Below, piece after piece: positions 1 through 36,222 of a stretch of 36,222 nucleotides of DNA (positions are counted from its first letter, which is position 1; each line of letters starts with the position of its first letter). A program made the position numbers and the translations under genes. Under the pieces are notes generated by a model. It searched no databases, had not been told where the DNA came from, and was given only the letters and a program-made list of their open reading frames with translations. The stretch is from a bacterium. Its GTDB lineage: Bacteria > Verrucomicrobiota > Kiritimatiellia > RFP12 > UBA1067. The stretch is taken from NCBI GenBank assembly GCA_025360845.1, contig JANYBJ010000030.1, positions 1 to 36,222 of the forward strand, read 5' to 3'.

Positions 1-20
1 CCTTAAATGGCTATACACAT

Positions 21-135
21 GACAGTCACCTTAAACCGGTTTCTTTTGACAGGATTGACAGGATTTTCAGGACTAACTCGTTATTCATCCTGTTTCCTCC
101 TGCCATCCTGTCAATAGAATTTAAGGTACACTGTC
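21..135. repeat. Long imperfect inverted repeat (about 115 bp), MITE-like or hairpin
   Basis: GACAGTCACCTTAAA at 21-35 mirrors TTTAAGGTACACTGTC at 120-135; inside it TTGACAGGATTGACAGGATTTTCAGGA (46-72) is imperfectly complementary to TCCTGTTTCCTCCTGCCATCCTGTCAA (88-114). Confidence 0.6.
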
Positions 136-265
136 TAGTTATTTGCGGGACACTACATGAGGTGTCTTTGTGGTGGAAATTCTAGGTTGCGGGCTCCGCC
201 CGCGTTAGGCTATTAGGTTGGGATGCTGGCCGAGGCGTCCGAGTAACGAGTGAGAGGAGACAATC

Positions 266-697
266 ATGCTGAAAGGGATATCACCGGTCATCACGCCGGA
301 TTTGCTCAAGGTCATGGCGGAAATGGGCCACGGCGACGAGATCGTGCTGGCCGACGCGCACTTTCCGGGGCACACGTTCGGCAAGCGCGTGTTGCGTGCG
401 GACGGCCTCCGGATTCCGCAGCTTCTCGATGGCATCCTTCCGCTGTTCGAACTCGACAGCTACGCGCCGCCGCTGATCATGATGGCCGCCGTTGAAGGCG
501 ACCAGCTCGATCCTGCGGTCGAGGCGAGCTATCGCGCCGCGATCACGAAACAGGTGCCGTCCGCGCCGGCCGTGACGCGCATCGGACGCTTCGACTTCTA
601 CGTGCGCGCCGAAAAGGCGTACGCGGTGGTCATGACGGGTGAACTCGCCAAATACGGCAACATCATTCTCAAAAAAGGCGTGACGCCCTGCGCGTGA
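266..697 (+). CDS. fucU: L-fucose mutarotase / RbsD-FucU family protein
   Basis: 143 aa; [35 protein letters not shown]... and C-terminal [10 protein letters not shown] are characteristic of the RbsD/FucU family; good SD (gagaggag). Confidence 0.9.
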
Positions 698-716
698 TGA
701 ACCCGGCGGTCCGAAA

Positions 717-3470
717 ATGACGAAGACGAACATGCAGGCGGGACAGCGAATCAACCTTTTTGCGTGCGTGTTGTTTGCGGCGTTTACGTGCGGCGGCCCG
801 GTGCGTGCGGCAGAGGCAAAGCCGTTCCAGACGGTCCGCACCCAGGTGATCCGGGGCGGCGACAAGGCGCAGGCCTTGGTCGCCGACGTCACCGGGCTTA
901 CGGATCTCTTCCTGGTGGCCACGATCGGCGGCGACACGTACAACTACGACCAGGCCATCTGGGGCGAGCCGAAACTCATCGACCGGGATGGCCATGCCGT
1001 CGACCTGACCACGCTGAAACCGGCCGACACGTCTGTCGGGTGGGGCGAACTTCGCGTCAACGGGGAGCTCAGTATCGGCGGCGTGAACGTCGCGAAGGGG
1101 TTTTACGCGCATGCGCCGTCGACCCTGCATTTCAAGCTCGACGGCCGCTTTGTCCGGTTCGAGGCGACGGTCGGCATCGCGACCTCCTCGGGCACGAATG
1201 GAAGCGTCGAGTTCGCGGTCGCGAACAAGGACCTGAACAAGCTGTCTCCCGCGGACCGGTCGCCGCACCAGTTCGGCGCTGCCGCGGCGCAGGCGCTGCG
1301 GGCGCAGGGCATCGACAAGCTCCTGTTCGTGCGCCGTCACACACTGACGTGCAGCCACGTGTACACGGAGCATATCGACAGCCAGTGGACGCCCGGCGGG
1401 AATCTGTGCGTGCTGGATCTCAAGACCGGCGTGGCGACGGATCTGGCGCCCGAACTCGACGGCGGCGTGTTCAACCGGTTCGACCTGTCGTTCGACGCGA
1501 AGACCGTCGTCTTCGACTACAAGAAGTCGGCCCAGGAGGGCTACCGAATCTATGAGATCGGCCTCGACGGGAAAGGGCTGCGGCAACTGACGTTTCCGGA
1601 GGCGGACGATGCGGCGCTGGCGAAGCGCTACGGCTACGGCACCAACGACATGCACCCCTGCTACCTGCCGGACGGCGACATCATCTTCACCTCCACCCGC
1701 TGCCGCACGAGCACGCTCTGCAACGGGGGCGACGTCTATACCACGACCGTGCTGCACCGCATGGACGCGGACGGGAAGAACATCCGCCGGCTGAGCAACA
1801 ACAGCGTCAGCGAGTTTTCGCCCGCCGTGCTGCCCGACGGCCGCGTGCTCTACATGAGGTGGGAATACAACCGCAAGGGCGCGGGCGCGGTCAAATGCCT
1901 CTGGGCGATGCGGCCCGACGGCTCGGCCTCCACGGAGGTCTACGGCAATCTGATCGTGGATCCGGAAACCATGCTCTACGGACGGCCCGTGCCGGGCGCG
2001 GACGATAAGATCCTGTTCCTCGGCTGTTCGCACTGGGGCCCCAACAACGGGGTCGGCACCGTGATCCTGCTCGACATGAAGCGTGACACGGCCAGCCGCG
2101 ACGCGATGACCCTGGTCACCCGCGACGTGGATGCGCGGACGCACGGCGGGTACTCCTTCCTTGTCGATGGCAAGTGGATCGACGACAGCACCGGTAAGCC
2201 CGGCCGCCTTTTCAAGGACCCGTATCCGGTTTCCGAGAAACTTTTCATGGCCGCACTCAAACCCAAGGGCCTTCCCTGGAACGACCCGAAGGGCTATGAG
2301 CTTTGCCTGCTCGACGAGCAGGGCAACGCCACGACGCTCTACCGCGACGAAGAGGTCTCGTGCTGGCATCCCTATCCGGTGCGGACGCGCCCTCGCCCGC
2401 CCCAGCCCGCCGTCCCGGCCGATCCGAAACTCGCCGCGCAAAAGATGGCGCAGTGCCTCATCACCGACGTGTACACCGGCCTCACCGGCGTGCGGCGCGG
2501 CGCGGTGAAATACATCCGCATCCTCGAGCAGACGCCGCGCCCGTGGACGGCCCGCAACACCTGGACTGGCGATCTGGAGGGCATGGCCCACACCGCGCTC
2601 GGCCCTTACCTTCTCGGCATGCAGGCCCAGTACGGCATCGTGCCGGTCGAGGACGACGGTTCGGCGAACTTCCTGGTGCCCGCCGACCGCAACATCTATT
2701 TTCAGGTCCTGGACGAGCACTGTCTGGCCATCCAGACCGAGCGCACCTATGTGAACTACCAGCCCGGCGAAACCCGAAGCTGCGCCGGCTGCCACGAGCG
2801 GGCGCGCACCGGCGCCGTCGTCCAGAACCTGGCGGTCTCCAAAGCGCTGCAACGTCCGCCCTCCCTGCCTGCGGCGCAGCCGGGCGAGGCGGCGGGCAAG
2901 AAGGTGTTCGACTACGAGCGCCAGATCCAGCCGGTCTGGAACACGCATTGCGTCCGCTGCCACGACGCCACCGGGAAAGCCGCGTCCGGGCTGAATCTGA
3001 CCGGCGGCCTGACCGAGCTGCACAACGCCTCCTACGAGAACCTGCTCAACTTCGGCGTCGGCAAAGCGAAGCAGGCGCGCCTGCCGCTGGTGGGCTTGCA
3101 GGTGGACGAGAACGACGTGCGCGCCTATGTCGAGTATGCGCCGCCTTACTTTTTCGGGGCCTACACCAGCTTGCTGGCGGCCCTGTTCGGCGGCTTCGAG
3201 CCGCACTTCGCATCCTTGGGCGCAAACGCCCCGGCGCTGGCCGAGCGCCTGAAAGGGCTTCGGGAAAAACACAAAGAGGTCAAGCTCTCTCCCGATGAAC
3301 TCATCCGCATCGTCAACTGGCTCGACGCCAGTTGTCAGTACTACCCCTCCTACTGGGGTCAGAAAAACCTGAAGCACAAAGAGTCGCCTTATTTCAGGCC
3401 CGAGGTTTCCTTTGACGACGCCGTCGGTGCCCGGTGGCCGGCCGCGTTGCGCGCCCTGTACGAAAAATAG
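717..3470 (+). CDS. HzsA-related exported protein: NPCBM-like N-terminus, TolB/PD40-like propeller, two c-type heme motifs
   Basis: 917 aa; signal peptide; NPCBM-like GFYAHAPSTLHFKLDGRFVRFEATVGI; propeller-like repeats (DMHPCYLPDGDIIFTSTR, FSPAVLPDGRVLYMRWEY); CAGCH (2781-2795) and CVRCH (2949-2963). Confidence 0.8.
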   Translation: MTKTNMQAGQRINLFACVLFAAFTCGGPVRAAEAKPFQTVRTQVIRGGDKAQALVADVTGLTDLFLVATIGGDTYNYDQAIWGEPKLIDRDGHAVDLTTLKPADTSVGWGELRVNGELSIGGVNVAKGFYAHAPSTLHFKLDGRFVRFEATVGIATSSGTNGSVEFAVANKDLNKLSPADRSPHQFGAAAAQALRAQGIDKLLFVRRHTLTCSHVYTEHIDSQWTPGGNLCVLDLKTGVATDLAPELDGGVFNRFDLSFDAKTVVFDYKKSAQEGYRIYEIGLDGKGLRQLTFPEADDAALAKRYGYGTNDMHPCYLPDGDIIFTSTRCRTSTLCNGGDVYTTTVLHRMDADGKNIRRLSNNSVSEFSPAVLPDGRVLYMRWEYNRKGAGAVKCLWAMRPDGSASTEVYGNLIVDPETMLYGRPVPGADDKILFLGCSHWGPNNGVGTVILLDMKRDTASRDAMTLVTRDVDARTHGGYSFLVDGKWIDDSTGKPGRLFKDPYPVSEKLFMAALKPKGLPWNDPKGYELCLLDEQGNATTLYRDEEVSCWHPYPVRTRPRPPQPAVPADPKLAAQKMAQCLITDVYTGLTGVRRGAVKYIRILEQTPRPWTARNTWTGDLEGMAHTALGPYLLGMQAQYGIVPVEDDGSANFLVPADRNIYFQVLDEHCLAIQTERTYVNYQPGETRSCAGCHERARTGAVVQNLAVSKALQRPPSLPAAQPGEAAGKKVFDYERQIQPVWNTHCVRCHDATGKAASGLNLTGGLTELHNASYENLLNFGVGKAKQARLPLVGLQVDENDVRAYVEYAPPYFFGAYTSLLAALFGGFEPHFASLGANAPALAERLKGLREKHKEVKLSPDELIRIVNWLDASCQYYPSYWGQKNLKHKESPYFRPEVSFDDAVGARWPAALRALYEK

Positions 3471-3497
3471 CGCGTGCCCGATCTGGCGAGGAGCCCG

Positions 3498-5309
3498 CTA
3501 GTCGAACACGCTCAGATCCCACGTGTTGGCCCAGGTGACGGTGAAGCCCTCGCCCGTGAAGCGGACCGGCAGCCAGACGTAGCGGCCGTCGATGGCGTTG
3601 TCGGGGTTCCAGATGTCGAACAGCGCGATGAAGGCGTCGCGCTTGCCCTGCACCGGAAGGATGCAGGTGCTTTGGCCGCCGAACGTTTTGTCCGGGCCGA
3701 TGCCGTTTGCGGGGTTGACGCCGACGCAGGGGTTGCCGAGTTCTTTCCAGGGTCCCCAGATCGATGAAGCCACCGCAGCCCGCGCCGCGTTGGGTGCCCA
3801 GCCGGTGCAGCCGGAGCCGATGAAGTAATACTTGCCGTCGCGCTTGCAGATCGCGGGGGCTTCCATGAGGCGGTCTTCGAACACGCGGATGAACTTGCCG
3901 CCCGGCGTGAGGTAGTCGTCGGACAACTGCGCGATGTGTAGCGTCTTGTTGTCCTCCGACGCGTAGAGGTGATAGGCCTTGCCGTCGTCGTCCACGAACA
4001 GGGTCTGGTCGCGCGCCATCGAGCTGTCGGGCCGGAAACTGCTGACGAAGGTGAACGGGCCGGTCGGCTGGTCGGCCACAGCCACGCCGCTGCGGGCCGC
4101 GCTGTACCCCTGCCCTTTGAGTTCGAGGTGGAACCACATGACGTACTTGCCGGTCTTGGCGTTGAAGAGCACCTTCGGGCGTTCGAGCACGCACGCTTTC
4201 GTGATGTCGCTCGCGGGATCGTCGGACACGGCCAAGGCGATCCCCTCGTCCTTCCAGTTGGTGAGGTCGCGGGACGAGTAGACATGGACGCCCACCTGCG
4301 CCTCGTTGCCGGCCTTGCCCCCGATCTTGTGTTCGCCGTACCAGTAGTAGACGCCTTCGCGCCAGAGGATGCCGCCGCCGTGGGCGTTGATGTGGACCCC
4401 GCGGTTGTCCGGCCAGAGCCTGCCGTTCTCGAACGACAGCCGGCGCGGGATTTCGTTGGTACACAAGGGCAGCTCGCGGCTCGGCTCGTTGCCGAAGCCG
4501 GTCTCCTGGATGCGGTCGGCACCGAGTCCGATCCGCGCGAAGGAGGTGCTGCCGGGCGCTTCGACCAGGCCTTGTAGCGTGATGTGGTGGACGCCCTTGC
4601 GGTATGCGTAGCCGCCCGCGTGGTCGTGTCCGGCGAGCCATGCGACCACGCAGGGCGCGGCGGCGTCCAGCACGGCCAACACGGGCTCCGGCTTGGACAT
4701 GTGGTTGTTCTCGGCAGCGGCTTTGATTAAGGGGAAGTGGCAGAAGCAGACGACTTTTTCGCCGGTCTGCCGGGCCTGGGCGAGCGTCGTGCGGAGCCAG
4801 TCGAGCTGCCCGTCGCTCATGACCCCGTATTCCGCGTCGTTGCCGTCGAGCACGACGAAGCGCCAGCCTTCGGAAGCGGGCACGGTAAAAGTGTAGTAAA
4901 AGCTCTGCAGGCCGAGCCGCTGGCGCAGGTTCTCCTTGCCGGCCGTCTGGCAGTGGTTGCCCACGACATGATACTTCGGCGCGGTCAGGCGGTTGAAGAC
5001 CGAAAGCACGCTGTCGAGGTCGGCCGCGGAGGCGACGGCGTTGGTGGCATAGCCGTCGATGGTGTCGCCCAACTGGATCACGAAGTCGAGGGGTTGCTTA
5101 TTCAGCACTTCGACGCACTGCTCCAGACGCGACAGGGAGCCGCGGTAATCGCGCGAGACGCTTCCCTGCTTGTCGCCGTATTGGATGTCCGCGATGACGC
5201 CGAAAGCGGGCTCGCGTCCGAGGAGAACCTGCCACGGCCACATGCAGCAGCCTAACAAAAAAAACATCCCTGCCGTGATCAGCGGGGGCCTGAAGAAGCG
5301 TCTGCGCAT
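3498..5309 (-). CDS. Fusion of calcineurin-like metallophosphoesterase (Mn-ADPRibase-like) and glycoside hydrolase family 43 domain
   Basis: 603 aa; N-terminal signal; FGVIADIQYGD, GDTIDGY, GNH, FCHFPL, GHDH metallophosphoesterase motifs; then VHINAHGGGILWREGVYYWYGEHK, GH43 five-blade-propeller-like. Confidence 0.85.
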   Translation of the reverse strand: MRRRFFRPPLITAGMFFLLGCCMWPWQVLLGREPAFGVIADIQYGDKQGSVSRDYRGSLSRLEQCVEVLNKQPLDFVIQLGDTIDGYATNAVASAADLDSVLSVFNRLTAPKYHVVGNHCQTAGKENLRQRLGLQSFYYTFTVPASEGWRFVVLDGNDAEYGVMSDGQLDWLRTTLAQARQTGEKVVCFCHFPLIKAAAENNHMSKPEPVLAVLDAAAPCVVAWLAGHDHAGGYAYRKGVHHITLQGLVEAPGSTSFARIGLGADRIQETGFGNEPSRELPLCTNEIPRRLSFENGRLWPDNRGVHINAHGGGILWREGVYYWYGEHKIGGKAGNEAQVGVHVYSSRDLTNWKDEGIALAVSDDPASDITKACVLERPKVLFNAKTGKYVMWFHLELKGQGYSAARSGVAVADQPTGPFTFVSSFRPDSSMARDQTLFVDDDGKAYHLYASEDNKTLHIAQLSDDYLTPGGKFIRVFEDRLMEAPAICKRDGKYYFIGSGCTGWAPNAARAAVASSIWGPWKELGNPCVGVNPANGIGPDKTFGGQSTCILPVQGKRDAFIALFDIWNPDNAIDGRYVWLPVRFTGEGFTVTWANTWDLSVFD

Positions 5310-5345
5310 AATTTCCCCTCGTGGCCCTTCGGGCGGCTGCCGGTT

Positions 5346-6341
5346 TTACACCCAGCGCATCACCAGGGCGCCCCACGTGAGGCCCGCGCCGAAGGCGTCG
5401 ATGACGAGCACGTCGCCTGTGTTGAGGCGTCCCTGCTCGACCGCCTCGCAGAGCGCGATCGGGATGGTGGCGGCCGAGGTGTTGCCGTAGTTTGCGATGT
5501 TCACAAAGACTTTTTCGGAGGGGAGATCCAGCCGCTTGGCGACCGCATCGATGATACGGGTGTTCGCCTGATGCGGGATCAGGAGGTCGACCTCTTTCGA
5601 AGTCAGGCCTGCGCGGTCGAGCACGTAGACGGCACACTCCGCCATGTTGCGCACCGCCTGTTTGAAGACCTCGTTGCCCTGCATCGTGGTGAAGCGGCCG
5701 GTCTGGACGCCATCCGCATCCGTGAAAACCCGGCAGCCGCTGTTCGGCAGACTCAGAAGATCGGTATAGTTGCCGTCGCCGCCGAGCTTCATGGCCAGCA
5801 CGCCGTCGGTGTCCGAGTGGTGGGCGCTGAAGATGGCCGCGCCCGCGCCGTCGCCGAACAGGATGCAGGTGTCGCGGTCCTTCCAGTTGATGATCGAGCT
5901 GTTCACCTCGGCGCCGATCACCAGAACATGCTTCATCAGGCCGGCCTTGATCATGCCCCAAGCCAGGCTCGCGCCGTACACAAAGCCGGAGCAGGCCGCG
6001 CTGATGTCCAACACGCCCGCGTGGCTCGCGCCGAGTTCCTTCTGGACGAGGCAGGCGACCGACGGGTAGACGGTGTCTGGCGTGGAGGTGCCCACGAGAA
6101 TCAAATCGATCTGGTCCGCCGTCAGGCCGGACATTTTCAGGGCCTCCGCCGCGGCCCGCGCCGCGAGGTGCGACGTATACTCGCCCGGCGCGGCGATGCG
6201 GCGCTCTTTGATGCCTACGCGCTGAGAGATCCACGCGTCGCTGGTGTCGACCATCTTTTCCAGGTCCGCGTTGGTCAGACGCTTTTCGGGCAGCGCTTTG
6301 CCGACGCCCGAAATGTTAGCCGTTATCTTTCGCACGCTCAT
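5346..6341 (-). CDS. fabH: 3-oxoacyl-[acyl-carrier-protein] synthase III
   Basis: MSVRKITANISGVGKALPEKRLTNADLEKMVDTSDAWISQRVGIKERRI; DISAACSGFVYG active-site Cys; IPHQANTRIIDA; ANYGNTSAATIPIAL. Confidence 0.95.
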   Translation of the reverse strand: MSVRKITANISGVGKALPEKRLTNADLEKMVDTSDAWISQRVGIKERRIAAPGEYTSHLAARAAAEALKMSGLTADQIDLILVGTSTPDTVYPSVACLVQKELGASHAGVLDISAACSGFVYGASLAWGMIKAGLMKHVLVIGAEVNSSIINWKDRDTCILFGDGAGAAIFSAHHSDTDGVLAMKLGGDGNYTDLLSLPNSGCRVFTDADGVQTGRFTTMQGNEVFKQAVRNMAECAVYVLDRAGLTSKEVDLLIPHQANTRIIDAVAKRLDLPSEKVFVNIANYGNTSAATIPIALCEAVEQGRLNTGDVLVIDAFGAGLTWGALVMRWV

Positions 6342-6440
6342 TTGTTTCTCCCAAGCCAAGGTTGCGCCGCGGCGGTTCCACACAGCCGCCAGGTGAAATG
6401 AAAGGTTTAATTATATAAGAACGCAGGCGTTTCAACAAGG

Positions 6441-6585
6441 TCAACGCTTGGTGTTTAAAACAGCGGGGCCGCTGAGGTCGCGCACGACCTCGCCCGCGAG
6501 AATCAGGCCCGCCACCGACGGCACGAACGAGACGCTGCCGGGGATGCGGCGGCGGACGGTGCAGGAGCGCGGGCTGCCTAGTATT
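6441..6585 (-). pseudogene. 3' remnant of ThiF/HesA/TcdA-family E1-like protein, apparently truncated by the prophage
   Basis: Minus strand ends ...RSCTVRRRIPGSVSFVPSVAGLILAGEVVRDLSGPAVLNTKR*, typical C-terminus of tRNA t6A dehydratase-like E1 proteins; no upstream E1 sequence, which is replaced by phage DNA at about 6578-6590. Confidence 0.65.
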
Positions 6586-6640
6586 ACGCCCCCCCGTTTG
6601 ACACACAGTGACGGAGGTTTGACACAAAGGGGCACGGGAA
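6575..6640. mobile_element. Putative Mu-like prophage terminus (att end) with two direct repeats
   Basis: E1 reading stops making sense at about 6580; immediately inside are two GTTTGACACA copies (6596-6605, 6617-6626), 21 bp apart, as expected for transposase-binding sites. Confidence 0.5.
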
Positions 6641-6691
6641 GGGGAGAAAGGGATGGGGGTCCGGGGGAAGGGTTGCAAGCGGATTGCAGGA

Positions 6692-7171
6692 TTACGACAC
6701 CGTCATCGACGTGGGGCCGGAAAGCATACCCAAGGTAGGGCTCACCGTAACATTTGAGTAGCTCCCCAGAGCCGTCGCGTTGGCGATGGAGATCGTCCGA
6801 TAGCCGGTGGCGTAGGTCGTGAAGATGTCGCAGTTGATCCGCAACACGCAGCACCATTTGAGAACACCGCTGAAGCAGCCTAGATAGAGGCTGTTGACCT
6901 TCCACGAAACCGATTTGATGCCGTTGGACGTTGTGAGATATCCGGACACCAGTTGAGCATCTCCCAAGGCCGCCGACCCGCCGCCGGTGGTCTTTGACGC
7001 GGTGACCGGACCCAGGTTAAACGCAGGGTATGATCCTGAGGTGATTACTCCGTTGTGGGTGACCTGAACGGAGGCCGGAAACGTGTCCCAATCGACCGCA
7101 ACGTAACCGGATGCGCAGCGGGCAAATTTAGGGTCTACAGATCCGGTATCGCTCAACAACCTTACGTCCAT
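6692..7171 (-). CDS. Hypothetical phage (tail-end) protein
   Basis: 159 aa ORF, last gene of the late operon. Confidence 0.55.
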   Translation of the reverse strand: MDVRLLSDTGSVDPKFARCASGYVAVDWDTFPASVQVTHNGVITSGSYPAFNLGPVTASKTTGGGSAALGDAQLVSGYLTTSNGIKSVSWKVNSLYLGCFSGVLKWCCVLRINCDIFTTYATGYRTISIANATALGSYSNVTVSPTLGMLSGPTSMTVS

Positions 7172-7184
7172 GGCGACACAACTC

Positions 7185-9140
7185 CTAGCTCAAGGTCAGG
7201 GTGACGACGGTCTGCCATCCGGGCACTCCAGAACTGTTACAAGCGAGCACCTTGTAAGCCGCAGCTCCAGAGGGCATGCCCACGGCGATCTCTGTTCCGT
7301 ACACCGCACCACAGAGCACCTGGGCAAGCTTGGCTTTGCAGGCCGACCCATCCATATAGGGTATGACCATCTCGCGAAGCTGGAGCGTCTGCGCCGCCGC
7401 GTTGCCCGACGTGGCGAAGGCGATGGCTGCGGGGTTGATGTCCACGAGGTGCGTGCGGGAACCGCTGTCCGCCGCCTCTACGGCAAAGCGCTTCTGAAGA
7501 CATGAGGGCGTGCCGTCCGCAACGCGGTCGTTTGGTGTTCCTGAAGCGCCGTCGATCTGGTTGCCGTCCGAAGCGTCGGCGTTATCGCGTCCAAGACGCA
7601 GGTAGGAGTAGCGGCGGCCCCGCGCAGCGCGGTAAACGGCCATCAGGTTGTCAGCCTCAAGGCGTCCGCAGGTGCCCGTCTTGACGGTCACCTTGCCGCC
7701 GCCGATGTCATAGGTCACATCCTGAACCACCGCCGCCATCGTCGCCCACTCGGCAAGCCCGCCCGTGCAGGAAAGGAGCTGCGCCAGACCAATGCCGAAG
7801 TCGCACTCTTGACCGTTAAACGTGACCTGACCGTCGTAGTGCAGACGGTTCCAACTCGCGAATAGCGCTGCGGCCATGCCTGTCGGAACAGGCTCCGGCT
7901 CTACCCACTCGGTCATCTTGCGATAGGTGCGCGTGACGGCATCGGTGGAGGTGCAGGTGAAGGTGATATCTTTTGAGCCCTCGTCGAGCACATGTGTCGT
8001 GTCGGTCGACTTGATCTTGTAAGACACGCGCACAGTGAACGTGTCGGACTCGGAGTGCTTCATGGTCCATGCAGGAACGGAGCCGTTGATGAGACGTGCC
8101 GGGTAGTTGTGGCTGCCGGTACCGCGTGACATGGACACGACAGACCAATCGCCGGACGTGAGCTGGGATAGCCAAGGGCAGAGTTTGGCGAGCAGCGTTT
8201 TTCCGGCTGACGATGTCCAGTCGGACGGGTAATCCTCGACCTCCACCGCCTGTTGAATAAAGGAGGCGTGGACGCCGTCCAGATCGTAGACCAAAGCCAC
8301 GCGCCTGGCATCGGTTGAAGCCCCGGCCGTCTCGGTGACGCGGCTCTTGACCGTGCGGCCGTCCCAGTCGCCCGTCCAGCGGTAGATGATCATGATTCCC
8401 GGAACCCGGATATCATAGCGCGGCGTGAAGCTCGCGCCCGTGGCAGCGCCGTTGACGAGCGCCCGCGACACGGCCGTCATGGCGGCAGGATCTGTGACGT
8501 TCAGAGCGGGAACGTAAGCGCCCGAAACCTGATGGTCGTAATCCCACCAGAGCACGTAATCAGGCGTGTAGCGGAGCATGGCGACAATGGCGTCCCATAC
8601 CTTGATGTTGTTGCGCTCGTCGAAGGGCACGGTCACGCCCGCCGCGATGGCGCCGATGTCGATGCCGACGCCCCGCGAGACGGCGTAGGCTGCGGCGTGG
8701 TTGATCACGCCGCCGGAGGCTAGGCGCGTGCCGTTGTTATCCTCGCCCAGCACCACGGTGGGCTCGTAGATCGTGGAGGCGACGCCCGCGCCCGTGGTGT
8801 ATGCCCACTCTTGTGAGTAGTCGCAGAGCTGGAGGGCGTAGGAAGGACCGAGGGCCGTGTACGTGATCGCCTGCGGCCCGCCGCCTTCGGCCTGACGCGG
8901 GGTCATTTCCACCGTGCCGACAAACACGCAGCGGTCTGTGGGGATGGCCTCGCTGTCTCTGCGGATCAGGGCGACCTTGGTGGCGAAAGGCCACGTCGGA
9001 GCGGCGACCCAATCGTTCGCCTGGGTGAAGACCAGCGAGTCGACGCCGTTGGCGCGGAGATTGAGAAGACAGGACGTGACGCCGCTGGCGGAGAGCAGGA
9101 CGGGCGCGTCGGTGTTCTTTTTGATGAGGTAGGAGATCAT
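7185..9140 (-). CDS. Putative tail tip/baseplate hub protein
   Basis: 651 aa ORF directly downstream of the tape-measure candidate; assignment by position and size. Confidence 0.55.
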   Translation of the reverse strand: MISYLIKKNTDAPVLLSASGVTSCLLNLRANGVDSLVFTQANDWVAAPTWPFATKVALIRRDSEAIPTDRCVFVGTVEMTPRQAEGGGPQAITYTALGPSYALQLCDYSQEWAYTTGAGVASTIYEPTVVLGEDNNGTRLASGGVINHAAAYAVSRGVGIDIGAIAAGVTVPFDERNNIKVWDAIVAMLRYTPDYVLWWDYDHQVSGAYVPALNVTDPAAMTAVSRALVNGAATGASFTPRYDIRVPGIMIIYRWTGDWDGRTVKSRVTETAGASTDARRVALVYDLDGVHASFIQQAVEVEDYPSDWTSSAGKTLLAKLCPWLSQLTSGDWSVVSMSRGTGSHNYPARLINGSVPAWTMKHSESDTFTVRVSYKIKSTDTTHVLDEGSKDITFTCTSTDAVTRTYRKMTEWVEPEPVPTGMAAALFASWNRLHYDGQVTFNGQECDFGIGLAQLLSCTGGLAEWATMAAVVQDVTYDIGGGKVTVKTGTCGRLEADNLMAVYRAARGRRYSYLRLGRDNADASDGNQIDGASGTPNDRVADGTPSCLQKRFAVEAADSGSRTHLVDINPAAIAFATSGNAAAQTLQLREMVIPYMDGSACKAKLAQVLCGAVYGTEIAVGMPSGAAAYKVLACNSSGVPGWQTVVTLTLS

Positions 9141-9192
9141 TGCAAGGGCCTTTTAAAGTGGGGAGGAGCTGGACTCGCTACGCTCGCCTACG

Positions 9193-10632
9193 CTAATTGT
9201 TGGGGATGTTCTTAAGCGCCTCGGATGTGCGAGTTGCTTGCGCGGTCAGACTCTCGATCTTAGCCTGTAATTCATGGTTCATTTTTGCGGTCTCTACCGC
9301 GAATTGCGAAAACGCCTTGTTGACATCTTTCTGAGAGGCTAGATGTTCGGCCACATGTTTATCCTTGTCATCCTTGGCCTGAAGATAACTTGTCTCGGTC
9401 TCCTTGCCTTTAATAACAATAGGCGCGTTGCGCGCGTCGCGTAAATCGGCGGCCTCTTTGGCCACCTTTTCAGCTAGATCCGCCTTCCTCTGCGCACGCT
9501 CCCGCATCGTGTCCTGGGCGTCTTCAATTTCCTTTGCTATTCGCTTCTTCTCTTGCTCTGCGTCATATTCGATCTGGCGCAATTCTATCTGGCGTGTCAC
9601 GCCGCCGGTCTTTGACGTGGTTACCTGCGTGTCGCGATTCATGCGGTTGGCCTCTGCCCTTTCCCCGATGGTGAACTGCTGCTGTTCTGCCGACACGGCT
9701 TTTGCCAGCGCCTCTTGAATCCCTTTTTCCATCTCTTCCGTCTTCGCTGTTAATCGCTCTAGGTCTGGCAGCGCCCGTGAGAAGGCCGTTATTCTCTTTG
9801 TTGGTTCAAGCGGATTGAACGCAGCGTTCTTTTCCGCGATTGCCTTCGCATATCTCTCGCTATATTGATCGCTGTAGTTCTTGAACCACCCCTCAAGCTC
9901 TTGTGCTAACGCGATGGAGTCTCTCTTCGTTTTTTCTAATGCGGAACCTTCACCACGCATGTCGGCAAGCTCGCGGTCGGACTTGCGCAATGCTGCGGCA
10001 TCGGTCAGCTCGGCTCGTTTTGTGGATGTCTCCAGATCCAACTTTCTCCGACCGAACGTATCGTCGGGCTGCAACTTGCGGACGGCTTCCGCGTGCGCCA
10101 GATCCAGCTTCGCCAGATCGGATGCGAGCCGGGCGTCATCCTTTGAAGCCTCAGCATCGGATAGGCGCTTGCGGGCCTCCTCTGCCATTGTGATGGCGTT
10201 GGCCAGCTCAAGATAATATCTCGTCGTGGACTTCACGCCTGCGTCCGCATTTCCGCTGGCGATGTCCCGCAGACTCTTAGCAAACGCCGACTGACGTTCT
10301 CTCAGCTCGTCGTACACCTTCTTCCAAGCTGCGAACGCGGCCAGCAGCAGACCCACAGGCCCGACAGCGGCGGCAAGTTTAGGGAACTGACCGGAGAGGT
10401 TCCGGACGGCCTGCCCCACGCCCATGACGCCGCCCTCTGTGACCTGCGTTGCGGCGTTGATCATGCCGAACGCCTTCTCAGCGCTGCCCGCCGCGGCCTT
10501 CGTGTTATCGCCCATCTCTTTGGCGCTCTTGCCGACTGCGGCCACGTTGTCGACGGCCTCCTTCGTGCCCTTGCCGTCGAAGAGCGTGCGGATGCGCATG
10601 ATCAGGGACATCTCGTTTGATGAATCAGCCAT
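9193..10632 (-). CDS. Putative tail tape measure protein
   Basis: 479 aa; long coiled-coil stretches with an internal hydrophobic segment (AAVGPVGLLLAAFAAW). Confidence 0.6.
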   Translation of the reverse strand: MADSSNEMSLIMRIRTLFDGKGTKEAVDNVAAVGKSAKEMGDNTKAAAGSAEKAFGMINAATQVTEGGVMGVGQAVRNLSGQFPKLAAAVGPVGLLLAAFAAWKKVYDELRERQSAFAKSLRDIASGNADAGVKSTTRYYLELANAITMAEEARKRLSDAEASKDDARLASDLAKLDLAHAEAVRKLQPDDTFGRRKLDLETSTKRAELTDAAALRKSDRELADMRGEGSALEKTKRDSIALAQELEGWFKNYSDQYSERYAKAIAEKNAAFNPLEPTKRITAFSRALPDLERLTAKTEEMEKGIQEALAKAVSAEQQQFTIGERAEANRMNRDTQVTTSKTGGVTRQIELRQIEYDAEQEKKRIAKEIEDAQDTMRERAQRKADLAEKVAKEAADLRDARNAPIVIKGKETETSYLQAKDDKDKHVAEHLASQKDVNKAFSQFAVETAKMNHELQAKIESLTAQATRTSEALKNIPNN

Positions 10633-11218
10633 TGGTTTGAGCCTTTCGGGAACGCAGGTTATTGAGACGCATGACGGCGAGACCGAGCACCACGTTGGCG
10701 GGCGGCAGCACGGTAGGGTCCGGGGCGATGGGCTTGGTGCGCTTGACGAGCCAGAACATCACGGTGCCGAGGTACTCACCCTCTTTGGGCTGCGCCACGA
10801 GCGCGGCCCTGTTGTGGGCCTTGAACACTACGATGCGCAGGTCGGGGAACTCGCGCGGCAATCGCCCGTAGGCCGCGCCACAGGCGGGGATAGCCAGCGC
10901 CCCTGCCCTGACAGGGCCGATGCCCTTGGGAGCGCCCGCGTAGCGCAGGCGCACGCCCTGATGCGTCACAGAGACGCTCAGGCCCTCGGCGTCGGTCGAG
11001 AACGTGACCGACTGCGCGGCCTTGCGCCAGAAGTGCGAGCGCCGACCGCCATCCGGATAGGTGTGCGCGTTGGTCTGATCGCGCATGCGCAGATGGCGCT
11101 GCACGAGGCGGGCCAGCTCGCCCGCGACGGCCTTGGATTCGCGGGCGGTGATCGGCCCGGCTGCGGTGAGCACCTTACCGGTCACGTCATCGTGGTCTAT
11201 GGATACGGTTAAGGACAT
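10625..11218 (-). CDS. Putative virion morphogenesis/tail completion protein (Mu gpG-like)
   Basis: 197 aa; RESKAVAGELARLVQRHLRMRDQ...HFWRKAAQSVTF...GVRLRYAGAPKGIGP. Confidence 0.5.
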   Translation of the reverse strand: MSLTVSIDHDDVTGKVLTAAGPITARESKAVAGELARLVQRHLRMRDQTNAHTYPDGGRRSHFWRKAAQSVTFSTDAEGLSVSVTHQGVRLRYAGAPKGIGPVRAGALAIPACGAAYGRLPREFPDLRIVVFKAHNRAALVAQPKEGEYLGTVMFWLVKRTKPIAPDPTVLPPANVVLGLAVMRLNNLRSRKAQTNG

Positions 11219-11229
11219 AGGACGGATGA

Positions 11230-12075
11230 TCAGAGTTGCGTGAGGACGCCGCCTTCAAACGACGCTTCAGGGAACTGCGCGAGGATCGCCGCCATCAGGT
11301 CGGGAGAGCCGTCAGGCAGCGAAGCGACAAGCGGGTTGTTCTCGCCGAGGTCCATGGGGGCGGCGTGTTCGTTGGGGGAGATGATGCCGTAGGCTTCGCA
11401 GGTCTCGCGGTCGACGTCCTCGACCTCGCGCTTGGAGCCCCACGCGAAGGGCGGATACGGATAGCCGAAGATCGAGAGCCGCGCCCAGCCGGGATCGGAG
11501 CGCAGGGCCACGAAGTCGGAGCCGAACGGGCCGGGCAGGCCCGCCGCCTTCCAACGCTCCGACCACCAGCCGTCGCCGCGCGGCTCTTCGGCGTAAGAGG
11601 GCAGCAGACGCTGGCCGGGAAACTCGTCGAGAATCGCGGGGTCGTTCATCTGCTTGGAGTGCCCGAAGTTGCGGGCGAAGCTGACCGGGTAGTCGAGCTG
11701 CACGCGGATGCGGGCCTCGCTGCGAAGATCCTTGATCCCTCCCTCGGTGCCCTCGGCAGGCGTCCAGCCGAGCTGCTCAAGGTTCGCCCGCAGCAGCATG
11801 CGTGCGCGGGCCTCGGTCATGTACTGCCCTGGCTCGCGAGGTGTTCCATCCGGGTTGTGCTCGGGATCAAGCATCATGCCGATGATGTTGTCGAGCACGG
11901 TGAGATGGCGGGCGTCCTCGACACGGGCGCTGAAGACGCCGCGCTTGCGGATGAGCGGGTCGAGCGCCATCAGCTCGTCGGACGACAGCGAGGTGGGGAG
12001 ATGGCCGCGCAGGGAGCGGTCTTGCAAGGCCGTTTCAAAGGTCACCGGGTCGAGCAGTATGGAGGGGATAGACAT
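11230..12075 (-). CDS. Putative minor head/structural protein
   Basis: 281 aa; VFSARVEDARHL... and a late FGYPYPPFAWGSKREVEDVDRETCEAYGI segment; family resemblance only. Confidence 0.45.
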   Translation of the reverse strand: MSIPSILLDPVTFETALQDRSLRGHLPTSLSSDELMALDPLIRKRGVFSARVEDARHLTVLDNIIGMMLDPEHNPDGTPREPGQYMTEARARMLLRANLEQLGWTPAEGTEGGIKDLRSEARIRVQLDYPVSFARNFGHSKQMNDPAILDEFPGQRLLPSYAEEPRGDGWWSERWKAAGLPGPFGSDFVALRSDPGWARLSIFGYPYPPFAWGSKREVEDVDRETCEAYGIISPNEHAAPMDLGENNPLVASLPDGSPDLMAAILAQFPEASFEGGVLTQL

Positions 12076-12091
12076 GGGTTAAAAGAGGCGG

Positions 12092-12112
12092 GGCGCTCAA
12101 CACGCGAGCGCC
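12092..12112. repeat. Intergenic hairpin GGCGCTC...GAGCGCC
   Basis: 7-bp perfect stem. Confidence 0.6.
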
Positions 12113-12121
12113 TCGCGCAGA

Positions 12122-13000
12122 TCACTTGGCAGACAGTGTGTATGCATCGGCGGTGATCGCCACGGGCAACGTCGCGTTAGATGCAGAGAATCCTCGCTTG
12201 CGGAGCGCGTTCCACATGGCCGTCCGGTTGGCGGCATCATCGAGATTGATGATCGCCACATCCGGATGCGCTTGCTTGTAAGCCCGACAGCGGGAGCATG
12301 ACGGTCGACCGTAGACGCCCTCACCTGACGCGCCGGGAGTTCCGTTGTAGCCCGTCGTGTCGGCGGGAGCGGCCTCGGTTGACTGATCCGACGTAACGGA
12401 CGGAGCGGACTGATCGGAGGAGTCTTCAGAGGCGTCGGCGGTTGCGGCAGACGTTTGACTCGCTGCGCTCGCCTTTACTGGGACGCCTTGCGACTGGAGG
12501 CCCAGCAGCAGCAGGTTGCCGAGGATCTTGCCCATGTCGGCCTCGCCGGCAGAGCCCGCCTTGTCGATGCCCACGCCGCGCTCGGTGACGACCTGACCCT
12601 TGGTGGTCGTGGTCTCGGTGATATTGAGACCGGCGAGCGTGGATGATGCCTTCTCGCCGAACGCCAGGCCGACGTAGTGGGACTCTCCGGCCTTTCCGCT
12701 AATAACCGCGCAGCCGCTGGAGAGAAGGATGAAGGATAAAAGCAAAAGGATAAGCGGGGCGATCTTGCCGAGCTTGTCGAGGCGCATGCGGCGCACGGCA
12801 ACGTAAGCGGTCAAACCGCCCGTGGCAAGAGCGCCGACGCCCGTGCCGAGCAGAGGCAGGTTGTCGGTGATCCACTTGACGTCGCCGAACGCGGCCAGCA
12901 GGGCCGTTCCCATCGCGATGATGATGCCGATAGCCGCCGATATCCGCTGGCCGTAGCCGAGCGCCTTGGTTTCCACTTGGTCTTTGGGTGTGATGTCCAT
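12122..13000 (-). CDS. Membrane/lipoprotein-like protein with C-terminal glutaredoxin-like domain
   Basis: 292 aa; two N-terminal TM segments, lipobox-like LLSSGC, low-complexity linker, then VYGRPSCSRCRAYKQAHPDVAIINLDDAANRTAMWNALRKRGFSASNATLPVAITADAYTL (CxxC plus TLPV). Confidence 0.6.
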   Translation of the reverse strand: MDITPKDQVETKALGYGQRISAAIGIIIAMGTALLAAFGDVKWITDNLPLLGTGVGALATGGLTAYVAVRRMRLDKLGKIAPLILLLLSFILLSSGCAVISGKAGESHYVGLAFGEKASSTLAGLNITETTTTKGQVVTERGVGIDKAGSAGEADMGKILGNLLLLGLQSQGVPVKASAASQTSAATADASEDSSDQSAPSVTSDQSTEAAPADTTGYNGTPGASGEGVYGRPSCSRCRAYKQAHPDVAIINLDDAANRTAMWNALRKRGFSASNATLPVAITADAYTLSAK

Positions 13001-13025
13001 GGTGTTGTTCCTTTGTTTTGATAGG

Positions 13026-13045
13026 GGGCGACCCGCCGGTCGCCC
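13026..13045. repeat. Intergenic hairpin GGGCGACC-CGCC-GGTCGCCC
   Basis: Perfect 8-bp stem; same sequence as 17926-17945. Confidence 0.85.
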
Positions 13046-13057
13046 GTACTGAGAGTG

Positions 13058-13753
13058 TCAGACCACGCGCTTGATGCCGTAGGCTGCGAGGGCTGCGGCC
13101 ACGCCAGCCGCGAACGCGGCCAGCTCTTTGGCGTTGTACTTGTTCCCGGCAGGGGGCTGCACGTCGGGAAGGGGAGCCGACACGCGGGCGGTGTGCGCGA
13201 CGCGCAGGGGCGCTACGCTGACGGTGCCGTCGCTCAGCGTGTGCTCGACCTTGTCGCCTCTGATCGTCGCCGAGAGTTCGCGGGGCTGCCGCTTGCCCAT
13301 CTTCATGACCTTTGTCTGTGCCAGCGCGTCTGTCTTGACGATGGCCTCCTCGGCCGGAGCGGGAGAATCCTCAATGACGGGCACGGTGCGGAGCCGGTCG
13401 CGGGGAGAGGTCTTGACCACAAATTCAGAGTTGGTCTGGACGCGTCCGCCTTCGTAGGTCACAACGTAGACGAGTTCCCAGAGCGCGGGAAGGTCGTTTG
13501 TCCCGGATAAGGTGATCCGCTCGGGGTAGGCCGGGGCGGCGGGCTTGACGATCTGCGAGTCGCGCCAGGTGCCGTCGCTCATCTTGTCTTTGTAGAGCAC
13601 GGCCGATTCGGTGTCGCCCATGCGCAGGCGCTCGACCGGGTGCGGCCCGAGTTCGGCATGCAGTAAGAGCGGCAGAAAGATGAGTGCCAGGGCGAACAGC
13701 AGAAAGATGAGCTGGGAGGCGCGAATCACGTAGTGGGTTAAGCGAGGACTCAT
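13058..13753 (-). CDS. Phage protein with N- and C-terminal hydrophobic segments
   Basis: Start MSPRLTHYVIRASQLIFLLFALALIFLPLLL; ATGA overlap with the upstream gene. Confidence 0.55.
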   Translation of the reverse strand: MSPRLTHYVIRASQLIFLLFALALIFLPLLLHAELGPHPVERLRMGDTESAVLYKDKMSDGTWRDSQIVKPAAPAYPERITLSGTNDLPALWELVYVVTYEGGRVQTNSEFVVKTSPRDRLRTVPVIEDSPAPAEEAIVKTDALAQTKVMKMGKRQPRELSATIRGDKVEHTLSDGTVSVAPLRVAHTARVSAPLPDVQPPAGNKYNAKELAAFAAGVAAALAAYGIKRVV

Positions 13754-14670
13754 AGCTCGTAGACTCCGTTTGTGACGGCGGTGCCGTCGAGGGTTGCGGA
13801 TACCGCGATGCCGCCTTTGTAGACGACCTGAAGGCGGCTGCCGAAATGGGTGTCGGTGCCGCTGAAAGGAAGAACCGTGACGCCGTTGGTGACGACGCTG
13901 ATGCCTCCGGACGGGACGATGAGCGGGGATGCCGACGAGCCGAAGCCGACCTCGTAAGCGGGGATCAGAACGGTGCCGATTGTCTCGGACGGCACCGTGA
14001 AGTCGTAGCGCACGCAGGGAGCGCCGCCGACGCTTTCGGTGGAGGGATAGTAGTTCGTGACGGCGGTGAGACGGAACGGCCCGCCGCCAACGTCCACGTC
14101 GGCGGCGATGCCCGGAGCCACGAGCGGAACCTCGCTGAACCAGACCCACGCGCTGATCACGGAGCCGTCCGCGTTCTGGCGCACGCGCTCGACCGTGGCC
14201 GCGATGTTGTGGTTCGTGACGCCGCCCGCGCCGCTGCGGGGAAGGAACGACGAGACGTAGATCACGCGGCGGGTGTTGTTGGTGACCATGTAGGCGGCCA
14301 GATCGAACTGATCGCTTGCGGCGGCGACGGTGTTGGAGGCCCCGGAGACGATCTGGTCCGCGAGGGACAGGAAGGCGTCGAGCACCGCGGCCTCGGACGC
14401 CTTGGCGACGGCCCCGCTCTCGTCGATGATGACTCCGCCGCTCATGGCCGTGACGTACTGGCAGACGTAAGCGCGTGGGCTGATGCCGCTCTTGGCTCCG
14501 GAGTAGACGGCCGACAGGCCCAGCACGATGCCGACCGCGATGCGGCCGAACACGGAGGGCGCGATCTTGGACAGGCTGCGGGCGACGCAGGGGAGCTGGC
14601 ATAGCGCCTGAAACACGCCCATGACCGACAGCACCCAGAACCAGTCGTATGCCGTGGCGTCAGCGAACAC
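13750..14670 (-). CDS. Hypothetical phage structural-region protein
   Basis: 306 aa ORF coupled to both neighbours. Confidence 0.6.
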   Translation of the reverse strand: MFADATAYDWFWVLSVMGVFQALCQLPCVARSLSKIAPSVFGRIAVGIVLGLSAVYSGAKSGISPRAYVCQYVTAMSGGVIIDESGAVAKASEAAVLDAFLSLADQIVSGASNTVAAASDQFDLAAYMVTNNTRRVIYVSSFLPRSGAGGVTNHNIAATVERVRQNADGSVISAWVWFSEVPLVAPGIAADVDVGGGPFRLTAVTNYYPSTESVGGAPCVRYDFTVPSETIGTVLIPAYEVGFGSSASPLIVPSGGISVVTNGVTVLPFSGTDTHFGSRLQVVYKGGIAVSATLDGTAVTNGVYEL

Positions 14671-15385
14671 GGACGCCTCCTATCCACCGCATGGTGTTCG
14701 TGCCCTGCGTGATTGTCGCGGTGAGCGGGGCCACGCCGTTGACGGCGATACCGTTGTTGACCGGAAAGTACATCTGGTTCGTTCCCGAACCGGCAACGTC
14801 GGCGTGGACGCGGAAGAAGGCCGACGTCGTGGAAAGCGGCATGGAGACGGTGTTGCAATAGGCCTCGTACAGCGTGTCGCCGACGAGCACCTCGCCTAAA
14901 GAAACGTTGGCGCTTGAGAGGCGGTCCCATGCGTTTGTGCGGCCCATGCTGTCGGACGTGCGGACATAGGGCCACGCGCCGGGGTCGCTGGTGAAATAGG
15001 TCCAGATGCGGTGCCACGCCAGATTGTTGCTGACCGCCACGTTCTGGTCGAAGCGCACGATGCTGGCCATCAGGTTGGTGTCGGCCTCGATGCCAGGGGC
15101 GAAGGACTCGGCGAAGAGGCGGATGTAGCCGGTGGAGTTGCGGGCGCGTTCGAGCGCGACGATTCCGGCGACGGAGTTGGAGACCATCGCGGCGGCGACA
15201 TCGGCGGCCTGCGCGGCGGCTATCGCGGCCTGAACCCCGGCGGCGTTGTTGGCGAGGGTGTTGATGGAGGCGACGGTGTTGGACGGCCAGATGCTGCCGT
15301 CCGGACGCACGGTCACCAGCCCGGCGAGCTGGGCGCGGGCGGAAAGGCAGAAGGCGAAAGTCAAAAGGATGAAGAGCGTGCGCAT
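14660..15385 (-). CDS. Hypothetical exported phage protein (signal peptide)
   Basis: Start MRTLFILLTFAFCLSARAQ at 15385, overlapping the upstream stop. Confidence 0.6.
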   Translation of the reverse strand: MRTLFILLTFAFCLSARAQLAGLVTVRPDGSIWPSNTVASINTLANNAAGVQAAIAAAQAADVAAAMVSNSVAGIVALERARNSTGYIRLFAESFAPGIEADTNLMASIVRFDQNVAVSNNLAWHRIWTYFTSDPGAWPYVRTSDSMGRTNAWDRLSSANVSLGEVLVGDTLYEAYCNTVSMPLSTTSAFFRVHADVAGSGTNQMYFPVNNGIAVNGVAPLTATITQGTNTMRWIGGVRVR

Positions 15386-16455
15386 CAGCGGACCTCCCAG
15401 ACGGTGAATGAGAAGTTGGAGACGGAGACCTGTAGCCAGACGTTTGAACCGGCGTCGTAGAGCAGCCAGCCGGGGACGGCGTTGGTGGGGAGCGCCCGCT
15501 GCGGAAGAACATAGGCGAGACTGTTGGTCAGAACAGATGAGACCCGGTACAGCGTCACGGTTCCGGATGCGCCCGCTCCCGTGTTCAGCGTGTAGTTGGT
15601 CAAACCCTGCGGCAACTGCGTCGCGTAGTAGTTGTTCCACGGGACGGCGATGGAGGCGCTGACGGCGACGGAGCTGTTGGTCAGATAGGAGGCTCCCCAT
15701 CCTCCCGTAACATTGATCGGCCAGCGGCCCGCCTGCGTGAATAACGCCGGGGCGTTCAACACTTCGAACGTGCCGTTGGTAATAGATGTCCCCACGCATT
15801 TCACATACCAGCGGTTCGTGGAGGTGACCGTGTACTCGCTGATTGCTCCGCCTTGGCGAGACATCCACGTCGAGCGGTCGGCAGACCACCAGCGGGTGGA
15901 ATCGTCAGGAGGTATCGATTGAAGGGCGCTTGCAAGCGCGTTGCTGCCGCTGGCCCAGTCGGCGGCGCTGACCCACGGAGCGCCGGACACCGTGATCCCG
16001 GCGAAGTCCAGCGTGCGCACGGGCATGGGCAGGGCGTTGGGCGTGAAGCCGGGGCTAGCCAGCATGCGGATGTTGCCCGTCACGCGCCAGAGCGGCGAGG
16101 TAGAACCGGCCTGCCAGACACCGATCCAGTAGTAGTACATCGGTGCGCCGGTATCCATGGAGGGCGTCCACGTCGATTGCATGAGCCCGGCCTTCGGCGC
16201 TGAGATCGTCACGGAGTTTGTCCACCAGACGTTAGCCGTGGCGTTCGTGTACCAATACCAGCGGGCTTCCGCGCCGGTCAGATCCAGAGGCGCGAGCCCG
16301 TTGCGCAGGAAGATCTGCATGGAGACGGACTCGCCCTGCTTGTAGGTGCGCTGCACGGAGGTGTGCTGGGTGACGTCGACCGACCACGCGTCGGTGAGGG
16401 CGTGGGAGAATGGGACGGAGAGGACGGATAGGACAAATAGGACAAATGGTTTCAT
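15385..16455 (-). CDS. Exported phage protein with BppU-like N-terminal domain
   Basis: 356 aa; MKPFVLFVLSVLSVPFSHA signal peptide; QGESVSMQIFLRNGLAPLDLTGAEARWYWYTN. Confidence 0.55.
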   Translation of the reverse strand: MKPFVLFVLSVLSVPFSHALTDAWSVDVTQHTSVQRTYKQGESVSMQIFLRNGLAPLDLTGAEARWYWYTNATANVWWTNSVTISAPKAGLMQSTWTPSMDTGAPMYYYWIGVWQAGSTSPLWRVTGNIRMLASPGFTPNALPMPVRTLDFAGITVSGAPWVSAADWASGSNALASALQSIPPDDSTRWWSADRSTWMSRQGGAISEYTVTSTNRWYVKCVGTSITNGTFEVLNAPALFTQAGRWPINVTGGWGASYLTNSSVAVSASIAVPWNNYYATQLPQGLTNYTLNTGAGASGTVTLYRVSSVLTNSLAYVLPQRALPTNAVPGWLLYDAGSNVWLQVSVSNFSFTVWEVR

Positions 16456-16462
16456 GGCAATC

Positions 16463-16900
16463 CTAAACGATGTCGGTTATCACGGGGACAGAGGTTTTAA
16501 AGTGGAAGCGCACGTCGACCGAGCAGCCGTTTCGCAGGCAGGTCAGCTTCTGGATCACGGCCGCCGCGTAGGTGGTCAGCTTCGCGGCGACGGTGTCGCG
16601 CTCCTCAAGCGAGACGCCGCCGCGCGGAAGCGTCCCGGCGAGGCCGTGCGCGAAGGTGCGTGCGGCGTCCTGCGTGGCGAAGCGCTGTTCCACCCACAGG
16701 TCAAAGACGTGGACCCCGCAGCCCCTGTCGGCGGGCGTGGCGTTCGCCGCGCCGATGGGTTTGATATCCTCCACCGACCATTCCGTATCCACGTCGTCGC
16801 TCTGGCCGAGCGGCCCGGTGTAGTAGCCGATCTGTCCGGCGTTGCCTAAGCCGTGGCAGATAACGATGTCGCCGGAGGTGTGTTTGTACGTGATGGTCAT
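16463..16900 (-). CDS. Hypothetical phage protein
   Basis: MTITYKHTSGDIVICHGLGNAGQIGYYTGPLG..., ATG at 16900 after a hairpin and SD-like sequence. Confidence 0.55.
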   Translation of the reverse strand: MTITYKHTSGDIVICHGLGNAGQIGYYTGPLGQSDDVDTEWSVEDIKPIGAANATPADRGCGVHVFDLWVEQRFATQDAARTFAHGLAGTLPRGGVSLEERDTVAAKLTTYAAAVIQKLTCLRNGCSVDVRFHFKTSVPVITDIV

Positions 16901-16917
16901 GGTTGTAACTCCAGAGA

Positions 16918-16939
16918 GGGCGGGCACGCAGGCCCGCCC
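16918..16939. repeat. Intergenic hairpin GGGCGGGC-ACGCAG-GCCCGCCC
   Basis: Perfect 8-bp stem. Confidence 0.85.
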
Positions 16940-16944
16940 GTACG

Positions 16945-17904
16945 TTACGCGGTCATGGCGACGGAGCCGAGGGAGCCTGCCACGGGGTAGGCACGCCACG
17001 TCAGCTCGCCCGCGCGGGGCTCTTTCTCGCCGTAGACCATGGGCTTGGAGACGAGACGTGCGGCCTTGAGGATGGCGGTGCAGCCGGGGTTATCCTCGGC
17101 GAGGGTCAGATCCGCCGAGATGCTGGACTGGCCGAGCGCCCGCGACGCGCCGATGATGGTCGCGGCGATGAGGCCCGCGTCGGAGATGTTGACGGGGCGG
17201 CAGGAGGCCTCGACGGAGGCGCTCTCCAGGCGGAAGTCGTAGGTTCCTACATCGGGATTGTAACGCGGGGCGATCTGATGCGCGGCCTTGAGCGTCCAGC
17301 CCTTATCATCCGTCATGATGGTGAGCGGGGCGGCAAGGCCCCACGTCGCGAGACACGGCAGATGAACCCAGTCGGCGGCTGCGGGCACGGCGCTGAAGGT
17401 CACGGCGGATGGCGCGGTGAAAAGCGAACCGGCCGTGGTGCGTGCGAGCCCCTTGCCGATGATGCCCGTGATCTTGACTGCGCCCTCGAAGCGGGTGTTG
17501 CCCGTGCCGAAGCGGAGCGTGGGAAACTGCGTGACGCGGGCGTTGGTGAGCGTCAGGAGCTGGCCGTCGAGCGTGTGGACGTAGAGCGGGGTGTCGGTGC
17601 CGGAGAAGATCGACTGTCCCGGCTTGAGGGCGAACACGCCGCCGAAGAGAAAGGCGAGCATCGCGGAGCTGAAGTTACCGGCGGGGGTGAAGTCGACCTC
17701 GATGTACTCATCCATGCGCGGATCGTCGATATCTCCGAAGCCGGAGACGGGCATGGGCTTGGGCTTGTGGATGAGATGCACGGTGACGTTGCCGTTGCAC
17801 CAGCAGTATTTCCAGTTGGCCTGTAGGGCGGGCTTGTCGATGATGATGTGCGCAGGCCCCTCCAAGAGCAGCGTGCGGTCGATGGTCGGTGTGTATGCGG
17901 GCAT
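16945..17904 (-). CDS. Putative major tail (tube) protein
   Basis: 319 aa; position between tail terminator candidate and tape measure; beta-rich; strong SD (aaaggaaac). Confidence 0.5.
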   Translation of the reverse strand: MPAYTPTIDRTLLLEGPAHIIIDKPALQANWKYCWCNGNVTVHLIHKPKPMPVSGFGDIDDPRMDEYIEVDFTPAGNFSSAMLAFLFGGVFALKPGQSIFSGTDTPLYVHTLDGQLLTLTNARVTQFPTLRFGTGNTRFEGAVKITGIIGKGLARTTAGSLFTAPSAVTFSAVPAAADWVHLPCLATWGLAAPLTIMTDDKGWTLKAAHQIAPRYNPDVGTYDFRLESASVEASCRPVNISDAGLIAATIIGASRALGQSSISADLTLAEDNPGCTAILKAARLVSKPMVYGEKEPRAGELTWRAYPVAGSLGSVAMTA

Positions 17905-17925
17905 GGTTTTTGTTTCCTTTTGAGA

Positions 17926-17945
17926 GGGCGACCCGCCGGTCGCCC
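17926..17945. repeat. Intergenic hairpin GGGCGACC-CGCC-GGTCGCCC
   Basis: Identical to 13026-13045. Confidence 0.85.
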
Positions 17946-17948
17946 GTA

Positions 17949-18506
17949 CTAGTCCGCCAGCAGCGAAGCGGGCGGGGCGATGATGTATGCGGTTGAGAAC
18001 GTGACCTCGGCTGTCTGGAGAGCGCCTTGCTCGCCTCCGGCCGTGAATGATTTGACGGCGCAGCAGCCGTTGCCGATCGACGCGCCGGACAGGCAGAGCA
18101 TAACCAGCTCCGCGCAGCGTGTGGCCGTGATGCCGGTGCCCGTCTTTCCGCGATTGGTTAGCGGAGATTCGGCGATGTTGACCACAAACGAGAAAGGGTC
18201 AAAGGAGACGGCATTGAGCATGCTTGCGTTGCGCGTGCCGCTGTCGAGGCCGACCACCATGCTGATGCCGATGGCCTTGAGTGCGGCGATCACGTCAGAG
18301 GCGACGGTGTGCTTGTCGGCGTAGGTGCATGATCCCGGCCGCTTCTGGCTGATGACCGGCGCGAGCGGAAGCCACTCGGTCAGGAAGCGCACGACGTGGA
18401 TCTGGAACGCGATGAGAGAGCCGTGGGTTTCGATGTCCGTGGCTTCGGGTGCCCTTGGAGGCGGAGCGGCGTTGAGCCAGAGTTTGGCTAGATCGAGTGT
18501 GGCCAT
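17949..18506 (-). CDS. Putative tail terminator/completion protein
   Basis: 185 aa, directly downstream of the DUF1320-like gene. Confidence 0.45.
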   Translation of the reverse strand: MATLDLAKLWLNAAPPPRAPEATDIETHGSLIAFQIHVVRFLTEWLPLAPVISQKRPGSCTYADKHTVASDVIAALKAIGISMVVGLDSGTRNASMLNAVSFDPFSFVVNIAESPLTNRGKTGTGITATRCAELVMLCLSGASIGNGCCAVKSFTAGGEQGALQTAEVTFSTAYIIAPPASLLAD

Positions 18507-18508
18507 GG

Positions 18509-18958
18509 TTAGATTCCTGCCTGTTTGTCTCGGCGGAGGGTGAGGGTCTTTTTGAGGAACGAGGGCTTGGGCATGGCGTCGGAAGGCTTGGCAAGCTCCT
18601 CGGCATCGTCGGGATCGGTGTAGGCGAAGCTGCCGTCCGCGATGCGGTTGCTCTTGCGGATCGCGTCGTTGTAAAGCGTCTCGCGGCCCTTCGACACGTC
18701 GGTACCGCCGCGCCCGGCGAGAAAGTAAAAGACGGCGATGTGCATCGCCTCTGGGATCAGGTCATGAGGCAGCGTTCCTGCCGGGCCGATGATGCCCTTG
18801 TAACCTGAGCGCAGCGCCGCGCGGAAGATGCCGACCGCGTTCGTGATTGCCTTGGGCGTCGGGTCTTTGCCCTCCGCGATGGAGGCGTTCTGCCACGCGT
18901 CCAGCTCATCCTCAAGGATCGCGTCTCGGAAGTCGTCGGTTGTCGGGATGCGCCACAT
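18509..18958 (-). CDS. DUF1320 / Mu gp36-like protein
   Basis: 149 aa; MWRIPTTDDFRDAILEDELDAWQNA... all-helical, downstream of the capsid. Confidence 0.55.
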   Translation of the reverse strand: MWRIPTTDDFRDAILEDELDAWQNASIAEGKDPTPKAITNAVGIFRAALRSGYKGIIGPAGTLPHDLIPEAMHIAVFYFLAGRGGTDVSKGRETLYNDAIRKSNRIADGSFAYTDPDDAEELAKPSDAMPKPSFLKKTLTLRRDKQAGI

Positions 18959-19001
18959 GGGTTGCCTCAGACTGTTAGGCTTTTAGATCCGTTATCAGGA
19001 T

Positions 19002-19038
19002 CGCCCGCGCCGCCTGGAATGCCACGGCGGCGCGGGCG
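19002..19038. repeat. 13-bp perfect-stem hairpin downstream of capsid region
   Basis: CGCCCGCGCCGCC-tggaatgccac-GGCGGCGCGGGCG. Confidence 0.9.
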
Positions 19039-19043
19039 CTGGG

Positions 19044-19439
19044 TCAAGGCCCTACTTTTCTCACAAAGGCCACGGTGCCCGTGGCGGTGGCTGCCGGAGT
19101 GAACAGCAGCCTGTCTCCGGGCATGATCTGCGTGTTCGTGACGATGGCCGTGTTGGTGCCGCCGGAGGAGATGATGACGGCGATCTGGTTGGTGACCGTG
19201 ATCGCGCCGATCAGCTCCACCTGGGAGACCGTGACGGTGGACACGGCGGGCGAGAAGCGCCACAGGTCCACCTTTTCAAGCGTTCCGTTCTGGAAGAGCG
19301 GTACGGTGAACGTCTGGGTGGAGGCGTTGGTCACGGCCACATAGTCGCGGGTGGGCTGCTGGGCGTCCGCTTGAGGCGGATCAACCAGCCCGACAATAGC
19401 CGCGGCGAGCGCGGCCATAAAGATGAATCTGGATCTCAT
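19044..19439 (-). CDS. Small exported phage protein
   Basis: 131 aa; MRSRFIFMAALAAAIVGLVDPPQADAQ signal peptide. Confidence 0.55.
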   Translation of the reverse strand: MRSRFIFMAALAAAIVGLVDPPQADAQQPTRDYVAVTNASTQTFTVPLFQNGTLEKVDLWRFSPAVSTVTVSQVELIGAITVTNQIAVIISSGGTNTAIVTNTQIMPGDRLLFTPAATATGTVAFVRKVGP

Positions 19440-19474
19440 TTGATGTTTCCCTTCGGTTGTTTTAAGTTTAGGAC

Positions 19475-19502
19475 GGGGAGGCTCGCAGACAGCGGCCTCC
19501 CC
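19475..19502. repeat. Hairpin GGGGAGGC...GCCTCCCC after the capsid gene
   Basis: Perfect 8-bp stem immediately 3' of the capsid stop on the minus strand. Confidence 0.8.
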
Positions 19503-19508
19503 TTCCGG

Positions 19509-20429
19509 TTACGACAGGGTGATGCGGCGGGCGCACGCGGCGGATACCACCTGCACATCCTCTGACCAATCCACAGCGAGGATGTCGCTGCGGGCCGCGT
19601 CCTCGCGGTAGGTGTAGACGTCCTCGACCGAGCTTGCGCCGATGGAGAACGTCTTGGCGAAGCCCGGATCGTACTGCGTCGGGTTTTCCGAACGCAGGAA
19701 CAGGAACACTTCGCCGCCGACGATGTTGACCGCGTTTTTGGAGACGCCGAACTTGGTCGTATCCCGCGAGAGGATGCCGACCTTGATCTGAATGGAGGGG
19801 TTCAGCAGCATGGAGCTGAAGACGCCCATGTCCACCGAGGCGTTGTCCGCGCCGGGGCGGCGCTTGATCACCATCGGGTGGTTCTTGAGGATGCGCCATG
19901 CGCCGAGGCCGATGACCATCGCGTTGGGCATCATGCCCGTATCAATGGAGATGGCTTCGATCTGCGCGTCGATCTCAAGCACGGGGTCGACCGTCGCGTC
20001 GCTCCACTTGCCGGACCCGGCGACGGCGGAGACTCCCGCCTTGACGATGTCGACGACCTTCTTCTCGCGGGCCACGCCGCCGCTGATCACCAGCGTGCGC
20101 GTCTTGGCCTCTTCGAGGTTCTGCTGGGCGTCTCCCGCGTCGTTGCGCTCGGCGTCGTCGATGGCGACCTCCAGAGCCTGCGAGCGGCAGTTGAACGATC
20201 CGTCCGTGGCCTCGAACTTGATGCGCGTGGCATGGCCGCCCAACGCGCGGGCGGTGTCGTAGATCTGGAAGGCGTTTTTATCCGAAAACTTTTTGTAGTA
20301 CCCGGAGCCTACACCGACCTGGACACGCGGCGCCAGAAATTCCGCGATGGCGGAATTCGTATCTTGGGAGACGCCGTAAGCGTACGTCTTGAGCGTCTCT
20401 TTGTATTGTGCTGTTCCTCTGCGACCCAT
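19509..20429 (-). CDS. Major capsid protein (HK97 fold, Mu-like)
   Basis: 306 aa; ARALGGHATRIKFEATDGSFNCRSQALEVAIDDAER, MPNAMVIGLGAWRILKNHP, capsid-type organisation; follows decoration protein. Confidence 0.8.
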   Translation of the reverse strand: MGRRGTAQYKETLKTYAYGVSQDTNSAIAEFLAPRVQVGVGSGYYKKFSDKNAFQIYDTARALGGHATRIKFEATDGSFNCRSQALEVAIDDAERNDAGDAQQNLEEAKTRTLVISGGVAREKKVVDIVKAGVSAVAGSGKWSDATVDPVLEIDAQIEAISIDTGMMPNAMVIGLGAWRILKNHPMVIKRRPGADNASVDMGVFSSMLLNPSIQIKVGILSRDTTKFGVSKNAVNIVGGEVFLFLRSENPTQYDPGFAKTFSIGASSVEDVYTYREDAARSDILAVDWSEDVQVVSAACARRITLS

Positions 20430-20451
20430 GGTATGGGTTCCTTTCTGTGGA

Positions 20452-20473
20452 GGGCGATCACGCGGTACCGCCC
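20452..20473. repeat. Intergenic hairpin GGGCGATCACGCGGTACCGCCC
   Basis: Same family as the others, imperfect; between decoration and capsid genes. Confidence 0.7.
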
Positions 20474-20480
20474 ATATGGT

Positions 20481-20855
20481 TTACGTGTAGGTGACGGGGG
20501 TGAGCGGAGCGCCCTCAAAGAGTTCTCCGGTTGCCGCTGCATCAAGCGCCACGCCGACGCACAGCCCGGTGGCCGCGCAGTCGACGGTGCCGTCCGCTTT
20601 GAGCATCAGGCGGGAGCCCGCCGTGACCGCCCCGCCCGCCTTGAAGTGGGCCGTTCCGTCAATCGCCCCGAAAACGGCAACGTCGGACTTTCCACCCGAA
20701 ACGTCGCCCTCGGTGATGACTCCGATGACCTTGTCGGCCGCGCCGGTGGCGACGGTGACGCCCGTCGCTCCGAGCACCACGCAGTAACCTTCGTTGCCGG
20801 TCTGGTCGGCGGCGGCGGTGAGCGCCACAATGCCTCTTGTCTTGATCTGTGCCAT
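20481..20855 (-). CDS. DUF2190-like capsid decoration protein
   Basis: MAQIKTRGIVALTAAADQTGNEGYCVVLGATGVTVATGAADKVIGVITEGDVSGG...; ATG at 20855. Confidence 0.75.
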   Translation of the reverse strand: MAQIKTRGIVALTAAADQTGNEGYCVVLGATGVTVATGAADKVIGVITEGDVSGGKSDVAVFGAIDGTAHFKAGGAVTAGSRLMLKADGTVDCAATGLCVGVALDAAATGELFEGAPLTPVTYT

Positions 20856-20877
20856 GATGGCTTTTCCTTTCTGTGGA

Positions 20878-20899
20878 GGGCGAGCGCGCATGCCCGCCC
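20878..20899. repeat. Intergenic hairpin GGGCGAGC-GCGCAT-GCCCGCCC
   Basis: Same family, one mismatch; between protease and decoration genes. Confidence 0.75.
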
Positions 20900-20904
20900 G
20901 CACG

Positions 20905-21381
20905 TTATTCCGCCGACACCTCGTCGGCGAACAGTTCGGGGTTGTTGACGCGGCAAGCGGACCACGCCGCCGCGAAAGTCACTCCGGGGTTAGCGAAGCG
21001 GTATCCGTTCACGTCAGCCTGCCGCTTGGCGGCGATCCGCGCGTCGGGCTTCGCGTCGGTCGCGGAGACTTCCGGCGTCGAGGCATCACGCGCCACGATG
21101 CGCGGCTTGCCGACGAAGGGCTCGGCGCGGAAGTGTCCGAACGCGGCCTCGGTCGCCTCGGGGTTCGCCTCATATGTCGTGCGGAACATCGCCTCGTCGG
21201 CGATCTGGCTCTTGTGCGCGACGATGAACGCGTCGCACTTGGCCTTGCGGCAAGCGGTCTCAGCCGTCTTCTGGGCGGCGGCGGCTTGCGTGCCACCGTC
21301 GATCAGAGCCTGAACCTTGGCGCATGCCTCATCTTCTGTCGCAGTCTCGGGGAGCCCGAGCAGCGCGAGCAGTTTCTTCAT
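20905..21381 (-). CDS. Nested in-frame scaffold protein (Mu gpZ-like)
   Basis: Internal ATG at 21381 preceded by AAGGAG (21390-21395), encoding MKKLLALLGLPETATEDEACAKVQALIDGG. Confidence 0.6.
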   Translation of the reverse strand: MKKLLALLGLPETATEDEACAKVQALIDGGTQAAAAQKTAETACRKAKCDAFIVAHKSQIADEAMFRTTYEANPEATEAAFGHFRAEPFVGKPRIVARDASTPEVSATDAKPDARIAAKRQADVNGYRFANPGVTFAAAWSACRVNNPELFADEVSAE

Positions 21382-21918
21382 GGTTGCGTCTCCTTGTTGG
21401 GTTTGATCTTCCGCCGCACGCGCGGCGGCGAATGTTGAGAGCGTATCGAACTGAGGCGTGTTGGTCATGGCGATGCTCGTGATGTCGACCGGGCGGAAGC
21501 GGTTGCCGCCGAGCGGCTCCAGATCCATGACGGGGCTGCGGCTGATCAGGATCTTGCCGTCCCACAGCTTTCGGCCCGGCTCGGTAAAGTCCCAGCGCGT
21601 CCAGACGCCTTCGGCATCGGCGCGGATATCCTTCGCCCACGCCATGGCGTCGGACTCTTTGTTGGCCATGAGGCTGAAGTGTTCGCGGTCCACGAGAAAG
21701 CCACGGAAAGCAGGATCTGCGGCCCGCTCTTTGAATGCGGCGATACAGCGGTCGATGGCCGTCTGATCCACGACGATGGTTCCCGTGACTTTCTTGCCTT
21801 TGAAGATGAGCCGCTTGTCGGGATACTCGCCGATGGCGGGCAAGGTGTGGAACCAAGAGGCGTCGCCTTCCTTGGCCACGCTTCCGAGCAGGAAACAATC
21901 TGAGAACGGGCGCTTCAT
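20905..21918 (-). CDS. Mu gpI-like prohead protease with C-terminal scaffold
   Basis: 337 aa; PAIGEYPDKRLIFKGKKVTGTIVVDQ, VDREHFS catalytic region, ILISRSPVMDLEPLGGNRFRPVDITSIAMTNTPQ. Confidence 0.85.
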   Translation of the reverse strand: MKRPFSDCFLLGSVAKEGDASWFHTLPAIGEYPDKRLIFKGKKVTGTIVVDQTAIDRCIAAFKERAADPAFRGFLVDREHFSLMANKESDAMAWAKDIRADAEGVWTRWDFTEPGRKLWDGKILISRSPVMDLEPLGGNRFRPVDITSIAMTNTPQFDTLSTFAAARAAEDQTQQGDATMKKLLALLGLPETATEDEACAKVQALIDGGTQAAAAQKTAETACRKAKCDAFIVAHKSQIADEAMFRTTYEANPEATEAAFGHFRAEPFVGKPRIVARDASTPEVSATDAKPDARIAAKRQADVNGYRFANPGVTFAAAWSACRVNNPELFADEVSAE

Positions 21919-23444
21919 TTCGCGGGCTCCTTTAAAGCGCCTTGCAGGAAGGCGCTGGACATGACCTTGTGATAGACCTCGGCCTGCGCGGGATCGGCGA
22001 GCATGGTCGCGGCGATCTGCGGCAGCTCCCCGCGCAGCTTACGGGCCGCCGCCTGCATGCCGGGCAGGTCTTTGGCGGTGAGCACGCGGGCGAGCGCCAG
22101 GGCGAGCGGCCTGTTGGCGACGGCCTGCGCCTGAGCGAGCGCGTCGGCTCCGGATTGCATGAGCGCCTCGGCGGCCGGATCTGATGCGCCACGGCTGCAA
22201 ACGGCGCGGAACAGCGAGGGCGCGGCTCCGGGAACGGAAGGGGCCGCGGGCCGCGCGAACCCCTTGATCGTGTAGCCGGTCTCTTTCTGGACCTGCGCGG
22301 GGTCGATGTCAAAACCCGCGTTGACGAGGGAGGTGACGTTGGCGACCACCTTGCCGATGTCCTTTTCCTGACGCGCCCGCAGGTTGAAAAAGGCCTGCGC
22401 AGGTCTGCCGGGGAAGCGTGCGGCGAGCGCGCGGCGGTCGTACTGCTGATGCAGGGGCTTGGAGACGTTACGCGCCACGCGCCGGATGATCTGATCCCAG
22501 GAAGACATGTGGGCGGAGCCCGCCAGCGTGCCGCTGCCCGCCTCGGTCAGCATCGTCAGCAGACCGCCCGTTCCCGCGAGCACCAACTGCTTCTGGAGCC
22601 ACTCAAGCCGAAGCTGGAACGGCTGCGTGCCGCGCGCCTCCGAAAGCGTCTTGACGTCAGATCCTGCGGGCAGCGCCCCGCTCGCGGCCTCCGACGCGTC
22701 CGCGGCGAGGTCGCGGTACTCGTCCTCTTTTCCGGCGGGAACCTTTTCCGGCATGATGATGAACACGCCGGGGATGCCGTAAATCTCTACGTAGGCGTCC
22801 CAGTCTTTTTCGGCGACCGTAGAGCGCACGTATTTGATCAGGCCGATTCGGTTCACCGGGCGTTTGGACGTGAGCAGAATGTAATCCTCCGGATTCAATC
22901 GATTGGCGAGCGGCATCGAACAGAATGAGGCGGTGGAGGCGTTGGGGTTCCATGCCCATTCTTGCCGCGATCCGTTGCGCACCATGTTCCACTGCGGAAG
23001 GATTTCGAAATGCTCAAGAGACCAATCATCGGAGAGATGCGGCTGCAAGTGAGAGAAGCCACGGAACCGCGCCATGACGAGGTGCTCAATCGCCTCGGGA
23101 AGGTTGTCGCACTGCGCATACGATTCACGCAGGAACGCGGCCTGTTCGTCGGCAAGCACCGAATCAAATCCGAGTGAGTCCTCGGGGATGGTCGCAATCT
23201 CATCCTCGCAGTCGGCAACACCAGAAAGCGTCCTCTCAATGATCACCATCAGGTCTGGGTCGGTGGCCTCAATTCCGGTCTCCGCTCCGTAGAGCCACTG
23301 AAGATCGGACATGATTCCGCGCTGCGCCTGTTCCATCAGCATGACGGCACGCGGCATGTTCAGGTGGCGGAGAGGGTTGCTGTTGTCGCGCCACTTGTTC
23401 ACGGCGGTGAGCGTGCGCATGAGCTGCTGTGCCGATGTCTTCAT
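21915..23444 (-). CDS. DUF935 / Mu gp29-like portal protein
   Basis: MKTSAQQLMRTLTAVNKWRDNSNPLRHL...; IGLIKYVRSTVAEKDWDAYVEIYGIPGVFIIMP. Confidence 0.85.
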   Translation of the reverse strand: MKTSAQQLMRTLTAVNKWRDNSNPLRHLNMPRAVMLMEQAQRGIMSDLQWLYGAETGIEATDPDLMVIIERTLSGVADCEDEIATIPEDSLGFDSVLADEQAAFLRESYAQCDNLPEAIEHLVMARFRGFSHLQPHLSDDWSLEHFEILPQWNMVRNGSRQEWAWNPNASTASFCSMPLANRLNPEDYILLTSKRPVNRIGLIKYVRSTVAEKDWDAYVEIYGIPGVFIIMPEKVPAGKEDEYRDLAADASEAASGALPAGSDVKTLSEARGTQPFQLRLEWLQKQLVLAGTGGLLTMLTEAGSGTLAGSAHMSSWDQIIRRVARNVSKPLHQQYDRRALAARFPGRPAQAFFNLRARQEKDIGKVVANVTSLVNAGFDIDPAQVQKETGYTIKGFARPAAPSVPGAAPSLFRAVCSRGASDPAAEALMQSGADALAQAQAVANRPLALALARVLTAKDLPGMQAAARKLRGELPQIAATMLADPAQAEVYHKVMSSAFLQGALKEPAK

Positions 23445-24901
23445 TCGAAGTCTCTCCATTCGTTTTTGCGCAGGCGCATTTCCGCGCGGCGAGCGCGGCG
23501 GGCGACGGCCCTGCGGCCGCGACCGGCGCGGGGAGGCATGTTGCTGACCACACCCTCTTCGGCAGCCGAGCACGCCAGCATGGACGCGACGAACTCATCG
23601 CAGTGAGAGGTTTCGCCCTCGTTATCGAACGCGGGCATATAGACGCGCAGGCCTCCGTTGCTGGCTAGCAGTTTCTCGGGGCCGTTGATGTCGGCGCGAA
23701 GCTGATCTTCCGCGGGGATGTAGATGCGCTTCCCCTCGTAGCGGTCGCGCAGGGAGACGCACAGCTCGGTGCGCCTGCCGCTCTCAAGGTTGACCGCGTC
23801 CACGCGTCCGGGGAAGTCGCGCGTCAGATGCTCGGCCATGTGCATGCCGAGGCCCGTCGCGTCGATGGCCATGCGGCTGATTCGCGGCTGGGCACGGTCA
23901 GTCAGACGTATTCGTATCCAGTTCTCCTGCGTGTCGAACTCGACGTTGTGCCACTTCTCGCGGCGGGCCAGATAGAGCGAGACGCCCAGCTCAAGATATT
24001 CATGCCAGGCGGAGGCATGCAGCTTTCGGGCTACATCGTATCCTCCGAAGCGAGGGGCGGCGGGATTCTTCGCGGCGATCTCCGCGATCACGACGGGGTC
24101 AAGCTCGCACGGAGCGATGAGCTGGAGCGTGATCAGCTTGCCAGCGGCGTCATCCGTGACGCACAGGAACTGCGTGTTGTAAGCGGACTGCGTGCGGCAG
24201 CTCGCACGCACCTTCTTGACGAAGTCCTCGCGTGTCTGGTTGCGTCCGATGGCCTCGTTAATCTTTTCGACGAGGCCCTGCTCGACGGCGTCGGGAAGCG
24301 TGACGCGGTGTAGCCGGATGCCCATTGGGTTATCCTTCTTGGCCGAAACAACCAAGCGGGCGAACGGGCTCGACGATGTTCCGTTGACGCGGTACGCGCT
24401 GACGATCTCAAGCTGCCCGCCCCAAAGGATGCAGGGATAGGCCATGTCGATCAGCTTGCCGGAATCGTCATGCAGATCGGCCTCGTCGAGAAACACGTCG
24501 CCGCCTTTGCCGGCAAACGCCTCGGGTTTGGAACTCAGCGAGACGATGCGAGCTCCGTTGGGGAACTCGACCACATACGCCTTGATGTTGCGCTCGGGGT
24601 CGAGCATCTCGACGTTCTCGCCGTACATGCCCTTGGCGACAACGTTGCCGAGCTCGCACCATTTTCGGATGTAATCGCGGATCAGCTCTTGCGCGGTCAT
24701 CTCGTCGCGCGAACTGACCCACTGCGTGAAGCCCCGGCCGCGATCCATACACTTGCGCCACATGCGGTAGCTGCTGGCGTATGTGAAGCCGACGCGGCGG
24801 GACTTCTCGGCGACCTTGTAGGGGCTGTCGTCGCGAATCCAGTCGAGCTGGTACGGCAGGAAGTAGGATGCCTGCTGCGCTATGGCTTGGGTGGCGCTCA
24901 T
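23441..24901 (-). CDS. Terminase large subunit (Mu gp28-like)
   Basis: 486 aa; YQLDWIRDDSPYKVAEKSRRVGFTYA Walker-A-like, FLDEADLHDDSG Walker B, IDATGLGMHMAEHL nuclease-type motif. Confidence 0.9.
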   Translation of the reverse strand: MSATQAIAQQASYFLPYQLDWIRDDSPYKVAEKSRRVGFTYASSYRMWRKCMDRGRGFTQWVSSRDEMTAQELIRDYIRKWCELGNVVAKGMYGENVEMLDPERNIKAYVVEFPNGARIVSLSSKPEAFAGKGGDVFLDEADLHDDSGKLIDMAYPCILWGGQLEIVSAYRVNGTSSSPFARLVVSAKKDNPMGIRLHRVTLPDAVEQGLVEKINEAIGRNQTREDFVKKVRASCRTQSAYNTQFLCVTDDAAGKLITLQLIAPCELDPVVIAEIAAKNPAAPRFGGYDVARKLHASAWHEYLELGVSLYLARREKWHNVEFDTQENWIRIRLTDRAQPRISRMAIDATGLGMHMAEHLTRDFPGRVDAVNLESGRRTELCVSLRDRYEGKRIYIPAEDQLRADINGPEKLLASNGGLRVYMPAFDNEGETSHCDEFVASMLACSAAEEGVVSNMPPRAGRGRRAVARRARRAEMRLRKNEWRDFE

Positions 24902-25461
24902 TTTTTGACACCGAGAATGCGGTCAACCTCGTTGGCGACCTGAGACGGATCGGCGACATTGACCTTGCCCGCTTCGGCGAGCTGCTGCCGCAGTGCGGCG
25001 ATATGAGCGGCCTGCTCGGCGTTCGCCTTGCGGGCCTCTTCTAAATCCTTTTCGGCCTTGAGCAGGCGCTGGAGCTTCTCGCTGTCGCGGGAGTCGGCGT
25101 TGTAATCGAGAGACAGGCTGGCGAAGGTCTTGATAGCCTCTTTGTCGTCGCTGGTGATGGCCTGCCAGAAGGCGGCGCGGAGGGCGTTGTTGGCTCGGGC
25201 GTCGAGGGCTCGGGCGTCGAGGTCTTTATCGAACTGCTCGCTGGCCTTGATGGCGCTGCGCAGATTGGCGCGGGCACGGGACTTGGTTTCGCGAGCCCAC
25301 CAGCGGCGCAGGCCGGAAATGGAAACCTTGATGCCGAGGTTCTTGGAAACCCACTCCACACCGACGCGGTAAGCGCCGGGCCGCAGCACCTCAAGCAGTT
25401 CCTCTTCCTGCTCGGGCGTGATGCCTGTCAGCTTCGATAGCGGGCTGGGTTTCTGGTTCAT
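24898..25461 (-). CDS. Putative terminase small subunit
   Basis: 187 aa; HTH-like N-terminus plus long coiled coil, overlaps the large subunit start. Confidence 0.6.
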   Translation of the reverse strand: MNQKPSPLSKLTGITPEQEEELLEVLRPGAYRVGVEWVSKNLGIKVSISGLRRWWARETKSRARANLRSAIKASEQFDKDLDARALDARANNALRAAFWQAITSDDKEAIKTFASLSLDYNADSRDSEKLQRLLKAEKDLEEARKANAEQAAHIAALRQQLAEAGKVNVADPSQVANEVDRILGVKK

Positions 25462-25478
25462 GGTTTAGGTCTCGTTTT

Positions 25479-25503
25479 CAAAAACGACACGGTGTCGTTT
25501 TTG
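25479..25503. repeat. 25-bp palindrome P1 CAAAAACGACAC-G-GTGTCGTTTTTG
   Basis: Perfect 12+1+12 dyad; identical to P2. Confidence 0.95.
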
Positions 25504-25506
25504 GAT

Positions 25507-25785
25507 TTAGAACGGTGAAGGTGCCGGTTCGCCCTCGTGGCTGCGTGTCTCGCGGACAACGGGAGCCTGATTGTTGTAGCAGCTATTACCTCCCTCTAAA
25601 GACTGGATCACCTTGCCCAAGCGCATGCGGGCATCTTCGAGGTGGCGGTATGCGAGCGTCACATTTGCGTGAGCCTCGTGTGCGTCGATGCCGATTCGGG
25701 GAAAAGGAACATGCGGATGCAGGTCTTTAACCTGACGCGCGATGTTGTCGATCTTCTCGCGTAAACTGTTGATCTTGTCTTTCAT
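25507..25785 (-). CDS. Small phage protein, Acb2/Tad1-hairpin-like (candidate anti-CBASS/anti-Thoeris sponge)
   Basis: MKDKINSLREKIDNIARQVKDLHPHVPFPRIGIDAHEAHANVTLAYRHLEDARMRLGKVIQSLEGG...; compact two-helix protein with LxxArmxlGkvi-type second helix. The ORF is solid; the function is tentative. Confidence 0.5.
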   Translation of the reverse strand: MKDKINSLREKIDNIARQVKDLHPHVPFPRIGIDAHEAHANVTLAYRHLEDARMRLGKVIQSLEGGNSCYNNQAPVVRETRSHEGEPAPSPF

Positions 25786-25799
25786 GGATTCTCCATTTT

Positions 25800-25824
25800 C
25801 AAAAACGACACGGTGTCGTTTTTG
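25800..25824. repeat. 25-bp palindrome P2 CAAAAACGACAC-G-GTGTCGTTTTTG
   Basis: Identical to P1 on the other side of the same gene. Confidence 0.95.
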
Positions 25825-25825
25825 G

Positions 25826-26077
25826 TTACAGCAGTTTCCCGGAGTCGGTGATGACCCACTGGAGCTGGGCCGGATTGAAACGGTCGGCGAGGCGCTGCAC
25901 GTAGCCCGCGCGTTCGAGGGCGTCGATGTGGCGCTGCACGTCGGAGACGGCGCAGGGCGTGCGCGTGTAGCCGTTGACGTAGACGGCGAGGGCGCGGGTG
26001 GCGAGGGGCTTGCCCGCGCACTCCTGGAGCACGGTGACGATGGCCTTGGATACGTCGGGGTCGATGTCGATGGGCAT
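25826..26077 (-). CDS. Small winged-helix-like DNA-binding protein
   Basis: 83 aa; VLQECAGKPLATRALAVYVNGYTRTPCAVSDVQRHIDALERAGYVQRL. Confidence 0.5.
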   Translation of the reverse strand: MPIDIDPDVSKAIVTVLQECAGKPLATRALAVYVNGYTRTPCAVSDVQRHIDALERAGYVQRLADRFNPAQLQWVITDSGKLL

Positions 26078-26083
26078 CGGGGG

Positions 26084-26476
26084 TCACTTCCTTCCGTTGA
26101 TGGTGCGGACGAGGAGCACCTCAAGTGTGCTCTTGATGCTGGTGAGTTCGCCGGAGATGCGCGAGCAGGTTTCGGCGGCGGCGTTGACGCGGTTGTAGAT
26201 CTTGCCGTTCTCCTCGGTGATCAGCTCGCGGAGCATGGCCTGCCCGGCCTCCAGCTCGTCGAGGCGGCGGTCCTGCTCGTGTTTGCAGGCGCCGATGCAG
26301 TGCTCGATGGTGGCCACGCGGGAGGCGATGCCGTTGGTCGCGGCGGCCTGTTCCTCGGGGCTTGGCTTGCCGCGCAGGGTGAACCACGCCTTGGCCGCGC
26401 CGTTGAAAAGCCACACGCAGAAAGTGAGGCAGCCGAGCCACGCGGCGATGTCGACGGGAGGGGAGAAAGAGGTCAT
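26084..26476 (-). CDS. Membrane-anchored coiled-coil protein (possible holin/spanin-type)
   Basis: 130 aa; N-terminal TM WLGCLTFCVWLFNGAAKAWF then coiled coil. Confidence 0.45.
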   Translation of the reverse strand: MTSFSPPVDIAAWLGCLTFCVWLFNGAAKAWFTLRGKPSPEEQAAATNGIASRVATIEHCIGACKHEQDRRLDELEAGQAMLRELITEENGKIYNRVNAAAETCSRISGELTSIKSTLEVLLVRTINGRK

Positions 26477-26538
26477 GCGGGGACCTTTCCGGAGAGAGGG
26501 TTAACACGAAGACACGAAGACGGTAAGCAGAGAGATTT

Positions 26539-26630
26539 CAAAAACGCAGCCGCTGCGTTTTTGGAAATCGGCAAAAGCGCAACGGCTGCGTTTTTGGGAA
26601 AACGGCAAAAACGCAGCGGCTGCGTTTTTG
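26539..26630. repeat. Palindromes P3 (26539-26563), P4 (26572-26596), P5 (26606-26630)
   Basis: CAAAAACGCAGC-C-GCTGCGTTTTTG; CAAAAGCGCAACGGCTGCGTTTTTG; CAAAAACGCAGC-G-GCTGCGTTTTTG. Confidence 0.95.
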
Positions 26631-26639
26631 AAAACGGAG

Positions 26640-26760
26640 CGTGTCCCAATGCACGCGACGACAGGCACGTCGTTGCATTTCGGGAGCGGAGGGTAACAGC
26701 CTCCGGGGCACGTCGCTGACCCTGTTGTGGGTCAATCCCTGCCGCAGTACCGACGTGAGT
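26640..26760. ncRNA. Candidate structured non-coding RNA between palindromes
   Basis: Consecutive dyads: AATGCA-cgcg-ACGAC-aggcac-GTCGT-TGCATT (26648-26679), CGGAGG-gtaacag-CCTCCG (26687-26705), CACGTCG...CGACGTG (26709-26757) enclosing TGACCC-tgttgt-GGGTCA (26717-26734); no credible ORF. Confidence 0.35.
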
Positions 26761-26798
26761 TTCACGGCGGATATGCGAAGTTGAAAAGAATGGGAAAC

Positions 26799-26925
26799 CA
26801 AAAACGCGGCGGCTGCGTTTTTGGAAATCTCCGAGCGGGAAAGAGCAGCCGACAAGGGAGCAAAGCAAAAACGCGGCGGCTGCGTTTTTGGAAACGGCGG
26901 CAAAAACGCGGCGGCTGCGCTTTTG
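26799..26925. repeat. Palindromes P6 (26799-26823), P7 (26866-26890), P8 (26901-26925)
   Basis: CAAAAACGCGGCGGCTGCGTTTTTG twice, and CAAAAACGCGGCGGCTGCGCTTTTG. Confidence 0.95.
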
Positions 26926-26981
26926 AAGAAGTCTTGAAATCGGTCTTGCCTGTGATCCGCTTTTCATGGGGCGAATCATAG

Positions 26982-27000
26982 GCCATAACTCCGTTATGGC
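26982..27000. promoter_or_regulatory. Perfect dyad GCCATAAC-TCC-GTTATGGC upstream of the late operon
   Basis: 8-bp stem perfect inverted repeat in gene-free DNA. Confidence 0.35.
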
Positions 27001-27093
27001 GGGTCTACTGCATGCCGTGCGTGCGCATTGATTTTTTGGGGAAGGCTGTTAGCCGTTTAGGCTGTCAGGCTGTTAGCCGGGGGAAGGGGATTT

Positions 27094-27275
27094 CAAAAAC
27101 GCGGCGGCTGCGTTTTTGGAAACGGGCACAAAAAAGCCGCCTTGCAAACGGGTTGCAGGGAGGCCGCTTTCAAAAACGCAGCGGCTGCGTTTTTGGAAAC
27201 GGGCACAAAAAAAGACCGACTTGCAATCGTGTTGCAGGACGGTCGTTTTTCAAAAGCGCAATGGTTGCGCTTTTG
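27094..27275. repeat. Palindromes P9 (27094-27118), P10 (27171-27195), P11 (27251-27275) in a roughly 78-bp tandem arrangement
   Basis: Units 'palindrome-GAAACGGGCACAAAAAA-hairpin(TTGCAANCGNGTTGCAGG)-' repeated twice, closed by P11. Confidence 0.85.
27124..27249. terminator. Two terminator-like hairpins between P9, P10 and P11
   Basis: AAAAAAGCCGCCTTGCAAACGGGTTGCAGGGAGGCCGCTTT and AAAAAAAGACCGACTTGCAATCGTGTTGCAGGACGGTCGTTTTT. Confidence 0.5.
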
Positions 27276-27294
27276 GTTTATCTACGTGGAAGAA

Positions 27295-27456
27295 CTATTT
27301 TGATTGGCCTTCGTGGAGGTAGCAATATCCCGAAGCGTTGTTCGTGGTGTTCTTGCAGCGGGCTCCCTTTTGGGTGACGCCCTTACACTGCACGGCGGCG
27401 GCGATGGCAGCCGCCGCGACCAGTGACGCGCACAGCGCGATGATGGCTTTCTTCAT
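27295..27456 (-). CDS. Small exported Cys-rich peptide (DUF5763-like CxxxTxxGxxC...C..H)
   Basis: MKKAIIALCASLVAAAAIAAAVQCKGVTQKGARCKNTTNNASGYCYLHEGQSK; ATG at 27456 with GGAGAG SD. Confidence 0.65.
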   Translation of the reverse strand: MKKAIIALCASLVAAAAIAAAVQCKGVTQKGARCKNTTNNASGYCYLHEGQSK

Positions 27457-27474
27457 ACCGTCTCTCCTGTTTAT

Positions 27475-27499
27475 CAAAAGCGCAATGGTTGCGCTTTTG
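27475..27499. repeat. Palindrome P12 CAAAAGCGCAATGGTTGCGCTTTTG
   Basis: Identical to P11; the pair brackets CDS 27295-27456. Confidence 0.95.
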
Positions 27500-27501
27500 G
27501 A

Positions 27502-27765
27502 TTAGATCTGTGAGCGGGCGTCGATTGTGGCCTGAAGAGGATCGGTCGCTTCGGACGATTTAGGTACATCAGATCGACATGATCCGGCAGGATCGGAAAG
27601 CCTCTGATGAATCCCGACAAGCACGCTGATAATCTTCATAGATTCGCGTTCCCGGTCAATTCCCTGACGCTTCAATTCGTTGTAGATCAAAACGGGAATG
27701 ATGGTCAGCCACACGCATCCGGAGAAGGCGGCTATACCCAAAACGACAGAAACGAACTCGCCCAT
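27502..27765 (-). CDS. Small membrane protein
   Basis: MGEFVSVVLGIAAFSGCVWLTIIPVLIYNELKRQG... Confidence 0.5.
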   Translation of the reverse strand: MGEFVSVVLGIAAFSGCVWLTIIPVLIYNELKRQGIDRERESMKIISVLVGIHQRLSDPAGSCRSDVPKSSEATDPLQATIDARSQI

Positions 27766-27784
27766 AAGGAACCACTTTTTTTGG

Positions 27785-27991
27785 TTATCGTGTAATGATA
27801 ACGCTGTAGACCCAAAAGGCGAGTCCAATAATAAAGACGACAGAAGCTGAAACACCGATCAAGTGTATCGGGTCTCTCATGTTAATCTCTCCGTCGTATT
27901 TCGGTTTAACCGGATCTCCACATGAGGGACAAGAGCGGGCGTCCGGTGAAACGCTGTTTCCGCATGCGCGGCAATGGATCAGACTTTTCAT
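27785..27991 (-). CDS. Zinc-ribbon plus TM protein
   Basis: 68 aa; CRACGNSVSPDARSCPSCG then IGVSASVVFIIGLAFWVYSVI. Confidence 0.65.
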   Translation of the reverse strand: MKSLIHCRACGNSVSPDARSCPSCGDPVKPKYDGEINMRDPIHLIGVSASVVFIIGLAFWVYSVIITR

Positions 27992-28011
27992 AACGATCTC
28001 CTTTCAGACGT

Positions 28012-28419
28012 CTATGCAGTTTGCTCTTTGCCACCAGAGCGCGCACTCGCTGCACTCCTGGTGGGAAGGCGCAGCGCCACTGATCGCCCCACAGCTAGCG
28101 CTTTAGATAGATTATTAATGGTTTCATTTGCAACCGCAAGTTGCCGTTCTAAATCGGCAATCCTTAAGGCTGATGCGCTTTCTTCTGCGGATACAGGATC
28201 CGGTTTTTGCGGGTGTTTCCCATTCAACAACCATTCAGGCGTTGTATTCAGTTCGGTAGCTAATCTGATTAGCAACTCGTGGGCTGGCGTTCGGTCTCCT
28301 TTTTCAATCTGCGTCAGATAAGGACGTGAAATTCCTAACCGCATGGCAAGATCTTTTCCCTGCAATCCGGCTGCCATGCGGGTTCTCCTGATACGCTCGC
28401 TAAAAGAATTTGCATCCAT
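28012..28419 (-). CDS. XRE-family phage repressor
   Basis: MDANSFSERIRRTRMAAGLQGKDLAMRLGISRPYLTQIEKGDRTPAHELLIRLATELNTTPEWLL HTH; divergent to the early operon. Confidence 0.85.
   Translation of the reverse strand: MDANSFSERIRRTRMAAGLQGKDLAMRLGISRPYLTQIEKGDRTPAHELLIRLATELNTTPEWLLNGKHPQKPDPVSAEESASALRIADLERQLAVANETINNLSKALAVGRSVALRLPTRSAASARSGGKEQTA
28258..28274. promoter_or_regulatory. Intragenic operator copy AGCTAATC-T-GATTAGCA
   Basis: 15/17 match to the early-promoter operator, inside the repressor CDS. Confidence 0.6.
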
Positions 28420-28433
28420 GCTAACTTTCGCCC

Positions 28434-28462
28434 TTGATCTGCTAATCCGATTAGCATATGAT
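28434..28462 (+). promoter_or_regulatory. Early promoter with operator as its spacer: TTGATC-TGCTAATCCGATTAGCA-TATGAT
   Basis: -35 TTGATC 28434-28439, exactly 17-bp perfect palindrome 28440-28456, -10 TATGAT 28457-28462. Confidence 0.75.
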
Positions 28463-28506
28463 ATCTGCAAATCACGGTGATTTAGACAACACGAGGTTAA
28501 CGCCGA

Positions 28507-28710
28507 ATGAATCGAAAAGTCAACAGAGAAAAAAAGGCCGGGCGTCCGGCGGGGCGCAGGACGATGTATCCGGGGATCACGGCGTTCTGCCGGGAGCACG
28601 GGTATTCGCACCAGCATGTGCGGCGGGTGCTTTTGGGAAGGGAAACGTCGGCGCGGGTGCGCCGGATGTGGGCGGCGTGGAAGATGGGCGGGGGGAAGGC
28701 AGTGCGTTAG
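28507..28710 (+). CDS. Ner/Cro-like small HTH protein
   Basis: 67 aa; GITAFCREHGYSHQHVRRVLLGRETSARVRRMW. Confidence 0.6.
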   Translation: MNRKVNREKKAGRPAGRRTMYPGITAFCREHGYSHQHVRRVLLGRETSARVRRMWAAWKMGGGKAVR

Positions 28711-28747
28711 TGCGTCAGTGCGTTAGTGAAAGAGAAAGGGACAGGCG

Positions 28748-28960
28748 ATGATCATCAGAATCGGACGGAGAGAGGAGCGGGCGTGGCGGTGCTTCAGGGA
28801 CATGCTGGGGCTGGCCTCGGACTACATGAACGAACGCAACCAGTTGCTCGGCGAGCGGAAGGCGTTTGCCGCTGAGGCGCTGATTCACCGGAGCCGGGCC
28901 GACAATCTGGCGATGGAGAACGACCGGCTGCGCAGGCAGTTGGCGGCGGCGGCGAAGTAA
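28748..28960 (+). CDS. Hypothetical small coiled-coil protein
   Basis: 70 aa ORF in the early operon. Confidence 0.5.
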   Translation: MIIRIGRREERAWRCFRDMLGLASDYMNERNQLLGERKAFAAEALIHRSRADNLAMENDRLRRQLAAAAK

Positions 28961-28984
28961 CAACGCAGGAAAGGCAAACAGGCA

Positions 28985-29245
28985 ATGAAGGCAACACTCA
29001 CGGCTTACTACAACAGAGATCCGAAACAGTTGATCGTTTCCAAGCCGACCGGTGACTGGATGGAGTTTGATGGGTTCCTGAAATCTCTCGGGTTCCGAAA
29101 TGCGCGGCACAACTGTCATGCCGTACCCGGTCTATTCGTCTTCCTGTCTGGAAGCTCGGATGAGATCGAGAAGGTCATCGGGATCGTCAAGGCGGGAGGC
29201 GAATACCTCACGAACGGAAATTTCGAGTTCACGTTTCAGGTTTGA
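28985..29245 (+). CDS. Hypothetical protein
   Basis: 86 aa ORF in the early operon. Confidence 0.5.
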   Translation: MKATLTAYYNRDPKQLIVSKPTGDWMEFDGFLKSLGFRNARHNCHAVPGLFVFLSGSSDEIEKVIGIVKAGGEYLTNGNFEFTFQV

Positions 29246-29274
29246 TTCACAGGTAACAGGAAAGGAAACAGGCA

Positions 29275-29721
29275 ATGAGCAAGAAGCAAGAGGTGCAGAT
29301 CAACAGGATGATTGAGGCGCTGGATATGATCGCCGCGATGCCCGTGTGGCAGGAGGGCGTTTCTCCGGTGTCGCTGAACAGCCAGTACGAGGAGGCGCGT
29401 GAGACGGCGCGGCGGGCAGTTGAGCAGTTTACCCGCAGCGAGCTGGAGACCGGGAAGGCCTTTGAGGTCAAGGGCGCTCTGGAGGCCGCGCTCGGTATGG
29501 CGCGCGAGGGCTGCGGGTGCCTGCTTCCGGGCATGGACCTCCAGCGCATGCTGGCGATCACGGAACAGGAGTTCGCGGCGCTGCTGCGGAACTCGGGTCG
29601 GGGCAGGATGCTGGCGTGCTACATCCTCGGGCGCACGGAGGAGCTGAAGATTGCCACGGACTACCGATCCGCCGTTGAGGCGGTGCGCGAGAAGTGCAAC
29701 GAGGAGGTGGCCCATGGCTAA
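29275..29721 (+). CDS. Hypothetical protein
   Basis: 148 aa, SD aggaaa. Confidence 0.55.
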   Translation: MSKKQEVQINRMIEALDMIAAMPVWQEGVSPVSLNSQYEEARETARRAVEQFTRSELETGKAFEVKGALEAALGMAREGCGCLLPGMDLQRMLAITEQEFAALLRNSGRGRMLACYILGRTEELKIATDYRSAVEAVREKCNEEVAHG

Positions 29722-29926
29722 CCAGCTCTACTGGGTCAAGCGGATCACGGACGGCAAGTATGCCGAGATCCGGCGCATCGCGGACGGCCAGCTCCAGCTC
29801 TACTGGACGGCCAACGCGCGTCAGGCTGCCGCGCTGATCCGCGCCAAGGCGCAGGATCTGGCCGCGATCATGGCCATCGGCGCTGCGCCCTTCGGCGAAA
29901 CCATCATCATCGAGGAGGCGCAGTGA
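29714..29926 (+). CDS. Hypothetical protein
   Basis: MANQLYWVKRITDGKYAEIRRIADGQLQLYW..., overlaps both neighbours, SD gaggagg. Confidence 0.55.
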   Translation: MANQLYWVKRITDGKYAEIRRIADGQLQLYWTANARQAAALIRAKAQDLAAIMAIGAAPFGETIIIEEAQ

Positions 29927-30180
29927 GAACACTCAACCTTTGCCAGTGCGGGGCGAAGCCCGCCATCGTCGAGGTTCCGGGTCCGAAGCCCATCCGGCCC
30001 CGGATGGGGCGCATGCGCGACAACGTGCGCGAGCGGGTCGTGTGCGAGTTCTGCGGGAACGCTTCGGGCATCCATCACAACCGCAGGGCGCTGCGCCGCG
30101 AGTGGAACAGCGCGGGCTGGTGCGGACAGTCGGAGTGGCGCGGGCTGAAGCCTCAGGGCAGAGAGGCGGTGGCGGTATGA
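29923..30180 (+). CDS. Small zinc-finger-like protein
   Basis: GTG start; CQCG...CEFCGN; GTGA/ATGA coupled. Confidence 0.55.
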   Translation: MRTLNLCQCGAKPAIVEVPGPKPIRPRMGRMRDNVRERVVCEFCGNASGIHHNRRALRREWNSAGWCGQSEWRGLKPQGREAVAV

Positions 30181-30371
30181 GCCTGTTCGACGCGCTGATG
30201 GCTTGCAGCGACCACCATGAGAACGCCGCGCTGACTCTGGAGCGGAATCTCCAGACCGCACCGGAGGGCACGGCGTGGAAGGCCCGCAGACGCCTGCGCA
30301 AGCATACGGCGTTCGCCTTCGCGTGCGCCAAGGCGGCTGAGGTAGTGGCCAAGAACGGGGGTACCAAGTGA
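30177..30371 (+). CDS. Hypothetical small protein
   Basis: MSLFDALMACSDHHENAALTLERN..., ATGA coupling. Confidence 0.5.
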   Translation: MSLFDALMACSDHHENAALTLERNLQTAPEGTAWKARRRLRKHTAFAFACAKAAEVVAKNGGTK

Positions 30372-31231
30372 TTAACCTTCACGACTTCAGCGCCATCTCA
30401 ATCAGCATCAGCGGCGGCAAGGACTCGCAGACGATCCTTGGCGTGGTTATGGGCGAGGTGCTTAGGCAGCAGTACACGGGCAAGGTGATCGCGATCCACG
30501 CCGACACGGGCGCGGAGTGGCCCGAGAGTCTGCCGCATTGCCGCATGCTGTGCCAGCACTACAGGATCAACCTGCACGTCGCCGTGCCTCATAGAGCGCT
30601 GCCCGACCACATTGAGCGGCGCTGCCGCATGATGGCAGTTCAGGAACCGCGCGGAAAACCCGGCTGGCCCAGCCCAGCGCAGCGGTACTGCACGAGCGAC
30701 TGCAAGCGCAACCCCATCGATAAGGTAATCCGAGCCCAGTTCCCGGCAGGCAAACCGGGGTGGCCGTCTCCGAGCTGCCGCTACTGCACGAGCCATTGCA
30801 AGACCGATCCCATCAGCAAGGTCGTGCGCGGCGAGTTCCCGGCTGCGATGGGGGCGAGCGTTCTGGTAGTGACCGGAGAGCGGCGCGAGGAGAGCGCCCA
30901 CCGCCGCAAGCTGCCGGAGAGCGAGGTTGACGCACGTTTGTCGGCTGGCACGCGCAAGGTGACCAAGTACCGCCCGATTCTGGACATGACTCTGGATCAG
31001 GTTTGGAGACACATCAGCGAGTCTGGACTTCCGCGTCACGTAGCCTATGACCGTGGCAATGAGAGGCTGAGCTGCGCACTGTGCGTGATGGCGACCGAGA
31101 ATGATCTGCGCAACGGTGCCGATGCGCGGCCCGATCTCGCCGAGCGCTTCCTGCGCATCGAACGCGAGACAGGGTTCACCTTCCGCCACAAGAAGTCGCT
31201 GGCGGATATCCTGAAAGGCGGTGGTCAATGA
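30368..31231 (+). CDS. Phage PAPS-reductase-like (adenine nucleotide alpha hydrolase) protein
   Basis: SISISGGKDSQTILGVV PP-loop; HADTGAEWPESLPH; RYCTSDCKRNPI; VTGERREESAHR. Confidence 0.85.
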   Translation: MINLHDFSAISISISGGKDSQTILGVVMGEVLRQQYTGKVIAIHADTGAEWPESLPHCRMLCQHYRINLHVAVPHRALPDHIERRCRMMAVQEPRGKPGWPSPAQRYCTSDCKRNPIDKVIRAQFPAGKPGWPSPSCRYCTSHCKTDPISKVVRGEFPAAMGASVLVVTGERREESAHRRKLPESEVDARLSAGTRKVTKYRPILDMTLDQVWRHISESGLPRHVAYDRGNERLSCALCVMATENDLRNGADARPDLAERFLRIERETGFTFRHKKSLADILKGGGQ

Positions 31232-31545
31232 ACACACTCACCGATTACCGGAAGCCGCGCCCGCATTACGGGCTGGCCGATGCGGGCTGGCGGGCGAGGA
31301 CGCCGTGGGAGGTCGTAGAGGGACGGTTTCAGCGGCGCTACATCATCCGGCGCAAGTACGCGGCCTCGCGCTGGCGCAAGGCGGAGATCTTCCGCCACGC
31401 GGGCGTGTGGTCGTGGCGGGTGCTGGAGCGGACGGGCGGCGACCCGTGGCGGGAGATCGCGCGGGCCAGCCGGATCGGCGGGCACACGCATTTCACCGCG
31501 CAGTCGGCGATGCCCTACGCCGAGCTGGCGGCGGTGACGAGGTGA
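31228..31545 (+). CDS. Hypothetical protein
   Basis: 105 aa, ATGA overlap with the PAPS-reductase-like gene. Confidence 0.55.
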   Translation: MNTLTDYRKPRPHYGLADAGWRARTPWEVVEGRFQRRYIIRRKYAASRWRKAEIFRHAGVWSWRVLERTGGDPWREIARASRIGGHTHFTAQSAMPYAELAAVTR

Positions 31546-31547
31546 GG

Positions 31548-31715
31548 GATGAAGGATGAGGGATGAGGGATGAGGGATGAAGGATGAAGGATGAGGGATG
31601 AGGGATGAGGGATGAAGGATGAGGGATGAAGGATGAAGGATGAGGGATGAAGGATGAGGGATGAAGGATGAGGGATGAAGGATGAAGGATGAAGGATGAG
31701 GGATGAAGGATGAAG
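31548..31715 (+). repeat. 24 tandem copies of heptamer GATGARG
   Basis: 168 bp read as 24 units, each GATGAAG or GATGAGG. Confidence 0.98.
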
Positions 31716-31739
31716 GCGGAAGGATAAAGGAGACAGGCG

Positions 31740-32126
31740 ATGGACGTGAAACAGATATCAGAGGTCGGAGGTCAGAGGTCGGATGAGGCGCTGAAGCCGT
31801 GCCCGGTATGCGGCGGAGACCCGAGCGAGCGCAAACAGTTCGCGGAGATCATCGGGCGGCTGAAGCAGCGCGGACTGATCACGCAGGAGGACGTTGACAG
31901 GCTGGAGCGCGAGGGAACGCATGACGTCGCAGGCAGGGAGGCCGGAGGGCATGTTCACTTTGACCTTGAGGACGATCTGATCATCCAGTACCTCGACGAG
32001 TTCGCGGTCGATGTGACGGAGACGTCTAAGCCGTACGACGAGATCTTGGACGAGCACGCGTGCATTCTGACGGCGTACATGAACGGCAAGGTTGTCGCGA
32101 AGATGGAGGTATCCCATGGCGGGTGA
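31740..32126 (+). CDS. Hypothetical protein with Lar-like LKPCPVCGG motif
   Basis: 128 aa; early operon. Confidence 0.55.
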   Translation: MDVKQISEVGGQRSDEALKPCPVCGGDPSERKQFAEIIGRLKQRGLITQEDVDRLEREGTHDVAGREAGGHVHFDLEDDLIIQYLDEFAVDVTETSKPYDEILDEHACILTAYMNGKVVAKMEVSHGG

Positions 32127-32499
32127 TTTCAAGATGGAGATTGAACTGAAGGGTGTGCGATACGTGTTGAACCGCGCGGCATCCGAGGAGCTGCTGAAGG
32201 CGGTCGAGTCGTTCGGAGAGGATTGCGGCGATCCGTGCAAGCGGTTGCGCGATGACCTTCGGAAGGCGCTTGCGATGATGGAACCTGACGGGCAGATAGC
32301 CGAGGTGACTGAAGAGCATACGGTGACATTTAATGTGAAGACGCATGGCGATGCGGTGCGTTGCGCGTGGTGCGGTGAGCCCGGTGACGAGTCGATGCAG
32401 GCCGGTGATTCGGAGGCGCTCTACGTGTGCCGCACGCAGGGTTGCCAGCGCCGCGGGATTCCGGCGGCGCGTCAGTTCTTTACGACGGGGTTCAGGTAA
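32116..32499 (+). CDS. Hypothetical protein with zinc-finger-like CxxC motifs
   Basis: MAGDFKMEIELKGVRYVLNRAASEELLKAV...CAWCGEPGD...CRTQGC. Confidence 0.5.
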   Translation: MAGDFKMEIELKGVRYVLNRAASEELLKAVESFGEDCGDPCKRLRDDLRKALAMMEPDGQIAEVTEEHTVTFNVKTHGDAVRCAWCGEPGDESMQAGDSEALYVCRTQGCQRRGIPAARQFFTTGFR

Positions 32500-32511
32500 C
32501 AGGAGGGAACG

Positions 32512-32778
32512 ATGGACGAGCAACAGGCATACGATGAGGCGGGAGAACAGAAGGCGGATATGCAGATCGTCGGGTACGGCTGCCTGCTGTTCGCGGCCCT
32601 CGCGCTGGGCGTGGTGATATGGGCGGTCTGCGCCTGCATCCAGCTCCGCGAGGATAAGGCGGTAGCCGCGTATTCGGTCTGCGAGATGTGCGGGGAACTG
32701 CTGGACGCGGACAACGTGCATGCGCGGTGCGCCGGGGAGACGGGAGCGGTGGAGGTGGCCCATGCCGACGCTCGTTAA
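32512..32778 (+). CDS. Small membrane protein
   Basis: 88 aa; GCLLFAALALGVVIWAVCACI. Confidence 0.5.
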   Translation: MDEQQAYDEAGEQKADMQIVGYGCLLFAALALGVVIWAVCACIQLREDKAVAAYSVCEMCGELLDADNVHARCAGETGAVEVAHADAR

Positions 32779-33127
32779 AGACCTGCCCGGACAGCTCACG
32801 CTGTTCCCGCATCTTGAAAGGCCGGTGCCGGCGGTGGCGACCGACGCGAAGGCGGAGGCCTGCCGGATGCTGGAGGACGGCCTGCCCGACAAGAAAACGG
32901 TTTCGGTGCCGGAGGCGGCTGCCCTGATGTACTGCTGCCGCCGCACGGTCGAGAACTGGATCTCGGACGGGACGCTGCTGGTGGCCTACGCCAACCGCAA
33001 CGACGAGGCGCAGCGCAAGCACGCCCGCATCATCGTGAGGTCGGGCCGGGACTACGACGCCCGGCGCACACAATTTCTGACGCTGGCTGAGCTGCGCATC
33101 AAGCGCAGCAACGTCGGCGGCAACTGA
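32762..33127 (+). CDS. Excisionase/MerR-type HTH protein
   Basis: KTVSVPEAAALMYCCRRTVENWISDGTLLVAYANRND. Confidence 0.6.
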   Translation: MPTLVKDLPGQLTLFPHLERPVPAVATDAKAEACRMLEDGLPDKKTVSVPEAAALMYCCRRTVENWISDGTLLVAYANRNDEAQRKHARIIVRSGRDYDARRTQFLTLAELRIKRSNVGGN

Positions 33128-33134
33128 CAAACCG

Positions 33135-33150
33135 GCGGCTTGCAAGCCGC
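33135..33150. repeat. Perfect palindrome GCGGCTTGCAAGCCGC between genes
   Basis: 16-bp dyad just upstream of the gam SD. Confidence 0.8.
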
Positions 33151-33170
33151 TTGAAAGAGGAGAAGGAACC

Positions 33171-33677
33171 ATGGCAAGAGTCAAGACGGAGACGTTCTCC
33201 GACCGGGTCGAATTCGACGCGGCGGTAGACCAGATCGCCCGCAAGGAAGTCCAGCGGCGCAAGCTGGAGGCGGATCGCGACGCGCAGATCCAGAACATTC
33301 AGCAGGAGCATAACCCGGCCATCGACGCGCTCAAGACGGAGATAGACGCACTGGTGACCAAGGCGGAGGGCTACGCCAAAGACAACCGCGCCGAGCTGCT
33401 GCCGACCGGCAAGCAGAGCGCCGAGACGCCCCTCGCCAACTTCGGCTTCAGGTGGGGGAACAAGACGCTGGTGCTGCTGAGCAGCCGGTGGAACTGGGAC
33501 GGTGTGATCGCAAGTTTGCGCAAGGCGGGGCTCGACGGGTTCATCCGGGTCAAGGAGGAGGTGGCGAAAGACGCGGCCAAGGATGAGCTAAGCGAGCCGG
33601 TTCTCGCGCAGCACGGCATGCGCATCAAGCAGTCTGAGACGTTCTGGGTGGAGCCCAAGACGGATGTGATCGGTTAA
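33171..33677 (+). CDS. gam: Mu Gam-like host-nuclease inhibitor
   Basis: 168 aa; helical N-terminus, GKQSAETPLANFGFRWGNKTLVLLSSRWNWDGVIASLRKAGLDGFIRVKEEVAKDA, typical Gam end. Confidence 0.85.
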   Translation: MARVKTETFSDRVEFDAAVDQIARKEVQRRKLEADRDAQIQNIQQEHNPAIDALKTEIDALVTKAEGYAKDNRAELLPTGKQSAETPLANFGFRWGNKTLVLLSSRWNWDGVIASLRKAGLDGFIRVKEEVAKDAAKDELSEPVLAQHGMRIKQSETFWVEPKTDVIG

Positions 33678-33703
33678 ACGACAACCAAGAAAGACGAAGC
33701 GAA

Positions 33704-34429
33704 ATGAAGCATACCAAGAATGACGCGGTGGCGACGGTAAAGAATGTGCAGCCGATTGACGTGGCGAGCATGACGGCGATGATCGCGGATGACCTGAACC
33801 GCGCCGAGGTGGGCAAGTTCAGCATGCTGCGGGCGGGCGTGGGGCTGCTGTGCTGCAAGGCGATGAGCGAGCACGGCGAATGGGAGGCGCGGCTGATGGA
33901 GCTGTGCCCCGGAAAGAGCCCGCGCACGTTGCAGACCTACATGAAGGACGCGAGGGATTGCCTGGACGCGCGGGGGATCGCGCCGGAGGCGGCGTGGGGC
34001 GAGCTGGCGAAGATCGACGTGGCGCAGGTCGGCAGCCTGATGATCGCCGCGCCCGCGCAGGCCCAGCTCGGCACCGGGGAACCGGAGCCGCAGGAGCCCG
34101 CCAAGCGCGGCAGGAAGTCCAGGGCGGAAGCCGCGCCAGCCCCGGAGGCGAGCGCCGCCGTGTTCTCGCAGATGCTGATCGACTTCATCCAGCAGCGGAA
34201 GTCGGCCAAGGCGAAGTACACCGAGCCGACCAAGCCGCTGACGAAGCGGGAGAAGATGGATGCGGCGGTGGACGAGGCCGCCCGCGTCGTGAACATCGCT
34301 GCGGATTACGTCGCCAACGCGACGTGGGCGCTGCTGCCCGACGACAATCTTGAGAGCACCTGGGCCGGGTTCAAGGCGACGGCCGACAAGCTGGGCTCCG
34401 AGATGAAGGCCCGCAACAGGAACAAGTAA
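33704..34429 (+). CDS. DUF3102-like phage protein
   Basis: 241 aa; KFSMLRAGVGLLCCKAMSEHGEWEARLMELCPGKSPRTLQTYMKDARD; AT-hook-like KRGRKSR. Confidence 0.5.
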   Translation: MKHTKNDAVATVKNVQPIDVASMTAMIADDLNRAEVGKFSMLRAGVGLLCCKAMSEHGEWEARLMELCPGKSPRTLQTYMKDARDCLDARGIAPEAAWGELAKIDVAQVGSLMIAAPAQAQLGTGEPEPQEPAKRGRKSRAEAAPAPEASAAVFSQMLIDFIQQRKSAKAKYTEPTKPLTKREKMDAAVDEAARVVNIAADYVANATWALLPDDNLESTWAGFKATADKLGSEMKARNRNK

Positions 34430-34441
34430 CGGAGGTCAGGA

Positions 34442-36222
34442 ATGTCAACGCCCGCGCTGCTGGTCAAAATGCAATGCCCCGAGTTCGCGACGCTGCCCGC
34501 CGAGGAGCGGGCCAACGTGGTGGTCTGGGAGGATGTGATGATGCAGATCGACACGGCGCGGAACAAGTCCGCCGTGTGCCGCGAGTGGGCCGTGCGCAAC
34601 GGCCACCGCCGCGGCTGGAGCCCGGAGAGGATCTGGGCGAAGTATCACGGCTGGGTGGCCAGCGGTCGGGCGTGGACGTTTCTTGTCAACTGGGCGAAGG
34701 TTCCGCGCACCCCGAGCGGGGACCGCAAGGGATTCGCGGAGGCGTTCAAGCGCTACTGCGAAGAGAACCAGCGGGCCAGCAAGCCCGCGTGGCGGGCCAT
34801 GCTGCGCGACCTGCGCCGGGGGGTTACGATCCCCGGCGTGGGCTCGTGGCGCGACGTGTGGGCCAAGCAGTACCCCGGCGAGCGCCTTCCGGAGCGCTGC
34901 CCGTCCGACTGGACGCCAACCGGGTGGCTTTACAGCAACGCGATCCGCAAGTTCAAGAGTACGAAGTTTGAGCTGGTGACGATGCGCAAGGGCGCGACGG
35001 CGGCGCGGATGATGGCCCCGGCGGTCTACACGACGCGCGTCGGTCTGCTGCCCGGAATGATCTACGAGTTCGACGACGTGTGGCACGACCTTAAGATCGC
35101 GGTGCCGGGCATCAACCGCAAGCTGCTGCGAGCGCTGGAGTTCGCCTGCGTCGATGTGGCGACAACAAACAAGATCAGTTGGGGGATTAAGCCGCAGATC
35201 CTGCGCGAGGACGGCACTCGCGAGGGGCTCGGCAAGGCGCTTTTCAAGGCGACGATAGCGGATGTGCTTTGCAACAAGGGGTGGCATCCGGGCGGATGCC
35301 AGTTCGTGATTGAGCTGGGGACGGCCAGCCTGACTCCGGAGGAACAGGACATGATCACGCGGCTTACGGACGGGGCCGTGACGTTCAGGGAACCGAAGGT
35401 GCTGGGCCAACAGGTGCTCAAGGGCATGTTCCGTCCGCAGGGCAAGGGCAACTTCAAAGCCAAGGCGCTGATCGAAGGCAGCCACCGCCTGATCCATTAC
35501 GAGGGCGCGAACCTCCCGGCGCAGACGGGAGCGCTCAGCCGCGTCGACGAGCCCGAACAGATGTACGGCCTCGACAAGTACGCGGAGCACGTTCTCAAGG
35601 TATGGGAGCGCGTGCCGCAGGATCAGCGCGATCTGCTGTGGTACGGCGGGGCGATGACCTTCACGGCGTACCGCAGGATGGTTGCGGATCTGTACGAGAT
35701 CATCTACGACCGCCGCGAGCACGACATTGAGGGTTGGGAACAGAATGAGTGGATGACTCAGGAGTGGTCGATTGACGGGCGCGGCGACTGGCGGGCGGCG
35801 GGCGACATCCGCACCCTTCCGGAAGCCATGCGGGAGGTCGGCAAGATCGCGCTGATGACGCCCGGCCTCTACCGCCTTCGCCGCATGAGCCCGCTGGAGG
35901 TGTGGCAGCAGCACTCTTCCAACCTTGTGCGGCTGCCGCATTGGGCCATCTGCGACTTCTTGGGGGACGCGTGCTACCGCAAGGTGCGCGTCGGGAACAA
36001 CGGGCTCATCGAGTTTCAGGATCGCGATATGACGGGATCGGCAATGAAGTTGCGCTACGTCGGTCTGGTAGAGCAACCGGACGGCACCGGCTGCCGCCTC
36101 GCTCCGGGATCGGAATACGGCCTCTACGTGCTTCCCCACGACATGACCAAGGCCGTGATCGTCGAGGCCAAGACGCGGGCCGTGCTCGGTATCGCCCCGG
36201 CGTGGTCGGCGGTCGACCCCCG
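34442..36222 (+). CDS. MuA-like DDE transposase, 3' truncated by window edge
   Basis: Open frame to the window end (so absent from the ORF track); multi-HTH N-terminus, then YEFDDVWHDLKIAVPG, FACVDVATTNKISWGIKP, FVIELGTASLTPEE consistent with an RNase-H DDE core; located next to gam. Confidence 0.65.
   Translation, partial: MSTPALLVKMQCPEFATLPAEERANVVVWEDVMMQIDTARNKSAVCREWAVRNGHRRGWSPERIWAKYHGWVASGRAWTFLVNWAKVPRTPSGDRKGFAEAFKRYCEENQRASKPAWRAMLRDLRRGVTIPGVGSWRDVWAKQYPGERLPERCPSDWTPTGWLYSNAIRKFKSTKFELVTMRKGATAARMMAPAVYTTRVGLLPGMIYEFDDVWHDLKIAVPGINRKLLRALEFACVDVATTNKISWGIKPQILREDGTREGLGKALFKATIADVLCNKGWHPGGCQFVIELGTASLTPEEQDMITRLTDGAVTFREPKVLGQQVLKGMFRPQGKGNFKAKALIEGSHRLIHYEGANLPAQTGALSRVDEPEQMYGLDKYAEHVLKVWERVPQDQRDLLWYGGAMTFTAYRRMVADLYEIIYDRREHDIEGWEQNEWMTQEWSIDGRGDWRAAGDIRTLPEAMREVGKIALMTPGLYRLRRMSPLEVWQQHSSNLVRLPHWAICDFLGDACYRKVRVGNNGLIEFQDRDMTGSAMKLRYVGLVEQPDGTGCRLAPGSEYGLYVLPHDMTKAVIVEAKTRAVLGIAPAWSAVDP

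Follow-up and report, generated by a model that had tools for sequence, protein, structure and literature searches.

Phage sponge proteins are proteins that soak up bacterial alarm molecules. Closest to the small gene studied here are Acb2 of T4 (Vs.4), a hexameric CBASS sponge of about 90 aa (PDB 7uq2, 8h2j), and Tad1, an anti-Thoeris sponge of 125-142 aa with an N-terminal beta-sheet domain (SBSphiJ7 Tad1, PDB 7uav/8kbb). In Vs.4, A66, A73 and A77 lie at the hexamer interface, R79 contacts cGAMP, F82 is a stacking residue and the ligand residues Y8/H11 are N-terminal (PMC10097602). Low similarity scores are usual in this hairpin superfamily: even the Acb2 proteins of T4 and Pseudomonas, whose structures are both solved, reach no better than E = 0.026 against each other. 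For the surrounding genome the comparison is Pseudomonas phage B3, which has its late genes on one strand, a repressor, and early genes including a DUF3102 gene on the other.

The DNA analysed (the window, 36,222 nucleotides) is one contig, which from its sequence is assigned to a B3/Mu-like transposable phage. As in B3, late genes (here on the minus strand) and early genes (plus strand) are on opposite strands, with an HTH repressor of the Cro/C1 type at about 28.0-28.6 kb. The genes needed for the following were:

23441..24901, minus strand: terminase large subunit of the Mu gp28/B3 type (phrog_2, 2e-20; B3 gp28, 32% identity, E = 4e-61)
24898..25461, minus strand: 187-aa protein in the Mu/B3 gp27 (small terminase) position, placed by gene order only (blastp not significant)
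25507..25785, minus strand: P0001, candidate cyclic-nucleotide sponge of 92 aa, Acb2/Tad1-hairpin-like (translation, PF24729, AlphaFold2, signature AYRHLEDARMRLGK)
25826..26077, minus strand: 83-aa winged-helix-like protein in the Mu/B3 gp26 position, placed by gene order only (weak HTH matches)
33171..33677, plus strand: Mu Gam-like end-protection protein, a marker of transposable phages (phrog_491, E = 4.8e-23)
33704..34429, plus strand: DUF3102-like protein of 241 aa, putative palindrome partner (own HMM, E = 4.2e-9)

P0001 separates the two genes that occupy the gp27 and gp26 positions; in B3, gp26 and gp27 overlap by 4 nt with no gene between them. The product of 25826-26077 had no convincing blastp similarity to B3 gp26.

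The open reading frame of P0001 starts with ATG and ends with TAA, and the helix quoted in the earlier note was found in its translation. An AlphaFold2 model (pLDDT 85) is a two-helix hairpin like Acb2, with helices 2-20 and 35-64 at high confidence, and lacks the N-terminal beta-sheet domain of the longer Tad1. The only Pfam family matched at E < 0.1 was PF24729 (Acb2_Tad1_hairpin) with E = 1.3e-4 and 22.6 bits, which is under the curated gathering cut-off of 27 bits; of 38 diverse relatives, 24 matched PF24729 at E <= 0.1, the best at 1.2e-5. In the second helix, P0001, T4 Acb2 and Tad1 have in common the ungapped signature A...[LC].[DE]A.M.[LA].[KR] (A...L.[DE]A.M.[LA].[KR] for the likeness to Acb2), which reads AYRHLEDARMRLGK in P0001 and AITKLEEALMWLNK in Tad1 and was detected in just one unrelated frame among the 12,685 six-frame ORFs of the loci examined. 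As this pattern was defined after the families had been seen, it supports but does not prove a common ancestry. In its register, A45 and A52 of P0001, both conserved, correspond to the hexamer-interface residues A66 and A73 of Vs.4, and K58 to R79, while A77 aligns with L56, as in Tad1. The stacking residue F82 is replaced by Q61, a conserved Gln, and a counterpart of the short N-terminal Y8/H11 segment is absent; conversely, the highly conserved RHLEDARMRLGK block and a C-terminal GGxSxYDK motif of the P0001 subfamily are not seen in Acb2. Foldseek ranked Vs.4 second for P0001, but with E = 2.2 and a TM of 0.35 and without discriminating between helical hairpins, and Vs.4 was absent among the matches listed for the better model of a relative. 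When the subfamily was compared by HMM-HMM with only the T4-type Acb2, the match was not significant, PHROGs and PADLOC profiles gave nothing useful for P0001, and a PDB sequence search gave no match for P0001 and coiled coils only for the subfamily profile. Since Acb2 does not stand out from other helical hairpins in fold searches, and counterparts of F82 and Y8/H11 are absent, P0001 is classified as a remote relative of the Acb2/Tad1 hairpin superfamily, most likely with a sponge-like mode of action, and outside Acb2 or Tad1 proper. The resemblance of the second helix to Acb2/Tad1 claimed in the earlier note is supported by the Pfam profile and the family signature, and weakened by a score below the cut-off and the missing stacking and N-terminal residues.

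The earlier note had also placed P0001 exactly between two identical palindromes, which was confirmed by coordinates and translation. A scan allowing up to three mismatches bore out that their stem variant (ACAC/GTGT) is unique in the window: the 25-bp CAAAAACGACACGGTGTCGTTTTTG has two exact copies, 25479-25503 and 25800-25824, and no others (none expected by chance, from 100 shuffles). Each copy lies 3' of a minus-strand stop codon, only a few bases away from it. Ten further palindromes with the same outer arms, CAAAARCG...CGYTTTTG, and other stems (expected 0.01) were detected at 26539-27499, so that the array comprises twelve 25-bp palindromes of 7 kinds within 25479-27499, with the repressor on one side and the late genes on the other:

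25479..25503, no strand: perfect palindrome with ACAC stem, 3' of the P0001 stop
25800..25824, no strand: identical to 25479..25503, 5' of P0001, immediately 3' of the 25826-26077 stop codon
26539..26630, no strand: three tandem palindromes (26539-26563, 26572-26596, 26606-26630)
26799..26925, no strand: three palindromes (26799-26823, 26866-26890, 26901-26925)
27094..27195, no strand: two palindromes (27094-27118, 27171-27195)
27251..27275, no strand: palindrome with CAAT stem, 3' of gene 27295-27477
27295..27477, minus strand: second small gene, DUF5763-like, up to 60 aa, with its own identical palindrome pair (PF19067, E = 1.2e-5, just below the cut-off)
27475..27499, no strand: CAAT palindrome identical to 27251..27275, upstream of gene 27295-27477

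Stem pairing is kept across the copies (97% of cells paired), with four pairs showing changes on both sides. The array palindromes are confined to one contig of the 5.2-Mb assembly, and of 390 genomes searched for the ACAC palindrome, to see whether it is a repeat of the host or its phylum, only the window's own had one. REPINs and other small dispersed palindromic repeats resemble the array in their several copies of short palindromes; unlike them, it occurs in one phage contig only, and an origin through REPINs and a Y1 transposase was rejected, as the host has Y1 genes but none of the palindromes outside that contig. Next to the array, 27502-28414 is of low GC (48-50% vs 63%) and contains small genes and the HTH repressor.

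Palindromes of this class were also found elsewhere. Outer-arm scans of viral contigs gave many perfect ones, most of them in frame within genes, with DUF3102 dominant. DUF3102 genes were gathered with a query ending before the palindrome site, to avoid selecting on the palindrome itself. In the resulting 62 distinct loci (188.8 kb), which are not fully independent although their stems differ, 16 perfect palindromes have arms of at least 10 bp, and all but one of them (15 of 16) occupy the same codons, immediately downstream of those for the RxAQRFM helix. The stems at this position differ between phages (loci L177-L256), the arms have a mean of 6.6 bp compared to 3.8 bp in synonymous-codon shuffles, and arms of 11-15 bp are present in 13 of the 62 genes. 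The in-frame palindrome was observed in the named phages B3 (L287:7893-7918), where it is the sole palindrome of the array class, PhiKM (L286:28404-28429) and Mae-JY22 (L285:11507-11532). Mae-JY22 has two more near-identical copies (L285:8584-8609, 8629-8654) about 2.9 kb off, on the side of the regulatory region that faces the late genes, which is also the side of the window's array. In two contigs the ACAC palindrome occurs twice, once within a DUF3102-Dam gene and once within another gene. No description of a DUF3102-internal palindrome was found in the open-access literature searched. The DUF3102 palindrome is a simple and testable feature of transposable phages including the well-known B3, and the palindrome array is a more novel lead than the sponge-like gene. 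As a separate observation, a cluster of very long perfect palindromes (arms of 13-18 bp, AAAAACG cores) was seen at L270:9062-9537 (IMGVR_UViG_3300048835_000303), in and around a gene whose product is ParB-like by eye.

None of 48 P0001 relatives is bracketed by palindromes. From this, and from the palindromes in DUF3102 genes, the most plausible reading of the window's palindromes is a phage-level array of sites or hairpins, which P0001 merely adjoins. On balance we favour P0001 as a sponge-like phage accessory gene with an Acb2/Tad1 hairpin, its two flanking palindromes being members of an independent twelve-copy array.

What the array does may be explained in several ways. Tentatively, the DUF3102-like protein of the phage could recognise the palindromes, as sites or as DNA/RNA hairpins, much as an operator or centromere is recognised, and P0001 would merely be located within the array. 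The shared codon position of 15 of the 16 perfect palindromes, above synonymous-codon shuffles, argues for such sites, as do the in-gene copies of B3, PhiKM and Mae-JY22 with the extra late-side copies of the latter, and the two contigs with a second ACAC palindrome. The window itself has a DUF3102-like gene, 33704-34429 being the sole significant six-frame match to our own HMM of DUF3102 segments, with no Pfam match for its product. Against this, that gene has no internal palindrome, the window's palindromes being 6 kb away, the stems vary among the copies, and three contigs (L068, L075, L070) have such palindromes but no DUF3102 detected by Pfam or HMM. The DUF3102-like protein of the window possibly reads the array, a link that we infer. 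Somewhat more speculatively, B3/Mu-type phages may couple a diversifying palindromic site to DUF3102, usually as one in-gene copy and sometimes with extra ones, and in the window phage the site would have left the gene and multiplied to twelve copies between the early and late operons; DUF3102 would then be a putative sequence-specific regulator, partition or genome-organising factor, whose specificity differs from phage to phage.

We consider it rather unlikely that the palindromes as a whole are intrinsic transcription terminators between genes. The succession of A-tract, short stem and U-tract would suit terminators, as would the fold energies (z -3.1 to -4.9) of the four copies that bracket the two small genes, the position of these four directly behind stop codons, and the both-side changes at 4 pairs. 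However, three copies are in tandem, eight are in one non-coding stretch, a terminator scan picked up only 1 of the 12, and other phages carry the same palindromes in frame within coding genes. Termination could be the role of the four copies that immediately follow stop codons, but is unlikely for copies inside genes.

An even less probable explanation is that the identical pair marks a mobile cassette that brought P0001 in, by recombination between identical stem-loops similar to PeSL shuffling. Two genes each having an identical pair of their own stem would fit this; P0001 and its palindromes look inserted because B3 gp27 and gp26 overlap at this site, and the GC content of P0001 is 55% vs 63% for the window. 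Yet the relatives have no palindromes beside the gene, and within the array adjacent identical copies are only mildly unusual, as three identical neighbours were observed among 12 copies of 7 kinds and 1.0 was expected (p = 0.06; p = 0.008 for both outermost pairs being identical). Close relatives of the window phage, sought by terminase in viral contigs, were not found, nor was a related phage with an empty site. The PeSL cassettes of T4-like phages also have stem-loops between small accessory genes, but no promoter was found at the window's sites, and these form many tandem copies and recur inside coding genes elsewhere; a simple consensus scan of 24800-28800 gave one promoter-like site, at 28434, and none at the palindromes. 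That the palindrome pair marks a cassette boundary is not supported. The moron-like anti-defence cassette proposed in the earlier note consequently loses the pair, which is unmatched in the relatives, accounts for 2 of 12 array members and is of the same kind as palindromes inside unrelated genes elsewhere; the accessory character of the gene is supported by its low GC and the varied neighbours described below.

Returning to P0001 as a sponge-like accessory gene, 54 loci on viral contigs and a further 5 on genome contigs were found to contain relatives, whereas P0001 and its relative L012 gave no tblastn match in 50,697 named phages even at E <= 1. The alignment, in which the block RHLEDARMR is invariant, an Arg of helix 1 nearly so and a GGxSxYDK tail shared, assigns P0001 to a distinct "RHLEDARMRLGK" subfamily. 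The neighbours of 42 relatives vary (P22-type portal in 4, cytosine methylase in 2, and terminase, HNH, ERF, capsid E and Mu gp36), which suits an accessory gene, and together with the low GC they support this character. In phage L011, the relative (4878-5246) overlaps by 4 nt a Tad1-like gene (5243-5554) that follows directly and matches solved Tad1 at 2e-11; such a tandem of two hairpin-superfamily genes is what an operon with two sponges would be expected to show. The place of P0001 beside the terminase genes might suggest a small protein of packaging or morphogenesis, but this role is improbable: weak Foldseek matches to phage small terminases and the 4 portal neighbours point to it, but the neighbourhoods are diverse (portal, methylase, HNH, ERF, capsid), P0001 matches none of the packaging families of PHROG and polar residues are invariant along one helix.

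The function of P0001 as a sponge, that is its oligomer, ligand binding and anti-defence role, we infer by analogy with the characterised members. P0001 would probably assemble through its second helix into an oligomer, which would probably bind and sequester a cyclic nucleotide or a similar nucleotide alarm signal of host defence, and the host defence effector would then probably stay off; the flanking palindromes are neither needed for nor specific to P0001. A search of the host assembly, a 92%-complete MAG, that covered SMODS-type CBASS cyclases found none, which speaks against a sponge. Should P0001 prove to be a sponge, it would add a RHLEDARMRLGK subfamily that is unmatched in the named-phage collection searched and is carried by uncultivated phages and by genomes of Verrucomicrobia, Kiritimatiellia, Bacteroidetes, Fibrobacter and Thermodesulfovibrionales. 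Its ligand site could then not be the classical one of Acb2, which could point to a different defence signal.

Two minor observations were made in the rest of the window. Between two early genes, 31536-31730 consists of a tandem 7-base unit, GGATGAR, over about 190 bp, and a PAPS-reductase-like gene at 30368-31231 contains an internal 65-nt duplication with 75% identity (30683-30747 and 30779-30843).
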